From NCBI RefSeq assembly GCF_030268965.1, contig NZ_BSSE01000013.1:67642-131641 (forward strand): a stretch of DNA of 64,000 nucleotides, in the 5' to 3' direction. Shown here piece by piece: positions 1-64,000 of the stretch. The first letter of the stretch is position 1, and the number at the start of each line of letters is the position of its first letter. The notes below the pieces were generated by a model. That model saw only the letters and a list, made by a program, of their open reading frames with translations. It made no database searches and was not told where the DNA came from. Origin of the DNA: Microtetraspora sp. NBRC 16547 (lineage in GTDB: Bacteria; Actinomycetota; Actinomycetes; Streptosporangiales; Streptosporangiaceae). Position numbers and translations under genes: made by a program.

Positions 1-93
1 GTGGCCCCGTTCCCCGAGCGACTGGTCACCAAAGGCTGGCGTGCCTACCGGCGTGGCCGCGCTCTGCTGCGCAGATTGGACAAGGCATCATGA
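1..93 (+). CDS. C-terminal end of an unidentified protein, cut by the window edge
   Basis: An open frame runs from the first base to a TGA at 91-93 and encodes 30 residues ending RRLDKAS. The tail is basic and rich in Arg. Its stop overlaps the ATG of the next gene (ATGA at 90-93), so the two are probably translationally coupled. A glycosyltransferase or other sugar-modifying enzyme would fit the neighbour, but too little is visible to name it. Confidence 0.5.
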   Translation: MAPFPERLVTKGWRAYRRGRALLRRLDKAS

Positions 94-1019
94 CCGAGCA
101 TCCCCCCGTCTCGATCGTCGTCTCGACGATGGGACAGCGCGAGACGTACCTGAAGGAGGCGATCGACAGCTTCCTCGCCCAGGACTACCCCGGCCACATC
201 ACGGTGATCGTCTCGTTCGACAAGTCCGAGCCGGACGAGAGCCTGGTCCAGGAGCTGCCGCGCCGGCGGGTGCGCGTGATCAGAAACACCCGCACCCCCG
301 GCCTTCCCGGCTCACGGAACGCGGGCATCATGGCGGCCGAGACCGATCTGGTCGCCTTCTGCGACGACGACGACCTCTACCTGCCGGGGAAGATCACCGC
401 TCAGGTCATGGCGATCCGTTCGTCACCCCGGTCCGTCGCGGTCTTCTGCGGCCAGCAGGTGTTCCGCAACGACTCCGAGTGGACGGTCGACCAGATCCAC
501 CCCGCCCCAGAGATCACCCTCTCCGACCTGCTCAGGCGGCGCCACGCGGTGGCGCAGAGCGTCACGCTCATGGTGCGTAAGAGCATGCTGCTGGAGGACG
601 GGGTAGGTCTGTTCGCCGAGGATCTCCCCGGCGGGTACGGCGAGGACTACGAGATGCTGATCCGCCTTGCCCGGCACAGCCCCATCCTGAGCGTCCCCGA
701 GGTGCACGTACGCGTCCGGGTGAACCCCGCGTCGTACTTCACCCGCCGCTGGGAGATGATCTCCGACGCGCTCCGGTGGATGCTGGAGCGCTATCCGGAG
801 TTCCAGACGGTCCCGAGGGGGTACGCGCGGATCGCCGGGCAGATCGCCTTCGCCCACGCGGCGCTGCACGATCGCCGCGGCGCGCTGCGCTGGGCCTGGA
901 CGACCTTCCGGGCCAGCCCGCTCGAACCGCGGACCTACATCGTCCTTCCCATGGTGGCCCGGCTGGTCGAACCCGAGTTCGTGCAGCGGCGGCTGGCCGC
1001 GTTCGGCTACGGGTTCTGA
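90..1019 (+). CDS. Family 2 glycosyltransferase
   Basis: Protein of 309 residues with the GT-A fold of family 2 glycosyltransferases. It opens with the nucleotide-sugar strand VSIVVST (about residues 7-13), has a DDDD cluster (92-95) in the place of the metal-binding DxD, and an ED pair (about 185-186, in GYGEDYEML) in the place of the catalytic base. There is no signal peptide or clear membrane segment, so it should work in the cytoplasm on a membrane or soluble acceptor. It overlaps the upstream partial gene by 4 nt, and its last 13 nt overlap the convergent aminotransferase gene. With that gene and two CelD-like acyltransferases it suggests assembly of a glycoconjugate or cell-surface glycan. 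Donor and acceptor cannot be read from the sequence. Confidence 0.85.
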   Translation: MTEHPPVSIVVSTMGQRETYLKEAIDSFLAQDYPGHITVIVSFDKSEPDESLVQELPRRRVRVIRNTRTPGLPGSRNAGIMAAETDLVAFCDDDDLYLPGKITAQVMAIRSSPRSVAVFCGQQVFRNDSEWTVDQIHPAPEITLSDLLRRRHAVAQSVTLMVRKSMLLEDGVGLFAEDLPGGYGEDYEMLIRLARHSPILSVPEVHVRVRVNPASYFTRRWEMISDALRWMLERYPEFQTVPRGYARIAGQIAFAHAALHDRRGALRWAWTTFRASPLEPRTYIVLPMVARLVEPEFVQRRLAAFGYGF

Positions 1020-2146
1020 GCGGGCGCGGGCGCGATCCTCTCCAGGAGCCGTACGGCGAGGCCCGCCCGCAGCGGATCGACCGGAAGCACGTGGGCGGCC
1101 CACCGGCGTGCGGCCTCGGGGGCCTCGCCCTGATCGACCAGCTCCGGGCCCAGGAGGTCGCCGAGCGGAGGCAGGTACAGATAGTGGGTGACCAGGCCGT
1201 GCCGCTGGAGCTCCGCCACGACGCGGTCCCGCTCCTCCACCAGGAGCGGGACACGGATGAGGGGCTGGTCCGCGTGGGCGCGGGCGCCCGGGGCGGCCTG
1301 GGGGAGCGCGGCGAGCCGGGCCACTCCGGCCACGCGCTCGGCGCGCTGGGCCGTGACCGCCGCCAGGCGGCGCCGCAGGTAGCGCCGGTGGAGCGCGCCC
1401 TGCGCCCGGTCGAAGTCGCGCTGGGCGACGCCGAGCAGCAGGCGGAAGGCGTCCAGGTCTCCCCCCGCCTCCAGCGCCGCCCGCACCTTCGCGCGGTAGG
1501 GCTCCGGATCGTACGCGGGCGTGCCGCTCCGCCCGAGCAGGCCCATCGCGGCGAGCATCACCCGCGCGAGCGCGGGCCTGCGCCGGGCGTTGACGGCGAC
1601 GGCGTACAGGATGTTGGCCACATCCCTGGTGGCCCTCCCCGGTCGGAGGATCTCGTCCCTGGCCTGCCGTACGGCGTCGGGGTCGAGACCGGTGACGAAG
1701 CCGCCCGCGTGGCCCGCGGCGTGCTTGGAGAGAGTGTGGACGCCCGCGTCGCCGAAAGTGCCGACGCGACGGCCCCCGACGGTGGTCTGCAACGCGTGCG
1801 CGCAGTCCTCGATGAGGGGGATGCCGGCCTGGTCGCAGCGTTCGCGCAGCTCGGCCACCCGGTCCGGGACGCCGAGGTGGTTGGTGGTCAGGACGGCGTC
1901 GACGCCGTCCAGCGTCACGGTCTCGACGTCGATGTTGCCGTCCGCGAGGGACGCCGGGGCCATGACCGGCCGGAGTCCGGCGGCCATGGCGGCGAACGCG
2001 ACGAGCCCGGTGTTGACCGGGGACATCAGCACCCGGCCGCCCGGCTTCACCAGGCACCGCAGGGCCAGGTAGAGCCCGAACCTGGCGGAGGGCACGTGGA
2101 CGCCGGGCCGGCCGATCTCCTCGCCGAGGATCTCCTCCAGCGACAT
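1007..2146 (-). CDS. DegT/DnrJ/EryC1/StrS-family PLP aminotransferase
   Basis: A 379-residue member of the sugar-aminotransferase family, whose members usually transaminate nucleotide-linked keto-sugars. Visible landmarks are the EDCAH motif (113-117, whose Asp normally contacts the PLP nitrogen) and TLSKHAAGHAGG with Lys141 in the position of the Schiff-base lysine. The segment after that lysine (HAGG) departs from the usual GEGG, so the substrate may be atypical. Its ATG directly abuts the stop codon of the P450 gene upstream with no spacer, so the two are almost certainly co-transcribed and coupled. The 3' end overlaps the convergent glycosyltransferase gene. Family assignment is good; the amino-sugar product is unknown. 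Confidence 0.8.
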   Translation of the reverse strand: MSLEEILGEEIGRPGVHVPSARFGLYLALRCLVKPGGRVLMSPVNTGLVAFAAMAAGLRPVMAPASLADGNIDVETVTLDGVDAVLTTNHLGVPDRVAELRERCDQAGIPLIEDCAHALQTTVGGRRVGTFGDAGVHTLSKHAAGHAGGFVTGLDPDAVRQARDEILRPGRATRDVANILYAVAVNARRRPALARVMLAAMGLLGRSGTPAYDPEPYRAKVRAALEAGGDLDAFRLLLGVAQRDFDRAQGALHRRYLRRRLAAVTAQRAERVAGVARLAALPQAAPGARAHADQPLIRVPLLVEERDRVVAELQRHGLVTHYLYLPPLGDLLGPELVDQGEAPEAARRWAAHVLPVDPLRAGLAVRLLERIAPAPAQNP

Positions 2147-3409
2147 CTAAAACTCGAACCGCAGCTCGGTGAGGCCGTTCTCGAAGTTCGACAGCAGCTG
2201 TCTCGGCTCTCCGACCGCGCGGATGCCGGGCAGCCGGTCGAACAGCTCCCGGAAGATCACCGTCATCTCCTTGCGCACCAGGTTGGCGCCGAGGCAGAAG
2301 TGGATCCCGGGCGCGCCGAACCCGACGTGGGGGTTCGGGTCGCGGGTGATGTCGAAGGTGTCAGGGTCGGCGAAGACGGTCTCGTCCCGGTTGGCGGACA
2401 GGAAGTAGAGCACGACCTTGTCGCCGGGAAGCAGCCGCTGACCGCAGACCTCGTGCTCCCTCGTGATCGTACGGCCGGTCCGCATCCCCGGCGTGACATA
2501 CCGGACGATCTCCTCGATGGCCGTCGGCATGTGGCGCGCGAAGTCCGACAGGAGGAGCTCGCGCTGCTCGGGGTGCTCGGTCAGCAGCCGCAGGCCGTGG
2601 GCCATGCCGTTGCTCGCCGTGTTGATGCCGGCGGTGACGAGCAGCGTGCAGAACGCGCCGAGTTCCATGTTGGTCAGCCGCTCGCCGTCGATGTTGGCGT
2701 TGACCAGCGAGGAGATCAGATCGTCCGCGGGTTTCCTGCGGCGCTCCTTGCCCAGCTCGACGAACATCGAGCGCAGCCCGAGCATGCCGCGGGTGTTCTT
2801 GACGCCCAGCCTGACCGAGGACAGGAACCCGGGGCGCACGCCGGTGTAGTCGGCCCAGGTGTGCACCCGGTCGATCACCAGGCTCCGGTGCTTCTCGGGG
2901 ACCCCGACCATGTCGCAGATCACCCCGGCGGCCAGCGGATTGGCGACCATCGAGATGAAGTCGCCTCCCGGCCCGTGCGCGATCACCCGGTCGATGATGC
3001 GGTTGGCCGACGCGGTGACGTCCTCCTCCATCTTGTTCAGCATCCGGGGGGTGAAGGCACGCGCGATGATGCGCCGCAGCCGGCCGTGCTGGGGGTCGTC
3101 CAGGTTGACCATGGAGTTGCCGAAGATGTATTTCGCCCAGGGCGGCGGCGGCGGGATCGAGACCGAGGGATAGCTGCTGAAGACCTCGGGGTTGCGCAGC
3201 GCCTCGGTCACCTCCTTGTGCCGGACGATCGCGTAGAAGCCGCGCCCGGAGCGCAGCCCCGGCACGCGGGGCTCTCCGAAGTACATCGGTTCCTCTATCC
3301 GGCGCAATCGGGCGAAAGCCGCGAGCCGTTCCTTATGAGGACGGGCCCAGAAATTCAGGCTACCCAGGTCGATGTCGTCGATGGAACGATCCGTTGGTGC
3401 GGTAGTCAT
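2147..3409 (-). CDS. Cytochrome P450 monooxygenase
   Basis: A 420-residue soluble bacterial P450. The C-helix motif DDPQHGRLRR lies near 104-113, the K-helix EEIVR gives ExxR at 300-303, and the haem loop FGAPGIHFCLG places the proximal thiolate at Cys372. The I-helix oxygen-activation motif reads AGINTA (260-265): the threonine is kept, but Asn263 replaces the usual Asp or Glu, as in some P450s with altered proton delivery. The proline-rich SIPPPPPWAK segment (about 84-93) is typical of actinobacterial P450s. Electron partners are not encoded nearby. It is the first gene of a two-gene unit with the aminotransferase. The start is the ATG at 3407-3409, facing the acyltransferase genes across a 139-bp AT-rich gap. 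Substrate unknown. Confidence 0.92.
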   Translation of the reverse strand: MTTAPTDRSIDDIDLGSLNFWARPHKERLAAFARLRRIEEPMYFGEPRVPGLRSGRGFYAIVRHKEVTEALRNPEVFSSYPSVSIPPPPPWAKYIFGNSMVNLDDPQHGRLRRIIARAFTPRMLNKMEEDVTASANRIIDRVIAHGPGGDFISMVANPLAAGVICDMVGVPEKHRSLVIDRVHTWADYTGVRPGFLSSVRLGVKNTRGMLGLRSMFVELGKERRRKPADDLISSLVNANIDGERLTNMELGAFCTLLVTAGINTASNGMAHGLRLLTEHPEQRELLLSDFARHMPTAIEEIVRYVTPGMRTGRTITREHEVCGQRLLPGDKVVLYFLSANRDETVFADPDTFDITRDPNPHVGFGAPGIHFCLGANLVRKEMTVIFRELFDRLPGIRAVGEPRQLLSNFENGLTELRFEF

Positions 3410-3548
3410 CCCATAACACCTTCGTCGGGGGAATATTCATGTCTATTATCACGAGGCGTCCGTCTCCTGGCGATGAACCGAAGTCCGAAGTCCGTGACGT
3501 GATTAGTATGTCGCGGACATCTCCCCACGAACCCTGGATCCCGCCTAA
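3410..3548. promoter_or_regulatory. Divergent AT-rich promoter region between P450 and acyltransferase genes
   Basis: This 139-bp gap is much richer in A and T than the surrounding DNA and must carry both divergent promoters. A TAGTAT at 3504-3509 is a reasonable -10 for the rightward gene. A tandem GAAGTCC repeat lies at about 3479-3492. No -35 is convincing, so exact promoter positions are inference. Confidence 0.4.
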
Positions 3549-4640
3549 ATGAAGATAGATGTCATTCGTCCCCGTGACCTGGGACCGTCGGAACGAGTGG
3601 CCTGGCGGGCCATGCGGCGGGCCCACCCGCACCTGGCGAGCCCATGGCTCGCCCCGGAGTTCACGATCGAGGTCGGAGAGGTGCACGACGGCGCCCGCGT
3701 CGCCGTCATCTCCGAGGGAAACGAGGTGATCGGCTTCCTCCCCTTCGAGAGCACCGGATTCCGTACGGCACGGCCGATCGCCGCGTGGATCACGCTCGCG
3801 CAGGGTCTGGTGCACGCGCCTGGGGCCGAGGTGGACCGGCGCGACCTGCTCAAAGGATGCGGACTCGACGTTTTCGAATTCGAATACCTGGTGGCCGACC
3901 AGCCCTGGTTCGCGTCGGGGGCGACAAAACAGGCAATGGTGCTCGATCTGACGGGCGGCTATGACGCTTACCGCGCGTTCCTCAAGGAGACGTCGCCGAA
4001 ATCGTTTAAGACACTTCGCTATAAAGAGCGCAAATTAGAACGTGATCTCGGTCCGATCACCTACGAGTACGACGTACGCGATTCCCGGCAGTTCGCGCTG
4101 CTGATGAAGTGGAAGTCCGACCAGTTCCAGCGGATCGGCCGTACCGACCGGACGGCGGTGCCCTGGGTGGCGGAACTCATCGACCGGCTCCACCTCCTGC
4201 GCGGCGACGACTTTCACGCTCCTCTTTCCATGCTCTACGCGGACGGGCGCCCCGTCGCCGGGCATTTCGGGCTGATCAGTGAGAACGTCATGGCGGGCTG
4301 GTTCCCCGCGTACGACCCCGAGCTGGGCGGCTACTCCCCCGGCCTGGTGCATCACCTGCACCTGGCCGAGGCGGCGGCACGGCGGGGGCTGCGGCACATC
4401 GACACCGGAACCGCCGGGGACTACAAGCAGACGATCTGCAACGGCACGTTCCCCCTGTCAGAAGGCGTCGCCCGCCGCCCCTCCCCGGCCGCCGGGCTCC
4501 ACTGGCTCCGGCACACACCGGTCCGCCGCGCGCGCCGGCTCGTCCTCGACAGCCCCCGCCTGTACGGCATCGCCGACCGCGTGCTGAAGACCCGCGCCCG
4601 CCTGCGGAACGGCCGGGGTGAGAAGGGAGGCGACCGGTGA
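3549..4640 (+). CDS. CelD/BcsL-type GNAT-fold acyltransferase (first of a tandem pair)
   Basis: A 363-residue protein of the large CelD/BcsL-like family (FemAB-related double GNAT fold) that commonly lies in exopolysaccharide and lipid-conjugate clusters and transfers acyl or aminoacyl groups. Landmarks shared with its neighbour are the MKWKSDQF segment, LYADGRPVAGHFG, GWFPAYDPELGGYSPG, and a C-terminal DxGTAGDYKQ stretch resembling the acyl-donor site of the family. Codon 163 (4035-4037) is TTA, a very rare leucine codon in such GC-rich genomes, and the surrounding bases (about 3985-4080) use AT-rich codons. The stop overlaps the GTG of the next gene by 4 nt. The specific donor and acceptor are unknown. 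Confidence 0.75.
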   Translation: MKIDVIRPRDLGPSERVAWRAMRRAHPHLASPWLAPEFTIEVGEVHDGARVAVISEGNEVIGFLPFESTGFRTARPIAAWITLAQGLVHAPGAEVDRRDLLKGCGLDVFEFEYLVADQPWFASGATKQAMVLDLTGGYDAYRAFLKETSPKSFKTLRYKERKLERDLGPITYEYDVRDSRQFALLMKWKSDQFQRIGRTDRTAVPWVAELIDRLHLLRGDDFHAPLSMLYADGRPVAGHFGLISENVMAGWFPAYDPELGGYSPGLVHHLHLAEAAARRGLRHIDTGTAGDYKQTICNGTFPLSEGVARRPSPAAGLHWLRHTPVRRARRLVLDSPRLYGIADRVLKTRARLRNGRGEKGGDR

Positions 4641-5737
4641 AGATCGAGGTGGTCCGCCCGGGAGAGCTGGGCCCCGCCGAGCTGGCGCGGTGGCAGGAAC
4701 TGCACCGGTCCCACGCAACCCGTCCCAACCCGTTCCTGTCCCACGAGTTCGTCAGGGCGGTCGGCGAGGTACGGGACGACGTCTTCGTGGCCGTGGTCGG
4801 TGACGGCTCCGGCATCGCGGGCTTCTTCGCCTTCGAGCGGCACCCGAGAAAGGTCGGCAAGCCGGTCGCGGCGGGCCTGACCGACCTCCAGGGCATGGTC
4901 TACGCGCCGGACCTGGAGCTGGACCCCCGGTCGCTGCTGCGCGCCTGCGACCTGGCCGTCTGGGAGTTCGACCATCTCGACCCCGGCCAGCCGATGTTCT
5001 CCGCGCACCACAAGGCGCTCCACCCATCGCCGGTCATCGATCTCAGCGACGGCTACGAGGCGTACGCCAAGGATCTCGCCGAGCGGTCGAACAAGATCTA
5101 CAGATCGACCCTCAAGAAGGAGCGGCGCCTGGCCCGGGAGGAGGGGGAGATCCGCTTCGAGTTCGACTCACCGGACGGGGACGCTCTGCGCACGCTGACG
5201 CGGTGGAAATCGGCCCAGTACCGCCGGACCGGGCGGCAGGACCGGTTCGCCGAGCCGTGGGTCGTCGCCCTGATCGAGCGGCTCCACGAGACGAGCACCG
5301 GCGTGTTCGCCGGAACCCTCGGCCTCCTCTACGCCGGGGACCGCCTCGTCGCCGGGAACTTCGGTGTGAGAACCGAGGAGGTGCTGATCGGCTGGTTCCC
5401 GGCCTACGACGTCGAGTTCGCCCGCTACTCCCCCGGCCTCATCCACCGGCTCCGGCTCTGCCGCGCTTCGGCCGACGCCGGGATCACGCTGATGGACCTC
5501 GGCCGCGGCGAGAAGAGCTACAAGCACAGCCTGAAGAACGGCGAGCTCCTCGTCGCCGAGGGCCGGGTCGCCCGGCCCTCACTGGCCGCCGCCGCCCATT
5601 GGGCGGCGCACGAACCGAGGCGGCGCTTCACCGGCCTCGTCCTCGGCACACCGATCCTCTACCGGACCGCCGATCGCGCCGCCAAGTGGCTGGGGGCCCG
5701 GCGGACGGCCGCATCAGGGCCGGCGGCCGAGGACTGA
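4637..5737 (+). CDS. CelD/BcsL-type GNAT-fold acyltransferase (second of a tandem pair)
   Basis: A 366-residue paralogue of the preceding protein, starting with a GTG inside the GTGA overlap. Collinear motifs are TRWKSAQY, LYAGDRLVAGNFG, GWFPAYDVEFARYSPG and DLGRGEKSYK, so the pair arose by tandem duplication. Unlike the first copy, this one shows uniform GC-rich codon use and no TTA codon. Such pairs may add two groups in succession, as Fem-type transferases do; that is inference. The gene ends 27 bp before the convergent mshC stop, with only a short GC-rich inverted sequence between. Confidence 0.75.
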   Translation: MKIEVVRPGELGPAELARWQELHRSHATRPNPFLSHEFVRAVGEVRDDVFVAVVGDGSGIAGFFAFERHPRKVGKPVAAGLTDLQGMVYAPDLELDPRSLLRACDLAVWEFDHLDPGQPMFSAHHKALHPSPVIDLSDGYEAYAKDLAERSNKIYRSTLKKERRLAREEGEIRFEFDSPDGDALRTLTRWKSAQYRRTGRQDRFAEPWVVALIERLHETSTGVFAGTLGLLYAGDRLVAGNFGVRTEEVLIGWFPAYDVEFARYSPGLIHRLRLCRASADAGITLMDLGRGEKSYKHSLKNGELLVAEGRVARPSLAAAAHWAAHEPRRRFTGLVLGTPILYRTADRAAKWLGARRTAASGPAAED

Positions 5738-5764
5738 GCCGCCACGGGCCCGCCGCCGGCTCGG

Positions 5765-6976
5765 CTACAGTTCGACGCCGAGCAGCGCGTCGGCGACGTC
5801 CCGGACGAGAGCCGGAGCCTCCGTGTCCGTTCCTTCTCCAGCGGCCCACTGATCGATCACCCGAAGGGCTTCCGGCGCGTTCAGGTCGGCGGCGATCAGC
5901 TCCCTGACCCGGTCGAGCACGGCCCGTCCGTCCGGCCCCGAAGGACGCGCGACGGCCGCCCACCACCGCGCCAGCCTGGCCTCGGCCTCCGTGAGCTGGT
6001 CCGGGGTCCACTCCCAGTCGGCCCGGTAGTGCCGGTCCAGGAGCGCGAGCCGTACGGCCATGGGGTCGGCGGACCGCCGCAGCTTGGAGACGAAGACGAG
6101 GTTGCCCTTGGACTTGGACATCTTCTCGCCGTCGAGCGCGACCATCCCGGCGTGCACGTACGCGCGGGCGAACGGCCACTCGCCGGTCGCCACGTGTCCC
6201 TCGCACGCGCCCATCTCATGGTGCGGGAAGATCAGGTCGGAGCCGCCGCCGGCAACGTCGAACCCGGTGCCGAGGTTGGCCAGCGCGATCGCCGTGCACT
6301 CGACGTGCCAGCCGGGACGGCCCGGCCCGAACGGCGAGGGCCACGACGGCTCGCCGGGACGGTGGCCGCGCCACAGCAGCCAGTCGAGCGGGTGGCGCTT
6401 GCCCTCGCGGCCGGGGTCGCCGCCGCGCTCGCCGAACAGTTCGAGCATCCGCTCCTCGGGGTAGCCCGACACGGCGCCGAACTTGGGCGCGGCCGCAACC
6501 GAGAAGTAGACGTCGTCGTCGAGGCGGTAGGTGGCGCCCCGGTCGCCGAGCCGGGCGATCAGCTCCGCGACCTGGTCGATGACCTCGGTCACGCCGACGT
6601 ACTCGCGGGGCGGGATGATCCGCAGCGCCTCCATGTCGGTGCGGAAGAGCTCGATCTCACGCTCGGCGAGCTCCTGCCAGTCGACCCCTGTCGCCTCGGC
6701 ACGCTCCAACAGGGGATCGTCCACGTCCGTGGCGTTCTGCGTGTAGTGAACTCCGTGGCCGGCGTCCCGCCACGCCCGGTTCACCAGATCGAAGGCGAGA
6801 TAGGTGTTGGCGTGTCCCAGGTGGGTCGCGTCATAGGGCGTGATGCCGCAGACGTACAGCCTGGCCTCGCTCTGCGGCCTGGTCGGGCTGACCTCGCGTG
6901 TGGCGGTGTCGTACAGACGCAGGGGAAGGCCCGAACCGGGGAGCCTGGGGATGTTCGGAGCAGACCACGATCGCAT
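5765..6976 (-). CDS. mshC: Mycothiol ligase MshC (cysteine:glucosaminyl inositol ligase)
   Basis: MshC joins cysteine to GlcN-inositol using ATP in the penultimate step of mycothiol synthesis, and it derives from cysteinyl-tRNA synthetase. The 403-residue protein has the HIGH-type motif THLGHA (51-56) and KMSKS (285-289). Zinc-ligand candidates are Cys43, Cys227 and the His pair at 252-253. It lacks the tRNA anticodon-binding C-terminal domain, which separates it from CysRS, and the [12 protein letters not shown] segment is MshC-like. I chose the ATG at 6974-6976 because it matches the family's N-terminus and length; an open frame runs further upstream but has no family-like sequence. It is the last gene of a minus-strand run that starts with uppP. 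Mycothiol production is a strong marker of Actinobacteria. Confidence 0.95.
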
Positions 6977-7073
6977 GCCCCCGAGCCTATCCGCGCCGCG
7001 GAGAGCTCGGATCACCCGGGCGGTTATCGACATATCTCCCGGCCGACTGCCGATCACCGTCCGGCGACGCCGG

Positions 7074-7814
7074 TCATCCCGTCTCGACCTGATGCCAGGA
7101 CGTGGGGTCTCCCGGAACGGGGCAGAAGTCGTAGCGGACGCCCTCGTCGGCCAGGGCGACCAGCGTGATCGAGAGGGACGCGAAGATCTGGCCGCCGTCG
7201 AGCACCCGCCGGAACACCAGGGCCCGGGGATCATTCAGGGGCAGCCCGTCCCCCGACGCCGGCGGCAGCCATTCGCCCCAGAACCTGCGGATGGACCCGG
7301 AGCCCATTCGCGCCGGGCGCGCGGCCGCCGCGAAGCGGGGCCGGAACAAGGCGACGCGCGGGTCGTCCTCGCCTCGCTCCCAGCCGCTGTTGACGATCAT
7401 GTGCACGCCCGCGGGGAGCTTGTCCTCCGTCACCTGATCGCCGTTCCAGCTCCACAGCCGGACGCCGTCGAGGCCGCCCACGACGAGATGGAAGGGGTCA
7501 TAGGCGGTGAGATCGAGCCGTGGCAGTTCTCCCGCGGCGGCGGCGCGCAGCGGCAGGTCGCCCCGCGTGCGGCGGAGGTCCTCCGGCGCCGCGCTGCCCT
7601 GTCCGTTCAGCAGGGCGGCCACCCGCCGGCCCGCCGGGTCGACGGCCAGCCACGTGCCACCCGCCCGCAGATCACGCCCGCCGATCAGACCGGGATGGTC
7701 GGGCCAGTGGCGTGCGGGCGACATCCACGGCCGCGACACGAACTCGTCCCTGACGCCCGCGAGGAGCACCGGCACCCGAGCCTCGGGCGCCACGCTCACG
7801 ATCACCGTACACAA
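7074..7814 (-). CDS. NRDE-family protein (TANGO2-like)
   Basis: A 246-residue member of the NRDE/TANGO2 family, whose bacterial members have an Ntn-hydrolase-like fold but no settled function. The family normally starts Met-Cys, with Cys2 as the presumed nucleophile. The TTG at 7812-7814 gives exactly that (MCTVIVS) and is preceded by GGAGG at a good distance, so I prefer it to the ATG 33 nt upstream. Family-like pieces are [16 protein letters not shown], the internal NRDE-position segment, and [12 protein letters not shown]. It sits between mshC and the kinase-like gene on the same strand. An acyl or thioester hydrolase role would be conjecture. Confidence 0.78.
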
Positions 7815-7893
7815 TGCCCGTTCCCTCCAGGATCGGTAGAGACTCATGCAGAGTGCATGGTTTTGAACGATCTGCGCAAGTCACCGTGATGTC

Positions 7894-8655
7894 TCAGATC
7901 GGCGGCCACGGAACCGCCGGCCAGTCCTCTGACGGGTACGGATGGACCCCGGCGTCGAGCAGCCGCCGGACCCGCTCCCACGTGGCCTCCACCTCAGCCT
8001 GGGTGAGGAGCTCGCGCAACCGGCGCCCCAGGCGGCCCCGGTCGATCTCGCGCTCAAGGTGCACCAGGACGGAGACCGCCTCGCGGGAGAGAGGATTGCC
8101 GCGCCACTGCCACAGCACGGTGCGCAGCTTGTCCTCCACCGCGAAGCAGACCCCGTGGTCGACGCCGTAGATGTGCCCGTCGATCAGCGGCAGCAGGTGC
8201 CCGCCCTTGCGGTCGGCGTTGTTGACGACGGCGTCGAAGACCGCCATCCGGCGCAGCTCGGGGGTCCGGCCGCGGATCAGGGCCAGAAGGTCGACGTCCG
8301 GATCGGTGTCGATCCAGAGCTGGACCATGCCGGGCCCGAACGGCCCGTCGCGGTAGACCGTCGGCGGGACGATCCGCCAGCCGGTGGCCGCCGCCACCTC
8401 GTAGGCCGCGACCTCGCGGGCGGCCAGCGTGCCGTCGGGGAAGTCCCACAGCGGCCGCTCGCCGCGGACCGGTTTGTACACGCAGGCGGCCACGAGCTCG
8501 CCCAGGCGCACCGAGCAGTAGAGCGTCATGTTGCTGGCCTCGACCAGACGCCCGGCCACGTCGAGGGCCCCATCGCGCAGCAGCCGGAGCGCCGTGGCGT
8601 CGTCCAGGCCGGCGCCGCCCTCCACGCTGACGGCCGGATCGCTCTCCGCTGTCAT
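7894..8655 (-). CDS. SCO1664-family protein, distant relative of phosphatidylinositol kinases
   Basis: A 253-residue member of the actinobacterial SCO1664 family, which is distantly related to phosphatidylinositol 3/4-kinases and HipA-type kinases. Visible kinase-like elements are a putative ATP-contacting lysine in VYKPVRGERP, a catalytic-loop-like segment DAVVNNADRKGGH, and a metal-site-like GVDHGVCF. A C-terminal helix-rich part ends WPAVPWPPI. It is immediately followed on the same strand by an NRDE gene and preceded by DUF3090 and a phosphomutase-like gene. The three together form a conserved trio of unknown function in Actinobacteria, in which this is the presumed kinase. The substrate (protein, lipid or sugar) is not known. 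Confidence 0.88.
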   Translation of the reverse strand: MTAESDPAVSVEGGAGLDDATALRLLRDGALDVAGRLVEASNMTLYCSVRLGELVAACVYKPVRGERPLWDFPDGTLAAREVAAYEVAAATGWRIVPPTVYRDGPFGPGMVQLWIDTDPDVDLLALIRGRTPELRRMAVFDAVVNNADRKGGHLLPLIDGHIYGVDHGVCFAVEDKLRTVLWQWRGNPLSREAVSVLVHLEREIDRGRLGRRLRELLTQAEVEATWERVRRLLDAGVHPYPSEDWPAVPWPPI

Positions 8656-8725
8656 CCGGCCCCCCTGCCAAGCACGCTGCCCGGCCCGTCGCCCGACCCG
8701 CTCCCGTGCCTACCGATCCGTTCGC

Positions 8726-9292
8726 TCACGCCGACATGCCCCCGGGGTGGTGACCGTTGAGACGGGCGCAGATATGCCCTTCAGGCTCGAGGGGCTGCCC
8801 GCACAGCGGGCACGGCGGGCGGCCGGCGGCGACGAGGTCGAGTGCCCGGCGGCTGAAGGCGCGGGCGGCGGCGGGGCTGATCCGCACCCGCAGGACCGCC
8901 GGCTCGATCCCGGTGGCCTCGAAGTCCTCGTCCTCCTCCTCGGCTGCCGTGGCCTCCTGCGCCTCGATGATCACTTGTGAGGTCTCGGGGTCCCACGCGA
9001 GCGCCATGGTGCCGACCCGGAACTCCTCGTCGATCGGCAGGTCCAGCGGGGCGTCGTCGGCGAGTTCGGCCGGCGCGGTGGCCGGGACGGGCGCGCGGCC
9101 GCCGGTACGGCGCAGCACCTCGTCGAGCAGTTCGTCGAGCCGGTCGGCGAGCACGGCGACCTGGAACTTCTCGAGCGCGACGGTGGTGACCCTGCCCTGA
9201 CCCCGGGCCTGCAGGAAGAAGGCCCGTGCTCCCGGTTGCCCAACGGCACCGGCCACGAACCTGTCAGGCGGATCGTAGTCGAAGACCGGCAT
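8726..9292 (-). CDS. DUF3090-family protein with C-terminal zinc ribbon
   Basis: A 188-residue protein of the DUF3090 family, found almost only in Actinobacteria. It starts MPVFDYDPPDRF, has an acidic middle (EEEDEDFE) and ends with a likely zinc-binding knuckle (CPLCGQPL, then HIC about ten residues later). It lacks recognisable catalytic motifs, so it may be an adaptor or a substrate of the adjacent kinase-like protein. It lies 9 nt after the phosphomutase-like gene and 70 nt before the kinase-like gene, all on one strand. This is the least understood member of the trio. Confidence 0.88.
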   Translation of the reverse strand: MPVFDYDPPDRFVAGAVGQPGARAFFLQARGQGRVTTVALEKFQVAVLADRLDELLDEVLRRTGGRAPVPATAPAELADDAPLDLPIDEEFRVGTMALAWDPETSQVIIEAQEATAAEEEDEDFEATGIEPAVLRVRISPAAARAFSRRALDLVAAGRPPCPLCGQPLEPEGHICARLNGHHPGGMSA

Positions 9293-9301
9293 AACCCGAC
9301 C

Positions 9302-10009
9302 TTACGTGGTCCCGGGTCCGCCGCCCACGGCGGCATCGCTCCCGGTGAGGTTTTCTCCCCCGTCGTGGTTCTCCGGAACCTCGCTCGGCGGAGCCAGATC
9401 TGCCACGTCTCCGCCGACGTCGTTGAGCCTGAGCAGGAAGGGGCGCAAAGGGGTGTAGCGGATCACGGTAAGCGACGCGGGATAGGCGGTGATCCGCTGG
9501 AACTGGTCCAGGTGGAGCCCGAGCGCGTCGGCCACGATGGCCTTGATCACGTCACCGTGGGTGCAGACGGCGTAGGTCGCCTTCTCGCCCAGCCGGTCGT
9601 TCCACTCCCGCACCGCGCGCACCGCCCGGCGCTGCACCTCCGCCAGGGCCTCCCCGCCGGGGAAGACCACCGCGCTCGGGTGGGCCTGCACGACCTGCCA
9701 GAGCGGCTGGCGGACCAGGTCCTCGTAGGGCACCCCGGTCCACTCGCCGTACCCGCACTCCTCGAACCGGTCGTCGGTCGCGACCTCAAGGACGCGCTGC
9801 TGGCGGGACGCCACGGCCTGGGCGGTCTCCTGGCACCGCTCCAGCGGGCTGGACACGATCGCGTCCAGCTCCAGCGGGGCCAGCCGCGCGGCCACCGCCT
9901 CGGCCTGGGCACGACCGCGTTCGTCGAGATGGACGCCCGGCGTCCGCCCGGCCAGCGCGGAGTCCGTCATCGCGGTGAGGCCGTGCCGCAGGAGCAGGAG
10001 GGTCGTCAT
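9302..10009 (-). CDS. Histidine-phosphatase-superfamily protein, MSMEG_4193-type probable phosphomutase
   Basis: A 235-residue protein with the phosphoglycerate-mutase superfamily signature: LLLLRHG at the N-terminus supplies the phospho-accepting His, SPLERCQETA follows, and CTHGD holds the second catalytic His. It is the MSMEG_4193 type, part of the conserved actinobacterial trio with a PI-kinase-like protein and DUF3090. The context has been taken to mean a phosphomutase or phosphatase acting on the kinase product. The C-terminal tail of about 30 residues is acidic and Gly-rich and probably disordered. The ATG at 10007-10009 starts right at the motif and overlaps the uppP stop by 4 nt. Confidence 0.88.
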   Translation of the reverse strand: MTTLLLLRHGLTAMTDSALAGRTPGVHLDERGRAQAEAVAARLAPLELDAIVSSPLERCQETAQAVASRQQRVLEVATDDRFEECGYGEWTGVPYEDLVRQPLWQVVQAHPSAVVFPGGEALAEVQRRAVRAVREWNDRLGEKATYAVCTHGDVIKAIVADALGLHLDQFQRITAYPASLTVIRYTPLRPFLLRLNDVGGDVADLAPPSEVPENHDGGENLTGSDAAVGGGPGTT

Positions 10010-10824
10010 GAAGAGATCACGCCCAGCGAGAGGAGCGTGAGCAGGAAGGTGCCCGCGAAGACCCGGTAGATCACGAACACGATGGTCGAATGCTTGGCGA
10101 CGTAACGCAACAGCCAGGCGATCGAGGCGTACCCGACGACGAACGAGACGAGGGTCGCGATCGCGGTCGGCACCGGGGCCACCCCTCCCCCGTCGCCGAT
10201 GTGGCGCAGTTCGAACAGGCCGGACAGGACCACCGCGGGGACCGACAGGAGGAACGAGTAGCGCGCCGCGGCCTCGCGCGTGTAGCCGAGGAACATGGCG
10301 CCGGTCATGGTGGACCCGGACCGGGAGGCGCCGGGGATCAGGGGCAGCATCTGCCAGGCGCCGATGATCAGGCCGTCGCGCAGGCCGAGGTCGGCGACCT
10401 CCTTCTTCTTCCTGCCGATCTGGTCGGCGGTGAGCAGCAGGAGGCCGAAGAGGATGAGCATGCTCGCGTTCAGCCACAGGTTGCGCGCCGGGCCCTCGAT
10501 CGCGTCCTTGAACAGCAGGCCGGCCACACCGATCGGGACCGTCCCGAGGCCGATGTACCAGCCCATCCGCGCGTCCAGGTGACCGCGCAGGTCGGGGGTC
10601 CACAGGCTGCGCAGCCAGGTCCAGAGGATCCGTACGATGTCGCGCCAGAAATAGATCAGCACCGCGAGCATGGTGCCGAGCTGGATCACGGCGGTGAAGG
10701 CGGCGCCGGGGTCGTTCCACCCCAGCAACTTCGGCACGATCAGCAGATGCGCGGAGCTGGAGATCGGCAGGAATTCGGTGAGGCCCTGCACGATCCCGAG
10801 CACGATGGCCTGGAGAGAGTCCAC
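10006..10824 (-). CDS. uppP: Undecaprenyl-diphosphatase UppP (BacA)
   Basis: An integral membrane enzyme that removes the terminal phosphate of undecaprenyl diphosphate so the lipid carrier can be reused for peptidoglycan and other envelope glycans; it gives bacitracin tolerance. Signatures are TEFLPISSSAH near the N-terminus and PGASRSGST in the second half, with about eight hydrophobic segments. I place the start at the GTG at 10822-10824 (272 residues) because the family begins a few residues before EAIVLG or QAIVLG. A TTG 45 nt upstream would overlap the divergent reductase gene and adds no family sequence. It is the first gene of the run towards mshC. Confidence 0.93.
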   Translation of the reverse strand: MDSLQAIVLGIVQGLTEFLPISSSAHLLIVPKLLGWNDPGAAFTAVIQLGTMLAVLIYFWRDIVRILWTWLRSLWTPDLRGHLDARMGWYIGLGTVPIGVAGLLFKDAIEGPARNLWLNASMLILFGLLLLTADQIGRKKKEVADLGLRDGLIIGAWQMLPLIPGASRSGSTMTGAMFLGYTREAAARYSFLLSVPAVVLSGLFELRHIGDGGGVAPVPTAIATLVSFVVGYASIAWLLRYVAKHSTIVFVIYRVFAGTFLLTLLSLGVISS

Positions 10825-10832
10825 GATGGGCC

Positions 10833-10868
10833 AGCTTAAACGGTCCGACACGCTAATCTGGCCTGACA
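10833..10868 (+). promoter_or_regulatory. Possible leaderless promoter of the aldo/keto reductase gene
   Basis: TAATCT at 10854-10859 fits an actinobacterial -10 (TANNNT), and the ATG of the reductase follows 9 nt later at 10869, so the transcript may begin at or near the start codon. No ribosome-binding site precedes that ATG. The -35 is not clear (TTAAAC at about 10836-10841 is the best option). Confidence 0.4.
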
Positions 10869-11807
10869 ATGGATCAGCGACTTGTCGGGCGCAGCGGTCT
10901 CTCGGTGTCCCGGGTGGGGCTCGGCACGATGACCTGGGCCCGCGACACCGGGGCTGAGGAGGCGACCGCTCAGCTCACCGCGTTCGTCGACGCAGGGGGC
11001 ACGCTGATCGACACGGCCGACGTCTACGGGGGCGGCGACGCCGAGCTCCTGATCGGCCGGCTGCTGCGGGACGTGGTGCGCCGCGACGACCTCGTCATCG
11101 CGACCAAGGCCGTGCTGACGGCCGACGGCGGCCGCGACGCGTCCCGGCGGCACCTCATCCGCGCCCTGGACGCCTCCCTGTCGCGGCTGGGGCTGGACGA
11201 TGTGGACCTCTGGCAGCTCCACGCCTTCGACCCCGACGTTCCCCTTGAGGAGACGCTCGCCGCCGTCGATCTCGCGGTCTCCACGGGCCGTACGGCCTAC
11301 GCCGGGGTGTGCGACTACGCGGGGTGGCAGCTCGCCGCGGCGGCGGTGTGGCAGCGTTCGGGCGACTCCCGGGCCCCCATCGTCTGCGCCCAGGCGGAGT
11401 ACTCCCTGCTCGCCAGGGAGCCCGAGCAGGAGCTGCTCCCGGCCGCCGGGCACGTCGGCGCGGGCTTCCTCGCGTGGTCGCCGCTGGGCCGGGGCGTGCT
11501 GACGGGCAAGTACCGCACCGGCATCCCCGCGGACTCCCGCGCCGCGACGCCGCACTTCGCCGAGTTCGTCACGCCGTACCTCGACGAGCGCTGCCGCAGG
11601 ATCGTGGAGTCGGTGGCGACGGCGGCCGACGGCCTCGGCGTGTCGCCGCTCGCGGTGGCCCTCTCCTGGGTCCGCGACCGGCCGGGCGTGTCGTCCGCCG
11701 TCGTCGGCGCGCGCACGCACGCGCAGCTCCTCGGTGTCCTCCAGGCCGAGAAGCTCACCCTCCCGTGGGAGATCCGCGAAGCCCTGGACGACGTCTCCGA
11801 CTCCTGA
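10869..11807 (+). CDS. Aldo/keto reductase
   Basis: A 312-residue NADPH-type aldo/keto reductase with a TIM barrel. The catalytic tetrad is visible as Asp in DTAD, Tyr in DVYGGG, Lys in ATKAVL and His in WQLHAFD. The cofactor-binding C-terminal part has SAVVGARTHAQL. It resembles the general-stress or YajO/Tas group, which reduces aldehydes and ketones of broad range, so no physiological substrate can be given. It lies divergently from uppP. The ATG at 10869 is the only sensible start and may be leaderless. Confidence 0.9.
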   Translation: MDQRLVGRSGLSVSRVGLGTMTWARDTGAEEATAQLTAFVDAGGTLIDTADVYGGGDAELLIGRLLRDVVRRDDLVIATKAVLTADGGRDASRRHLIRALDASLSRLGLDDVDLWQLHAFDPDVPLEETLAAVDLAVSTGRTAYAGVCDYAGWQLAAAAVWQRSGDSRAPIVCAQAEYSLLAREPEQELLPAAGHVGAGFLAWSPLGRGVLTGKYRTGIPADSRAATPHFAEFVTPYLDERCRRIVESVATAADGLGVSPLAVALSWVRDRPGVSSAVVGARTHAQLLGVLQAEKLTLPWEIREALDDVSDS

Positions 11808-11808
11808 G

Positions 11809-11833
11809 GCGGCCTGCTCCCGGCTGAGGCCGC
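11809..11833 (+). terminator. Small hairpin after the aldo/keto reductase gene
   Basis: GCGGCCT (11809-11815) pairs with AGGCCGC (11827-11833) around an 11-nt loop, starting two bases after the stop codon. No T-run follows, so it is at best a weak factor-assisted terminator. Confidence 0.35.
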
Positions 11834-12120
11834 GCGCCATGTCCCGGCCACGGGCCCGCTCAAAAACGAGAGTTCTTCTCACGTATCACGCGTCGATACC
11901 GAATCGCAACTTTCGGCGAAAAATCCGGGCGCATGGGAAAAGAGTGGGTGCCGTAGGGAGTGTCCGGCACATGCCGCTCATCACGTTCGCGAGCCCGGGT
12001 CGCCGCCCGCCAGTACGGCGTGGCGAGGCGTCGCTCCGGTCCGCGCGCGGCGGGGCGGGAGTCGCCGGACACGACCGACGCGCGGGCAACGACGATTCCG
12101 GGTTTTGGGAAGGGGAGCAT
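11834..12120. other. Gene-free stretch upstream of the repeat protein
   Basis: I see no supportable gene. About 11862-11935 is AT-rich for this genome and is the likely promoter area of the gene starting at 12121. A GGAAGGGGAG ribosome-binding site lies at about 12108-12117. I looked for a cyclic-di-AMP riboswitch, which often precedes cell-wall genes in this phylum, and could not align its conserved core. Confidence 0.5.
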
Positions 12121-13386
12121 ATGGAGATCGGACGTCATACGTCTGCGATCTCTGCCGGCGCGCTGGCGGTGGCCCTCAGCGTGGGAGTCCCCCTGCTGGC
12201 GGCCGAGCCGGCGCAGGCGGCCGACTGCACGGGGGGCGGGCTGCTGTCCGGCGTGACCAACGGCCTGTGCTCGGTGGTCAACGGCGTGACCGGCACGCTG
12301 GACACCGCGACCGGCGGGGCCACGTCAGGGCTCAGCGGCGTGGTCGACAACACGGTCGGCGGGCTGACCGGAACGGTGAACGGCACGGTCAACGGCCTGA
12401 CCGGCACGCTCGGCAAGACGGTGAGCGGCGTGACCGGAACGGTCGGCGGGCTCACCGGCCCTCTCAACGGCACGGTCAGGGGGCTGACCGGCACCCTGGG
12501 TGACACGGTCGGCGGGCTGACCAACACCCTGGGCGACACGGTCGGCGGAGTGACCAACACTCTCGGCGGCACCGTCAAAGGTGTCGGCGACACGCTCGGC
12601 GACCCGGTCAAGGGTGTCGGCGACACGCTCGGCGGCACGGTCCAGGGCGTCGGGGACACGCTCGGCGGCACCGTCAAGGGCGTCGGGGACACAGTGAACG
12701 GCGCGGTCACGGGTGTTGGCGACACGCTCGGCGGCACCGTCAAGGGCGTCGGGGACACAGTGAACAACACAGTGGACAACACCGTGAACGGCGCCGGCGG
12801 CACGGGATCGCCCGGAGGCGCCGTCGGAGGCGCCGTCGGGGGCGCCGTCGGGGGCGCGGTGAACGGCGCGGTGAACGGCGCGGTCAACCTGACGGACGGG
12901 CTGGCGCAGACCGTCGGGGGCGCGTGTCTCCCCGTGGTCGGGAGCACGCGCTGCGATCCCTCCGAGGGCAGGGCGACTAAGCCGTCCGGCGGCGAGGAGA
13001 GCCGGCCTGGCACGGTCCAGGGCGAGGCGAGGGACGGCACCCTCCCGATCGAGCCCACCCGGCCGCCGGAGAACCGGCCGAACTTCATCGACGGCAAGCC
13101 CATCCGTCCGGCGGATCTGTCCATAAACCCGGACGACATGGGCATTCCGCTGCTCTGGCCGGGGCAGTACGTCCCGGGCCTCGCCACTCACATGAAGGGT
13201 GAGGCGATCGGGGGGCACCGCCCGTACGACGGGATGGAGACGGCGCTGACCGCGGCGCTGCTGCTGTCGGCCGTGCTCGCCACCCGTGTGGTGTCGGCGC
13301 GCCGCGCCCGCGCGAACCTGCCGGAGTCGATGCCGTTCGAAGGAATACGGCTCACCGGGTCTCCCGGTCGCCACCGCATCGCCTGA
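12121..13386 (+). CDS. Secreted, membrane-anchored protein with tandem 11-residue repeats
   Basis: A 421-residue protein I do not recognise. A signal peptide covers about residues 1-34 (hydrophobic core, then AEPAQAA). Residues 75-224 consist of about fourteen 11-residue units of the form [LV]-G-x-T-V-x-G-[LV]-[TG]-x-T, the later ones almost identical (GTVKGVGDTLG type). A Gly-Ala-Val tract follows (about 232-254), then four prolines-rich turns and a linker. A hydrophobic helix near 370-386 followed by SARRARAN would anchor it with the C-terminus inside. Cysteines at 36, 50, 269 and 278 could form disulfides flanking the repeats. There is no LPxTG sorting signal. The ATG at 12121 has a strong ribosome-binding site. 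A cell-surface or aerial-structure role is inference. Confidence 0.75.
   Translation: MEIGRHTSAISAGALAVALSVGVPLLAAEPAQAADCTGGGLLSGVTNGLCSVVNGVTGTLDTATGGATSGLSGVVDNTVGGLTGTVNGTVNGLTGTLGKTVSGVTGTVGGLTGPLNGTVRGLTGTLGDTVGGLTNTLGDTVGGVTNTLGGTVKGVGDTLGDPVKGVGDTLGGTVQGVGDTLGGTVKGVGDTVNGAVTGVGDTLGGTVKGVGDTVNNTVDNTVNGAGGTGSPGGAVGGAVGGAVGGAVNGAVNGAVNLTDGLAQTVGGACLPVVGSTRCDPSEGRATKPSGGEESRPGTVQGEARDGTLPIEPTRPPENRPNFIDGKPIRPADLSINPDDMGIPLLWPGQYVPGLATHMKGEAIGGHRPYDGMETALTAALLLSAVLATRVVSARRARANLPESMPFEGIRLTGSPGRHRIA
12340..12793 (+). repeat. 33-bp tandem repeats coding the 11-residue units
   Basis: The gene body holds about fourteen in-frame 33-bp units, diverged at the 5' end and nearly identical from about 12560 to 12770, which suggests recent expansion by unequal recombination at that end. 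Confidence 0.8.
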
Positions 13387-13390
13387 CGCG

Positions 13391-13428
13391 ACGGGCCGAA
13401 GCACACGGGCCGAAGCACACGGGCCGAG
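13391..13428. repeat. 14-bp direct repeats just after the repeat-protein gene
   Basis: Two perfect copies of a 14-bp unit (ACGGGCCGAAGCAC at 13391-13404 and 13405-13418) are followed by a partial third copy. They lie in the convergent gap before the terminator hairpin. Function unknown. Confidence 0.75.
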
Positions 13429-13467
13429 GCGCGGCTCTGGGCGTGATGTGGGCACCGGCGGCCGACG

Positions 13468-13496
13468 GCGCCGCCGCACGATGAGTGCGGCGGCGC
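13468..13496. terminator. Perfect 12-bp hairpin between convergent genes
   Basis: GCGCCGCCGCAC (13468-13479) and GTGCGGCGGCGC (13485-13496) pair perfectly around a 5-nt loop. The hairpin lies between the repeat-protein gene and the fabI stop and could terminate both directions. There is no T-run, which is usual in this phylum. Confidence 0.65.
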
Positions 13497-13527
13497 GGCC
13501 GGGCGCGATGGCACGGGGCGGGGCGGG

Positions 13528-14292
13528 TCAGGCCCCCATGGCGTGCACGCCGCCGTCGACGTGCACGATCTCCCCGGTGGTGGCGGGGAACCAGTCGGAC
13601 ATCAGGGCGAGGCAGGCCCGGGCCGCCGGCTCGGTGTCGGTCAGGTCCCAGCCGAGGGGCGCCTTGTCCGGCCAGCTCTCCTCGAACTCCGAGAAGCCCG
13701 GGATGCTCTTGGCGGCCATGGTGCGCAGCGGCCCGGCGGCGACCAGGTTGACCCGGATGCCGTGCTTGCCGAGATCCCGCGCGAGGTAGCGGGAGCAGGA
13801 CTCCAGGCCGGCCTTGGCCACGCCCATCCAGTCGTAGACGGGCCAGGCCTTGGTGGCGTCGAAGTCGAGGCCGACGATCGCGCCGCCGTCCTTCATCAGC
13901 GGAAGGCACGCGACGGCGAGCGACTTGAAGGAGTAAGTGGAGACGTGGACGGCGGTCGCCACGTCCTCCCAGCTGGTGTTGAGGAAGTTGCCGCCCAGGC
14001 ACGTCTGCGGGGCGAAGCCGATGGAGTGGACGACGCCGTCCAGCCCGCCCAGGTGCTCACCGACGCGGTCGGCGAGCGTGTCGAGGTGCTCGGTGTTCTG
14101 CACGTCCAGCTCGATCACCGGCGGCGGCTCGGGCAGCCGCTTGGCGATGCGCTCGACCAGGCTGAGGCGGCCGAAGCCGGTCAGCACGACGCTCGCGCCC
14201 TCCTCCTGCGCGAGTTTCGCCACGCTGAAGGCGATCGAGGAGTCGGTGAGGACGCCGGTGACCAGCAGCCGCTTTCCGTCCAGCAGACCCAT
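13528..14292 (-). CDS. fabI: Enoyl-[acyl-carrier-protein] reductase (NADH), InhA-like FabI
   Basis: Catalyses the last reduction of each fatty-acid elongation cycle (trans-2-enoyl-ACP to acyl-ACP, with NADH). The 254-residue protein has the divergent SDR nucleotide loop with TDSSIAF (16-22), and catalytic Tyr153 and Lys160 in YDWMGVAK. The GLDFDATKAWPVYDWMGVAK stretch closely follows mycobacterial InhA rather than E. coli FabI. It lies 80 nt after fabG on the same strand, the same order as mycobacterial mabA-inhA. By analogy with InhA it would be the target of triclosan-type inhibitors; isoniazid sensitivity depends on other genes and cannot be inferred. Confidence 0.93.
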   Translation of the reverse strand: MGLLDGKRLLVTGVLTDSSIAFSVAKLAQEEGASVVLTGFGRLSLVERIAKRLPEPPPVIELDVQNTEHLDTLADRVGEHLGGLDGVVHSIGFAPQTCLGGNFLNTSWEDVATAVHVSTYSFKSLAVACLPLMKDGGAIVGLDFDATKAWPVYDWMGVAKAGLESCSRYLARDLGKHGIRVNLVAAGPLRTMAAKSIPGFSEFEESWPDKAPLGWDLTDTEPAARACLALMSDWFPATTGEIVHVDGGVHAMGA

Positions 14293-14372
14293 GTGTCAGC
14301 TCCAGTTCCCGGTGGCCCGCGGCCACTCGTTCTCGTCCGTGCCGGAATGCCTTCCGGGGTGCTTCCAGGAGG

Positions 14373-15077
14373 TCAGTGGCCCATTCCGAGGCCGCCGTCC
14401 ACGGGGATGACGGCGCCGGTGACGTAGGAGGCGTCGTCGCTCGCCAGGAACCTGACGACCTTCGCGATCTCGTCCGCGCTCGCCTGGCGGCCGAGCGGGA
14501 TGCTCTTGCGGATCGCCTCCTGCTGGGCCTCGTCGAGCACGGCGGTCATGTCGGTCTCGACGAACCCGGGCGCGACGACGTTGACCGTGATGCCGCGCGA
14601 GGCCAGCTCCCTGGCCAGCGACCGGCCGAAGCCGATCAGCCCGGCCTTGGAGGCAGCGTAGTTGGTCTGGCCGGCCGACCCCAGCATGGCGACGACCGAG
14701 GAGATCAGCACGATCCGGCCGCGCTTGAGCCGCAGCATCGGCCGCACCGCCCGCTTGGCGACGCGGTACGCGCCGGTGAGGTTGGTGTCGATGACGTCGG
14801 TGAAGGCCTCTTCCTTCATCAACGGCAGCAGCGTGTCCTTGGTGATGCCGGCGTTGGCGACCACGACCTCGACCGGGCCGTGCTCGGCCTCGGCCTTCTC
14901 GAAGGCGGCGTCCACGTCCGCCGTGTTGGTCACGTCGCAGCGGACGCCGAACAGCCCCTGCGGGGGCTCTCCCGAGCGGTAGGTGACGGCGACGGCGTCG
15001 CCGGCCGCGGCGAGCTCACGGGCGATGGCGAGACCGATACCGCGGTTGCCGCCGGTGACGAGAACAGAACGAGCCAT
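14373..15077 (-). CDS. fabG: 3-oxoacyl-[acyl-carrier-protein] reductase, MabA-like FabG
   Basis: Performs the NADPH-dependent first reduction of the elongation cycle. The 234-residue SDR protein shows the cofactor loop TGGNRGIG (8-15), the NAG motif (75-77), Ser127, and Tyr140-x3-Lys144 in YAASK. It ends in the typical DGGLGMGH. The ATG at 15075-15077 gives the canonical MARSVLVTGG start; an in-frame ATG 51 nt upstream adds only unrelated residues. It precedes fabI in an apparent two-gene unit and is divergent from tldD. Confidence 0.95.
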   Translation of the reverse strand: MARSVLVTGGNRGIGLAIARELAAAGDAVAVTYRSGEPPQGLFGVRCDVTNTADVDAAFEKAEAEHGPVEVVVANAGITKDTLLPLMKEEAFTDVIDTNLTGAYRVAKRAVRPMLRLKRGRIVLISSVVAMLGSAGQTNYAASKAGLIGFGRSLARELASRGITVNVVAPGFVETDMTAVLDEAQQEAIRKSIPLGRQASADEIAKVVRFLASDDASYVTGAVIPVDGGLGMGH

Positions 15078-15141
15078 GTACGGGACGCTATCGGCTACCG
15101 CCCGGTAATCCTCTTGTCCGCTGGGCACAAGATCACAGGGT

Positions 15142-15154
15142 TAGGATCGTGGAC
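15142..15154 (+). promoter_or_regulatory. Probable -10 of a leaderless tldD transcript
   Basis: TAGGAT at 15142-15147 is followed seven bases later by the ATG at 15155, the spacing expected when transcription starts at the start codon. This supports the ATG at 15155 over the GTG at 15149. Confidence 0.45.
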
Positions 15155-16644
<1,490 letters not shown>

Positions 16645-16648
<4 letters not shown>

Positions 16649-18027
16649 GCGAGCGCATGAGCACTCCCCAGGAGACGGTCGAGCGGGCGCTCTCGCTCAG
16701 CCGGGCCGACGACTGCGTCGTGATCGTGGACGAGGGATCCTCGGCGAACCTGCGTTTCGCGGGCAACACGCTCACCACCAACGGGGTCGCGCGGTCCTCG
16801 CAGCTGACCGTGATCTCGATCGTGGGGCAGAGCTCGGGCGTGGTGTCCCGCGCCGCGGTACGGCCGGACCAGCTCGCCGACGTGGTGGCCGCGGCCGACC
16901 AGGCCGCCAGGGACGCCCAGCCGTCCGAGGACGCCCGGCCGCTCGCCGCCGGCGCCTCGACCGGTGACTGGGACCGCGGCGTCGAGCCCACCACCATCGA
17001 CGTCTTCCGGGACTTCGCGCCCGCCCTGGGCGAGTCGTTCGCGGCGGCCGAGGCCTCCGGCCGGAGGCTGTACGGCTTCGCCGAGCACATCCTGACCTCC
17101 TCCTTCGTCGGGACGTCGTCCGGGCTCCGTGCCCGCCACGACCAGCCGACCGGGCGGCTGGAGCTCAACGCGAAGTCGCGGGACATGTCCCGGTCCGCGT
17201 GGACGGGCGTGGCGACCCGCGACTTCGCGGACGTGGACGTGGCCGCGCTCGACGCCACGCTCGCGCGGCGGCTTGACTGGGCCAAGCGCCGCGTCGACCT
17301 CCCGGCCGGGCGCTACGAGACGATCCTGCCGCCGACCGCGGTCTCCGACCTGATGATCTACCTCTACTGGTCGGCGGGGGCGAGGGACGCGGCCGACGGC
17401 CGTACGGTCTTCTCCAAGCCGGGCGGCGGCACGCGCATCGGGGAGCGCCTCTCGGACGTGCCTGTGCGGCTGTACAGCGACCCGGCGCACCCGGGCATCG
17501 AGTGCGCGCCGTTCGTCGTGGCGCACGCCTCCAGCCGGGAGCAGTCGGTCTTCGACAACGGCCTGGCCCTCGACGCGACCGACTGGATCTCCGGCGGGAC
17601 GCTGGCCAACCTGGTGCAGACCCGGCACTCCGCCGAGCTGACCGGCCTCGCGGTCACCCCGCAGATCGACAATCTGATCATGACCAGCCCGGACGGCGGC
17701 CGCTCCCTGGAGGAGATGATCGCCGGCACCGAGCGCGGGCTGCTGCTCACCTGCCTGTGGTACATCCGCGAGGTGGATCCGCAGTCGCTGCTGCTCACCG
17801 GCCTCACCAGGGACGGCGTCTATCTCGTCGAGAACGGCGAGGTCGTCGGGGAGGTCAACAACTTCCGGTTCAACGAGTCACCGGTCGATCTGCTGGGCCG
17901 GCTCACCGAGGTCGGGCGGAGCGAGCAGACGCTGCCGCGCGAGTGGAACGACTACTTCACCCGCACCGTCATGCCCGCGATCCGGGTGCCCGACTTCAAC
18001 ATGTCCACGGTCAGCCAGGCGAACTGA
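16645..18027 (+). CDS. tldE: TldE/PmbA-family partner subunit
   Basis: A 460-residue member of the TldE (PmbA) family, the non-catalytic partner that completes the active-site cleft of the TldD/E heterodimer. It lacks the HExxxH motif. It shares the family layout, including an N-terminal SANLRFAGN segment, [12 protein letters not shown] and a C-terminal [11 protein letters not shown]. The start is GTG inside a GTGA overlap with tldD and has GGAGGG a suitable distance upstream. The pair ends at a strong hairpin at 18080-18132. Confidence 0.92.
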
Positions 18028-18079
18028 CCTCCGGGCCGCCGGTCTTGCTTGACCTCGCGGCCCGGCTCTTCGCTCCGCG

Positions 18080-18132
18080 CCCGCCCGGGCCGGTGCGGCC
18101 GTCTCCACGACGACCGCACCGGCCCGGGCGGG
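18080..18132. terminator. Perfect 19-bp hairpin, bidirectional terminator
   Basis: Bases 18080-18098 and 18114-18132 are perfectly complementary (19 bp, all but two pairs G-C) around a 15-nt loop. It sits between the convergent tldE and dodecin genes. There is no T-run. The length makes it one of the strongest hairpins in the window. Confidence 0.75.
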
Positions 18133-18193
18133 CTCATGCGTTCTCGGGTGCTTTCGCGGCTCAGGCGGGCCCAGGTACCGAGACGGGGTGGTG

Positions 18194-18406
18194 TCAGGCG
18201 TCCTCCAGGCGGAAGCCGACCTTGAGCCCGACCTGGATGTAGGCGACCTGCCCGTCCTCGACACGGCCGCGGACCTCGATCACCTCGAACCAGTCCAGGT
18301 GCCGCAGGGTCTCCGCGGCCCGGTGGATGCCGTTGCGGATGGCCTGGTCGACGCTCTCCCCCGAAGTGCCGACTATTTCGGTCACCCGATAGGTTCGATC
18401 CGACAT
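18194..18406 (-). CDS. Dodecin-family flavin-binding protein
   Basis: A 70-residue dodecin, a small protein that assembles into hollow dodecamers that bind and store FMN or other flavins, and also CoA in some actinobacterial members. The sequence follows the family from YRVTEIVGTS through AIRNGIHRAAETLRHLDWFEV, with the flavin-stacking Trp in that segment, to the final strand YIQVGLKVGF. The ATG at 18404-18406 is preceded by GGGAGGAC, an ideal ribosome-binding site; a longer upstream frame has no family sequence. It is transcribed divergently from the DUF3099 gene. Confidence 0.95.
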   Translation of the reverse strand: MSDRTYRVTEIVGTSGESVDQAIRNGIHRAAETLRHLDWFEVIEVRGRVEDGQVAYIQVGLKVGFRLEDA

Positions 18407-18481
18407 GACGTCCTCCCTCTCGCTCGGACTCATGCTCGTATCGCTACGGCGCTTTCGCGCCCCCACCATGCGGGGTCTACC

Positions 18482-18802
18482 GTGGAGTTTGTGAAGCTTT
18501 GGGGCCGGAACCGGACGGTCCACAGTGTGACGGATGCCAGGCCCTCACTGTCGGAGGACATCCGGCGACGCGAGATCAGCTACGTGATCAAGATGTCGAT
18601 CCGTCTCGTGTGCCTCGTCCTCGCCGTCGCCGTGCCCGCGCCGTGGCCGGTGCGGGCGCTGCTCGTCGCCGGCGCCGTCGTTTTGCCGTACCTTGCCGTG
18701 ATCGGGGCCAATGAGCGAGGTAAAGGTCAACCCTCACCCATGGAATCCGCGGAATCTAACCAAAACGAGATACCACTGCATCGACGCGAGATCGGGTCGT
18801 GA
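18482..18802 (+). CDS. DUF3099-family small membrane protein
   Basis: About 106 residues with the DUF3099 pattern: a conserved SVTDARPSLSEDIRRRE segment, two adjacent hydrophobic helices (about MSIRLVCLVLAVAVPA and VRALLVAGAVVLPYLAVIGA), and a short polar tail. It should be a membrane protein with two spans; no function is known for this actinobacterial family. The start is uncertain: GTG codons at 18482 and 18491 are both possible, and neither has a clear ribosome-binding site. It ends just before the promoter of the 6C RNA. Confidence 0.78.
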   Translation: MEFVKLWGRNRTVHSVTDARPSLSEDIRRREISYVIKMSIRLVCLVLAVAVPAPWPVRALLVAGAVVLPYLAVIGANERGKGQPSPMESAESNQNEIPLHRREIGS

Positions 18803-18809
18803 CAAAGTC

Positions 18810-18841
18810 TTGACGCAACCCATGGGTTGTAGGTGTACAGT
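18810..18841 (+). promoter_or_regulatory. 6C RNA promoter with a 14-bp palindromic operator candidate
   Basis: TTGACG at 18810-18815 is a good -35. TGTACA (18834-18839) or TACAGT (18836-18841) can serve as -10, with an 18- or 20-bp spacer. The spacer contains the perfect palindrome CAACCCATGGGTTG (18816-18829), positioned so that a bound dimer would block RNA polymerase. Confidence 0.6.
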
Positions 18842-18845
18842 TTAG

Positions 18846-18966
18846 CCAAGCGCTCTGGTCCCCCGTCGGAGCGCTGGTGCCGGCGTTCCGGGCCCCCGTC
18901 GGAACGCCGATGAAGCGGCGCCGGGTGGTTTGCCCCCGTAACCACCCGGCGCTGCCCTTCTTTTTT
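18846..18966 (+). ncRNA. 6C small RNA
   Basis: Three consecutive hairpins each expose a C-rich loop. Hairpin 1 pairs AGCGCTC (18849-18855) with GAGCGCT (18869-18875). Hairpin 2 is a perfect 9-bp stem (18881-18889 with 18901-18909). Hairpin 3 is a perfect 13-bp stem (18918-18930 with 18940-18952) followed by a T-rich tail at about 18958-18966, an unusually classical intrinsic terminator for this genome. All three loops contain CCCCC. This matches the conserved actinobacterial 6C RNA class, which uses C-rich loops to contact G-rich ribosome-binding sites. There is no open frame inside. Targets cannot be read here. The exact 5' end is inferred from the promoter. Confidence 0.8.
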
Positions 18967-19088
18967 GCCGAATTTCGCTTTAATTCGAACAAATTCCCGT
19001 TCGCGGCTCGAAGACTCGCGTTTTCACGGCATATCGCGATATATCTGACTATCATTCCATCCACCGGACGACGCCCGGCGACGGCGGG

Positions 19089-19146
19089 CGACGCGCCTCA
19101 TCGCCCACCAGTCGCCTGCGGCGAGCGCGAGCCCGGAGGCGCGTCG
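19089..19146. terminator. Inverted repeat at the end of the molybdenum-cofactor operon
   Basis: CGACGCGCCTC (19089-19099) pairs perfectly with GAGGCGCGTCG (19136-19146); a smaller hairpin can form within the 36-nt interval. It lies just beyond the DUF6457 stop and opposite the end of the 6C transcript, so it could terminate the leftward operon. Confidence 0.5.
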
Positions 19147-19153
19147 TCGGACG

Positions 19154-19411
19154 CTAAGCGTCCTTCATGGTTTCGGTCGTGGCCTGTTCCCAATTGCGGG
19201 CCATCGCCGACAGGCGCTCCACCGCGTCCTGGGGGGCCGTACCCGTTCCCTGGGCGAGCCCGACCAGGTAGGCGGTGAGCGGTGCGGCCGGACGGGTCAC
19301 GCCGTGCGCCACGTCGCGGGTCAGGTCGAGCACCGCCTTGCGGTCCACCCGCTCGGGATCGACGCCCAGCTCTCGGCAGACCAGGGCGGTCCACTCCTCC
19401 AGCACGTTCAT
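19154..19411 (-). CDS. DUF6457-family small protein
   Basis: An 85-residue helical protein of the DUF6457 family, which commonly neighbours mobA in actinobacteria. It starts MNVLEEWTALVCRELG and has a hydrophobic helix (LTAYLVGLAQ) and an RNWEQ segment. The ATG at 19409-19411 has GGAG upstream and overlaps the mobA stop by 4 nt. The coupling points to a part in molybdenum-cofactor metabolism; the biochemical role is not known. Confidence 0.75.
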   Translation of the reverse strand: MNVLEEWTALVCRELGVDPERVDRKAVLDLTRDVAHGVTRPAAPLTAYLVGLAQGTGTAPQDAVERLSAMARNWEQATTETMKDA

Positions 19412-20007
19412 GCGGTCTCCTCGCTCGCCACTCGATTCCGGCGTGCCCGGTCGAGATCGTCCATGGTGTCGCAGTCGAACCAGGGGGCGCGTCCGTCCGC
19501 GCCGGGGGCGAGGCGGAGCGTTACGGGGCCCAGGGGGCCGAGCAGCCCGCGCAGCGAGTGGCCGGTGTAGCGGGCGAGCGCCTCCCGGAGCGGCTCCGCT
19601 CGCCACACGCCGGCCAGCCACTGCTCTCTGCTCTCGTCGTCGAGGAGCATGGCGCCGTTGGCTCCGGCCGCGCGGGCGGCGTCGAAGAGCGCCGTCACAT
19701 GCTCCGCGTCCAGGAACGGCAGGTCGGCGGCGAGCAGCGCCACCTCGTCGGCGGTGACGAGGGCGAGGCCGGCTCGCAGCGCCGGGACCGGCCCGGATCC
19801 GGGCGGGTTCTCCCGGGTGTGTACGGCCCGTTCCAGCGGCCCCGGCCCGGGTCGTGGGGGGCCGACGACGACGAGGGTCCGCGCGCCGGGCACGGCGGCC
19901 GCGACCCGCTCGATCAGGGATCGCCCGCCGACCAGCGCACCCGGCTTGTCCAGACCGCCCAGGCGCTCCGCGCGCCCTCCGGCCAGGATCACCGCGTCGT
20001 ACGGCAC
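19408..20007 (-). CDS. mobA: Molybdenum cofactor guanylyltransferase MobA
   Basis: MobA attaches GMP from GTP to molybdopterin to form the guanine-dinucleotide cofactor of DMSO-reductase-type enzymes. The 199-residue protein has the nucleotide-binding LAGGRAERLGGLDKP loop (glycine-rich signature with conserved Lys) and AADLPFL, whose Asp binds the metal. It is slightly short for the family but contains the full core. The gene starts four bases after moaA and is coupled to DUF6457. In this context it could act on molybdopterin itself or a related nucleotide transfer; MobA is the best reading. Confidence 0.85.
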   Translation of the reverse strand: MPYDAVILAGGRAERLGGLDKPGALVGGRSLIERVAAAVPGARTLVVVGPPRPGPGPLERAVHTRENPPGSGPVPALRAGLALVTADEVALLAADLPFLDAEHVTALFDAARAAGANGAMLLDDESREQWLAGVWRAEPLREALARYTGHSLRGLLGPLGPVTLRLAPGADGRAPWFDCDTMDDLDRARRNRVASEETA

Positions 20008-20011
20008 GGCA

Positions 20012-21001
20012 CTAGCCTCCGATGGCCGACATGGGGCGGGACGGCTGGAGGAAGGACGGGTCGTCGATGCCGTGGCCGGGCTTCTTCCCGCGCACCGCCG
20101 CGACCCACCGGGCCGCGAGGTCCTCGTCGGACGCGCCGGACCGCAGGGCCGTACGGAGGTCGGACTCCTCGGTCGCGAAGAGGCAGTTGCGGATCTGGCC
20201 GTCGGCGGTGAGCCGGACGCGGTCGCACGATCCGCAGAACGGCCGGGTGACCGAGCCGATCACGCCCACCCGCGCCGGCCCGCCGTTCACGAGGAACAAC
20301 TCGGCGGGCGCGCTCCCCCGATGGCGCGGGTCGTCCTCAGTGAGGTCGAAGGAGCCCTTGAGCAGGCCGAGGATCTCGTCTGCGGTGATCATGTTCTCGC
20401 GGCGCCAGCCGTGCTGGGCGTCGAGGGGCATCTGCTCGATGAAGCGCAGCTCGTAGCCGTGGTCCAGGCTGAACCGCAGCAGCGGGACGGCCTCGTGCTC
20501 GTTGATCCCGCGCATCAGCACAGCGTTGATCTTGACGGGGGTGAGCCCGGCCCGCTCGGCCGCGGCCAGCCCGTCGAGGACGTCCCGCAGCCGGTCGCGG
20601 TGCGCGAGGCGTACGAACACGTCGGGGTCCAATGTGTCGAGCGAGACGTTGACGCGGTCGAGGCCGGCCTCCGCGAGCGGGGCGGCGAGCCGGGCCAGGC
20701 CGATGCCGTTGGTGGTCAGCGACACCTGGGGACGCGGGGCGAGCCGCGCGGCCGCGGCGACGATCTCCACCAGCTCCCTCCGGAGCAGGGGCTCGCCCCC
20801 GGTGTAACGCACCTCCGTGATGCCCAGCCGTTCCACGCCGATCGCGACCAGGCGGACGATCTCCTCGGCGGTGAGCAGGTCGGGCTTGGGAAGCCAGTCG
20901 AGTCCTTCCGGCGGCATGCAGTACGCGCAGCGCAGGTTGCATCGGTCGGTCAGCGAGACGCGCAGGTCAGTCGCGACCCGGCCGAATGAGTCAACCAGCA
21001 A
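20012..21001 (-). CDS. moaA: GTP 3',8-cyclase MoaA
   Basis: A radical-SAM enzyme that starts molybdenum-cofactor synthesis by rearranging GTP. The 329-residue protein has the SAM-cluster motif CNLRCAYC, the second-cluster motif FCGSCDRVR followed by a third Cys (IRNCLF), and the essential C-terminal Gly-Gly tail (SAIGG). I choose the TTG at 20999-21001 because GGGAGG lies six bases upstream and the protein then starts just before the family's first conserved strand; a longer in-frame start 60 nt upstream has no family sequence. It heads the moaA-mobA-DUF6457 unit. MoaC, MoaE and MoeA are not in the window. Confidence 0.95.
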   Translation of the reverse strand: MLVDSFGRVATDLRVSLTDRCNLRCAYCMPPEGLDWLPKPDLLTAEEIVRLVAIGVERLGITEVRYTGGEPLLRRELVEIVAAAARLAPRPQVSLTTNGIGLARLAAPLAEAGLDRVNVSLDTLDPDVFVRLAHRDRLRDVLDGLAAAERAGLTPVKINAVLMRGINEHEAVPLLRFSLDHGYELRFIEQMPLDAQHGWRRENMITADEILGLLKGSFDLTEDDPRHRGSAPAELFLVNGGPARVGVIGSVTRPFCGSCDRVRLTADGQIRNCLFATEESDLRTALRSGASDEDLAARWVAAVRGKKPGHGIDDPSFLQPSRPMSAIGG

Positions 21002-21110
21002 GGGGGACCTCCCGGACGTCAGAAGACTCAAGCCTACGACCTGTCGTCTCTCAAGCGGCAACGGCCGCCGGGCCGCGACGATTCTGAGTGGACCGGCGGC
21101 GGGGCGGTGA

Positions 21111-21989
21111 TCAGGCGAGCGCGGGAGAGGGAACGGAGCGGCGCGGGTCGAGGAGGCCGGGATCGGTCGCCATGAACACGTCCATGGAGTCGCTGCGCCA
21201 TCCGGCGGAGAGCAGGGCCCGCGTGGCGGCGTGCGGCGCGGGCAGGCAGACCCGGGCCCGGCCGCCGGGCGGGTCCAGTGAGGCCAGCACGGCGACGACC
21301 GCGTCCCTGGCCGCGTTGTCCCTGGCCGCGTGGGGGCCGGCGCCGGGTTCCACGGCCATGTGCACGATGCCGTACTCCGGCCCGGTCCCGGCCACGGCCG
21401 CCGCGGCGACCACGGCGCCGTCGCGGGCCGCGAGGACCGACCGCCCGCCGGGCCGGGCGGCCCAGGCCGCGTGATCGGCGGCCCGGTCGACGCCGGTCCA
21501 GCGCCGCTCCGACTCGGCGACCTCGTCGGGGCGGGCCTCCGAGACCGTCCAGCCGGACGGAAGATGGAGCGCTCGCACGTCCCCGCCCAGGTAGAGGAGC
21601 GGCCACCAGGCGTCCAGGCCCGACCGCGTGTACAGCGGCAGCGCGTGCGCGTGCAGGCTGCTGAAGGTCATGCGGCGGGGGGTGTCCTGCCACAGGGTCG
21701 CGAGCATGGCGTTGCCGGCGCCCCGGCCGTGGGCTCCCGGATCGACGAACAGGTCGCAGAGCATCGTCACCGCGTCCGGCCCGTCGCCGATCCGGCGGGT
21801 CGCGCCGAATCCCGTCACCTTTCCGTGCCGCTCGGCGACCACCACCCGGCCGTGGGCGAGCAGGTGACCGATGTACGCCGGGTCCGCTCCCGACCACTCC
21901 TCGTCCTGCCCGGTAGCGATGGCCACCTCCGCGATGGCGTCCAGATCGTTTGCGGTCGCATCCCTTATGTCCAGGTTCGTCACGGCCAT
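21111..21989 (-). CDS. GNAT-family N-acetyltransferase, double-domain
   Basis: A 292-residue protein with a canonical N-terminal GNAT domain: acetyl-CoA motif LFVDPGAHGRGAGNAML (about residues 79-95). The second half has a weaker GNAT-like pattern (VAVEPGAG-type segment and LPAPHAATRALLSAGW), so this looks like a tandem GNAT protein in which only the first acetyl-CoA site is clearly intact. The substrate is unknown. It lies divergently from the polyketide synthase gene and upstream of moaA on the same strand, but 109 bp separates it from moaA, so a functional link is doubtful. Confidence 0.8.
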   Translation of the reverse strand: MAVTNLDIRDATANDLDAIAEVAIATGQDEEWSGADPAYIGHLLAHGRVVVAERHGKVTGFGATRRIGDGPDAVTMLCDLFVDPGAHGRGAGNAMLATLWQDTPRRMTFSSLHAHALPLYTRSGLDAWWPLLYLGGDVRALHLPSGWTVSEARPDEVAESERRWTGVDRAADHAAWAARPGGRSVLAARDGAVVAAAAVAGTGPEYGIVHMAVEPGAGPHAARDNAARDAVVAVLASLDPPGGRARVCLPAPHAATRALLSAGWRSDSMDVFMATDPGLLDPRRSVPSPALA

Positions 21990-22002
21990 ACTGTGCCACA
22001 GT
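21990..22002. promoter_or_regulatory. Palindrome abutting the GNAT start codon
   Basis: ACTGTG-C-CACAGT is a perfect 13-bp inverted repeat directly against the start codon (21987-21989) of the leftward GNAT gene, inside the 156-bp divergent gap. It is positioned like an operator. Confidence 0.4.
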
Positions 22003-22145
22003 CCACGCCGGGCGTGGCCTCTTCAAACGCGCGCCCACGGCTCTCGCGGGTCCCGCAGCGTTCACCCCCCGAGCGGTTCACGCATGCGGGGCAGCGAATC
22101 GGGCATCTATCGATCACTCGGACATTTCGCCGATCGGGAGGTCCC

Positions 22146-23201
22146 ATGACGCGAATCGCCGCCGTTCGGTGCGTCCTCCCCCCGAACCGATACGCCCAGA
22201 AGGAGATCACGAACCGGCTGGCGGAGCTGTGGCTGAGCCCGGAGACCGGCCGTGACCTCCTCGACCGGTTGCACACGAGCACCCGCGTCGAGTACCGCCA
22301 CCTGGCGCTGCCGATCGAGGAGTACGGCAAGCTCGACGGCTTCGGAACGGCGAACGAGATCTACATCGACGCGGCGGTCGACCTCGGGACGGAGGCGGTC
22401 CGCGCCGCGCTGGAGGCGGCCGGGCTGGCCGCGTCCGACGTGGACCTGATCATCGTCGCCTCGACAACCGGCGTGGCCGCGCCCTCGCTGGACGCCAGGA
22501 TGGCCGGCCGGCTCGGCCTGCGCCCCGACGTCAAGCGGCTCCCGATCTTCGGCCTCGGATGCGTCGCCGGGGCCGCGGGGATCGCCCGCCTGCATGACTA
22601 CCTGCGCGGCGCCCCCGGCGAGGTGGCCGTGCTGCTCGCGGTCGAGCTCTGCTCCCTCACCCTGCAACGCGGCGACTCCTCGATCGCGAACCTGGTGGCG
22701 AGCGGCCTGTTCGGGGACGGCGCCGCCGCCGTGGTGGCCTGCGGCGACGAGCGGCCGGGGTCCGGCCCGGCCGTGGCCGCTACCCGCAGCCGCCTGTACC
22801 GCGACTCCGAGCGGGTGATGGGCTGGGACGTCCGCGACAGCGGCTTCCAGGTGGTGCTCGACGTGGGCATCCCCGAGCTGGTGCGCACCCACCTGGCCGA
22901 CGACGTGCAGGGGTTCCTCTCCGATCAGGGGCTGACGACGGAGGACGTGACCGCCTGGGTCTGCCATCCGGGCGGCCCGAAGGTGCTGGAGGCGGTCGCC
23001 GCGGCCCTCGACCTGCCGGACGGCGCGCTGGACGCGACCTGGCGCTCCCTCGCCGGTGCGGGGAACCTGTCCTCGGCGTCCGCGCTGTTCGTGCTGCGGG
23101 ACACGCTGGCGTCGCCGCACCCGCCTCCGGCCGGCACTCCGGGCGTCCTCCTCGCGATGGGCCCCGGTTTCTGCTCCGAGCTCGTCCTGCTGCGCTGGTA
23201 G
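22146..23201 (+). CDS. Type III polyketide synthase
   Basis: A 351-residue chalcone-synthase-fold homodimeric enzyme that extends a CoA-linked starter with malonyl-CoA and cyclises the product. The catalytic triad is Cys139 (GLGCVAGAAG), His274 (VCHPGGPK) and Asn307 (GAGNLSSAS). The ATG at 22146 has GGGAGG five bases upstream; the long upstream open frame is not protein-like. Only 7 nt separate it from the methyltransferase gene. This pairing matches alkylpyrone and alkylresorcinol operons (bpsA-bpsB of Bacillus, srsA-srsB of Streptomyces), so a long-chain acyl starter and a membrane-associated phenolic lipid or pyrone product are likely. Confidence 0.93.
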   Translation: MTRIAAVRCVLPPNRYAQKEITNRLAELWLSPETGRDLLDRLHTSTRVEYRHLALPIEEYGKLDGFGTANEIYIDAAVDLGTEAVRAALEAAGLAASDVDLIIVASTTGVAAPSLDARMAGRLGLRPDVKRLPIFGLGCVAGAAGIARLHDYLRGAPGEVAVLLAVELCSLTLQRGDSSIANLVASGLFGDGAAAVVACGDERPGSGPAVAATRSRLYRDSERVMGWDVRDSGFQVVLDVGIPELVRTHLADDVQGFLSDQGLTTEDVTAWVCHPGGPKVLEAVAAALDLPDGALDATWRSLAGAGNLSSASALFVLRDTLASPHPPPAGTPGVLLAMGPGFCSELVLLRW

Positions 23202-23207
23202 CGGCGT

Positions 23208-23241
23208 CATGTCCTGGCATGTGACCTGGCATGTGTCCTGG
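23208..23241. repeat. Short tandem repeat at the methyltransferase start
   Basis: Units of 10, 12 and 12 bp (CATGTCCTGG, CATGTGACCTGG, CATGTGTCCTGG) span the start codon and encode the repeated N-terminus MSWHVTWHVSW. Confidence 0.7.
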
Positions 23242-23829
23242 TACGCCCTGCTCATCCTCGCGGTGGCGGCGGAACGCGTCGCCGAGCTCATCGTGGCCCG
23301 GCGCAACACCCGGTGGAGCCTGGCCCGCGGCGGCGTGGTCAGCGGTCGGGCGCACTACCCGTTGCTGGTGGCGCTGCACGCCGGGCTGCTCGTCTCCTGC
23401 CTCGCCGAGGTGCGCCTGACCGGGCGGCCGTTCGTCCCGGCGCTCGGCTGGCCCATGCTCGCCCTGGTCCTCGCCGCCCAGGGACTGCGCTGGTGGTGCG
23501 TCGTCTCGCTCGGTCCCCGGTGGAACACGCGGGTGATCGTGGTTCCGGGGATGCCGCCGGTGCGCCACGGGCCGTACCGTCTCTCGTGGCTGCGTCACCC
23601 CAACTACGTGGCCGTGGCGGCGGAGGGCGTGGCGCTGCCCCTGGTGCACACGGCGTGGCTGACCGCGGCCGGATTCACCGTGGTCAACGCGGCGCTGATG
23701 GCCGTCCGGATCAGGTGCGAGGAGGCCGCCCTCGCCGGAGCCGCGAGCCAGGACGCCACGCCACGGCCTCCATGCCCGCCCCCGAGCCCACCGCACCCGA
23801 GCCCGGCGCCCCCTGCCGACCCCGCATGA
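23209..23829 (+). CDS. Isoprenylcysteine carboxyl methyltransferase-family protein, polyketide O-methyltransferase partner
   Basis: A 206-residue membrane protein with four or five hydrophobic segments and the ICMT family core: RVAELIVARRN, the GPRWNTRVIVV segment, GPYRLSWLRHPNY (SAM and substrate site) and a C-terminal RIRCEEAAL. Bacterial relatives next to type III synthases (BpsB, SrsB) methylate the hydroxyl of alkylpyrones or resorcinols, which is the likely role here. The C-terminus is a low-complexity Pro-rich tail (PPCPPPSPPHP) that is probably disordered. The ATG at 23209 begins a short repetitive N-terminus; GTG codons at residues 5 and 9 are possible alternative starts. Confidence 0.85.
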   Translation: MSWHVTWHVSWYALLILAVAAERVAELIVARRNTRWSLARGGVVSGRAHYPLLVALHAGLLVSCLAEVRLTGRPFVPALGWPMLALVLAAQGLRWWCVVSLGPRWNTRVIVVPGMPPVRHGPYRLSWLRHPNYVAVAAEGVALPLVHTAWLTAAGFTVVNAALMAVRIRCEEAALAGAASQDATPRPPCPPPSPPHPSPAPPADPA

Positions 23830-23877
23830 GCCCCGCCTCAGCCCTGCCTCCGCCCCACGGGCGCCGGAGAGACGGAA

Positions 23878-23904
23878 CGCCCGGCTCCGCGAGGGAACCG
23901 GGCG
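23878..23904. terminator. Possible hairpin after the polyketide operon
   Basis: CGCCCGG (23878-23884) and CCGGGCG (23898-23904) pair around a 13-nt loop between convergent genes. It has only seven pairs and no T-run. Confidence 0.35.
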
Positions 23905-23986
23905 AACCGTTCGGCGATATGCGGGGACGCGTCCCTGGGATCCGGTGCCCGCCGTGGTCGTCAGGGCTGGACCCCCGAGTCACGTC

Positions 23987-24937
23987 CTAGCGGTGGCCCC
24001 AGCCGCCGACGACCTTGACGTAGCGGGACGCCTCCGAGCCCTTCAGACGGCGGTCGCCGTCGAAGCGCACGCCCCAGGTGCCGGACTTCGAGGCCCGGAC
24101 CCGGCTGAAGAAGCGGCCGTCGCCGTTGGTCTCGACGGTCTGGACGTACTTCCACGTCCGCGCACCCCTGGGCAGGAAGTAGACGTCGATGTCCTGGCCG
24201 CCGAGCCAGTGCCAGTTGTGCCAGTAGCTACGGCTCTCGTAGCAGTCGTCGCCCCGGCCCCAGCGGCGGTCGTAACCGTCCCAGTCGTAGTACCAGTCGC
24301 TGTAGCACTGCGCGACCTCGAGCCTGCCCCGGAGGTCGAGCTTGCGGCCCGTCCTCACCGGCTGGGGCGTGGCGTTGAAGCCGCTGATGCGGGTCGCCTT
24401 GGGGCCTCTCGGCGCCGACGGCCGGCTCCAGTCGTCGTGCTTCACGTAGAAGGTCCGGTCGGCGACCCTGACCTGGCCGTCAAGGCCGAGAGCCTCGACG
24501 TGCACCGTCCAGGCGCCCGTCTTGTTGCTCCAGTCGAAGTCCCAGGACGTGGACTTCGTGTCCCACTTGGGTTCCTGCCGGTCGGACGGGTTGTCGTCCT
24601 TCCTGGCCACCCAGTGTCCGCTGTGGCCGCCACCGTGACCGTAGCCGCCACCCTGCGGCTCCAGAACGTCGATCGTGACGTCCTTGACGTCCTTCGTCCG
24701 GACCGTGGCGGTCACGCGGACCGAGCCGTGCCGGCGGACGACGACCGTGCCAGGGGTGACGTCGACCGACAGGATCCGGGAATCCACCCGGTACGAAGGG
24801 GTGCTGGGCGTCGGCGTGTCGGATGTCCCCGGAGCGCTGGAGCCGTCCGGAACGTCCGCGAAGGCCGGCGTGGCCGCCGCGAGCGCCGTGGCGCTCATGG
24901 CGGCCACCATCATTGCGGCGGTGATGCGATTCACCAT
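23987..24937 (-). CDS. Secreted protein with two immunoglobulin-like domains
   Basis: A 316-residue protein with a clear signal peptide (about 1-27, cut after ATPAFA). The mature part begins with a Pro/Thr/Ser linker, then a first beta-rich domain (about 50-150) that starts RILSVDVTPGTVVVRRHG and ends in a VKHDDWSRP hinge. The second domain (about 165-316) has the RGRLE...DVYFLPRGARTWKYV...GDGRFFSRVRASKSGTWGVRF pattern of extracellular Ig-like folds. A Tyr/Trp/Asp-rich insertion with two Cys (QCYSDWYYDWDGYD and DDCYESRSYW) could be disulfide-linked. The adjacent gene has the same architecture. Function is unknown; cell-wall-associated or matrix protein is plausible. Confidence 0.7.
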   Translation of the reverse strand: MVNRITAAMMVAAMSATALAAATPAFADVPDGSSAPGTSDTPTPSTPSYRVDSRILSVDVTPGTVVVRRHGSVRVTATVRTKDVKDVTIDVLEPQGGGYGHGGGHSGHWVARKDDNPSDRQEPKWDTKSTSWDFDWSNKTGAWTVHVEALGLDGQVRVADRTFYVKHDDWSRPSAPRGPKATRISGFNATPQPVRTGRKLDLRGRLEVAQCYSDWYYDWDGYDRRWGRGDDCYESRSYWHNWHWLGGQDIDVYFLPRGARTWKYVQTVETNGDGRFFSRVRASKSGTWGVRFDGDRRLKGSEASRYVKVVGGWGHR

Positions 24938-25083
24938 GAGGGTTGTGTCCTCTCCCCGTTGCGAACGCGCCCACGGCAGTGGGGCGCGCCTACGTCAAAG
25001 ACGCGCAATGAAAGGGAAAAGTTGCCCCAAACTCACAGTCAAAACATCACAAATTCGCAACCGGCCTTCAGGAAGTTGTGATA
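24938..25083. other. Gap between the two secreted-protein genes
   Basis: 146 bp with a relatively AT-rich centre (about 25010-25080) that should hold the promoter of the 23987-24937 gene, which is read leftward. No hairpin stands out. Confidence 0.35.
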
Positions 25084-25926
25084 TCAGCCCGTTATGACAC
25101 TGGTGTCCGATGCGTAGTGTCCCGTTCCTGTGAATTCGACCTGCCAGGTGCCCGCGGTCTTCGCCGGCGTCTGGCCCTCGAACCAGCCGTCCTTGTTCGT
25201 GACGGCGGTCCCCATGTCCTTCCAGTCGGTCGAACCCTGCTGGCGGAAACGAAGCGTGACCTCCCGGTCGGCGAAGGGCCGGTAGTCGACCCGGCCGCTC
25301 GGATCGACCTTGAGGAGGGTGCCGGTGACCCGCGCGCCGTTCGCGTCGCGGTTCACGCTGACCCCTTCCAGCCGTGTCTCCCGCCGGAGGTAGAAGGTCG
25401 TGTAACTGCTGACCGTGGCGCCGTTCGCGCCCTTGGCGGTCGCGACCACGGTCCACTGGCCGCTCGGATACCAGCGGGACAGCGCGGTCTCCGGCTGGAA
25501 CCGCCACTTCTCCCAGCCGGTGAACCGCTCCGTTCCTTGCCGGCCCTGGGTGGACTGCGTCCCCGAGACGGAGACCCCGCCGCTGCTCCCGTTGATCCAG
25601 GGGGGACGCAGCGCCGAGGAGGTGGCGGACTTGGCCGGGGCGACGGCCTGAAGGGCGCCTCCCGCCTGCTCGGTGGCGGCGCCCGGCGGCGGGCCGGGAT
25701 CGACCTTGACGGAGACCCCGCGGTCGCCCCTGGCTCCGCGGGCGACCACGTCGATCACCAGCTTCACTGACCCGGAGGGGCCGACGACCGGGTCGCCCGG
25801 TTGCACGGTGACGGATCGGATGGCCAGCTCGTCATCGGCCGCCGCCGGTGTCTGCGCCGCGGCCCCGAATGCGGCCAGTGGAACGGCGACCGCGACGGCC
25901 GCCCTGGCGATTAGACGTCTGCTCAT
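25084..25926 (-). CDS. Secreted protein, paralogue of the adjacent two-domain protein
   Basis: A 280-residue protein with a signal peptide (about 1-31, cut near TPAAAD). As in its neighbour, a first beta-rich domain begins AIRSVTVQPGDPVVGPSGSVKL, a hinge YLRRETRLEG follows, and a second domain carries VTGTLLKVDPSGRV, RFRQQGSTDWKDMG and GDGW-like NKDGWFEG before a TAGTWQVEFTGTGHYA strand. Its first domain holds a Gly/Ser-rich insertion. It lacks the Cys and Tyr-rich insert of its paralogue. The ATG at 25924-25926 follows TACGGT by eight bases and has no ribosome-binding site, so it may be leaderless. Function unknown. Confidence 0.68.
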   Translation of the reverse strand: MSRRLIARAAVAVAVPLAAFGAAAQTPAAADDELAIRSVTVQPGDPVVGPSGSVKLVIDVVARGARGDRGVSVKVDPGPPPGAATEQAGGALQAVAPAKSATSSALRPPWINGSSGGVSVSGTQSTQGRQGTERFTGWEKWRFQPETALSRWYPSGQWTVVATAKGANGATVSSYTTFYLRRETRLEGVSVNRDANGARVTGTLLKVDPSGRVDYRPFADREVTLRFRQQGSTDWKDMGTAVTNKDGWFEGQTPAKTAGTWQVEFTGTGHYASDTSVITG

Positions 25927-26008
25927 GGCCGAAGACCGTAGGCAGCCCCGGGTAATGCCCCCAGGGTGGAAAACCACCCCGGATGGCAAAACGTCGGCCT
26001 GCCCGAGG

Positions 26009-27841
26009 TCATTCGTACATCGCGTCGATCAGTTCGGCGTATTTGGCGTGGATGACCCGCCGCTTCAGCTTGAGGCTGGGGGTGAGCTCCTCGGTCTCCG
26101 GCGTCCACTCGACCGGCAGCAGCCGCCACCGCTTCACCTGCTGCACCCGGGCGAGCTTGGCGTTGGCCGTCTCGACCGCGGCCTCGACCGCTTTCAGCAC
26201 GTCCGCATGCTCGGCCAGCTCGGCGAAGTCGGTGAAGGCGATGCCCTGCGCCCGGGCCCACCCCGGGGCGACCTCGCCGTCGAGGGTCAGGATCGCCACG
26301 GCGTACGGCCGGCGGTCGCCGTAGGCGAGGGCCTGCCCGACCAGCGGATGCTCCTTGAGCGCGCTCTCGATGTTCGCCGGTGAGATGTTCTCGCCGCCCG
26401 CGGTGATGATGAGCTCCTTCTTCCGATCGACGATCCGGACGAATCCATCGTCGTCGATGGACCCGACATCGCCCGTGTGGAGCCAGCCGTCCTCGTCGAG
26501 GAGCTCGGCACCGGCGTCGGGGCGGTTGAGGTAGCCGCGCGTGTTGAGTGGGCTGCGGGTGAGGATCTCGCCGTCGGCGGCGATCCGGACCTCCACGCCC
26601 GGCTCGGCCCGGCCGACCGTGCCCAGCTTGTACGCGGCCGGGCTGTTGGCCGTGAAGGCGCCGGTCGTCTCGGTCATGCCGTACACGTCCACGACCTTCA
26701 TGCCGAGGCCGGCGAAGAAGCGCTGCACCTCGATCGGCATGGGGGCGGCGGCGGTGGCGAGCCAGTCCGCGCGGTCGAAGCCGATCATCGACCGGATGAC
26801 GGAGAGCAGGGCGGCGTCCGCCCGGTCGTAGGCGGCCTGGACCTCGGACGTGACGGTCCCGCCGTACTGGCAGGCCTCGATGTAGGCGAGCCCGGCGGCC
26901 ATGGCCGCGCGGACGCGCTCCTGCTGCTCCTCCGGCTGGGTGGCGAGCAGCGCCTGGAGGCGGGCCATCATCTTCTCCCAGACCCGGGGCACGCCGAAGA
27001 ACATCACCGGCTTGACCTGGGCGAGCGCCCCGGCCAGGTTCGCCAGGTCGGTGCAGAAGTGGACGTGGGAGACCTTGAAGAGCGGCAGGTAGAGGCTGAG
27101 CACGCGCTCGGCGATGTGAGCGTAGGTCAGGTAGGAGATCTGGGTGCCCAGGGTCGGCAGCGCCGTCATCTTGTCGGTGGCCGCGGCCTCGTAGACCACG
27201 TTGGCGTGGGTGAGGGGCACGCCCTTCGGGTTGCCGGTGGTGCCGGAGGTGTAGAGGACGGTCGCCACATCGCCGGGGGTGACGGCCCGCCAGCGCGCCT
27301 CGGCCGCGTCCGGGTCGGCGGCGAGCCGCTCGGCGCCCAGGACCAGGAAGTCCGCCCAGCTCAGGAAGCGGTCGCCGGACGGCGCCCCGTGGAGCACGAT
27401 GACCTTCTCCACGAGGGGCAGCTCGGCGAGGATCGGCTCCCACCGGGCCAGCTCGGAGGGACCGCCGAGCACGACCACCCTGGCCGCGACGTCGCGCGCG
27501 ATGAACGCCACCTGGTCGGGCGTGAAGGTGCTGTAGACCGAGCAGGGGACGGCGCCGGCGTGGACCGCTCCCAGGTCGGCGAGGACGTGCTCGCTGCGGT
27601 TGACCATCATCAGGGCGACCGCGTCGCCGGGGCCGACGCCCAGCGCGGCGTACCCGGCCGCGATCTCCAGGACCCGCCGCCGGGCCTCCGCGTAGGTCAG
27701 GGTGCTCCAACCGTCGTCGGCGGGATCGGAATAGGCGGGGGCGCCGGGATGACCGGCGGCCGTCCGCCTCAACTGCTCACAGATCGTCAGGCCCGCGATC
27801 TCGTGTTCGATCGCGGCGCGCTCCTCAAGGACCCGGGGCAT
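26009..27841 (-). CDS. Long-chain fatty acid-CoA ligase (AMP-forming), FadD15-like
   Basis: A 610-residue ANL-superfamily enzyme that activates fatty acids to acyl-CoA through an acyl-adenylate. Motifs are the P-loop LYTSGTTGNPKG, the acyl-binding VYGMTETTG, the hinge region GWLHTGD and DRKKELIITAGGEN, and a C-terminal catalytic Lys in LTPSLKLKR. Size and sequence resemble the FadD15 group. I choose the ATG at 27839-27841, preceded by GGAGG; the frame continues far upstream through the repeat region but that part is not protein-like. It could supply starters for the polyketide synthase, though 2.8 kb separates them and this is inference. Confidence 0.9.
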   Translation of the reverse strand: MPRVLEERAAIEHEIAGLTICEQLRRTAAGHPGAPAYSDPADDGWSTLTYAEARRRVLEIAAGYAALGVGPGDAVALMMVNRSEHVLADLGAVHAGAVPCSVYSTFTPDQVAFIARDVAARVVVLGGPSELARWEPILAELPLVEKVIVLHGAPSGDRFLSWADFLVLGAERLAADPDAAEARWRAVTPGDVATVLYTSGTTGNPKGVPLTHANVVYEAAATDKMTALPTLGTQISYLTYAHIAERVLSLYLPLFKVSHVHFCTDLANLAGALAQVKPVMFFGVPRVWEKMMARLQALLATQPEEQQERVRAAMAAGLAYIEACQYGGTVTSEVQAAYDRADAALLSVIRSMIGFDRADWLATAAAPMPIEVQRFFAGLGMKVVDVYGMTETTGAFTANSPAAYKLGTVGRAEPGVEVRIAADGEILTRSPLNTRGYLNRPDAGAELLDEDGWLHTGDVGSIDDDGFVRIVDRKKELIITAGGENISPANIESALKEHPLVGQALAYGDRRPYAVAILTLDGEVAPGWARAQGIAFTDFAELAEHADVLKAVEAAVETANAKLARVQQVKRWRLLPVEWTPETEELTPSLKLKRRVIHAKYAELIDAMYE

Positions 27842-27914
27842 CGCGCCTCCAGTTGCGTGGAGTCTTGGACGAGTGGCCTGCATCGCACCACATCGGATCA
27901 GCCCGGACAAGACC

Positions 27915-27998
27915 CACATCCCGCCCCACATCCCGCTCCACATCGCGCCCCACATCCCGCTCCACATCGCGCCCCACATCGCGCCCCACGTCACGACG
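27915..27998. repeat. 12-bp tandem repeat in an intergenic region
   Basis: Six 12-bp units alternate between CACATCGCGCCC and CACATCCCGCTC from 27915 to 27986, and a seventh degenerate unit runs to 27998. The array fills much of the 252-bp gap between the divergent ligase and peptide-transporter genes. Short open frames through it (His-Ile-Pro or Met-Trp-rich) are repeat artefacts. Confidence 0.9.
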
Positions 27999-28093
27999 GG
28001 GACCGCGACGCTTGCCCTCCCGTCACGCGGGCAGTCATCCGTATACGCACGGCGATGAGTCGGCTCCTGCCGTAACGGGGGGCGGGGCGAGAC

Positions 28094-29563
28094 ATGGAAA
28101 CGGAGTTGCAGGAACGCGAGCGGACGTTCTTCGGGCATCCGCGCGGCCTGGCCACGCTGTTCGGCACCGAGATGTGGGAGCGGTTCAGCTACTACGGCAT
28201 GCGGGCGATCCTCGTGCTGTTCCTCACCGCTCCCCCGGTGCGCGGCGGGATGGGACTGCCCAGCGTGACCGCGGTCGGCGTCTACAGCGTCTACATCGCC
28301 TCGGTCTATCTGCTCGCCCTGGCGGGCGGGTGGATCGCCGACCGGGTCCTCGGCCCGCGCCGGGCCGTGCTGTACGGCGGGATCGTCATCATGGCGGGGC
28401 ACATCAGCATGGCCGTCCCGGCGGGTGGCGGGTTCGTGTGGCTGGGCCTCACCCTGATCGCGCTGGGCAGCGGCCTGATGAAGCCGAACATCTCGGCCAT
28501 CGTCGGCGACCTCTACCGGTACGAGGACGACGCCCGCCGCGACTCCGGCTACTCGGTGTTCTACATGGGCGTCAACGTGGGGGCGTTCGCCGGGATCCAG
28601 TTCGTCCCCTGGCTGCAGCGAGGCGACCGCTGGCATCTCGCGTTCGGCGCGGCGGCGGTGGGCATGGCCTTCGGGCTCCTGCAGTACGTGCTGGGCAAGC
28701 GGCATCTGAAGGGGGCGGGCGAGTACCCCGAGCACCGGCTGACCCCGGAGGAGCGCGTCCGGTTCACGCGCGTCGCCGTGCCCGCGGGCCTCGCGGCGGG
28801 TGCGGCGCTGGCTCTGTGGGCGGCCAGCGGGACGCTCACCCTCGACCGGTTCACCATCGTGCTGACGGTCCTGTCCGCGGCGGTCCCCGCGGCGTACTTC
28901 GCCTTCCTGTTCACCGGCTCCCACGAGATCACCCCGAAGGAGAAGACCCGGCTGACCGCGTACGTGTGGCTGTTCGTCGCGGCCGCGGTCTTCTGGATGA
29001 TCTACGACCAGGCGGGTGGGGCACTCACGCTGTTCGCCCAGGAGCGGACCGACCTGAACATCCTCGGCTTCGACGTGCCGCCCGGCTGGGTGTCCAACGT
29101 CAACTCCGTCGTGATCATCATCCTGGCGCCGGTATTCGCGGAGATCTGGATCAAGGCGGGCGACCGGATCGGCACGCCGCTCAAGTTCGCGGTCGCCCTC
29201 GTCCTGATCGGCCTGAGCTTCGTGGTGATGGCCGCCGCCGCGCTCGCCGCGTCCGGCGGCGACAAGGTGTCGATCATGTGGCTGGTCTCGGTGTACCTCG
29301 TGCAGACGATCGGCGAGTTGTTCCTCAGCCCGGTCGGCCTGTCCGTCACCAACAAGCTCGCCCCGCACGCGTTCGTGAACCAGATGATGGGGGTCTGGTT
29401 CCTCGCCGTCGCCCTGGGCGACTCGCTCGGCGGCCAGGCGTACCGGCTCACCACGGTGATATCGATGCCGATGTACTTCCTGACCTTGGCGATCATCGCC
29501 GTGGCGGCGGGTGTGGTCATGCTGGTGTCCACGAGGAGACTCACCCGCCTTATGGGAGACTGA
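28094..29563 (+). CDS. Proton-dependent oligopeptide transporter (POT/PTR family)
   Basis: A 489-residue major-facilitator protein that imports di- and tripeptides with protons. The proton-coupling ExxERFxYYG motif is intact as EMWERFSYYG in the first helix, and the second-signature region reads MKPNISAIVGDLY with GYSVFYMGVNVGAF. About 12-14 hydrophobic helices are visible, with the central loop around LTPEERVRF. The ATG has a G-rich ribosome-binding site. The next gene, for a TRIC-like channel, starts 6 nt after the stop. Confidence 0.92.
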   Translation: METELQERERTFFGHPRGLATLFGTEMWERFSYYGMRAILVLFLTAPPVRGGMGLPSVTAVGVYSVYIASVYLLALAGGWIADRVLGPRRAVLYGGIVIMAGHISMAVPAGGGFVWLGLTLIALGSGLMKPNISAIVGDLYRYEDDARRDSGYSVFYMGVNVGAFAGIQFVPWLQRGDRWHLAFGAAAVGMAFGLLQYVLGKRHLKGAGEYPEHRLTPEERVRFTRVAVPAGLAAGAALALWAASGTLTLDRFTIVLTVLSAAVPAAYFAFLFTGSHEITPKEKTRLTAYVWLFVAAAVFWMIYDQAGGALTLFAQERTDLNILGFDVPPGWVSNVNSVVIIILAPVFAEIWIKAGDRIGTPLKFAVALVLIGLSFVVMAAAALAASGGDKVSIMWLVSVYLVQTIGELFLSPVGLSVTNKLAPHAFVNQMMGVWFLAVALGDSLGGQAYRLTTVISMPMYFLTLAIIAVAAGVVMLVSTRRLTRLMGD

Positions 29564-29569
29564 GCAGCC

Positions 29570-30184
29570 GTGACCCCCGTGCTCGACCTCGCCGGCATCT
29601 TCGTCTTCGCTCTGTCAGGCGCGCTGGAAGGCGTGCGCAAACGGCTCGACGTGGTGGGCATGGTGGTGCTGGCGTTCTTCACCGCCGTCGGCGGCGGAAT
29701 CATGCGCGACCTGTTCATCGGCGTGCAGCCGGCCGCCTTCCGCGACACGGGGTACCTCCTCGTGCCGATCGCGGCCACCGTCATCGCCTTCTTCTGGCAC
29801 CCCCAGGTCGAGCGGGCCATGCCCGGGGTGCTGGTCTTCGACGCGGCGGGCCTCGGCCTGTTCTGCGCGGTCGGCACCACCAAGGCGCTGCACGCCGGTC
29901 TGGCCCCGCCGCACGCCGTGCTCCTCGGCGTCTGCACCGCGGTGGGCGGCGGCGTCATCCGCGACGTCCTGTCCGGCGAGATGCCGACCCTGCTCTACGA
30001 CCGCCAGCTCTACGCCCTCCCGGCGATGCTCGGCTCGACCGCGATGGCGACCATGTACGCGCTGGGCGTGCGCGGGTTCGTCGCCACCCTGTCCTCGGCC
30101 GTGCTCGCCTTCACCTTCCGCATGCTCGCCATGCGGTACGGCTGGCGCGCGCCCCTCGCCAGGGGCATCAGAGGGTCGGTGTGA
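29570..30184 (+). CDS. TRIC-family cation channel (UPF0126)
   Basis: A 204-residue membrane protein with two internally similar halves, each with a glycine-rich pore helix (TAVGGGIMRDL and TAVGGGVIRDVL). This is the pattern of bacterial TRIC channels, which form trimeric potassium-conducting pores. The start is a GTG seven bases after the transporter stop, so the two genes are probably co-transcribed. Its last 17 nt overlap the convergent MocR gene. Ion specificity is inferred from family members. Confidence 0.88.
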   Translation: MTPVLDLAGIFVFALSGALEGVRKRLDVVGMVVLAFFTAVGGGIMRDLFIGVQPAAFRDTGYLLVPIAATVIAFFWHPQVERAMPGVLVFDAAGLGLFCAVGTTKALHAGLAPPHAVLLGVCTAVGGGVIRDVLSGEMPTLLYDRQLYALPAMLGSTAMATMYALGVRGFVATLSSAVLAFTFRMLAMRYGWRAPLARGIRGSV

Positions 30185-31595
30185 GCGGCTCCGCCGGGCG
30201 GTAGCCGTACGAGCCGGTCCCGGCGGCGATGCGGTGGACCGCGTCGACGAGGACCTCGGGCGGCTGGGTGAACGGGATCCTGACGTACCTTTCGAGCGTC
30301 CCGTCGACGCCGAACCAGGGGCCGGGGGCGATCCGCACGCCCCGGGCCGCCGCCGCGTCGGCGAGCGGGGTCGCGACGGGCGCGCCGAGCCTGACCCACA
30401 GCGAGCCGCCTCCCGGGGGCGGCGTGAAGGACCACGAGGGCAGCTCCGCGCGCAGCGCCTCGACGAGCGCCGCCCGCGAGGCGCGCAGTGAGCGGCACCG
30501 GTCGGCGCGGCTCTCCTTCAGCCGGTCGAAGAGGTGGGTCACCACGAGCTGCTCGAAGACCGCGCCCGCGATGTCCACCGACGCCCGGGACAGGGCGAGC
30601 CGCCGGACCAGCGCGGCGGTGGCCCGGATCCAGCCGACGCGCAGGCCGCCCCACCAGAGCTTGGACGCCGAGCCGACGCTGATCACCCGGCCGTCGGTGT
30701 CGAAGGACGCCAGCGGCGCCCGTCGCCCGACGTCGTCGAGCGCCAGCTCGGTCCAGGTCTCGTCGTTGAGCACGATCGTGTCGTGACGGCGGGCGGCGGC
30801 CACCAGCGCGGCCCGGTCCGCGTCGCCCATGAGGTGCCCGGTGGGGTTCTGGAAGTCCGGGATCACGTACGCGAGACGGGCGGCGGACTGCCGCAGCGCG
30901 CCCGCGAGCAGGTCCAGGTGCCAGCCGTCCTCCTGGATGCCGACCGGGACCAGACGGGCGCCGCGCAGCCGCGCGACGTCGATCGCGTGCGGGAAGGTGG
31001 GCGACTCCACCAGCACCGGGTCCCCCGGGCCGACGAGCAGCGTCATGACGAGGTGGATGGCGTGCTGGGCTCCCGCGGTGACCATGATCTGCTCCGGCCG
31101 GGTGGCCAGGCCGCGCTCGCAGTACCTCCGGGCGATGGCCTCCCTCAGCGGCGCGACTCCGACGGGGTCGTATCCCATGCCCAGCGCGTACCGGTGGTAG
31201 GCCTGGCCGGCCGCGGCGATGGCGTCGCCGAGGTACGGCGTCGCGGGCGGCGCGGCGCAGTGCAGCGGGATCCGCCCGGCGTCGTCGGGGGCGATCCAGG
31301 GGCCCTCCGTGCCGAGCGCGGCGGGATCGGGCAGCGCGATCCAGCTCCCCGCCCCCTGGCGGCTCTCCAGGTAGCCCTGCTCCCTCAGCCGGTCGTAGGC
31401 GGTGGTGACCGTCGTGCGGCTGACGCCCAGCTCCTCCGCGAGGTGCCGTTCGGCGGGCAGCCGCACGCGTACGGCGAGCCGGCCGTCCAGGATCAGCGCC
31501 CGCACGGACTCCGCGAGGGCCTTGTAGTACGGCCGGGCGTCCGCCGGGACCTCGACGATCCTGGCCAGTTGGCGCGCACTAAGGTATCGCTCCAT
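30168..31595 (-). CDS. MocR-family (GntR/aminotransferase fusion) transcriptional regulator
   Basis: A 475-residue regulator. The N-terminal winged helix (about 20-90) contains RLPAERHLAEELGVSRTTV. The rest is a class I aminotransferase-like domain with the PLP lysine in SASKLWWGG and a conserved YVIPDFQNPTG segment. The catalytic fold usually serves as a PLP-linked sensor. The adjacent divergent gene encodes a YczE-type membrane protein, the same pairing as yczR-yczE of Bacillus, so that gene is the probable target. The operator candidate lies between them. There is no vitamin B6 synthesis gene nearby, so a PdxR role is less likely. Confidence 0.9.
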   Translation of the reverse strand: MERYLSARQLARIVEVPADARPYYKALAESVRALILDGRLAVRVRLPAERHLAEELGVSRTTVTTAYDRLREQGYLESRQGAGSWIALPDPAALGTEGPWIAPDDAGRIPLHCAAPPATPYLGDAIAAAGQAYHRYALGMGYDPVGVAPLREAIARRYCERGLATRPEQIMVTAGAQHAIHLVMTLLVGPGDPVLVESPTFPHAIDVARLRGARLVPVGIQEDGWHLDLLAGALRQSAARLAYVIPDFQNPTGHLMGDADRAALVAAARRHDTIVLNDETWTELALDDVGRRAPLASFDTDGRVISVGSASKLWWGGLRVGWIRATAALVRRLALSRASVDIAGAVFEQLVVTHLFDRLKESRADRCRSLRASRAALVEALRAELPSWSFTPPPGGGSLWVRLGAPVATPLADAAAARGVRIAPGPWFGVDGTLERYVRIPFTQPPEVLVDAVHRIAAGTGSYGYRPAEPLTPTL

Positions 31596-31597
31596 AA

Positions 31598-31618
31598 GGC
31601 CAATTGTCCCGATTGGCC
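31598..31618. promoter_or_regulatory. Candidate MocR operator
   Basis: GGCCAAT (31598-31604) and ATTGGCC (31612-31618) form a perfect 7-bp inverted repeat three bases upstream of the regulator's start codon. On the minus strand the same DNA reads as two direct units, GGCCAATC and GGACAATT, nine bases apart, the arrangement MocR proteins often recognise. It would control both divergent genes. Confidence 0.55.
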
Positions 31619-31658
31619 CTTTATTTGCAAGCGAGTGGCCCGGAACATGGAAGCCACT

Positions 31659-32276
31659 ATGAGCGAAATCTCACTGCCCCGCGCCGGCTCCCTGCCCTCC
31701 CGGCTCCTGCGCCTCTACGTCGGCCTGGCCGGTTACGGCTTCGGCATCGGCCTGCTGGTCCACTCCGGGCTCGGTCTCGACCCCTGGGAGGTCTTCCACC
31801 AGGGCATGGCCTTCCGGACCGGCTGGTCGATGGGTCTGTGCATCAATCTCGTCGGCGCCCTCGTACTGCTGCTGTGGATCCCGCTGCGCCAGCGTCCCGG
31901 ACTCGGCACGATCAGCAACGTCCTGGTGGTCGGCACCTGCGCCGACGCCACCCTGGCGCTGGTCACCGCGCCGACCTTCTGGGCCGTGAAGTGGGCCTTC
32001 CTCCTCGGCGGCATCGTCTGCATCGCCGCCGCTTCCGGCCTCTACATCGGCGCGGGGTTCGGCGCCGGCCCGCGGGACGGCCTGATGACCGGGCTGCACC
32101 GCCTCGGCCTGTCGCTCCGCGCGGCCAGGACCCTGGTGGAGCTGACCGCCCTCGCCGTGGGCTGGCTGCTCGGCGGCACCGTGGGCGTCGGCACGATCGT
32201 CTTCGCCCTCACGATCGGGCCCACGACGCAGTTCTTCATGAAGGCTCTGCGCGCCGTACCCGCCCGCACGTATTAG
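31659..32276 (+). CDS. YczE/YitT-type integral membrane protein
   Basis: A 205-residue membrane protein of the YczE/YyaS/YitT group with about five hydrophobic helices. Landmarks are LLRLYVGLAGYGFGIGLLV, GLGLDPWEVFHQG and FGAGPRDGLMTGLHR, a signature loop of the group. Transport function has not been established for this family. The ATG at 31659 has GGAAG at a good distance; the ATG at 31647 would add four residues. Pairing with a MocR regulator suggests a role in handling an amino compound or vitamin. Confidence 0.82.
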   Translation: MSEISLPRAGSLPSRLLRLYVGLAGYGFGIGLLVHSGLGLDPWEVFHQGMAFRTGWSMGLCINLVGALVLLLWIPLRQRPGLGTISNVLVVGTCADATLALVTAPTFWAVKWAFLLGGIVCIAAASGLYIGAGFGAGPRDGLMTGLHRLGLSLRAARTLVELTALAVGWLLGGTVGVGTIVFALTIGPTTQFFMKALRAVPARTY

Positions 32277-32286
32277 CGTCATCGGC

Positions 32287-34074
32287 ATGCGGATCGAGGA
32301 CTACGCCCTCATCGGAGACATGCAATCTGCCGCCCTCGTCGGCCGGGACGGCTCGATCGACTGGCTCTGCCTCCCCAGATTCGACGCCCCCGCCTGCCTG
32401 GCCGCCCTGCTCGGGGACGCGTCCAACGGCTCCTGGAGGCTGGCGCCGGCGGACGGCGGAGGGGACGGCGGAGCGGGACGACGCACCGCCCTGGCCACGC
32501 GGCGGGCCTACCGGGACGAGACGCTGATCCTGGAGACCGTGTGGGAGACGCCCACGGGCTCGGTGAGGGTGACCGACTTCATGCCTCCCCGGCAGTCCAA
32601 CCCCGATCTGGTCCGGATCGTGGAGGGCCTGTCCGGCACCGTCGAGATGAGCACCGAGATCCGCATCCGGTTCGACTACGGCCGGATCGTGCCGTGGGTG
32701 CGTCGCGTGGACGGCCATGTGCTGGCCGTCGGCGGCCCCGACTCGGTGTGGCTGCGCTCTCCCGTCCCGTTGAAGGGCGGCGACTACAAGCATGCCGCCG
32801 CCTTCACCGTCTCGGCCGGGGACCGGCTGCCGTTCGTGTTCACCTGGCAGCCCTCGCACGAGGGCGCGCCCGAGCTGATCGACCCGTTCGAACAGCTCGC
32901 GGAGACCGAGCAGTTCTGGAAGGAATGGGTCTCCGAGTGCACCTACCAGGGCCGCTGGCGGGAGGCCGTGGTCCGCTCGCTGATCACCTTGAAGGCCCTG
33001 ACGTACGCACCGACCGGCGGGATCGTCGCCGCGCCCACGACCTCGCTGCCCGAGGACTTCGGCGGGCTGCGCAACTGGGACTACCGCTTCTGCTGGTTGC
33101 GCGACGCCGCGATGACCCTCGACGCCCTCATCGGGTCGGGATACCTGGAGGAGGCCCGCGCCTGGCGCGAGTGGCTGCTGCGCGCCATCGCCGGCCGCCC
33201 CGAGGACATACAGATCATGTACGGCGTGGCCGGCGAACGGCGGCTGCCCGAGCTGACCCTCGGCTGGCTCCCGGGCTACGAGGGCTCCGCCCCGGCCCGC
33301 ATCGGCAACGGCGCGGCCAACCAGCTCCAGCTCGACGTCTACGGCGAGGTCGTCAACTGTCTGTACGTCGCGCGCCGGGAGGGGCTGCCGCCCAGCAACC
33401 ACGCCTGGTCCCTGGTCCGCAGGATGATGGACTTCCTGGAGTCGGGCTGGAAGCTGCCGGACGAGGGCCTGTGGGAGATCCGCGGTCCCCGGCGGCACTT
33501 CGTCCACTCCAAGGTCATGGCGTGGGTGGCCGCCGACCGGTGCGTCCGGGTGGTCCACGAGCTGAGGCGAACCGGGCCGGTGGAGCGCTGGACCGCCCTG
33601 CGCGACCGCATCCACGCCGAGGTGTGCGAGAAGGGCTTCGACGCCGAGCGCGGCACCTTCACCCAGTCGTACGGTTCCCGCGAGCTGGACGCCTCCCTGC
33701 TGATGATCCCGCTCGTCGGTTTCCTGCCCCCCGAGGACCCCCGGGTGCCCTCCACGATCGAGGCGATCGAGCGGGAGCTGGTGGAGGACGGGCTGGTGAT
33801 GCGCTACCCCGTCGCCGAGGACAACGCCGTCGACGGCCTTCCCGGCCGCGAGGGAGCGTTCCTGGCGTGCAGCTTCTGGCTGGCCGAGGCCAGGGCGATG
33901 GTCGGCCGCAGGAAAGAGGCCATCGAGCTGTTCGAACGGCTGCTGTCACTGCGCAACGACGTCGGCCTGCTCGCCGAGGAGTACGACCCGCGCTACGGCC
34001 GGCTCGCCGGCAACTTCCCGCAGGCGTTCAGCCACGTGCCGCTGATCCACACCGCGCAGACGCTCAGCGTCTGA
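32287..34074 (+). CDS. Glycoside hydrolase family 15 protein (trehalase/glucoamylase-like)
   Basis: A 595-residue protein with the GH15 layout: an N-terminal beta domain starting IEDYALIGDMQSAALVGRDG, then an alpha6/alpha6 barrel with the signature GGLRNWDYRFCWLRDAA and, near the end, LLAEEYDPRYGRLAGNFPQAFSH, which holds the second catalytic Glu. Cytoplasmic actinobacterial members include trehalases related to those of mycobacteria, so trehalose or a maltodextrin is the likely substrate. There is no signal peptide. TAGCGT at 32274-32279 lies seven bases before the ATG, suggesting a leaderless transcript. The gene converges with the next one 3 nt apart. Confidence 0.88.
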   Translation: MRIEDYALIGDMQSAALVGRDGSIDWLCLPRFDAPACLAALLGDASNGSWRLAPADGGGDGGAGRRTALATRRAYRDETLILETVWETPTGSVRVTDFMPPRQSNPDLVRIVEGLSGTVEMSTEIRIRFDYGRIVPWVRRVDGHVLAVGGPDSVWLRSPVPLKGGDYKHAAAFTVSAGDRLPFVFTWQPSHEGAPELIDPFEQLAETEQFWKEWVSECTYQGRWREAVVRSLITLKALTYAPTGGIVAAPTTSLPEDFGGLRNWDYRFCWLRDAAMTLDALIGSGYLEEARAWREWLLRAIAGRPEDIQIMYGVAGERRLPELTLGWLPGYEGSAPARIGNGAANQLQLDVYGEVVNCLYVARREGLPPSNHAWSLVRRMMDFLESGWKLPDEGLWEIRGPRRHFVHSKVMAWVAADRCVRVVHELRRTGPVERWTALRDRIHAEVCEKGFDAERGTFTQSYGSRELDASLLMIPLVGFLPPEDPRVPSTIEAIERELVEDGLVMRYPVAEDNAVDGLPGREGAFLACSFWLAEARAMVGRRKEAIELFERLLSLRNDVGLLAEEYDPRYGRLAGNFPQAFSHVPLIHTAQTLSV

Positions 34075-34077
34075 TCC

Positions 34078-35034
34078 CTACGGCAGGGCCCGGCCCGCGA
34101 TCCGCGCGAGGAGCCGGGCGAACTCCGGCGGAGGCGCGATGACGAGGCGGGTCTGCCCGTCCTGGGTGACCACGTCGGCCTGGATGCGGGTCAGCCGCCA
34201 TCCGTGCCCGGCTTCGATGTGCCACCAGTAGACGTGGGGGCTGAGCCCGTCGCGCCGCTCGTCGTACTCCCGCTGGGCGAAGATCCGCAGCCGCTCGATC
34301 GCGCGTACCACGCCGATCCCGTCCACGGGGTGCAGGGCGACCACGCCCGGGTGCGGCAGCGCGACGAGCATGCCGTCGTCCGGGACCGGGACGTACCGCT
34401 CCAGGCTGCGCAGGTGCGCCGCCGCGCTGGGCGCGGACAGCAGCCCCGCCCGCACGCCGCCGAGGTCGATCCGCGACACCGTGGGCCGCTCGTCGGCCAG
34501 GGCGTTCGCCACCGCCACGTCGAGCGCCTCGGCCGGGGGGATGGGCCAGCAGAACGCCTCCTCCGGGCGGACCGGCCGGGCCCCTATGGTGAGCACCTCG
34601 ATCAGGTCGGCGCTGAGGTGGCGGCCGATGATCCTGGAGGGGTCGGGGATCGCGGGGTCGTCGGCGGCGCGCACGCGGGTGCGCAGCAGCGGCCGGATCG
34701 GCGCGAGGTTGCACGCGTCGAATGGCTCCCCCGAAACAGCGTGGGCGAGGTGCTCGGAGACCAGCATCGGCCAGTCCTCGCGGGACCGGCGGGCGGCCTC
34801 GCGCCGCAGCCCGACGAGGTTGACCACGCGGACCTGGCCCGGCCGGGCGTCCTGGCCGTCGCCGAGCGGCGGGGATCCCATCGTCAGGGACGCGCCGTCC
34901 GGGGCGAACGAGCACGTGAAGCCCATGGTCTCGGCGACCAGGGCGAGCAGGGAGTCGAGGTCGACATCCTCGACGGATCTCGCTGCGGGAAGGTCAGGCC
35001 GCTTCCGGCCACGAAGTCGCCGCAAGAGTCCCAA
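34078..35034 (-). CDS. Conserved hypothetical protein, possibly DUF1444/YtpQ-like
   Basis: A 318-residue soluble protein I cannot place firmly. Its order of segments (an acidic N-terminal helix region, IRPLLRTRV, DLIEVLTIG, AVANALADERPTV, a strand-rich RAGLL...SLERY part, then MLVALPHPGVVALHPV) is reminiscent of the DUF1444 (YtpQ) family of Firmicutes. The match is by eye and distant. No catalytic motif or membrane segment is seen. It follows the LD-carboxypeptidase gene by 43 nt on the same strand, so the two may be co-transcribed. Confidence 0.5.
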   Translation of the reverse strand: MGLLRRLRGRKRPDLPAARSVEDVDLDSLLALVAETMGFTCSFAPDGASLTMGSPPLGDGQDARPGQVRVVNLVGLRREAARRSREDWPMLVSEHLAHAVSGEPFDACNLAPIRPLLRTRVRAADDPAIPDPSRIIGRHLSADLIEVLTIGARPVRPEEAFCWPIPPAEALDVAVANALADERPTVSRIDLGGVRAGLLSAPSAAAHLRSLERYVPVPDDGMLVALPHPGVVALHPVDGIGVVRAIERLRIFAQREYDERRDGLSPHVYWWHIEAGHGWRLTRIQADVVTQDGQTRLVIAPPPEFARLLARIAGRALP

Positions 35035-35077
35035 AGCACCATCCCTCCGCCGCTGCCAGGAAATTTCCGGGCGGGAT

Positions 35078-36013
35078 TTAGGGTGCCCCTTCAGGATCGC
35101 GGAAGAGGCCGGTCATGGAACACGATTGCGTATCGATAACCCCATCCGCCTCCATCCACAGACTGAACTGTGGTGAGCCGTGGCCGACGGGGAGTCCGGC
35201 GACGATCGGCACGCCCAGCGGGGCCAGCCGGTCGGTCAGCACGGCCAGCACGTCGTCGGGGTCCCCGCAGCCCACCCAGGAGCCGAGCGCGAACCCGGCC
35301 GCGCCGTCGAGGCTGCCCGCCTGCAGGAGCTGGGTGAGCATCCGGTCGATCCGGTACGGCTGCTCGCCCACGTCTTCGAGGAGCACGATGTGCCCGTCCG
35401 CGCGGAAGCCGTACGGGGTACCGCAGAGAGCGGCGAGCAGGCTGAGGTTGCCGCCACCGACCGGGCCTTCGGCGCGGCCGGGGACGAGGACCCGGTCCCC
35501 GCGGATCGGGCCGGCCGACCCGCCCTCGAACAGCGCCGCCCGCAGGCGGGACAGCGTCTCCGGCTCCGGCCCCTCGGGGGCGCCGAGCAGGGAGCACGCG
35601 GGCATCGGGCCGAAAAGGGTCGCGACGCCCAACTCCCTGGCGAACGCGCGATGCAGCGCGGTGATGTCGCTCGACCCGAGCAGGATCTTGGGCCCGGCCG
35701 CGCGCATCGCGTCCCAGTCGAGCGGTTCGAGCAGCCGGGTGGCGCCGTATCCGCCCCGGGCGCAGATCACCGCGGACACCGCCGGATCGCACCACGCCGC
35801 CTGCAGGTCGACGACGCGGGCGGAGTCGGGACCGGCGAGGAACCTCTCCCTGCCGAGCACCCGCGAGCCGACGATCACATCGAGGCCGAGCCCCTTGAGG
35901 ACCTCCTTGCCGCGTTCCAACCGCGCGGGATCGACCGGACCGGAGGGGGCGACGACGGCTACGGTGTCGCCCGGACGCAATCGGCGCGGAAACAGGCGCG
36001 GAAACTCAACCAC
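35078..36013 (-). CDS. LD-carboxypeptidase (S66 family, muramoyltetrapeptide carboxypeptidase)
   Basis: A 311-residue S66 peptidase that removes the terminal D-alanine from recycled cell-wall tetrapeptides (L,D-bond). The Ser-His-Glu triad is visible as Ser115 in LLGSSDIT, Glu217 in LEDVGEQPYRIDR and His278 in GLPVGHGSPQ. Other family landmarks are ARGGYGATRLL and GPVGGGNLS. No signal peptide, so it acts on cytoplasmic recycling products. It is divergent from the sulfotransferase gene. Confidence 0.92.
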   Translation of the reverse strand: MVEFPRLFPRRLRPGDTVAVVAPSGPVDPARLERGKEVLKGLGLDVIVGSRVLGRERFLAGPDSARVVDLQAAWCDPAVSAVICARGGYGATRLLEPLDWDAMRAAGPKILLGSSDITALHRAFARELGVATLFGPMPACSLLGAPEGPEPETLSRLRAALFEGGSAGPIRGDRVLVPGRAEGPVGGGNLSLLAALCGTPYGFRADGHIVLLEDVGEQPYRIDRMLTQLLQAGSLDGAAGFALGSWVGCGDPDDVLAVLTDRLAPLGVPIVAGLPVGHGSPQFSLWMEADGVIDTQSCSMTGLFRDPEGAP

Positions 36014-36074
36014 GGCACGACTCGGTGTGGATGCGTTCGTTCACCTCGCAAAGGCTGTCAGACTAGCCGTACCT

Positions 36075-36953
36075 ATGCGACCTCCGACACACATCTTGGT
36101 TGTCAACGGCGTCAAGGTCCGCCGTCCCGTGTTCGTGCTCGCCGCCCCGCATTCCGGCGCGGAGTTCCTGGCCCGCGCCTTGAAACGTTCCCCCGGCTTC
36201 CACGTGACGATGGGCCGGGCCGCGGTCACTCGCGTCACCTACGCGTTCGCCCGCAGGCCGTCGATCGCCCGCAGCGGCGGGGCGCCGAGCGTGATCAGGG
36301 ACGCCCTGGCGGAGGCGTGGCGGATCGGCCCGGACGCCTGCGCCGACTGCCCGGCCGCCTGCCGGGACGCGGGTGCCATCGTCGGGACCGGTCCATGCGT
36401 GCGCGCGGCCACGCTGACGAGGTTCGGCGACGCGGGGCCCGACCTGCTCTACAGCGCGCCGATCCTGCTCCAGGCGTTCCCCGACGCCAGGTTCGTCCAG
36501 ATCATCAGGGACGGCCGCGACGTGGTCGCCGACATGCTGGCCGACCCCGCCTGTATGGCCTGGTTCCGTCCCCACATGCTCAGCGAGGACGCGGAGTTCC
36601 CCAATCCCTTCCTCGGGGTGAACTCGGCCGAGCACCGCGACCGCTGGCAGGAGATGCCCGCCGCGGGCAAGTGCGCGCTGCGCTGGCGCTGCGCCGTACG
36701 GCTCAGCGCGACGCTCCGCAGGGAACTGCCCCGCGAGCAGCTGCTGACGCTCCGCTACGAGGACATGCTGGCCGACCCGGGCGAGGCCGTCGAGAGAACG
36801 TCGGAGTTCCTCGGTGCCGCGCTCTCCTCCGTCGCGCTGTACGGCGCGGCGCCCGCCCTGGCCGGCGCCTGGCGCGCGAAGCTGTCGGCCACCGACCTCG
36901 CGCTGGTGGAGAAGGTGGCCCGGGAGGAGCTCACGCGTCTGGGCTACCGGTGA
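36075..36953 (+). CDS. Sulfotransferase-family protein
   Basis: A 292-residue PAPS-dependent sulfotransferase-type protein. The 5'-phosphosulfate loop reads APHSGAEFLARALKRSP (about 24-40), and the 3'-phosphate segment is QIIRDGRDVVADML. The C-terminal LRYEDMLADP is also characteristic. Three cysteines in ACADCPAACRD (about 92-102) are an unusual insert that could bind metal. No acceptor is known. Its 3' end overlaps the convergent ABC gene by 23 nt. Confidence 0.83.
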   Translation: MRPPTHILVVNGVKVRRPVFVLAAPHSGAEFLARALKRSPGFHVTMGRAAVTRVTYAFARRPSIARSGGAPSVIRDALAEAWRIGPDACADCPAACRDAGAIVGTGPCVRAATLTRFGDAGPDLLYSAPILLQAFPDARFVQIIRDGRDVVADMLADPACMAWFRPHMLSEDAEFPNPFLGVNSAEHRDRWQEMPAAGKCALRWRCAVRLSATLRRELPREQLLTLRYEDMLADPGEAVERTSEFLGAALSSVALYGAAPALAGAWRAKLSATDLALVEKVAREELTRLGYR

Positions 36954-38817
36954 ACTGGGTCCGGTAGAGCTCGGCGTAGGCGCCGTTCCGCGCGAGCAGC
37001 TCGTCGTGGCCGCCGCGCTCCACGACCTGGCCGTCCTGGATCACCAGGATCGTGTCGGCCTCCCTGATCGTGGAGAGCCGGTGGGCGATCACCAGGGAGG
37101 TCCGCCCGGCCAGCGCGATCTTCAGGGCCTGCTGCACGGCCGCCTCGGACTCGGAGTCGAGATGGGCGGTGGCCTCGTCGAGCACGACGACGTCGGGGGC
37201 CTTGAGCAGCAGCCGGGCCAGCGCGACCCGCTGCTTCTCCCCGCCGGAGAGCCGGTATCCGCGGTCGCCGACGACCGTGTCCAGCCCCTCGGGCAGCGCG
37301 CCGACGAGGTCGGCGATCTGGGCCGCACGCAGCGCCTCCCAGATCTCCTCGTCGGTCGCCTCGGGGCGGGCGTAGCGCAGGTTGTTGCCGATCGTGTCGT
37401 GGAACAGGTGGGAGTCCTGCATGACGACGCCGACCGTGTTCCTGATGCTGTCCATGGTGGCGTCCCTGACGTCGAGCCCGTTGAGGCGGACGGCGCCCTC
37501 GTTCGCGTCGTACAGGCGGGAGACCAGCGACGTGAGGGTGGTCTTGCCCGCACCGGAGTGGCCGACCAAGGCGACCAGCTCACCCGGCCGCGCGGTGAAC
37601 GTCACCCCCTTGAGCACCGGCTGCGAGGGGCCGGTGTCCGGCCGGGCGACCGATTCGAGCGAGGCCAGCGACACCTCGGACGCCGCGGGGTAGCGGAAGT
37701 GGACGTCGTCGAACTCGATCGTCACCGGTCCGCCGGGGACCGGCCGGGCGTCGGGAGCCTCCGCGACCATGGGCTTCAGGTCGAGCACCTCGAAGACCCG
37801 GTCGAAGCTGACCAGCGCGGTCATCACGTCCACATGCACGTTCGACAGGCTGGTGAGCGGGCCGTACAGGCGCATCAGCAGGGCGGCGAGGGCGACCAGC
37901 GTGCCGAGCTCGAAGACGCCGTTCACCGCCAGGCTGCCGCCGAGGCCGTAGACGAGCGCGGTGGCGAGCGCGGCGACCAGGCCGAGCGCGATCCGGAAGA
38001 CCGCGCCGTACATCGCCACGATCACGCCCACGTCGCGCACCCGGCCGGCCCTGGCGGCGAAGTGGACGGCCTCGTCGTCGGGCCTGCCGTACAGCTTGGC
38101 GACCATGGCGCCGGCGACGTTGAAGCGCTCGGTCATCATCGAGCTCATCTCCGCGTCGAGCTGCATCTGCTCGCGGGTGAGCGCCGACATCCGCCGCCCG
38201 ACCCATTTCGCGGGGAAGATGAAGATCGGCAGCAGGACCAGGGCGACCAGGGTGATCTGCCAGGACAGCACGAGCATGGCGCCGAGCACCACGACCAGGC
38301 TGACGACGTTGGAGACCACGGACGACAGGGTGCTCGTGAGCGCCCGCTGGGCGCCGATGACGTCGCTGTTCAGCCGGGACACCAGCGCGCCGGTCTGCGC
38401 CCGCATGAAGAACGCCACGGGCATGCGCTGGACGTGGTCGAAGACCTCCGTGCGGAGGTTGTAGATCAAGCCCTCGCCGATGCGCGCGGAGAACCACCGC
38501 TGGACCAGGCCGAGTCCGGCGTCCAGCACCGCGAGCGCCGCGATGGCGACGGCCAGCCAGAGCACGACGTCGACGCGCCTGGGGACGATGCCGTCGTCGA
38601 TGACCGACTTCATCAGCAGCGGGTTGGCGACCACGATCAGGGCGCCGACCACCACCATGGCGAGGAAGCCGGCGATCTGGCCCTTGAACGGGCGGGCGTA
38701 CCCCGCGATGCGCCGGACCGTGCCCGGCGCGAGCCGCTCCTTGGTCACCGAGCTGTCACGTCGCAGAGACCGCATCACCTGGGGGCCGTAACCCCCGCCC
38801 ATCATCGCCACGCTCAC
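36931..38817 (-). CDS. ABC exporter with fused membrane and ATPase domains
   Basis: A 628-residue half-transporter of the MsbA/multidrug type. Six membrane helices occupy about residues 40-330, the first near GFLAMVVVGALIVVA. The ATPase domain has Walker A GHSGAGKTT, signature LSGGEKQR, Walker B VVVLDEATAHLD and the H-loop IAHRLST. It would homodimerise or pair with another half-transporter and export lipids or hydrophobic compounds. The substrate is not evident. A second start candidate (Met5 or Met15) cannot be excluded. Confidence 0.92.
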   Translation of the reverse strand: MSVAMMGGGYGPQVMRSLRRDSSVTKERLAPGTVRRIAGYARPFKGQIAGFLAMVVVGALIVVANPLLMKSVIDDGIVPRRVDVVLWLAVAIAALAVLDAGLGLVQRWFSARIGEGLIYNLRTEVFDHVQRMPVAFFMRAQTGALVSRLNSDVIGAQRALTSTLSSVVSNVVSLVVVLGAMLVLSWQITLVALVLLPIFIFPAKWVGRRMSALTREQMQLDAEMSSMMTERFNVAGAMVAKLYGRPDDEAVHFAARAGRVRDVGVIVAMYGAVFRIALGLVAALATALVYGLGGSLAVNGVFELGTLVALAALLMRLYGPLTSLSNVHVDVMTALVSFDRVFEVLDLKPMVAEAPDARPVPGGPVTIEFDDVHFRYPAASEVSLASLESVARPDTGPSQPVLKGVTFTARPGELVALVGHSGAGKTTLTSLVSRLYDANEGAVRLNGLDVRDATMDSIRNTVGVVMQDSHLFHDTIGNNLRYARPEATDEEIWEALRAAQIADLVGALPEGLDTVVGDRGYRLSGGEKQRVALARLLLKAPDVVVLDEATAHLDSESEAAVQQALKIALAGRTSLVIAHRLSTIREADTILVIQDGQVVERGGHDELLARNGAYAELYRTQFTGSPDA

Positions 38818-38862
38818 CCTCCCGCTTGTGAAGCACCGGGAGGATACCCCCCGATTCCGGCG

Positions 38863-39681
38863 TCAGCTGGAGGCGAACAAGGCGCGGATGCGGGCCACCT
38901 GTTCGGCGCGCTCGGCGGCGGCCTGCTCCTCGAGGGTCCGGCCGGGAGCCCCCTGAAGCAGCCGCTTGGTCGCCGTCGCGGCGTCTCGGTTCGTGCCGAG
39001 AAGCGCGGCCGCGAGGTCGCGTACGGCCTGCGGCAGCTCCCCGCCCGGAACCACCAGCTCGGCCAGGCCGAGCCGGGACGCCTCCTGAGCGCCGATGGTG
39101 CGGGCGGTCAGGCAGATCTCGATGGCCCGGGACACGCCGACGATGTCGACGAGCGGCTTGGTGCCGGTGAGATCGGGAACCAGCCCGAGGGCCGGCTCCT
39201 TCATGCAGAACTTGACGTCCTCCGCGACGATCCGCAGATCGCAGGAGAGCGCCAGCTGGAACCCGGCGCCGATCGCGTGGCCCTGGACGGCCGCGATGGA
39301 GACGATGTCGGGCCGGCGGAGCCACAGGAACCCGCGCTGGGCCTCGGCGACCGCCTGTTCGAAGGCCGTGTCGTCGAGCGCGGCGACCGTGCCGAACGAT
39401 CCCTGCCCGGGCACCCCTTCGGGAGTGAACATGCGCAGGTCGATGCCCGCTGAGAAGGACGGCCCCTCACCACGGACCACGACCACCCGTACCTGAGCCG
39501 GGAGGTTCTCCCCGATCCGGGTCAGTGCCGACCACGTGGCGAACGTCTGGGCGTTGCGCCGTTCCGGCCGGTCCAGGGTGATGGTCGCGATCTCGCCGTC
39601 CACCTCAAAGCGCAGTCCGATCTCCGCGAGCTCACCCGCCGAGATCGCCTCCGTGCTCCCCCCAAGTGTCGCGTCCGCCAT
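38863..39681 (-). CDS. Enoyl-CoA hydratase/isomerase-family protein
   Basis: A 272-residue crotonase-fold enzyme. The oxyanion-hole segments are SAGIDLRMF and AAVQGHAIGAGFQLALSCD; Glu in the KEPALGLVPDLTGT stretch is in a catalytic position. It is an acyl-CoA hydratase or isomerase, probably of fatty-acid or aromatic catabolism, but the residue at the first catalytic position is not clearly conserved. I place the start at the ATG at 39679-39681, which has AGGAG six bases upstream; an ATG 15 nt earlier is possible. Confidence 0.85.
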   Translation of the reverse strand: MADATLGGSTEAISAGELAEIGLRFEVDGEIATITLDRPERRNAQTFATWSALTRIGENLPAQVRVVVVRGEGPSFSAGIDLRMFTPEGVPGQGSFGTVAALDDTAFEQAVAEAQRGFLWLRRPDIVSIAAVQGHAIGAGFQLALSCDLRIVAEDVKFCMKEPALGLVPDLTGTKPLVDIVGVSRAIEICLTARTIGAQEASRLGLAELVVPGGELPQAVRDLAAALLGTNRDAATATKRLLQGAPGRTLEEQAAAERAEQVARIRALFASS

Positions 39682-39817
39682 CCTCAGCTCCTGCATCCGG
39701 TCGAGTCGTCTCCGCGGTCCCGCCAGAGCCTACCGAATATCGTTCTGATGGCTCCTGGCGAGACCGCCCGGAATGCGGGAACAGGCGACTGCGGCCGCGC
39801 GCCCGCGAGGCGGATCC

Positions 39818-40033
39818 CTAGCGCTTGGACTTCCCGCGGGTCGCCCCACCGCGCCCGCGCAGAGCCACACCGGACTCGCTCAGGATGCGGTGGATGAACC
39901 CGTAGGACCGGCCGGTCGAAGCGGCCAGCGCGCGGATGCTCTCACCCGCGGCGTACCGCTTCTTGAGATCGCTGGCCAGCTTTTCACGGTCGGCCCCGGT
40001 CACCCGGGTGCCCTTCTTCAGAGTCTCGGCCAC
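39818..40033 (-). CDS. Small helix-turn-helix DNA-binding protein
   Basis: A 71-residue basic protein conserved in actinomycetes. It starts MAETLKKGTRVTG, has a compact helix-turn-helix (KKRYAAGESIRALAASTGRSYGFIHRIL) in which GRSYGFIHR is the recognition helix, and ends in a strongly basic Gly/Arg tail (RGRGGATRGKSKR) that would contact the minor groove. The start is GTG at 40031-40033 with AGGAGG five bases upstream. The target is unknown. It lies between the ABC-F gene and the hydratase gene. Confidence 0.85.
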   Translation of the reverse strand: MAETLKKGTRVTGADREKLASDLKKRYAAGESIRALAASTGRSYGFIHRILSESGVALRGRGGATRGKSKR

Positions 40034-40147
40034 GAGTACCTCCTGTAGTGCCAGACTTCCGCAGCGTTACTCACGCCATGATCAGTCATTTCGGCGGGAT
40101 CGGCTACCTACTCAGCGGGAAAAGATCCCTACCCGCTCAAATTAAGA

Positions 40148-41746
<1,599 letters not shown>

Positions 41747-41963
41747 GATTAGGGGAACATCCCAGTGTGATGGGGTCAGGACCGGCGCGTGGTCGCACGG
41801 ATGGCCGGCGAGTGCGAAAGCGGATCCGCGCGAACTCGGGGAGACGATCAATCGGGAGCGCGCATACCGCCCAGTGTACGGCCTGTCCACCGGTCGCCTC
41901 CGGTCGCAAGGTCACGACGCCCGAATTGCCGCGCGTCTCGCGAGGATGCCGGCCTGTACCGGT
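41747..41963. other. Leader region of the ABC-F gene
   Basis: 217 bp between the acVLRF1 stop and the ABC-F start, long for two same-strand genes in this window. I do not see a clear attenuator hairpin series. A short open frame reading into the start (about 61 codons, minus strand) has no strong ribosome-binding site. Confidence 0.3.
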
Positions 41964-42656
41964 TCAGTCGAGAACGCGCACGCGGACCGCGCGGAACAGC
42001 CCCGGCGTCTCACGCAGCACGGCCAGCCGGGGGTCGGGGACCGTGAGGAACGGCGCGCGTTCCAGGGCGAGGAGCGGCGCCAGCCGCCGGTCCTCGCGCA
42101 CGCCGTCGATCGCGCGCCGGTCGCCGCCGAGCAGGACCGCCTCCAGCTCCGCGGCGTACGGCAGCAGCACCCGCGCGGCGACGTCGGCGGCCGCCTCCAG
42201 CGCCTCGCTCGACTGCTTCTCCCTGCGCCGGGCGAAGCGCTGCTGGGACCAGCCTCCCGCCGCGCTGCGGCCGTGGACCTGCCGGGAGCCGACCTTGGAG
42301 GCCACCAGGCGCTCTCCGTCGAACACGCCCGCCGCGTAGCCGCCGAGCCGTACCAGCAGCACGCCCACCAGCCGGTCGCGTCGCGCGTGCGCGGCGAGCG
42401 CCGCCACCGGGTCGCCGCCCTCCGCGTGGGATGCGAGGGGCGGGCCGTGGCGATCACCGGGAGGGACGGCGAGGGGCGGGAAGGGCACGTGGCATTCGGC
42501 CACCGCGCCGTCGGCGGCGGTCAGCCGTACGAGATCGGGGGCGGCCGTCGCCTCGACGGCCCCGTGCCGGGCCGCGAAGCCGTCGATCCAGCGCTCGACG
42601 CGCTCGGGGGCGACCGCCACCCATCTGCCCCCGCCCGCGGCCGGTCGTGCCGTCAT
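41964..42656 (-). CDS. acVLRF1 family protein (actinobacterial Vms1-like release factor domain)
   Basis: A 230-residue protein of the actinobacterial VLRF1 family, related to eukaryotic release factor 1 and to Vms1/ANKZF1, which release peptides from stalled 60S ribosomes. The defining catalytic-loop segment RSAAGGWSQQRFARRRE is present, with the glutamine pair in the GGQ-like position. It would act as a peptidyl-tRNA hydrolase in ribosome quality control. It precedes the ABC-F gene (same strand, 217 nt), and together they suggest a translation-rescue unit; that is inference. Confidence 0.9.
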   Translation of the reverse strand: MTARPAAGGGRWVAVAPERVERWIDGFAARHGAVEATAAPDLVRLTAADGAVAECHVPFPPLAVPPGDRHGPPLASHAEGGDPVAALAAHARRDRLVGVLLVRLGGYAAGVFDGERLVASKVGSRQVHGRSAAGGWSQQRFARRREKQSSEALEAAADVAARVLLPYAAELEAVLLGGDRRAIDGVREDRRLAPLLALERAPFLTVPDPRLAVLRETPGLFRAVRVRVLD

Positions 42657-42683
42657 GGGACCCGAGGCTATCCTGCCCGCCGC

Positions 42684-44621
42684 TCACTGACGGGAGGCGC
42701 CCGCGTCCTTGTCCGCCTCCTTGTCCGCGTCCTTGTCCGCGTCCTGGCCCGCGAAGGGCAGCGAGAACGGCGAGGGGCCGGAGCTTCCTTCGACCGGGAT
42801 CACGACCGACAGCGAGGTGCCCTGCCCCACCGGACTCGCGATGTCCATCCTGCCGCCGATCGCCTCGACGCGGTCGCGCAGCCCGACCAGTCCCGAGCCC
42901 CGCTCCGGGTCGGCCCCGCCGCGCCCGTCGTCCCGGATCAGAAGGTGGACGGCCCTGGCGTCGGCCCACAGCGAGACGCGCGCTTCGGAGGCGCACGCGT
43001 GCTTGGCGACGTTGCTCAACGCCTCCGAGACCACGAAGTAGACGGCAACCTCCACGACTTCTGGCAGCCGCCGGTCGAGCCCCACCTCGAGTTCGACGGG
43101 GACCGCCGAGCGACGGGCGAGCATCTTCAGCGCGGGCATGAGACCGCCCTTCGACAGGATCGCCGGGTGGATGCCACGGGACAGCTCCCGCAGGTCTTCC
43201 AGCACTTCCGTCAGCCCCTGGGCGGTCTGCGACAGCCGCCCTCTGACCTCCCCCGGTACGTCGGCCTCCGCAGCGCGCAGCGCCAGGCCGAGGGAGACCA
43301 GCCGCTGCTGGGCCCCGTCGTGAAGATTGCGCTCGATGAGACGCCTGGACTCGTCGGCCGCGGCGACCACCCGGGCGCGGGAGGCGGCGAGGTCGGCCCG
43401 TGCCTGGGCGTTCGATATCGCCGTGGCGACGAGTGCGGTGAAGGCGAGCATGCGTTCCTCGGCGCCGTCGAACTCCTTCTTCGGATCCGTGGCGAAGGCG
43501 ATCACGATTCCCCACAGGCGCGCCTCCACGAGGATGGGGCAGCCGACAGACAGGACGATCCCTTCACCGCGCGCCCATTCGGCGACAGGTCCGGTGGCCC
43601 GGTCGTAGCCCGTCATGCGCGCCGGCTGCCTCAAGCGCCACACCCGGCCGGAGACGCCGGGCTGATCGAGCGGCCAGCGCAAGCCGATGATCTTCTTCGA
43701 GTCGAGGTCGTCCAGGGCGCTCCAGGCGCCCACCACCGTCGCGTGGCTGGGCTCGAACCGGCCCACCACGACGCGGTCGGCCTTCAGGATGAGCCCCATC
43801 TCACAGGCGACCGCGTTGAACAGCTCCGTCGGCGAGGTGCCGCGCGCGACCAGCGTCGCCACCCGGCGCAGCGCCGCCTGCTCCTCGGCGATCCTGCGGT
43901 TCTCGTCCCGGCTCGCCTCCAGGGCGATCTCGACGGCTTCCCGATCATGCGCCACCTGGAGCAGCGCCTCGATCGAGGCGACCATCCGGTCGGAGAGGCG
44001 GCGCCGTACGTCCTCTGTCAGGTCGGTGGGATAGGTGAGCGTGGCGACCCGCTCGCCGTCCGCGCGCAGCGGTAGGGCCCTCCGGCCCTCTCCGGGGACG
44101 GCTGTGCCGCGTTCGAGCACCAGCCCCGGCAACCGGAGGCCGCGTGCCAGGCGGCGCGAGACGACGGGCAATGCCGCGCCCGGATCCTCGCTGGCCAGCA
44201 ACAAATGGGCCAGGTCGGCCGCGAGGGCCGCCTCCCGCCGGCGTTCGTCGGCCTCGATGGCCCGCGAGCGCGCCAGCGCCGCGATCACGCAGGAAGCCGT
44301 GTTGACGGAAACGAAGACCAGCATGTGCAGCCAGACCCAATTCTCCGTGAACCCGAAGCTTCCGTAGGGCGGGAGGTTGAAGACGTTGAAGGCGAGGCCG
44401 CTGACGAGCACCATCGCCAACCCCAGCCACAGCCCCCACAGGTACGAGGCCACCAGGACACCGAGCAGGTACACCACGGCCAGGGCCCTGCTGCCCGTGT
44501 AGAACTCCAGCGCCAGCGACAGAACGGTCTCCGCCGCGACGAAGACGACGGCGAAGAGAATCCCCAAGGCGAGCGGCGGGCGTATCGGGTGCTGCAAGAG
44601 CGACGAAAGTCGCGCGCACAT
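42684..44621 (-). CDS. Sensor histidine kinase (DUF4118 membrane sensor, GAF, HisKA_3)
   Basis: A 645-residue NarL-system kinase. The N-terminal four-helix membrane module (about 18-110) is of the DUF4118 type (as in KdpD); the middle contains a GAF domain (about 240-400); then a HisKA_3 dimerisation helix with the phospho-His in RRLIERNLHDGAQQRLVSLG and an HATPase_c domain (DDGRGGADPERGSGLVGL). The final 20-odd residues are an acidic-basic tail (ADKDADKEADKDA) from a 12-bp DNA repeat. I choose the ATG at 44619-44621, preceded at seven bases by TACATT, a leaderless pattern. The receiver-only regulator is encoded just upstream on the same strand and is the probable partner. Confidence 0.9.
   Translation of the reverse strand: MCARLSSLLQHPIRPPLALGILFAVVFVAAETVLSLALEFYTGSRALAVVYLLGVLVASYLWGLWLGLAMVLVSGLAFNVFNLPPYGSFGFTENWVWLHMLVFVSVNTASCVIAALARSRAIEADERRREAALAADLAHLLLASEDPGAALPVVSRRLARGLRLPGLVLERGTAVPGEGRRALPLRADGERVATLTYPTDLTEDVRRRLSDRMVASIEALLQVAHDREAVEIALEASRDENRRIAEEQAALRRVATLVARGTSPTELFNAVACEMGLILKADRVVVGRFEPSHATVVGAWSALDDLDSKKIIGLRWPLDQPGVSGRVWRLRQPARMTGYDRATGPVAEWARGEGIVLSVGCPILVEARLWGIVIAFATDPKKEFDGAEERMLAFTALVATAISNAQARADLAASRARVVAAADESRRLIERNLHDGAQQRLVSLGLALRAAEADVPGEVRGRLSQTAQGLTEVLEDLRELSRGIHPAILSKGGLMPALKMLARRSAVPVELEVGLDRRLPEVVEVAVYFVVSEALSNVAKHACASEARVSLWADARAVHLLIRDDGRGGADPERGSGLVGLRDRVEAIGGRMDIASPVGQGTSLSVVIPVEGSSGPSPFSLPFAGQDADKDADKEADKDAGASRQ
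42703..42750. repeat. 12-bp tandem repeat at the 3' end of the histidine kinase gene
   Basis: Four 12-bp units (GCGTCCTTGTCC and close variants) from 42703 to 42750 encode the ADKD/ADKE tail of the kinase in frame. Confidence 0.9.
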
Positions 44622-44846
44622 AACCGTCAATGTACTCGCGTGTCACGAAAGAGATGGGCGAAGGATCTTTTTTGAACGCATCCCTCTCTAGAATTGGCAG
44701 GATATTTATCGAAATAGCGCATAGCCTACCGATTACCGCCATCACGGCGGTCAATTCTGCGCCGAATCATGGGCGGAGATGCCGTTCGACTGTTTCGATC
44801 AAGGCGATGCCCTGCGGACCCGCGAGCGCTTCAGCCGACTACCCGA
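44622..44846. promoter_or_regulatory. AT-rich gap between the kinase and regulator genes
   Basis: 225 bp with an AT-rich section (about 44660-44730). A perfect 6-bp hairpin ACCGCC-ATCAC-GGCGGT sits at 44735-44751, close to the regulator's stop, and may be its terminator or part of a control element. On the minus strand TTGACC lies just before it and TACATT seven bases before the kinase ATG, so a promoter for the kinase is likely here. Confidence 0.4.
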
Positions 44847-45320
44847 TCATGCTCCGGCCTGAGCGCCGGGCTGGTCGTGCGCGTCCGCGCCGTCCTGGAC
44901 TTCTTCGACCCGCGTCGGCGCGGTGGTTCCGCTTTGCCCGCCTTCTCGCCGGTCTTTGTCGCCGGCCTTCCGGAGGATGTCACGGATCGCCTGCCCAGAC
45001 AGATCCGACTTCGACAGGAACGCGATGGCCGGGCTGTTCACGATCAGCTCGAGGAGGTCCTTCTCGGAGTACGTCGAGACGAGGATGACGCTCGGGGCGT
45101 CCGCGACCCCGTTCAGCCGCACGGCCACGTCGAAGCCGCTCTCCGCGCCCAGCTCGACGTCCACCAGCGCGAGGTCGGGACGGAACTCGTCGACTCTCCG
45201 GACCGCGTCGGCGGCGGTGGAGGCCACTCCGACGACGTCGATGCCCTCCCGTTGCAGCAGTCCGCGAGCGGTCACCTTGAAGTGATCGCTGTCATCGACG
45301 ATGACGCACCGGACGGCCAT
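44847..45320 (-). CDS. Receiver-only response regulator
   Basis: A 157-residue protein with one receiver domain and no DNA-binding output domain. The acidic pocket is Asp9/Asp10 (VIVDDS), the phospho-acceptor is Asp54 (LALVDVELG) and the conserved Lys is 104 (AFLSKSD). After about residue 120 comes a low-complexity acidic tail rather than the HTH of NarL-type regulators. It may relay phosphate or act by protein contact. The kinase is encoded 225 nt downstream on the same strand. The frame is open across the tail, so a lost HTH is possible but not shown. Confidence 0.8.
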   Translation of the reverse strand: MAVRCVIVDDSDHFKVTARGLLQREGIDVVGVASTAADAVRRVDEFRPDLALVDVELGAESGFDVAVRLNGVADAPSVILVSTYSEKDLLELIVNSPAIAFLSKSDLSGQAIRDILRKAGDKDRREGGQSGTTAPTRVEEVQDGADAHDQPGAQAGA

Positions 45321-45581
45321 GACTCCAGAGTCGCAGACAGACTCCGCCAGGACATTGCAGTTAACCGGAAACCTCTTGAGGCCGGATCCACGCGCCGTGA
45401 GGTGCCGATCATCCGGGTGGAGGCGAGAGACCGGGCGTCACAAGGCGCTGTGATCCGCGACACGCCCGGACACAGGCGTCGGACCTGCGGTGATATATCC
45501 CCGCAGAACAGTGGTGAAAATGTCGGTGAACTTCGCTTCCCGTCACTCCTGTCACGGGTAAAGGGGCAGCACAATTCAACC
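45321..45581. other. Divergent gap between the regulator and EAL-CBS genes
   Basis: 261 bp upstream of both divergent genes. A near-palindrome GACTCCAGAGTC at about 45323-45334 overlaps the regulator's start region. The ribosome-binding site of the regulator (GGAG) lies inside it. I see no clear promoter for the rightward gene. Confidence 0.35.
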
Positions 45582-46886
45582 GTGTCGGTCCCCCTTCCCT
45601 TCGCGGCGCCGCTCGCCCAGACCGCCCCGGACACCGCCGCGTCCGGCCCCTCCGCCGCTGACCCGCAGGTCACCGGCCACGCCTCACCGGTGCCCAGATA
45701 CATCTCCTCCGCCCACCCTCCCGCCGATGCGGCGCCGCCGGTTCACAACGCTTCCGACGCCCCCTCGCCGGTGCGTCCCGGCCACGCGCCCGCCCCGGTC
45801 TTCCTCCCGATCGTGGACCTCGACACCGGCGGCGTCGTCGCCGTCGAGGTGGCGGCGGGCGACGCCGCCGGGCCCGCGCCGTCCGACGTCTCCGGGACGG
45901 TGCGGGGCCTGTACGCCGCGTCCCGGGCGGCCGCGCTCCTTCCGCTCATGCTGCCGATCCCGGCCCGCGCGGTGATCGGCGGGTCCGGCGGCCTCGCCCC
46001 GCTGCACGAGGCGGTGCGCGCGTCCGGCCGGAGGCCGCGCGAGCTGATCCTCGTGATCGAGGGGGACGTCCCGCCCGCGGACCGGCGCGCCCTCCTCGTC
46101 GGGATCGATGGCCTGCGCGCCACCGGATATCTCGTGGCCTTCGGCGGGATCGGCAGCGCGCACCTGCCGCTCGACCTGCTCGCCGACGCGTCGCCGTACG
46201 TGATCGTGCTGGCCCGCGACCTCGTGGACCGGGTGCCGCGCGACCCGCGCAGGAGCGCGCTCGCCGAGTCGCTCGTGGGGGTGGCGCGCGCCCTCGGCAC
46301 GCACGTGCTCGCCCCGGGCCTGCGGGACGAGGCGCAGCTCGCCGCCGCGCGCGGCTGGGGCATCCGGCTGGCCCAGGGCCCGCTGCTCGCGCCGATCGAC
46401 TGGAAGCCGTCCGGCGGCCGGGTCCAGGTGCACGTCCCGCTGCCCGTCCCGGACACCACGCCGGTGACCGCGCTGCTCGGGCCGCGCGTCCAGGAGCTGC
46501 TGCTGCCCGCGGTGACGCTGTCCTCCGACGCGACCGCCGAGGACGTGATCGCGGCGTTCGGCTCCGAGCCGTCGATCACCAGCGTCATCCTGGTGGACGA
46601 GTACCAGCGCCCGGTCGGCAGCGCCGACCGGAGCCGCTTCCTGCTCTTCATGGCCGGTGCGTACGGCCATGCGCTGCACGCCAAGAAGCCGGCCAGGCGC
46701 CTGGCGGACGCGACCAGGACCGTCCCCAGGACCACGCCCGCGATCGCCGCCATGCAGCTCGCGGGCCGGGACGCGTCCCGCGTCTACGACGACCTGGTGG
46801 TGGTCGACGAGGTGGGCCGCTGCATGGGCATCGTCCGCGTCGGCGACCTGATCCGCAACGTCGCGAACCTTCCGACCTCCCGCTGA
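45582..46886 (+). CDS. Degenerate EAL-domain protein with C-terminal CBS-like region
   Basis: About 434 residues. The central part follows the EAL phosphodiesterase fold by eye (PIVDLDTGGVVAVEV at the ExLxR position, RELILVIEGD, GYLVAFGGIGSA at the DDFGTG position, YVIVLARDLVD at the DxLKID position), but the metal-binding Asp pair and the catalytic Lys are missing. So it should not hydrolyse cyclic-di-GMP and may instead bind it or another ligand. The C-terminal third (TLSSDATAEDVIAAF through VYDDLVVVDEVGRCMGIVRVGDLIR) is CBS-like and common in GGDEF-containing actinobacterial proteins. The first 80 residues are Pro/Ala-rich and probably disordered. The start is uncertain; GTG at 45582 is my choice. 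Confidence 0.6.
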   Translation: MSVPLPFAAPLAQTAPDTAASGPSAADPQVTGHASPVPRYISSAHPPADAAPPVHNASDAPSPVRPGHAPAPVFLPIVDLDTGGVVAVEVAAGDAAGPAPSDVSGTVRGLYAASRAAALLPLMLPIPARAVIGGSGGLAPLHEAVRASGRRPRELILVIEGDVPPADRRALLVGIDGLRATGYLVAFGGIGSAHLPLDLLADASPYVIVLARDLVDRVPRDPRRSALAESLVGVARALGTHVLAPGLRDEAQLAAARGWGIRLAQGPLLAPIDWKPSGGRVQVHVPLPVPDTTPVTALLGPRVQELLLPAVTLSSDATAEDVIAAFGSEPSITSVILVDEYQRPVGSADRSRFLLFMAGAYGHALHAKKPARRLADATRTVPRTTPAIAAMQLAGRDASRVYDDLVVVDEVGRCMGIVRVGDLIRNVANLPTSR

Positions 46887-46920
46887 CCACGTCGCCGCCG
46901 CGGATCGGGATATCCCGGTC

Positions 46921-47088
46921 TCACACCACTGCCGTCGGCTGCCGGCCGGATGGGCCCACGGTGGGGTGCACCTTTCGCTCGACCAGACCGTTGCGCTCCA
47001 ACATGCGCTGCCCGGACCCGCTCCGCCAGGCCGCTGTCAGGTCGTGCAAATCCCGCGCGATCCGGAGCCGTTCCTCCCCGGCCGCTCG
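46921..47088 (-). pseudogene. Remnant joining a histidine-kinase H-box to an HxlR-like winged-helix fragment
   Basis: On the minus strand an open stretch encodes AAGEERLRIARDLHDLTAA, a near-perfect HisKA_3 H-box with the phospho-His, then runs straight into RMLERNGLVERKVHPTV, which resembles the wing of an HxlR-type HTH regulator, and stops. Neither domain is complete, and no upstream start or rest of a kinase is present. It looks like the decayed scar of two genes joined by deletion. The fragment lies inside the gap before the protein kinase gene. Confidence 0.45.
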
Positions 47089-47166
47089 TGATGGGGCCGG
47101 ACGCCTTGATCGCTCCGTTAGGGTGTTTGCATCCTTTGGCGGTGATTTCGTAGGGGGCTGGTCACG

Positions 47167-48816
47167 GTGAACGGCTCGGTGGGGGTCTCCTCCGTGCTCG
47201 GCGACCGCTACCGGCTGGACGCGCTGATCGGCCGGGGCGGGATGGCCGAGGTCTGGCGCGGCCAGGATCTGGTTCGCGACTGGCCGGTGGCGGTCAAGGT
47301 CTTCGCGGCGGAGGCGTCCGACCCGTCGATGCGGGCGCGGTTCGCGCAGGAGGCGCGCACCGCCGCGCGGGTGGTGCACCCCAACGTCGTCAGCGTGTAC
47401 GACGTGGGCGAGCACGCCGGGCTGCCGTTCCTGGTGATGGAGCTGCTCTCCGGCCGTAGCCTGGCCGAGGAGCTGACGGCGCGCGGGCCGCTCAGCGTGG
47501 ACGAGTTCCGCCACCTCGTCGGGCAGATCGCCGTCGGCCTGGACGCCGCGCACCGGGCCGGCGTCGTGCACCGCGACATCAAGCCCGCCAACCTGCACCT
47601 GACCGACGACGGCCAGATCAAGGTGGTCGACTTCGGGATCGCCCGGCTGGCGGACGAGGCGACGGCCCGGTTGACCGCCGTCGGCATGATCGTCGGCACC
47701 GCCGCGTACCTGTCCCCCGAGCAGATCATGGGCCGCCCCGGGGACGCGGCCAGCGACATGTACGCGCTGGGCTGCGTGTGTTACGAGCTGCTGTGCGGTC
47801 ACCCGCCGTTCACGGGGTCCTCGACGGAGCTGGTCTTCCAGCACGTCCAGCAGTCTCCCGCGCCGCTTCGCGGCTACCGGCCCGACCTTCCGGTCGAGCT
47901 GGAGGTGCTGGTGCTGGCGCTGCTGGACAAGGATCCGGGCGCCCGGCCGACCGTCGGAGAGGTGATCGCCCGCGTGCGCGCGACCCCGCCTCCGCGGGCG
48001 GGCGACACCGCGGTCCTCGACGTGGGCGCCGCCCTGCTCGACGGCGGCGTCCCGCCGCCCGCCTGGCCGCCGTCTGCCCATCCGCCTAGCGGAGACCACG
48101 CGCCCGGCGGGCCGACCACGCACATGTCCGGCTGGCCGCCGGCACAGGGGCCCACTCAGGGGCCCACTCAGGGGCCCACTCAGGGGCCCACACAGGGGCC
48201 CACACAGGGGCACGGCGGGCCGGCCGCACACGGGTTCACCGCGCCCGGTCTGTCCGCGTATGGATTCGGCGCACCCGGACCGTCCGTCCGCGGTGGACCG
48301 GCGACGCGTCGCGGGATGTCCCGGCGCAAGGGGGCGATGATCGCCGCGGCGGCGGTCATCCCTGTCGTGGGGTTGGTATGGCTGGCCTCCTCGTCCTCGA
48401 CACCGCCGTCCGACGCCCCTCCCGCCGCGGCGAGTACGGGTGCCACCACGAAGCCCTCCCCTGCCCGCCAGAGTCCGTCCACGGCGCCGACGCGGTCCGC
48501 CGTCCCGTCCGCCACTCCGTCACCGTCGCCGAGCAGGACCGCGACCGGCCCCCGGGCGTGGCTGGCCGGACTGGAGAGCGCCCTGGCCGCACAGGAGCAG
48601 CAGCGCGGCATCGACTCCGACACGGCGGAGAAGGTGCGCGATGCGATCGAGGAGATCCGGGACAAGCTCGAGGACGGCGAGCCGCGAAAGGTCCAGAAGA
48701 AGCTGCGGGAGCTCGGCAAGACGCTGAGCAAGGCGCAGCACAGGGGCAGGCTGGCCTCCAGCGGACCGCTGATCGACTACGTGAACCGCTCCGGTCTCCT
48801 GTCGGGCAGAGGCTGA
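47167..48816 (+). CDS. Membrane-anchored Ser/Thr protein kinase
   Basis: A 549-residue Hanks-type kinase. The kinase domain (about 10-270) has the Gly loop GRGGMAEVW, Lys44 (VAVKVF), HRDIKPANL with Asp137, DFG at 155-157 and the APE-like LSPEQ. After a Pro-rich juxtamembrane linker with five GPTQ repeats (about 327-347) comes one membrane helix (about 388-407), a Ser/Thr/Pro-rich wall-spanning stretch, and an extracellular helical domain (about 460-549, highly charged, [19 protein letters not shown]) that is not PASTA. The start is GTG at 47167 with a GGGGG ribosome-binding site. The ligand and substrates are unknown. Confidence 0.92.
48145..48204 (+). repeat. 12-bp tandem repeat in the kinase linker
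   Basis: Five 12-bp units (CAGGGGCCCACT, the last two ending ACA) from 48145 to 48204 encode GPTQ repeats in frame. Confidence 0.92.
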
Positions 48817-49160
48817 CCGAAGGAGATCGCCGGAGCGTCGACGCTCTCGTCGGTGGCGGGCAGTTCCTCGGCCACGCCGTCCACGACCTCGACGGGGACG
48901 GGAGCCCTCGCGGCGGCGCGGACGGCGATCTCGCGCAACCGGCGCTCGGGTTCGACCGCGACCACCCGCGTGACGTCCGGCGGGTAGTGCGGGAAGTTCA
49001 GCCCGTTGCCCGCCCCCACCTCGATGACCTGGCCGGAGAGCCCGGCCAGCAGGGTCCGGCGGTGCCCGATCATGCCGTGGCGTTCCAACGTCCGGCTCAT
49101 CCGGGGATAGAGCCGCGCGAAGAGCGGGTGGTCGATGGCCGTTCTCGGCATGGGCGTCAC
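48777..49160 (-). pseudogene. C-terminally truncated class I SAM methyltransferase
   Basis: A 127-residue frame begins like a small SAM-dependent methyltransferase: ARLYPRMSRTLERHG, then motif I VIEVGAGNGLNF, the acidic AVEPE after motif I and VVDGVAEELPATDESVDA. The family continues for about 80 more residues with a VLCSVP-type motif and a conserved C-terminal half. Here it switches to unrelated sequence ([18 protein letters not shown]) and stops inside the 3' end of the kinase gene, overlapping it by 40 nt. It is probably nonfunctional. Confidence 0.6.
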
Positions 49161-49248
49161 CGGTCCCGGGGAAGGCGCGGACAGCGGCGGACGTGGAACG
49201 GCCGCCTCTTCCTCCTCAGACTGCCACGCGCACGGTGACGCTGCGCAA

Positions 49249-50094
49249 TCAGAGGCGGCAGGCGTAGATGGCGGTGATCAGGATGGCCTTCGCGCCGATC
49301 TCCCAGAGCTGGTCCATCATCTGCTGGTGGCCCTTGCGCGGCACCATGGCGCGTACGGCGACCCAGCCCTCACGGTGCAGCGGCGACACCGTCGGCCCCT
49401 CGACGCCCGGCGTGATCGCGATGGCCTCCTCGATCCGCTCGACGCGGATGTCGTAGTCCATCATCACGTAGTCGCGGGCGACCAGAACGCCTTGGAGCCG
49501 CCGGATGAGCTGCTGGAACCCGTTCGTCTCCGGAGCGCCGGTCCGCTTGATGAGCACGGCCTCGGAGTGGGCGATGGGCTCCCCGAAGACCTCCAGGCCG
49601 ACGTTGCGGAGCGTGGTGCCGGTCTCGACGACGTCGGCGACGGCGTCCGCGACACCCAGCCGGATCGCCGTCTCCACCGCGCCGTCGAGCTTGATGACCC
49701 GGGCGTCGATGCCTTCCTCGGCGAGGTACTTGCCGAGGAGACCGGCGTAGGAGGTGGCGATCCGCAGGCCGGACAGGTCGGCCACGCCGCCGTACCTCCC
49801 GGCGGACGCGGCGAAGCGGAACGTCGACCTCCCGAAGCCCAGCGGGACGACCTCCTCGGCCGGAGCTCCCGAGTCGACCAGCATGTCGCGGCCGGTGATG
49901 CCCGCGTCGAGCGTGCCCTCGCCCACGTAGACGGCGATGTCGCGGGGACGCAGGAAGAACAGCTCGCAGGAGTTCTCCGGGTCGACGACCACGAGCTCCT
50001 TGCTGTCCTTGCGCGGACGGTAACCGGCTTCTTTCAGGATGGTCTGGGCGGCTTCGGCGAGCGCGCCCTTGTTCGGTACGGCAAGACGCAACAT
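49249..50094 (-). CDS. hisG: ATP phosphoribosyltransferase HisG (long form)
   Basis: Catalyses the first step of histidine synthesis (ATP + PRPP). The 281-residue protein is the long form with a C-terminal regulatory domain (about 210-281) that confers histidine feedback inhibition. It contains RLAVPNKGALAEAAQ at the N-terminus, GITGRDMLVDSG, and the PRPP motif DAVADVVETGTTLR. The ATG at 50092-50094 starts exactly at the family's N-terminus. It lies 70 nt after hisE on the same strand, as in other Actinobacteria. Confidence 0.95.
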   Translation of the reverse strand: MLRLAVPNKGALAEAAQTILKEAGYRPRKDSKELVVVDPENSCELFFLRPRDIAVYVGEGTLDAGITGRDMLVDSGAPAEEVVPLGFGRSTFRFAASAGRYGGVADLSGLRIATSYAGLLGKYLAEEGIDARVIKLDGAVETAIRLGVADAVADVVETGTTLRNVGLEVFGEPIAHSEAVLIKRTGAPETNGFQQLIRRLQGVLVARDYVMMDYDIRVERIEEAIAITPGVEGPTVSPLHREGWVAVRAMVPRKGHQQMMDQLWEIGAKAILITAIYACRL

Positions 50095-50164
50095 GGTGTG
50101 ACAGAACCCTTTCGGGACGCGGATGACGAGGTCATGAAACGCGTTTCGGCCGCCGGTGGGCGGC

Positions 50165-50428
50165 CTAGAGATGCTTGTAGACCTCGTCGAGCCCGATGCC
50201 GCGCGCCAGCATGAGGACCTGCACGTGGTAGAGCAGCTGGGAGATCTCCTCCGCCGCGCGCTCGGTGGACTCGTGCTCGGCCGCCATCCAGCTCTCGGCG
50301 GCCTCCTCGACGACCTTCTTCCCGATGGCATGGACCCCGGCGTCCAGCGCGGCCACGGTGCCCGAGCCCGCGGGCCGGGTGCGCGCCTTCTCCGACAGCT
50401 CGGCGTACAGCTCTTCGAAGGTCTTCAT
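50165..50428 (-). CDS. hisE: Phosphoribosyl-ATP pyrophosphatase HisE
   Basis: Second enzyme of histidine synthesis. The 87-residue all-helical protein carries the MazG-like signature [18 protein letters not shown] and [14 protein letters not shown] with the metal-binding acidic residues. The ATG at 50426-50428 has AAAGAGA upstream; a much longer upstream frame is not protein-like. It is a stand-alone HisE, unlike the HisIE fusions of enterics. Confidence 0.95.
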
Positions 50429-50532
50429 GATCTCTTTCAGGGTTGTCGGGTGATGCGGAACAAGCGTAGTCGGTCCACGCGACCTGCCGCATCGCGCCAC
50501 TCGCCCGCCGCGTCCGCCGTGCGTGTCCGCTG

Positions 50533-51498
50533 TCAGCCGAAGAGCTTCCTGGCGGTCCTCAGGTGTTCCAGGGCCTGGAGGGACTGGCCGCCCTCGTGGC
50601 CGTTGAACGGCCAGATCGAGATGTCCTTGGGACCGGCGTAATGATTGTAGGTGGCGAACACGGTCGAGGCCGGGGTCACCTCGTCCCGCAGCCCGACGGA
50701 GAACCGGGCGGGCACCGTCGCCCTGGCCGCGAAGTTCGTCCCGTCGAAGTAGGCGAGGGTGGCGAAGACGTCCTCGGTCCTGTCCCGGTTGACCGCGCAG
50801 AACCGGCTCAGCTCCCCGTACGGCAGGGCGTCGGTGATCTCCACGGCATGGCGGATGTGGCACATGAACGGCACGTCGACGAACGCGTAGGAGATCCCGG
50901 GGGCGAGCGCGGCGGCGGCGAGGGCCATGCCGCCGCCCTGGCTGGCGCCCGCGACGGCGATCCGCTCCGTGTCCACGGCGGGATGCGCTCTGGCCGCCTC
51001 GACGGCGCGCACGACGTCGGTGTACAGGCGCCGGTAGTAATAGTCGTCGCGGTCGAGGACGCCCCGCGTCAGCTTCCCGGCGGTCTCGGGGCCGGTCCCG
51101 GGGGCCGGGTCGGACGTGTCGCCCTGCCGCCAGCCACCGCCCTGGCCCCGCGTGTCCATCACGAAGGCGGCGTATCCCGCGGCGGGCCACAGCAGCCACT
51201 CGTGCGGCAGGCCGCGCCCGCCGTTGTAGCCGATGTACTCGACGACGCAGGGCAGCGGCCCATCCGGGGACGCGGGAGTGAGCAGCCACCCCTTGATCGG
51301 GTGCCCGCCGAATCCGGCGAAGGTCACGTCGTACACGTCCACCTGCGAGAGGTGGGCGTCGTACGGCGTGAAGGTCGCCGCCAGCTCGTACGCGCGGGCC
51401 TCGGCCAGCGTCCGCTCCCAGAAGGCGTCGAAGTCCGCGGGTTCGGCCCGTTCGGGCAGGTAGGCGCGGAGCTGGTCGAGCGGCATGTCGGCGAACAC
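50533..51498 (-). CDS. Acetylxylan esterase / cephalosporin-C deacetylase (CE7 family)
   Basis: A 321-residue alpha/beta hydrolase of carbohydrate esterase family 7, which deacetylates short xylo-oligosaccharides and cephalosporins. The nucleophile is in GASQGGGMA, the Asp in [10 protein letters not shown] and the His in NGHEGG; the CE7 tell-tale [14 protein letters not shown] follows the first core strand. No signal peptide, so it is intracellular like other family members. The start is GTG at 51496-51498, because AAGGAG lies six bases upstream and [11 protein letters not shown] begins the family sequence. Confidence 0.9.
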
Positions 51499-51571
51499 GG
51501 GGGACTCCTTACGCACAGGCACACGCGGGCGGGGATCCCGGTGGCGCGGACCGTTCCGGGAGGGGGAACGT

Positions 51572-51611
51572 GGCAGGCGCCGGTGCCCCGCGCGGGGCAC
51601 CGGCGCCTGCC
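51572..51611. terminator. Perfect 40-bp palindrome downstream of the helicase gene
   Basis: Bases 51572-51589 pair perfectly with 51594-51611 (18 bp) around GCGC, which is itself self-complementary, so all 40 bases are palindromic. The stem is almost all G-C. It lies between the helicase stop (read leftward, 51631) and the esterase start and probably terminates the helicase transcript. Confidence 0.8.
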
Positions 51612-51630
51612 GGATTATCGAACGATGGGC

Positions 51631-53808
51631 TCAGCGGCCGTAACGGTTGCCGGAGGGCCCTCCGGCGCGACCGCCCGGACGACCGCCCTGGCGGAAGCCG
51701 CCGCCGCGCGGAGCGCGGAAGTCACCCCGGCTGTCCGGACGACGCTCGTCACGGTGACCCTCGCGGTTCCCGTCCCGGTGGCCGTCACGGTGGGCGCCGC
51801 GCTCGCCGTCGCGGTAGCCGCCACGCTCCGGGCGGCCCTCGCCGTTCTGGCCGCCCGGACGGTCGCCGCGGAAGCCGCCGGACGAGCCGCGGCCGTCGTT
51901 CCAGGAGCCACGCGAGCGGTCCCCCTGGTAGCGGCGGCCGTCGCCGTCCCGGTCGCTCCGGAAGGGGCGGCTGTCCCGGTCACCCCGGTTGCCGCCATCG
52001 CGGTCGCCACGGTAGGGACGGTCGCCCTGGTTGCCGCCATCGCGGTCGCCACGGTAGGGGCGGTCGCCCTGGTTGCCGCCCCGGCGGTCACCACGGAACG
52101 GAGCAGCGTCGCGGTCGCCGCGGAAGGGGCGGTTGTCCCGGTCACCCCGGTTGCCGCCGTCGCGATCGCCGCGGAACGGACGCTCGCCGCCGTCGCGGTC
52201 GCCGCGGAAGGGACGGCTGTCCCGGTCACCCCGGTAGCCGCCGTCACGGTCGCCGCGGAACGGGCGTGCTCCGTCGCGGGAGCCTCCGTGCTCCCCGGCA
52301 CGGTGCTCGGAGTCGCGCCCCTCGCTCCCCCGTGCCTCGAAGCGGCGCCCGCCGTCCCGGCCGGGCCGGCCGTCGCGGTCGAACCTGCGCTCGCGGCGGT
52401 CGCCGAAGCGACGGGGGCGGCCCTCGCCGCCCTGGCCCTCACGGCGCGGACGCAGCGGCTTGCGGACGTCGGGCTCCCACACGGGGATCGCCTCACCGCT
52501 GGGCTGACGCGCGCCGGCGACCTCGGCGAGCGCCGCGTCGCCCGGCCGTACGCGGTGCCGCGACGGGGAGATCCCCGCGCGGCGGGTCATCGCGTCGGTG
52601 GAGCGGCGCTCGTTCGGCATGACGAGCGTCACGACGCTGCCGCTCTCGCCCGCGCGGGCCGTACGGCCGCCGCGGTGCAGGTAGCTCTTGTGGTCCATCG
52701 GCGGGTCGACGTGCAGCACGAGGCTGACGTCGTCCACGTGGATGCCCCGGGCGGCGACATCGGTGCACACCAGCACGCTCACATTGCCCTCGCGGAACTC
52801 CCCGAGGATGCGGGTGCGCTGGTTCTGCCGCTTGCCGCCGTGCAGACCGCCGGCGCGGATGCCGACCCGGGCGAGCTGCTTGACGACCCGGTCCACGCCG
52901 TGCTGGGTGCGGACGAACAGGATCGTCCGGCCCTCGCGGTTGGCGATCTCGGCCGTCACGTCGACCTTGTCGTCCCGGTGGACCTGGAAGAGGTGGTGCT
53001 CCATGGTCTCGACCGAGGAGGTCGCCGGAGCCAGCGAGTGCGTCACCGGGTCGGAGAGGAACCGCTGGACCAGCTTGTCCACGTCACCGTCGAGGGTGGC
53101 GGAGAAGAGCAGCCGCTGGCTGTCCGAGGGGGTGGCGTCGAGGATCGCGCTCACCACGGGGAAGAAGCCGAGGTCGCACATGTGGTCGGCCTCGTCGAGC
53201 ACGGTGACCTGGACGTCCTGGAGCGAGCACTCGCCCTGCTCCATGAGGTCGGTCAGGCGTCCGGGGGTGGCCACGACGATCTCGACGCCGCGGCGCAGCG
53301 CCTCGATCTGCCTGCCCATGGACATGCCGCCGACGACGGTGCGGGTGCGCAGCGACAGCCCGCGGCCGAGCGGCTCCAGGGTGTCGGCGACCTGCAGGGC
53401 CAGCTCACGGGTGGGCACGAGGATGACGGCGCGCGGGCGCTTGGGCAGGGCACGCTCCCCGGCGAGGCGGGCCATGGTGGGCAGGCCGAAGGCGAGGGTC
53501 TTGCCGGAGCCGGTCTGGCCGCGGCCGAGCACGTCGCGTCCGGCGAGGACGTCGGGGATGGCCGCGCTCTGGATGGGGAACGGCTCGGTGATGCCGTCAC
53601 GGGCCAGCCCGGAGACGAGCGGCTTCGGCAGGCCGAGCTGCGCGAAGCCGGCGCCGGACGGCGCGGAGGATTCGGTGGCCGCAGCGTCTGAGGTGGCCTC
53701 TGAGGCGGCGTCGGAGGCGGCCTCTGAGGAGGGTGCCGAGATGTCCTCGGAGGACATGGGGGAAATATGGCCAGCGTCAAGCATGGTCACGAGGTTCGTG
53801 CCTTTCAT
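51631..53808 (-). CDS. DEAD-box RNA helicase with a long RGD/FRGDRDGG-repeat tail
   Basis: A protein of about 725 residues. The helicase core (about 40-420) has the Q motif, Walker A GRGQTGSGKT, PTRELALQ, VLDEADHM, SAT and HRGGRTARAGESG. Past about residue 470 follows a low-complexity tail rich in Arg, Gly and Asp with many FRGDRDGG-like units, like the condensate-forming tails of bacterial cold-shock helicases. It probably remodels structured RNA at low temperature or during ribosome assembly. Starts are uncertain: Met at 53808 is my choice, with Met 24 nt downstream (53784) or 87 nt upstream (53895) as alternatives. Confidence 0.9.
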   Translation of the reverse strand: MKGTNLVTMLDAGHISPMSSEDISAPSSEAASDAASEATSDAAATESSAPSGAGFAQLGLPKPLVSGLARDGITEPFPIQSAAIPDVLAGRDVLGRGQTGSGKTLAFGLPTMARLAGERALPKRPRAVILVPTRELALQVADTLEPLGRGLSLRTRTVVGGMSMGRQIEALRRGVEIVVATPGRLTDLMEQGECSLQDVQVTVLDEADHMCDLGFFPVVSAILDATPSDSQRLLFSATLDGDVDKLVQRFLSDPVTHSLAPATSSVETMEHHLFQVHRDDKVDVTAEIANREGRTILFVRTQHGVDRVVKQLARVGIRAGGLHGGKRQNQRTRILGEFREGNVSVLVCTDVAARGIHVDDVSLVLHVDPPMDHKSYLHRGGRTARAGESGSVVTLVMPNERRSTDAMTRRAGISPSRHRVRPGDAALAEVAGARQPSGEAIPVWEPDVRKPLRPRREGQGGEGRPRRFGDRRERRFDRDGRPGRDGGRRFEARGSEGRDSEHRAGEHGGSRDGARPFRGDRDGGYRGDRDSRPFRGDRDGGERPFRGDRDGGNRGDRDNRPFRGDRDAAPFRGDRRGGNQGDRPYRGDRDGGNQGDRPYRGDRDGGNRGDRDSRPFRSDRDGDGRRYQGDRSRGSWNDGRGSSGGFRGDRPGGQNGEGRPERGGYRDGERGAHRDGHRDGNREGHRDERRPDSRGDFRAPRGGGFRQGGRPGGRAGGPSGNRYGR
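51910..52275. repeat. Direct repeats in the helicase tail gene region
   Basis: Near-identical 24- to 51-bp units recur through this part of the gene, coding FRGDRDGG and NQGDRPYRGDRDGG repeats. They make the locus prone to slippage and hard to assemble. Confidence 0.85.
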
Positions 53809-54417
53809 CGAAGATGACGTGTCGGAACACGTGGGCGCGTCACTTCTGCGAAAGGACGAGCCAGGACGGGTACGGCGTGGCCGTACTTCATTCATTCATT
53901 CGAACGCAGGGGTGTTCATGGGTGGGGCTTCCAGGACCGTTTCCTGGACGGACACAAAGTCCGGCGCCGCCGATTCATCCGGCGGGCTGGCCCCTGCGTC
54001 GGGCGGCAGTGCCACGCGATGCGCGCGTTGGGTGATGCGGCACTGCGGTCAAACCGGCGACCTCGGCGTTCCCGCAGACGTGCAGGGCACCCGCATTGAT
54101 ACGAGCGGCCTTGTCACGGACACCATCATTCAAGTCGCTTCGGGCATAACGAGATGCAACGATACACCATTCCCGGTGCATCAACATCGCCAGGGTCGAC
54201 CCCGGTCACGGCGCAACACACGGGTCACGGCGGGTCACGGCGGAACCTGACCGGACATGGGAGATCACGGCGGAACACCGGGGAACACCGGGGAACACGG
54301 CGATGGTGCCGCCTCATCGCTCGTGACGCGGCACCATCGGTGACATCGGTGACCGGCCGGTCGCCCCGGCCGGAGCGGCCTCCCGGGACTCGTACGCCCG
54401 GGGCCGTACGACGTGGG
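53809..54417. other. 609-bp gene-free region between suf operon and helicase gene
   Basis: The longest gene-free stretch of the window, upstream of the leftward helicase gene. It contains an ACGTGT-CGGA-ACACGT palindrome (53817-53832), a TTCATTCATTC tract (about 53888-53898), GGTCACGGCGG repeats (about 54203-54275), three 10-bp GGGAACACCG units (54271-54300) and a hairpin at 54301-54339. Open frames inside are short and not protein-like. It probably holds the helicase's promoter and long 5' leader. Confidence 0.5.
54301..54339. terminator. 11-bp hairpin beyond the suf operon
   Basis: CGATGGTGCCG (54301-54311) pairs perfectly with CGGCACCATCG (54329-54339) around a 17-nt loop, about 80 nt past the stop of the last suf gene (read leftward). 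It probably ends the suf transcript. No T-run. Confidence 0.55.
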
Positions 54418-54783
54418 TCAGACGTTGAACCCCAGCATGCGGAGCTGCTCGCGGCCCTCATCGGTGATCTTGTCGGGGCCCCACGGCGGGAGCCACACCC
54501 AGTTGATCACGACGCTGGACGCGAGGTCGGCGAGGGCCGAGTTGGCCTGGTCCTCGATGACGTCGGTCAGCGGGCAGGCGGCGCTGGTCAGCGTCATGTC
54601 GATCGTCGCGATCGGCTGCTCACCCTCGCCGGCGGGGTCGAGGTTGACTCCGTAGATCAGGCCGAGATCGACCACGTTGATCCCCAGCTCGGGGTCGACG
54701 ACGTCCTTGAGGGCCTCCAGGACGTCGTCGAGGGAGGTCTCTCCGTCGAACGTCGCCGTGGGGGTCTCGGTCGGCTTGCTCAC
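54418..54783 (-). CDS. sufT: DUF59-family Fe-S assembly factor (SufT-like)
   Basis: A 121-residue MIP18-family protein (DUF59), which helps mature Fe-S proteins. It has the DPELGINVVDLGLIYG segment and the conserved metal- or cluster-linked Cys in SAACPLTDVI, and ends RMLGFNV. It is the last gene of the suf operon, 28 nt after sufU. SufT is an accessory factor when cluster demand is high. Confidence 0.9.
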   Translation of the reverse strand: MSKPTETPTATFDGETSLDDVLEALKDVVDPELGINVVDLGLIYGVNLDPAGEGEQPIATIDMTLTSAACPLTDVIEDQANSALADLASSVVINWVWLPPWGPDKITDEGREQLRMLGFNV

Positions 54784-54811
54784 GCCATCCTCCTTACGTT
54801 CGTTCGAGTGG

Positions 54812-55249
54812 TCACACCTGGCTCCGCAGCACGGCGTCCTTGTAGGCCATCCAGGACAGCAGCGCGCACTTGACCCGGGCGGGGAACTTGGCCACGCCGG
54901 CGAAGGCCACGGCGTCGCCGAGGACGTCCTCGTCCGCCTCGACCTGGCCCCGGCCCTGCATGAGCCGGGTGAACTCGTCGACCACGGAGAGGGACTCCTC
55001 GACCGTGGAGCCGGTGGCGAGCTCGTACAGGACGGAGGCGGCGGCCTGGCTGATCGAGCAGCCCTGGCCGTCGTAGGAGACGTCCAGGACCTTGCCGCCG
55101 TCGCCCAGCTTCACCCGCAGGGTGACCTCGTCACCGCAGGTCGGGTTCACGTGGTGCACCTCGGCATCGTACGGATCGCGCAGCCCGCGGCCCTGTGGAT
55201 GCTTGTAGTGCTCCAGGATCAGTTCCTGGTACATGGATTCAGCGATCAT
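54812..55249 (-). CDS. sufU: SufU, zinc-dependent sulfur-transfer partner of SufS
   Basis: A 145-residue IscU-like protein. In Gram-positive bacteria SufU accepts sulfur from SufS rather than acting as the scaffold. The three Cys and one Asp of its zinc site are Cys38 and Asp40 (PTCGD), Cys64 (GQGCSIS) and Cys128 (RVKCALLSW). The 3-nt gap from sufS implies coupling. Start choice lies between ATG at 55249 and Met6 (MYQELIL); I keep the longer one. Confidence 0.94.
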   Translation of the reverse strand: MIAESMYQELILEHYKHPQGRGLRDPYDAEVHHVNPTCGDEVTLRVKLGDGGKVLDVSYDGQGCSISQAAASVLYELATGSTVEESLSVVDEFTRLMQGRGQVEADEDVLGDAVAFAGVAKFPARVKCALLSWMAYKDAVLRSQV

Positions 55250-55252
55250 GGC

Positions 55253-56515
55253 TCAGCCGAACACCTTCTGGACATGGTGGAGGCCTCGAACCAGAGCGTC
55301 GATCTCGGCCGTCGTGTTGTACAGGTAGAACGACGCCCGCGTGGTCGCAGGAATTCCGAACCGCAGGTGAAGCGGACGGGCGCAGTGGTGTCCTACCCGG
55401 ACGGCGACGCCGAACACGTCGTCCAGGATCTGGCCGACGTCGTGCGGGTGGATGCCCTCAAGCGTGAACGAGACCGTGCCGCCACGGGCGATGACCGTGC
55501 GCGGCCCGATGATCCGCAGCCCGGGGATCTCCCCCAGGGCGTCGAGGGCGTAGCCGGTGAGCTCCCGCTCGTGCTGCTTGATCGCGTCCATGCCGATCGA
55601 GGTGAGGTAGTCGACCGCGGCGCCGAGGCCGACGGCCTCCACGATCGGCGGCGTCCCCGCCTCGAACTTGTGCGGCACCGGGGCGTAGGTCGAGTGGTCC
55701 ATCCAGACCGCCTCGATCATCTCCCCGCCGCCCAGGAACGGCGGCATGGCCTCGAGCAGCTCACGGCGGCCCCAGAGCACGCCGATTCCGGAGGGGCCGG
55801 CCATCTTGTGCCCGGTGAAGGCGACGAAGTCGACGTCGAGGTCGGCCACGTCCACGGGCCGGTGGGGCACCGACTGCGAGGCGTCGACCATCATCAGCGC
55901 GCCGACCTCGCGGACCCTGTCCAGGATCGGGGAGATCGAGTTGACCGTGCCGAGCACGTTCGACTGGTGCGCGATCGAGACGATCTTCGTGCGCTCGTTG
56001 ACCAGTTCGTCGAGATTGTCCAGCGAGAGACGGCCCTGGTCCGTGACAGAGAACCAGCGCAGTGTCGCGCCGGTGCGCTGCGCGAGCAGCTGCCACGGCA
56101 CGATGTTGGAGTGGTGCTCCATCTCCGTGATGACGATCTCGTCGCCGGGACCGACCCGGAACCTGTCGTCGGTGTTCACGGGGTTGCCGAAGGCGTAGGC
56201 GACCAGGTTGATCGCCTCGGAGGCGTTCTTGGTGAAGATGACCTCGTCCCGCGACGGCGCGCCGATGAACTGCCCGATCTTGTCACGGGCCGCTTCGTAC
56301 GCCTCGGTGGACTCGCTGCCGAGCGCGTGCAGCGCCCGGCCGACGTTGCTGTAGTGCTGGGCCAGGTGGTCGCGCATCGCGTCGATCACCTGGTTGGGCT
56401 TCTGGGAGGAGTTGCCCGAGTCGAGGTAGACCAGAGGCCGGCCACCGGGCAGCTCGCGGGAGAGGATCGGGAAGTCCTTCCTGATCCTCTCCACGTCGAA
56501 GCTCGGAACGCTCAT
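55253..56515 (-). CDS. sufS: Cysteine desulfurase SufS
   Basis: A PLP enzyme of 420 residues that releases sulfur from cysteine to build Fe-S clusters. The Schiff-base lysine is Lys237 (FTGHKMAGPSG), His134-His135 (EMEHHSN) stack over PLP and the persulfide-forming Cys is 378 (GHHCARPL). It is group II (SufS-like), with the characteristic short Cys loop. The ATG overlaps the sufC stop by one base (TAATG). Confidence 0.95.
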   Translation of the reverse strand: MSVPSFDVERIRKDFPILSRELPGGRPLVYLDSGNSSQKPNQVIDAMRDHLAQHYSNVGRALHALGSESTEAYEAARDKIGQFIGAPSRDEVIFTKNASEAINLVAYAFGNPVNTDDRFRVGPGDEIVITEMEHHSNIVPWQLLAQRTGATLRWFSVTDQGRLSLDNLDELVNERTKIVSIAHQSNVLGTVNSISPILDRVREVGALMMVDASQSVPHRPVDVADLDVDFVAFTGHKMAGPSGIGVLWGRRELLEAMPPFLGGGEMIEAVWMDHSTYAPVPHKFEAGTPPIVEAVGLGAAVDYLTSIGMDAIKQHERELTGYALDALGEIPGLRIIGPRTVIARGGTVSFTLEGIHPHDVGQILDDVFGVAVRVGHHCARPLHLRFGIPATTRASFYLYNTTAEIDALVRGLHHVQKVFG

Positions 56516-57261
56516 TACGCGGACGCCTTCACGTAGGACTCGTAACCCTCGTCCTCCAGCTTGTCGGCGAGCTCCGGGCCGCCCTCCTCGACGACCCGGC
56601 CGCCGGCGAAGACGTGCACGAAGTCAGGCTGCACGTAGCGGAGGATGCGGGTGTAGTGGGTGATCAGCAGCACGCCGGTGTCGCCCGAGGCGCGGAACCG
56701 GTTGATGCCCTCGGAGACGACGCGCAGCGCGTCGACGTCGAGGCCCGAGTCGGTCTCGTCCAGGACGGCGATCTTCGGCTTGAGGAGTTCGAGCTGGAGG
56801 ATCTCGTGCCGCTTCTTCTCTCCGCCGGAGAAGCCCTCGTTGGTGTTGCGCTGGGCGAAGGCGGAGTCGATGGACAGCGCGTCCATGCCGTTCTTCAGAT
56901 CCTTGGCGAACTCGCGCAGCTTGGGGGCCTCGCCGCGCACGGCGGTGACCGCGGAGCGCAGGAAGTTGGAGACGCTCACGCCGGGCACCTCGACCGGGTA
57001 CTGCATCGCGAGGAACAGGCCGGCCCGGGCGCGCTCGTCCACCGACATGGCCAGCATGTCCTCACCGTCGAGCAGCACGCTGCCGGAGGTGACGGTGTAC
57101 TTCGGGTGGCCCGCGATCGCGTACGCGAGGGTGGACTTGCCGGAGCCGTTCGGCCCCATGATCGCGTGGGTCTCGCCCGAGTTGATGGTCAGGTTGACCC
57201 CGCGGAGGATCTCCTTGTCGCCGACGGCGACGTGCAGGTCACGAATCTCAAGGGTTGACAC
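56515..57261 (-). CDS. sufC: Fe-S assembly ATPase SufC
   Basis: A 248-residue soluble ABC ATPase that powers the SufBCD scaffold. Walker A GPNGSGKST (37-45), the FSGGEKKR signature, Walker B AVLDETDSGLD and the H-loop ITHYTRIL are present. Ser in the FSGGE position and the ETDSGLD sequence are SufC-specific. It follows the Rieske-type gene by 3 nt. Confidence 0.95.
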   Translation of the reverse strand: MSTLEIRDLHVAVGDKEILRGVNLTINSGETHAIMGPNGSGKSTLAYAIAGHPKYTVTSGSVLLDGEDMLAMSVDERARAGLFLAMQYPVEVPGVSVSNFLRSAVTAVRGEAPKLREFAKDLKNGMDALSIDSAFAQRNTNEGFSGGEKKRHEILQLELLKPKIAVLDETDSGLDVDALRVVSEGINRFRASGDTGVLLITHYTRILRYVQPDFVHVFAGGRVVEEGGPELADKLEDEGYESYVKASA

Positions 57262-57264
57262 GTA

Positions 57265-57579
57265 TTACTCCTTCGAGAGCGAGACGTACACGTCGTCGCC
57301 GTCGATCTTGACTCGGTAGACGTTCACGGGCTTGGTGGCGGGCGGGCCGGTGGGCTTTCCGCTGCGCAGGTCGAAGCACGAGCCGTGCAGCCAGCATTCG
57401 AGGGTGTGGTCGTAGACCTCGCCCTCGCTCAGCTTCACCTCGGCGTGCGAGCACACGTCGTGCAGCGCGAACACCTCGCCGCCGGTGCGCACGAGCGCGA
57501 CCGGGATTCCCTCGACCTCGACGCCCAGGGCGCCGTCGTCGGGGATGTCGGTGACCTTGCAGACCTTCTCGAAACTCAT
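57265..57579 (-). CDS. Rieske-type [2Fe-2S] ferredoxin of the suf operon
   Basis: A 104-residue Rieske protein, related to the ferredoxin subunits of non-haem oxygenases. The cluster ligands are Cys43 and His45 (DVCSHAEV), Cys62 and His65 (ECWLHGSCF). No oxygenase partner is encoded nearby; its fixed place between sufD and sufC in actinobacterial suf operons suggests an electron-transfer or sensing role in Fe-S assembly. It overlaps the sufD stop by 4 nt. Confidence 0.93.
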   Translation of the reverse strand: MSFEKVCKVTDIPDDGALGVEVEGIPVALVRTGGEVFALHDVCSHAEVKLSEGEVYDHTLECWLHGSCFDLRSGKPTGPPATKPVNVYRVKIDGDDVYVSLSKE

Positions 57580-58703
57580 CGGGCGAGCTCAGCCTCCACC
57601 GCGGACAGCACCCGCTCGCGGATCTCCTCGACCTCGATCTTCTCCAGGAGCTGGGCGAAGTAGCCGTGCACCACGAGGCGCCGGGCCTCGTCGTACGGGA
57701 TGCCGCGGGCCTGCAGGTAGAAGATGTGCTCGTCGTCGAGACGGCCGGAGGCGGAGGCGTGCCCCGCTCCGGCGACCTCGCCGGTGAGGATCTCCAGGTT
57801 CGGCACCGAGTCGGCGCGGGCGCCGTCGGTGAGGAGGAGGTTCCGGTTGAGCTCGTAGGTGTCGGTGCCCTCCGCCTCGGCCCGGATGATCACGTCGCCG
57901 ATCCACACGGCGTGCGCCCCGTCGCCCTGCAGCGCGCCCTTGTAGGTCACGTTGCTGCGGCAGTTGGGCACCCCGTGGTCCACCCAGAGGCGGTGCTCCA
58001 GGTGCTGCCCGGCGTCCACGAAGTAGAGGCCGGTCAGGTCGGCGTCGCCGCCGGGCGCGGTGTACGACACGGACGGCGAGAGCCGTACGAGGTCGCCGCC
58101 GAGAGTCACGACGAAGGACCGGAACGTCGCGTCCTTGCCGAGCTGAGCGTGGTGGTGGGACACGTGGACCGCGCCGTCGGCCCAGTCCTGCAGGCTGACG
58201 ACCTTGAGGGTGGCGCCCTCGCCGACGACGAACTCGACGTTGTCGGCGTAGACCGCGCCGCCGGTGTGGTCCAGGACCAGCACGGCCTGCGCCATCGGCT
58301 CGACCCTGACCACGATGTGGCCGAAGGCCGCCCCGTGGCCGACGCCGAGGCCGCGCAGGTTGACCACGGTCGGCCGGGAGGCCACGGCCTCCCGGGGCAC
58401 CGTGATGACGGTCGCCTTCTCGAACGAGGCGTACGCCTGCGCGCTGACCCGGTCGGACGGCACGTAGGACGCGCCGATCCTGGCGTCGTCGCGGCCGACC
58501 GTCTCCACGGTCACCTCGGGTGCGGCGTCCACGTCGATCACGACGTTTCCCGTGGGGGCGGCCGTGCCGTCGTGCAGCCCCTTGAGGCGGGACAGCGGCG
58601 TGAACCGCCACTCCTCCTCGCGGCCGGTCGGCACCGCGAAATCCGCCACGTCGTACGACGACTCCGCGTGGAGCTTGGATACCGGCATCGTTTCCAGACC
58701 CAT
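57576..58703 (-). CDS. sufD: Fe-S assembly scaffold protein SufD
   Basis: A 375-residue SufB/SufD-family scaffold subunit, a right-handed beta-helix protein that pairs with SufB in SufBC2D and helps deliver iron. Signatures are REEEWRFTPL, VDHGVPNCRSNVTYKG and GHASASGRLDDEHIFYLQARGI; the conserved His of the interface is in GAGHASA. The ATG at 58701-58703 shares one base with the sufB stop (TGATG). Confidence 0.94.
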   Translation of the reverse strand: MGLETMPVSKLHAESSYDVADFAVPTGREEEWRFTPLSRLKGLHDGTAAPTGNVVIDVDAAPEVTVETVGRDDARIGASYVPSDRVSAQAYASFEKATVITVPREAVASRPTVVNLRGLGVGHGAAFGHIVVRVEPMAQAVLVLDHTGGAVYADNVEFVVGEGATLKVVSLQDWADGAVHVSHHHAQLGKDATFRSFVVTLGGDLVRLSPSVSYTAPGGDADLTGLYFVDAGQHLEHRLWVDHGVPNCRSNVTYKGALQGDGAHAVWIGDVIIRAEAEGTDTYELNRNLLLTDGARADSVPNLEILTGEVAGAGHASASGRLDDEHIFYLQARGIPYDEARRLVVHGYFAQLLEKIEVEEIRERVLSAVEAELAR

Positions 58704-60115
58704 CAGCCGACGGCCCCTTCCATCTGCAGCTCGATCAGGCGGTTCAGCTCCAGGGCGTACTCCATCGGGAGCTCCCTGGCGATCGGCTCGACGAAGCCGC
58801 GCACGATCATCGCCATCGCCTCGTCCTCGTTCAGGCCGCGGCTCATCAGGTAGAAGAGCTGGTCCTCCGAGACCTTGGAGACCGTGGCCTCGTGCCCCAT
58901 CGAGACGTCGTCCTCGCGGACGTCGACGTAGGGGTAGGTGTCGGAGCGGCTGATCTGGTCGACGAGCAGCGCGTCGCACTTCACCGTCGAGGCGGACCCG
59001 GCCGCGCCCTCCTCGATCTGCACGAGGCCGCGGTAGGACGTGCGGCCGCCGCCCCGGGCGACGGACTTGGACACGATCGTGCTCGACGTCTTGGGCGCGA
59101 GGTGCACCATCTTGGCGCCGGCGTCCTGGTGCTGGCCCTCACCCGCGAAGGCCACCGACAGGGTCTCGCCCTTGGCGTGCTCGCCCATCAGGTAGACCGC
59201 CGGGTACTTCATCGTGACCTTGGAGCCGATGTTGCCGTCGATCCACTCCATGGTCGCGCCCTCGTACGCCACGGCGCGCTTGGTGACCAGGTTGTAGACG
59301 TTGTTCGACCAGTTCTGGATGGTCGTGTAGCGGCAGCGGGCGTTCTTCTTCACGATGATCTCGACGACCGCGGAGTGCAGCGAGTCGGACGAGTAGATCG
59401 GCGCGGTGCAGCCCTCGACGTAGTGGACGTAGGAGTTCTCGTCCACGATGATCAGGGTCCGCTCGAACTGGCCCATGTTCTCGGTGTTGATCCGGAAGTA
59501 GGCCTGGAGCGGGATCTCCACGTTCACGTTCGGCGGCACGTAGATGAAGGAGCCGCCCGACCAGACCGCGGTGTTCAGCGAGGCGAACTTGTTGTCGCCG
59601 ACCGGGATCACCGAACCGAAGTACTCCTTGAAGAGCTCCTCGTGCTCGCGCAGGCCGGTGTCGGTGTCGACGAAGATGACGCCCTTCTCCTCAAGGTCCT
59701 CACGGATCTTGTGGTAGACGACCTCCGACTCGTACTGAGCGGCCACACCCGCGATCAGGCGCTGCTTCTCCGCGTCGGGGATGCCGAGCTTGTCGTAGGT
59801 GTTCTTGATGTCGGCGGGCAGTTCGTCCCAGGAGGCGGCCTGCTTCTCCGTGGAGCGGACGAAGTACTTGATGTTGTCGAAGTCGATGCCGGTCAGGTCC
59901 GAGCCCCACGTCGGCAGGGGCTTCTTCCCGAACAGCCGCAGGCCCTTGAGGCGCAGGTCCAGCATCCACTCCGGCTCGTTCTTGAGCTCGGAGATGTTGC
60001 GGACGACCTCCTCGGAGAGGCCACGGCGGGCCGCGGAACCGGCCACGTCCGAGTCGGCCCAGCCGAACTTGTAATTCCCGAGGCCTTCCAGCTCCGGGCG
60101 GTCGGTGACAGTCAC
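58703..60115 (-). CDS. sufB: Fe-S assembly scaffold protein SufB
   Basis: The 470-residue scaffold on which the nascent Fe-S cluster forms. It starts with the family hallmark [11 protein letters not shown] and includes KNEPEWML, the [15 protein letters not shown] and [14 protein letters not shown] segments and the C-terminal [22 protein letters not shown]. Cys235-area residues (VEGCTAP) correspond to the sulfur-entry cysteine region. It overlaps the sufR stop by 4 nt. Confidence 0.95.
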
Positions 60116-60891
60116 CTTCCGGACTCCTTGCTCGTCGTTTCATGACTGCGCGCGTGCCGTACGGCCAGCGCGTGAGAACTCACATGTGTGGTGCAGACCC
60201 CGTCGCCGTTGGCGATCGTGGCCAGTCGTTGCACCGGTGTGCCGAGCAGCTGCCCGAAGGCCTCCGTCTCGGCCTCGCACAGCTGCGGGAACGCCGCGGC
60301 GACGTGCGCGACCGGGCAGTGGTGCTGGCAGAGCTGCTCGCCTCCGATGCCCGTCTCGGTCGCCGAGGCGGCGTAGCCCTCGGCGGACAGTGCCTCGGCC
60401 AGCACGCGGATCCGCTGGTCGGCGGGGACCTCGCGCATGACCGACTCCAGCCTGTCGACCAGGCCGGAGACCTGTGCCCGCGCGAACTCCGACACCGCCT
60501 CGCCGCCCATGCGCTCGGCCAGGAAGCGCAGCGCGCTGCCCGCCAGGTCGTCATAGGCGTGCACGAAGGTGCTGCGACCCGCGTCGGTGATCGCGAACAG
60601 CTTCGCCGGCCGCCCCCTGCCCCGCTGGCCGCGCGGCCGCGCCGTACGGGGTTCGATCATCCCGTCGGCGAGCAGCGCGTCCAGATGGCGGCGGACGGCG
60701 GCGGGAGTCAGCCCCAGCCGCTCGCCCAGGGAAGCGGCCGTCACCGGGCCGTGTTCCAGGATGAGACGCGCCACCCGCGCGCGCGTGCCACGCTCGGCGG
60801 ACAACGCGCCCCCGGAAGCGCTCTCGGACGCGCCTGAACGCCGCGCGGCGGCGGCATTCTCGGCGTTCGTCTTCCCGGGCACGTATTTCAC
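60112..60891 (-). CDS. sufR: SufR, Fe-S-sensing transcriptional repressor of the suf operon
   Basis: A 259-residue DeoR/ArsR-like regulator. The winged helix (about 38-100) contains [21 protein letters not shown]. The C-terminal domain holds the 4Fe-4S ligands of SufR: Cys188 and Cys192 ([10 protein letters not shown]), Cys205 (PQLCEAE) and Cys233 (GDGVCTTH). Apo or damaged cluster would relieve repression of the operon. The start at GTG 60889-60891 lies inside the operator candidate; a second GTG at 60880-60882 is possible. The gene heads the operon and overlaps sufB by 4 nt. Confidence 0.92.
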
Positions 60892-60902
60892 AACATCAGT
60901 GT
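60888..60902 (-). promoter_or_regulatory. SufR operator overlapping the sufR start codon
   Basis: The minus strand reads ACACT-GATGT-TGTGA, which matches exactly the ACACT-N5-TGTGA motif I recall as reported for mycobacterial SufR. The GTG start codon of sufR lies inside the right half. CACACT here can act as the -10 and TTGTGA 18 bases upstream (about 60920-60930) as the -35, so repression would be direct. Confidence 0.65.
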
Positions 60903-61181
60903 GCCGTAATTCCTTCCCATGTCACAACGGAAGTGAGAACCGCCCGGGATGCAATTTGTCACGCAGGGTAGCCTTACCTAACCTGCCAGGAAAGGGGTCG
61001 CGGCGCGCGCGAGGAGGCCGCGAGAGGCCTCCGAGGGCGGAGGCACGCCAACGCCTCCCTAGACTCGTTTCGTCAAGAAGTGTGTCCCATCTGGCTGGGG
61101 GGAGGCCGGTAGCGTGGGGACTGCTGGCCACAGTGTGCCCTCGGGTCTGCCATGGTGCGGACGGCAGGCAGGAGAACCATG
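60892..61181. promoter_or_regulatory. Divergent control region between sufR and the ABC transporter
   Basis: 290 bp without a gene. Besides the SufR site (60888-60902) and the iron-box-like sequence (60963-60981), I see nothing else definite. An AT-rich patch lies around 60893-60930, and the sequence from 61000 onwards is GC-rich with no hairpin. Confidence 0.5.
60963..60981. promoter_or_regulatory. Iron box (DtxR/IdeR-type) candidate
   Basis: Read on the minus strand, TTAGGTAAGGCTACCCTGC agrees with the 19-bp DtxR/IdeR consensus TTAGGTTAGGCTAACCTAA at 15 of 19 positions. It lies about 75 bp upstream of sufR and about 200 bp upstream of the ABC transporter gene. Confidence 0.55.
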
Positions 61182-62129
61182 ATGCCGGACGCCGCGAACA
61201 CGCGACCCGCGGGAGGCGCCGACGACGCGCCCGCGGTCGAGGTGCGCGACCTCGTCAAGCGGTACGGCCGCACCACCGCGATCGACGGGCTGACGCTGTC
61301 CTGCGCGCGCGGCCAGGTCACCGCGATCCTCGGTCCCAACGGAGCGGGGAAGACCTCCACGATCGAGATCTGCGAGGGCTTCCGCCAGGCCGACGGCGGC
61401 ACCGTCCGCGTGCTCGGCCTCGCCCCGTCCGACTCGTCGCTGAAGGCGCGGGTCGGCGTGATGCTCCAGTCGGGTGGGGTGCCGCCCGCGATGCGCGCCG
61501 GGGAGTGGCTGCGGCTGATGGCCCGGTTCCACGCGCACCCGCTCGACCCGGCCGCGCTGCTCGACCGGCTCGGCCTGAGCGAGCACGCCCGCACGCCCTA
61601 CCGCCGGCTGTCCGGCGGGCAGCAGCAGCGGCTGTCGCTGGCCGGGGCCATCGTGGGACGGCCCGAGCTGGTCTTCCTCGACGAGCCGACGGCGGGCCTC
61701 GACCCGCAGGCCAGGTACGCCTGCTGGGACATCGTCACCGGCCTGCGCGAGGCCGGGGTCTCGGTCGTCCTCACGACGCACTACATGGACGAGGCGGAGA
61801 AGCTCGCCGACCAGGTGATCATCATCGACCACGGGCGGGTCGTCGCGGCGGGGACCCCCGCGACCCTGACCGGCGCGGAGCGCCAGCTCCGGTTCCGGGC
61901 CCGTCCCGGGCTGAACCTGGACGAGCTGCTCTCCGCCCTGCCGCAGGGGAGCGCCGCCAAGGAGTCGCCCGCCGGGCACTACATCATCGAGGGGCAGGTC
62001 GCTCCGGGTCTGCTCGCCACGGTCACCGCCTGGTGCGCGAGCGAGGGCGTCACCACCGAGGACCTCAGCATCGAACGGCGCACCCTCGAAGACGTCTTCC
62101 TCGAACTCACCGGCCGGGAACTGCGATGA
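61182..62129 (+). CDS. ABC-2-type transporter ATPase
   Basis: A 315-residue ATPase subunit of a DrrA-like exporter. Walker A GPNGAGKTS, signature LSGGQQQR, Walker B LVFLDEPTAGLD and the H-loop TTHYMDEA are present. The C-terminal extension (about 235-315) is typical of drug and polysaccharide exporters. I choose the ATG at 61182 (GGAG seven bases upstream); an ATG 3 nt earlier is nearly as good. It overlaps the permease gene by 4 nt. Confidence 0.92.
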   Translation: MPDAANTRPAGGADDAPAVEVRDLVKRYGRTTAIDGLTLSCARGQVTAILGPNGAGKTSTIEICEGFRQADGGTVRVLGLAPSDSSLKARVGVMLQSGGVPPAMRAGEWLRLMARFHAHPLDPAALLDRLGLSEHARTPYRRLSGGQQQRLSLAGAIVGRPELVFLDEPTAGLDPQARYACWDIVTGLREAGVSVVLTTHYMDEAEKLADQVIIIDHGRVVAAGTPATLTGAERQLRFRARPGLNLDELLSALPQGSAAKESPAGHYIIEGQVAPGLLATVTAWCASEGVTTEDLSIERRTLEDVFLELTGRELR

Positions 62130-62950
62130 CCTCCCTCACCCCGGGGTACGACACGGCCCGCCCACTTCGATCGGACCAGGCGATGACCACGACGCTCGAC
62201 TTCACCCCTCGACCGGGTGCGGCCCCGCTGCCGAGGATGGTGCTCGCGCAGGCGGGCGCGGAGATGCGCGCCATGCTCCGCAACGGCGAGCAGCTCCTGC
62301 TCACCCTGATCATCCCCGTGCTGCTTCTCGTCGGTTTCTCCCAGGCACCGCTGGTCAGCGTGGACGGGGCCCGCGTCGACTTCGTCACCCCCGGCGTTCT
62401 CGCGCTGGCGGTGATGTCGACGGCGTTCACCGGCCAGGCCATCGCCACCGGGTTCGAGCGGCGGTACGGCGTGCTCAAGCGCCTGGGTGCCACTCCCCTG
62501 TCCCGGCCGGGGCTGATGTTCGCCAAGACCGCCGCTGTCCTCGGCGTCGAGGTGATCCAGGTCGCGGTGATCTCCATGGTCGCGCTGGCGATGGGATGGT
62601 CCCCGCACGGCGACCCGCTCTGGATCGCGCTGCTCATCGTGCTCGGCACGGCCGCCTTCAGCGGCCTCGGCCTGCTGATCGCGGGGACGCTCCGGGCCGA
62701 GGCCACGCTGGCCGCGGCCAACCTCGTCTACCTCGTCCTGCTGGGGCTCGGCGGTGTCGTCTTCCCGGTCGCCAAGTTCCCGGAGGGCGTGCGCCCGGTC
62801 CTGGAGCTCCTGCCCATCACCGCGCTGACGAACGGCATGCGCTCGGTGCTGGCCTCCGGCGGGGGTTTCCCGGCGGGGCCGGTGCTCGTGCTGCTGGTGT
62901 GGGCGACGGTCACCCTCGGTGTGGCCGGCCGTACCTTCCGCTGGGAGTAG
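62126..62950 (+). CDS. ABC-2-type transporter permease
   Basis: A 274-residue membrane subunit with six hydrophobic helices (first near LLLTLIIPVLLLVGF), and the cytoplasmic RRYGVLKRLGATPLSR segment typical of ABC-2 permeases of the DrrB/NodJ type. The start is ATG in an ATGA overlap; an alternative Met20 exists. With the ATPase it forms an exporter of unknown cargo, possibly a drug or siderophore. The position behind an iron-box-like site makes an iron-related cargo conceivable but unproven. Confidence 0.9.
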   Translation: MTSLTPGYDTARPLRSDQAMTTTLDFTPRPGAAPLPRMVLAQAGAEMRAMLRNGEQLLLTLIIPVLLLVGFSQAPLVSVDGARVDFVTPGVLALAVMSTAFTGQAIATGFERRYGVLKRLGATPLSRPGLMFAKTAAVLGVEVIQVAVISMVALAMGWSPHGDPLWIALLIVLGTAAFSGLGLLIAGTLRAEATLAAANLVYLVLLGLGGVVFPVAKFPEGVRPVLELLPITALTNGMRSVLASGGGFPAGPVLVLLVWATVTLGVAGRTFRWE

Positions 62951-63075
62951 GCGGCCGGAAGCAGACCCCACCTCGGTGCGATCCGGCCCGGCACGAGGCG
63001 ATAGGTTCTGACGCTCGGGTCGAGTGGTCGACGCCGTTTCGAGGCGGTCGACGAACGTATGGAGGTGGCGGCCGG
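62951..63075. other. Short gap before the EamA gene
   Basis: 125 bp. An imperfect GTCGAC-bounded inverted repeat (about 63027-63052) and TAGGTT at 63002-63007, a possible -10, lie upstream of the permease start. Confidence 0.3.
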
Positions 63076-64000
63076 ATGACGGCTGAACCCGCGTGGGGGG
63101 CGGCGGAGCCGTACCGGATCAGGCCGTTCCGCGCCGGACGCGGCGGACTTCGGCCGGGCACGCTGCTGCGGGCGGCGTCGGACTCGATCCCGCCGTCGGG
63201 GCTGGTGCTGCTCGCCGTCCTCTCGGTGCAGGTGGGCGCAGGGCTGGCCAAGAACCTCTTCGCCGAGCTGCCGCCGAGCGCCGTGGTGTTCCTGCGGATC
63301 GCGATCGGCGCGGCCATCCTCGTCCCGGTCGCCCGGCCCCGCCTGAAGGGGTTCGGCCGGAAGGACCTCGCCGTCGGGGCGGCCTTCGGGCTCAGTCTCG
63401 GCCTGATGAACCTGTCGTTCTATGAGGCGCTGGCCCGGCTGCCCATGGGCATCGCGGTCGCGATCGAGTTCATCGGGCCGCTCACCGTGGCGGTCGTCGC
63501 CTCCCGGCGGCGGCTCGACCTGTTCTGGGTCGCGCTGGCCGGCGCCGGCGTGATCCTGCTCGCTCCTTGGGGGCAGGCGGACGGCGCGAACTGGGCCGGC
63601 ATCGGGTTCGCCGCCCTCGCGGGCACCATGTGGGCCGCCTACATCGTGCTGTCGGCGGCCACCGGCGCCCGGTTCCCCGGCTCCAGCGGCCTCGCGCTCG
63701 CCATGGTCGTCGCCACGATCGCCGTCGCCCCCGTCGGGGTGGTCTCCGGCGGCGCCGACCTGCTGCGCCCCGAGATCCTGCTCCTGGGCGCCGGGGTCGG
63801 GCTGCTCTCCTCGGTCATCCCGTACACGATCGAACTGGAGGCCCTGCGGAGGATGCCGAAGCGGGTCTTCGGCATCCTCATGAGCCTCGAACCCGCCGTC
63901 GCCGCGCTGGTGGGCCTCGTCGTGCTCGGGGAGTTCCTCCAGGCCCGTGAGTGGGCGGCGATCGGCTGCGTCGTCATCGCCTCGATCGGCGCGACCAGAT
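63076..64000 (+). CDS. EamA/RhtA-type exporter, truncated by the window end
   Basis: The first 308 residues of a DMT-superfamily permease; the window ends before the stop. It has nine or so hydrophobic segments so far (the family has ten), the LMNLSFYEALARLPMGIAVAIEFIGPL segment split over two helices, and the RhtA-like MPKRVFGILMSLEPAVAALVGL near the end. Relatives export threonine, homoserine or other amino acids. The ATG at 63076 has GGAGG ten bases upstream. Confidence 0.88.
   Translation, partial: MTAEPAWGAAEPYRIRPFRAGRGGLRPGTLLRAASDSIPPSGLVLLAVLSVQVGAGLAKNLFAELPPSAVVFLRIAIGAAILVPVARPRLKGFGRKDLAVGAAFGLSLGLMNLSFYEALARLPMGIAVAIEFIGPLTVAVVASRRRLDLFWVALAGAGVILLAPWGQADGANWAGIGFAALAGTMWAAYIVLSAATGARFPGSSGLALAMVVATIAVAPVGVVSGGADLLRPEILLLGAGVGLLSSVIPYTIELEALRRMPKRVFGILMSLEPAVAALVGLVVLGEFLQAREWAAIGCVVIASIGATR

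Follow-up and report, generated by a model that had tools for sequence, protein, structure and literature searches.

A conserved kinase, DUF3090 and histidine phosphatase gene trio of Actinomycetota, shared in looser form with Chloroflexota, is a candidate reversible-phosphorylation module

Introduction

Three consecutive genes in the genome of Microtetraspora sp. NBRC 16547 (Actinomycetota, the phylum that holds Streptomyces) encode a kinase-like protein, a DUF3090 protein and a histidine phosphatase, which raises the question of what the three products do together and whether the adjoining genes are their functional partners. The locus lies in a 64,000-nucleotide stretch of contig NZ_BSSE01000013.1, referred to here as the window. 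The original prediction, made from the letters of the window, regarded the genes as an undescribed system performing a phosphorylation cycle tied to mycothiol, inositol or undecaprenyl metabolism. The word "undescribed" holds for function only, since the families are catalogued, and the NCBI notes on TIGR03843, TIGR03847 and TIGR03848 presumably already call them a trio. In the literature searched, neither a published function for the kinase or DUF3090 nor a report of kinase activity for the SCO1664 family, to which the kinase belongs, was found. An invariable linkage of SCO1664 to mshC is already in print, in passages of PMC4255298.

Results

Organization of the locus

The three genes were confirmed: phosphatase, DUF3090 and kinase follow one another on the minus strand. 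The stop-to-start gaps are 9 nt between the phosphatase and DUF3090 and 70 nt between DUF3090 and the kinase, as originally predicted, and the 3' end of uppP overlaps the phosphatase start by 4 nt. The transcription order on this strand is uppP, TIGR03848 phosphatase, DUF3090, TIGR03843 kinase, TANGO2/NRDE and mshC, the TANGO2/NRDE gene being placed by Pfam between the kinase and mshC. The features are as follows.

About 5765..6973, minus strand: mshC, mycothiol ligase (TIGR03447, 628 bits against a cut-off of 485)
7074..7847, minus strand: TANGO2/NRDE protein gene, downstream neighbour (Pfam TANGO2, E 1.8e-18)
7894..8655, minus strand: kinase of the SCO1664 family (TIGR03843, NCBIfam), 253 aa, a predicted minimal PI4KII/FAM20-type atypical kinase
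8152..8160, minus strand: kinase DHG motif, residues 166-168, conserved; putative metal-binding DFG equivalent, judging by the fold
8197..8223, minus strand: kinase motif NNADRKGGH, residues 145-153, putative catalytic loop (conservation and FAM20B analogy)
8726..9292, minus strand: DUF3090 (TIGR03847, NCBIfam and Pfam), 188 aa, predicted tandem bbbba fold, C-terminal CxxC-HxC
8768..8812, minus strand: conserved DUF3090 motif CPLC...GHIC (C161, C164, H173, C175), putative zinc site
9302..10009, minus strand: histidine phosphatase of the MSMEG_4193 family (TIGR03848, NCBIfam), 235 aa
10006..10869, minus strand: uppP, undecaprenyl-diphosphatase, upstream neighbour with 4-nt overlap (NCBIfam, 349 bits against a cut-off of 308)

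All three proteins exceeded the curated NCBIfam cut-offs (kinase, 336.3 bits against 172.4; DUF3090, 246.6 against 117.25; phosphatase, 297.5 against 203.85) and do not differ from the catalogued families at the family level. The predicted assignments to the SCO1664, DUF3090 and MSMEG_4193 families therefore stand, and the motifs pointed out with them are all present: NNADRKGGH and GVDHGV in the kinase, the C-terminal CPLC...GHIC in DUF3090, and RHG with a second His in the phosphatase. The window carries a typical example of a trio that is catalogued but functionally unassigned. A scan of positions 5600-11000 yielded 3 terminator-like sites against 0.9 expected and no promoter-like sites.

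The trio in Actinomycetota

Family searches of 149 Actinomycetota genomes found the kinase in 68 and DUF3090 in the same 68. The phosphatase (E <= 1e-40) was also present in these 68, and five more genomes had weaker matches below the cut-off. For these counts, split kinase matches were merged by hand, and the two DUF3090 fragments G095 C14 and G080 C1:1171543 were excluded. Of the 68 trio genomes, 66 have the phosphatase, DUF3090 and kinase genes in this order on one strand, and in the other two (G084 and G095) the trio matches are on different contigs. Independent scattering of the genes in related genomes, which the original prediction had named as evidence against a unit, was thus not seen in this phylum and only partly in Chloroflexota (see below). 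The named loci, the best 80 of at least 590 from a contig scan, lean to close relatives and include two from Chloroflexi; in the 78 from Actinomycetota, the kinase is preceded by DUF3090 in 75 of the 76 with room for it and by the phosphatase in 74 of 75. The trio is confirmed as a conserved unit in Actinomycetota, beyond chance.

Genome G008 contains a second kinase-phosphatase pair with a gap of 55 nt and no DUF3090 between the genes. Likewise, Corynebacterium glutamicum, a named control, encodes the kinase and the phosphatase over the cut-off and gave no DUF3090 match at E 1e-3. DUF3090 is therefore not always needed. A supposed loss of DUF3090 in Frankia was rejected, because both genomes have the gene at a site other than the trio locus.

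The trio in Chloroflexota

Among 151 Chloroflexota genomes, the kinase was found in 84 (82 over the curated cut-off), DUF3090 in 99 (52 over the curated cut-off and 47 below) and the phosphatase at E 1e-40 in 46 (25 over the curated cut-off). Kinase and DUF3090 are common to 79 of the 84 kinase genomes, kinase and phosphatase to 36 genomes. No phosphatase of the TIGR03848 family was detected at E 1e-40 in 48 of the 84, so a phosphorylation cycle would need another phosphatase there. Genes were considered adjacent when located on the same contig and strand within 1.5 kb (3 kb for the phosphatase, kinase genomes only). By this definition, DUF3090 adjoins the kinase in 53 of the 84 genomes, preceding it in 48 and following it in 5; it is elsewhere in 26 (contig breaks included) and was not found in 5. 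The phosphatase is upstream at the kinase locus in 23 genomes and not there in 61 (contig breaks included). Since DUF3090 is adjacent far more often than the phosphatase, it forms the closer pair with the kinase in Chloroflexota, and the phosphatase is a looser third member. In a set of 42 Chloroflexota regions, DUF3090 was present in 33 (31 by an ORF-based count).

A DUF3090 tree of 103 rows was built from the window, L031-L070, the Chloroflexota regions, every eighth of L071-L150 and 20 lone loci; row L205 is on a very long branch. The three inverted loci in it, with the kinase preceding DUF3090, form one clade (100/100), so the kinase-DUF3090 adjacency survived a rearrangement.

Twenty Chloroflexota genomes encode DUF3090 without a TIGR03843 kinase. 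Of the 20 lone-DUF3090 regions analysed, 15 are from kinase-less genomes, and the other 5 belong to four genomes whose kinase gene is elsewhere. In six of them, the next gene encodes a PTP/DSP-type protein with an invariant CMGGVGRTG; five of these loci are in kinase-less genomes and one is in G219, which has the kinase elsewhere. Pfam PTP-SAK matched at E 9e-11 and 4e-11 in the two of these six PTP-type proteins that were scanned, and the nearest solved structure is SsoPTP (E 8e-14). The DUF3090 proteins of the six loci form one clade (100/99) nested among trio-type DUF3090, and the PTP gene probably arose beside DUF3090 in one event and has been kept since. This neighbour connects DUF3090 with phospho-chemistry by a route that does not involve the kinase, and it favours a phosphatase over a mutase. 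The other 14 regions had no kinase or TIGR03848 phosphatase (profiles, E 0.1) and no PTP neighbour. Six of the 14 have a 2-hydroxyacid dehydrogenase-type gene upstream of DUF3090; the few neighbours scanned there include 2-hydroxyacid dehydrogenase, transporters, a B12-binding protein and others. A 901-aa ORF ending in DUF3090 (L234) has no other domain, is probably a spurious long frame and was left out.

Predicted properties of the three proteins

The predicted kinase fold matches the PI4KII/FAM20 type over the whole domain, PI4KII being the nearest among the matches listed; each list held up to 50 matches, and absence of a family from it is no evidence. The Pfam PI3_PI4_kinase match (PF00454) is below the gathering threshold (20.9 bits against 27.1; E 3.8e-4). 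The sequence profile matched FAM20A, PI4KA and PI4K2B at E 0.0014-0.023, and the FAM20A match drops to E 0.16 with the narrower kinase alignment A3. K61 (beta-3 Lys) and E81 (alpha-C Glu) occur in 161 of 161 alignment rows; D148 and R149, as well as D166 of the DHG motif, are invariant (160 of 160 rows with a residue), and H153 occurs in 158 of 160. The roles of K61, E81, D148 and D166 were assigned by motif and fold rather than by residue-level structural superposition, and that of the loop Asp by analogy to FAM20B, whose Asp299 is given as the catalytic base in passages of PMC5865150. The best reading is a minimal PI4KII/FAM20-type kinase with intact active-site residues, which would use ATP.

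The trio kinase, 253 aa long, is much shorter than PI4K2A/2B with its 451-residue chain, and its catalytic loop has His at the last position (DRKGGH), where that of PI4KII ends in Asn. PI4KII enzymes are lipid kinases and FAM20A/B/C are animal secretory-pathway kinases, and the trio kinase is likened to both by its predicted fold and sequence profile. FAM20B is paired with the histidine phosphatase PXYLP1, which for the trio is only an analogy. A HipBA toxin-antitoxin reading was rejected, since Pfam placed DUF3090 and TANGO2/NRDE, and no HipB-like antitoxin as expected for HipA/CtkA, beside the kinase at the window locus. A search for viral copies gave 9 pattern matches, none of them a relative.

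DUF3090 of the window matches Pfam PF11290 at E 3.5e-69. In both phyla its C-terminal Cys and His residues are conserved (C161, C164 and C175 in 147 of 147 alignment rows with a residue, H173 in 146 of 147), and the CPLC...GHIC tail is a putative zinc-binding motif. PUR-alpha came first in both fold comparisons, among the matches listed, and this match is only slightly above the stated background of the tool (best Z typically 7-8); the sequence profile found no relative among solved structures (best E 0.16). We propose that DUF3090, which is small and acidic, may resemble PUR/Whirly proteins and end in a zinc-type tail. It differs from PUR-alpha and Whirly in its acidity (median pI 4.5), in the extra CxxC-HxC tail and in having no significant sequence similarity to them. 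DUF3090 is a weak candidate for the phospho-substrate itself, because the alignment has no invariant Ser, Thr or Tyr; the best column, T37, has S or T in 139 of 148 rows.

The phosphatase matches PF00300 at E 2.7e-49 and has the features of branch 1 histidine phosphatases: an RHG-type motif, a second Arg and a C-terminal catalytic His. R8, H9 and R58 occur in 128 of 128 alignment rows with a residue and H151 in 129 of 129. NCBIfam names the family "putative phosphomutase". The nearest solved structure is 4ij5, phosphoserine phosphatase 1 (E 2.4e-17), and the nearest solved relatives are the phosphatases PspA, PhoE and CobC. In NCBIfam, alpha-ribazole phosphatase and acid phosphatase follow as the next matches, and phosphoglycerate mutases rank lower. 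Rv2135c, which by gene number we take to be a TIGR03848 protein and a trio member, is a histidine phosphatase like the trio enzyme. Coker et al. (PMC3866925) describe it as an acid phosphatase with a pH optimum of 5.8, weakly active on small phosphates, inactive on 3-phosphoglycerate and devoid of mutase activity. We propose that the third enzyme of the trio is probably a phosphatase and not a mutase. Rv2134c appears in a rifampicin-sensitivity table, according to part of PMC11329110.

Neighbouring genes and co-occurrence

Curated mshC was found in 12 of the 149 Actinomycetota genomes, all with the trio. In 11 of 12 sampled members of the class Actinomycetes it follows the kinase on the same strand by no more than 1 kb, and 60 of 65 named Actinomycetota loci (best 80 of at least 590) have it no further than 7 kb away. 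The mshC neighbourhood behind the proposed mycothiol tie is thus real in this class, but 56 of the 68 trio genomes have no curated mshC. In 15 of these, an MshC-like protein scoring 368-446 bits, short of the 485-bit cut-off, is encoded at an unlinked site, and the remaining 41 have neither mshC nor such a match. The trio is not restricted to curated-mshC genomes (12 of 68), and its being a part dedicated to the adjoining mshC is not supported. The SCO1664-mshC linkage reported in passages of PMC4255298 holds broadly in the class Actinomycetes, not for the whole family.

The other two neighbours of the window locus, uppP and TANGO2/NRDE, are not conserved partners. Of the named loci (best 80 of at least 590) with room for uppP, only 16 of 69 have it 600 nt or less from the phosphatase gene, and NRDE adjoins the kinase in only 21 of 72; the suggested undecaprenyl link and the significance attached to the packing with NRDE were rejected on these grounds. 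Outside the class, representatives of the larger neighbour clusters (20 + 10) were annotated. They differ from family to family (Pst/PhoR-type, Ogt, ETF, RecO, PALP/thiolase, acetyl-CoA synthetase, Ppx, homoserine dehydrogenase, methylmalonyl-CoA mutase, Hsp70 and others) and point to no shared pathway.

An MshA-like protein was detected in 61 of the 68 trio genomes against 5 of the 81 others at E <= 1e-90, a threshold of our own choice (no more than 11 candidates were scored in most genomes); over the curated cut-off, MshA was found in 27 of 68 against 0 of 81. Ino1 is present in 65 of 68, yet also in 42 of 81. The gene for the 20S proteasome beta subunit, prcB, was found in 64 of 68 against 3 of 81 (a 32-bit match in G100 was left out and one below the cut-off in G117 kept). 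Since prcB tracks the trio as well as MshA does, such phyletic matches are not specific, and the MshA and prcB patterns are probably those of lineage.

Discussion

The trio is best explained, at a probability of roughly 0.55, as a self-contained reversible-phosphorylation module with DUF3090 as adaptor or regulator and most likely a protein as acceptor. The phosphorylation cycle of the original prediction remains the best reading, held with moderate confidence, because a kinase-like protein with intact residues and a phosphatase occur together in a conserved unit. The kinase, to judge by its fold and residues, would use ATP to phosphorylate an acceptor, and the histidine phosphatase, given its family and the Rv2135c assay, would take the phosphate off, the two enzymes presumably opposing each other on one substrate. 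DUF3090, the usual partner of the kinase, may present the acceptor to the enzymes, as its linkage suggests. We lean towards a protein acceptor in view of the weak activity of Rv2135c on small phosphates and the PTP-type neighbour. Less likely, the acceptor could be a saccharide, by analogy to FAM20B, or an inositol glycoside, with which the MshA pattern would agree.

The NCBIfam name and the fixed gene order could also fit a two-step small-molecule pathway, in which the kinase acts before a phosphomutase that shifts the phosphate, with DUF3090 as a pathway subunit. This is quite improbable, given phosphatases as the nearest solved relatives and mutases further down the NCBIfam list, the acid phosphatase activity of Rv2135c with none as a mutase on 3-phosphoglycerate (PMC3866925), the phosphatase gene being absent from the kinase locus in 61 of the 84 kinase-encoding Chloroflexota genomes (contig breaks included) and the PTP-type phosphatase beside DUF3090 in one clade. 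A kinase acting on inositol, GlcN-Ins or a phosphoinositide, and thereby tuning mycothiol or PI metabolism, would account for the mshC linkage in the class and in named loci, for PI4KII as the nearest fold and for the MshA-like and Ino1 counts, and the authors of PMC4255298 suggest such a link in the passages concerned. We nevertheless regard it as unlikely: mshC and MshC-like matches are both missing from 41 of the 68 trio genomes, Ino1 is frequent without the trio, the kinase is common in Chloroflexota, the annotated neighbours outside the class vary, and prcB follows the trio equally well.

The prcB counts, the distance of 58 kb between prcB and the trio in the genome of the window and a gene cluster adjoining mshC in 5 loci of the class (its one scanned member is PAC2) suggest a role in protein quality control with the Pup-proteasome, for example phosphorylation marking or protecting proteasome clients. 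However, four trio genomes (G006, G024, G063 and G139) have no prcB match, three genomes have prcB without the trio, and both patterns may simply mark the same lineages, which makes this role very unlikely. A PUR/Whirly-type single-strand binder that recruits the two enzymes to the ends of RNA or DNA would be consistent with PUR-alpha heading both fold comparisons, among the matches listed, but the acidity of DUF3090 speaks against binding, and this nucleic-acid function is the least probable of all.

The module reading may extend further. Of the genomes sampled, 68 of 149 from Actinomycetota and 79 of 151 from Chloroflexota encode both kinase and DUF3090, and we tentatively suggest, while considering it doubtful, a further class of bacterial phosphorylation with a PI4KII/FAM20-type kinase, a PUR-fold zinc adaptor (DUF3090), an exchangeable phosphatase and one dedicated acceptor. 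The phosphatase would possibly be of the histidine type in many members and of the PTP type in one clade, and the acceptor a protein or a saccharide.

The three families have been catalogued without a function although the trio is present in 68 of 149 sampled Actinomycetota genomes. The present analysis removes the requirement for curated mshC, finds DUF3090 more closely tied to the kinase than the phosphatase is in Chloroflexota, puts forward a possible fold for DUF3090 and indicates that a second phosphatase type can stand beside this protein. If the proposed reading is true, bacterial signalling would gain a cycle built on an atypical kinase, in addition to two-component and Hanks-type systems.

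Proteasome and MshC-like genes in the sampled genomes

The 20S proteasome beta gene has a phyletic pattern nearly that of the trio (histidine phosphatase, DUF3090 protein and SCO1664-family kinase), being present in 64 of the 68 trio genomes vs 3 of the 81 others in the Actinomycetota sample. It lies 58 kb away from the trio in the window genome (contig C13, 17299-17958).

Sixteen of the 149 genomes lacked curated MshC, the mycothiol ligase, and encoded MshC-like proteins scoring 368-446 bits, which falls between curated MshC (cut-off of 485 bits) and other cysteinyl-tRNA-synthetase-type matches (at most 345 bits). These genomes were G134, G016, G129, G102, G113, G031, G140, G086, G145, G069, G080, G091, G013, G118, G042, and G039. 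The trio was present in 15 of them, and in none of these was the MshC-like gene close to it.

Phosphatase genes in other contexts

In six Chloroflexota loci (L217-L221 and L230), DUF3090 was directly followed by a PTP/DSP-type phosphatase gene, whose products matched only general phosphatase models in the libraries scanned (Pfam for two of the six). Genome G008 carries an additional kinase-phosphatase pair with DUF3090 absent (L060; contig C17, 152948-154262), as well as a full trio elsewhere.

Other ORFs in the window

3549-4640, +, first ORF of a tandem pair, matching the GNAT domain Acetyltransf_6
4637-5737, +, second ORF, overlapping the first and similar in appearance
11734-13386, +, predicted ORF of 550 aa
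12352-12888, tandem 33-nt repeats within it, GGTVKGVGDTL type

The 550-aa product could be a secreted repeat protein.
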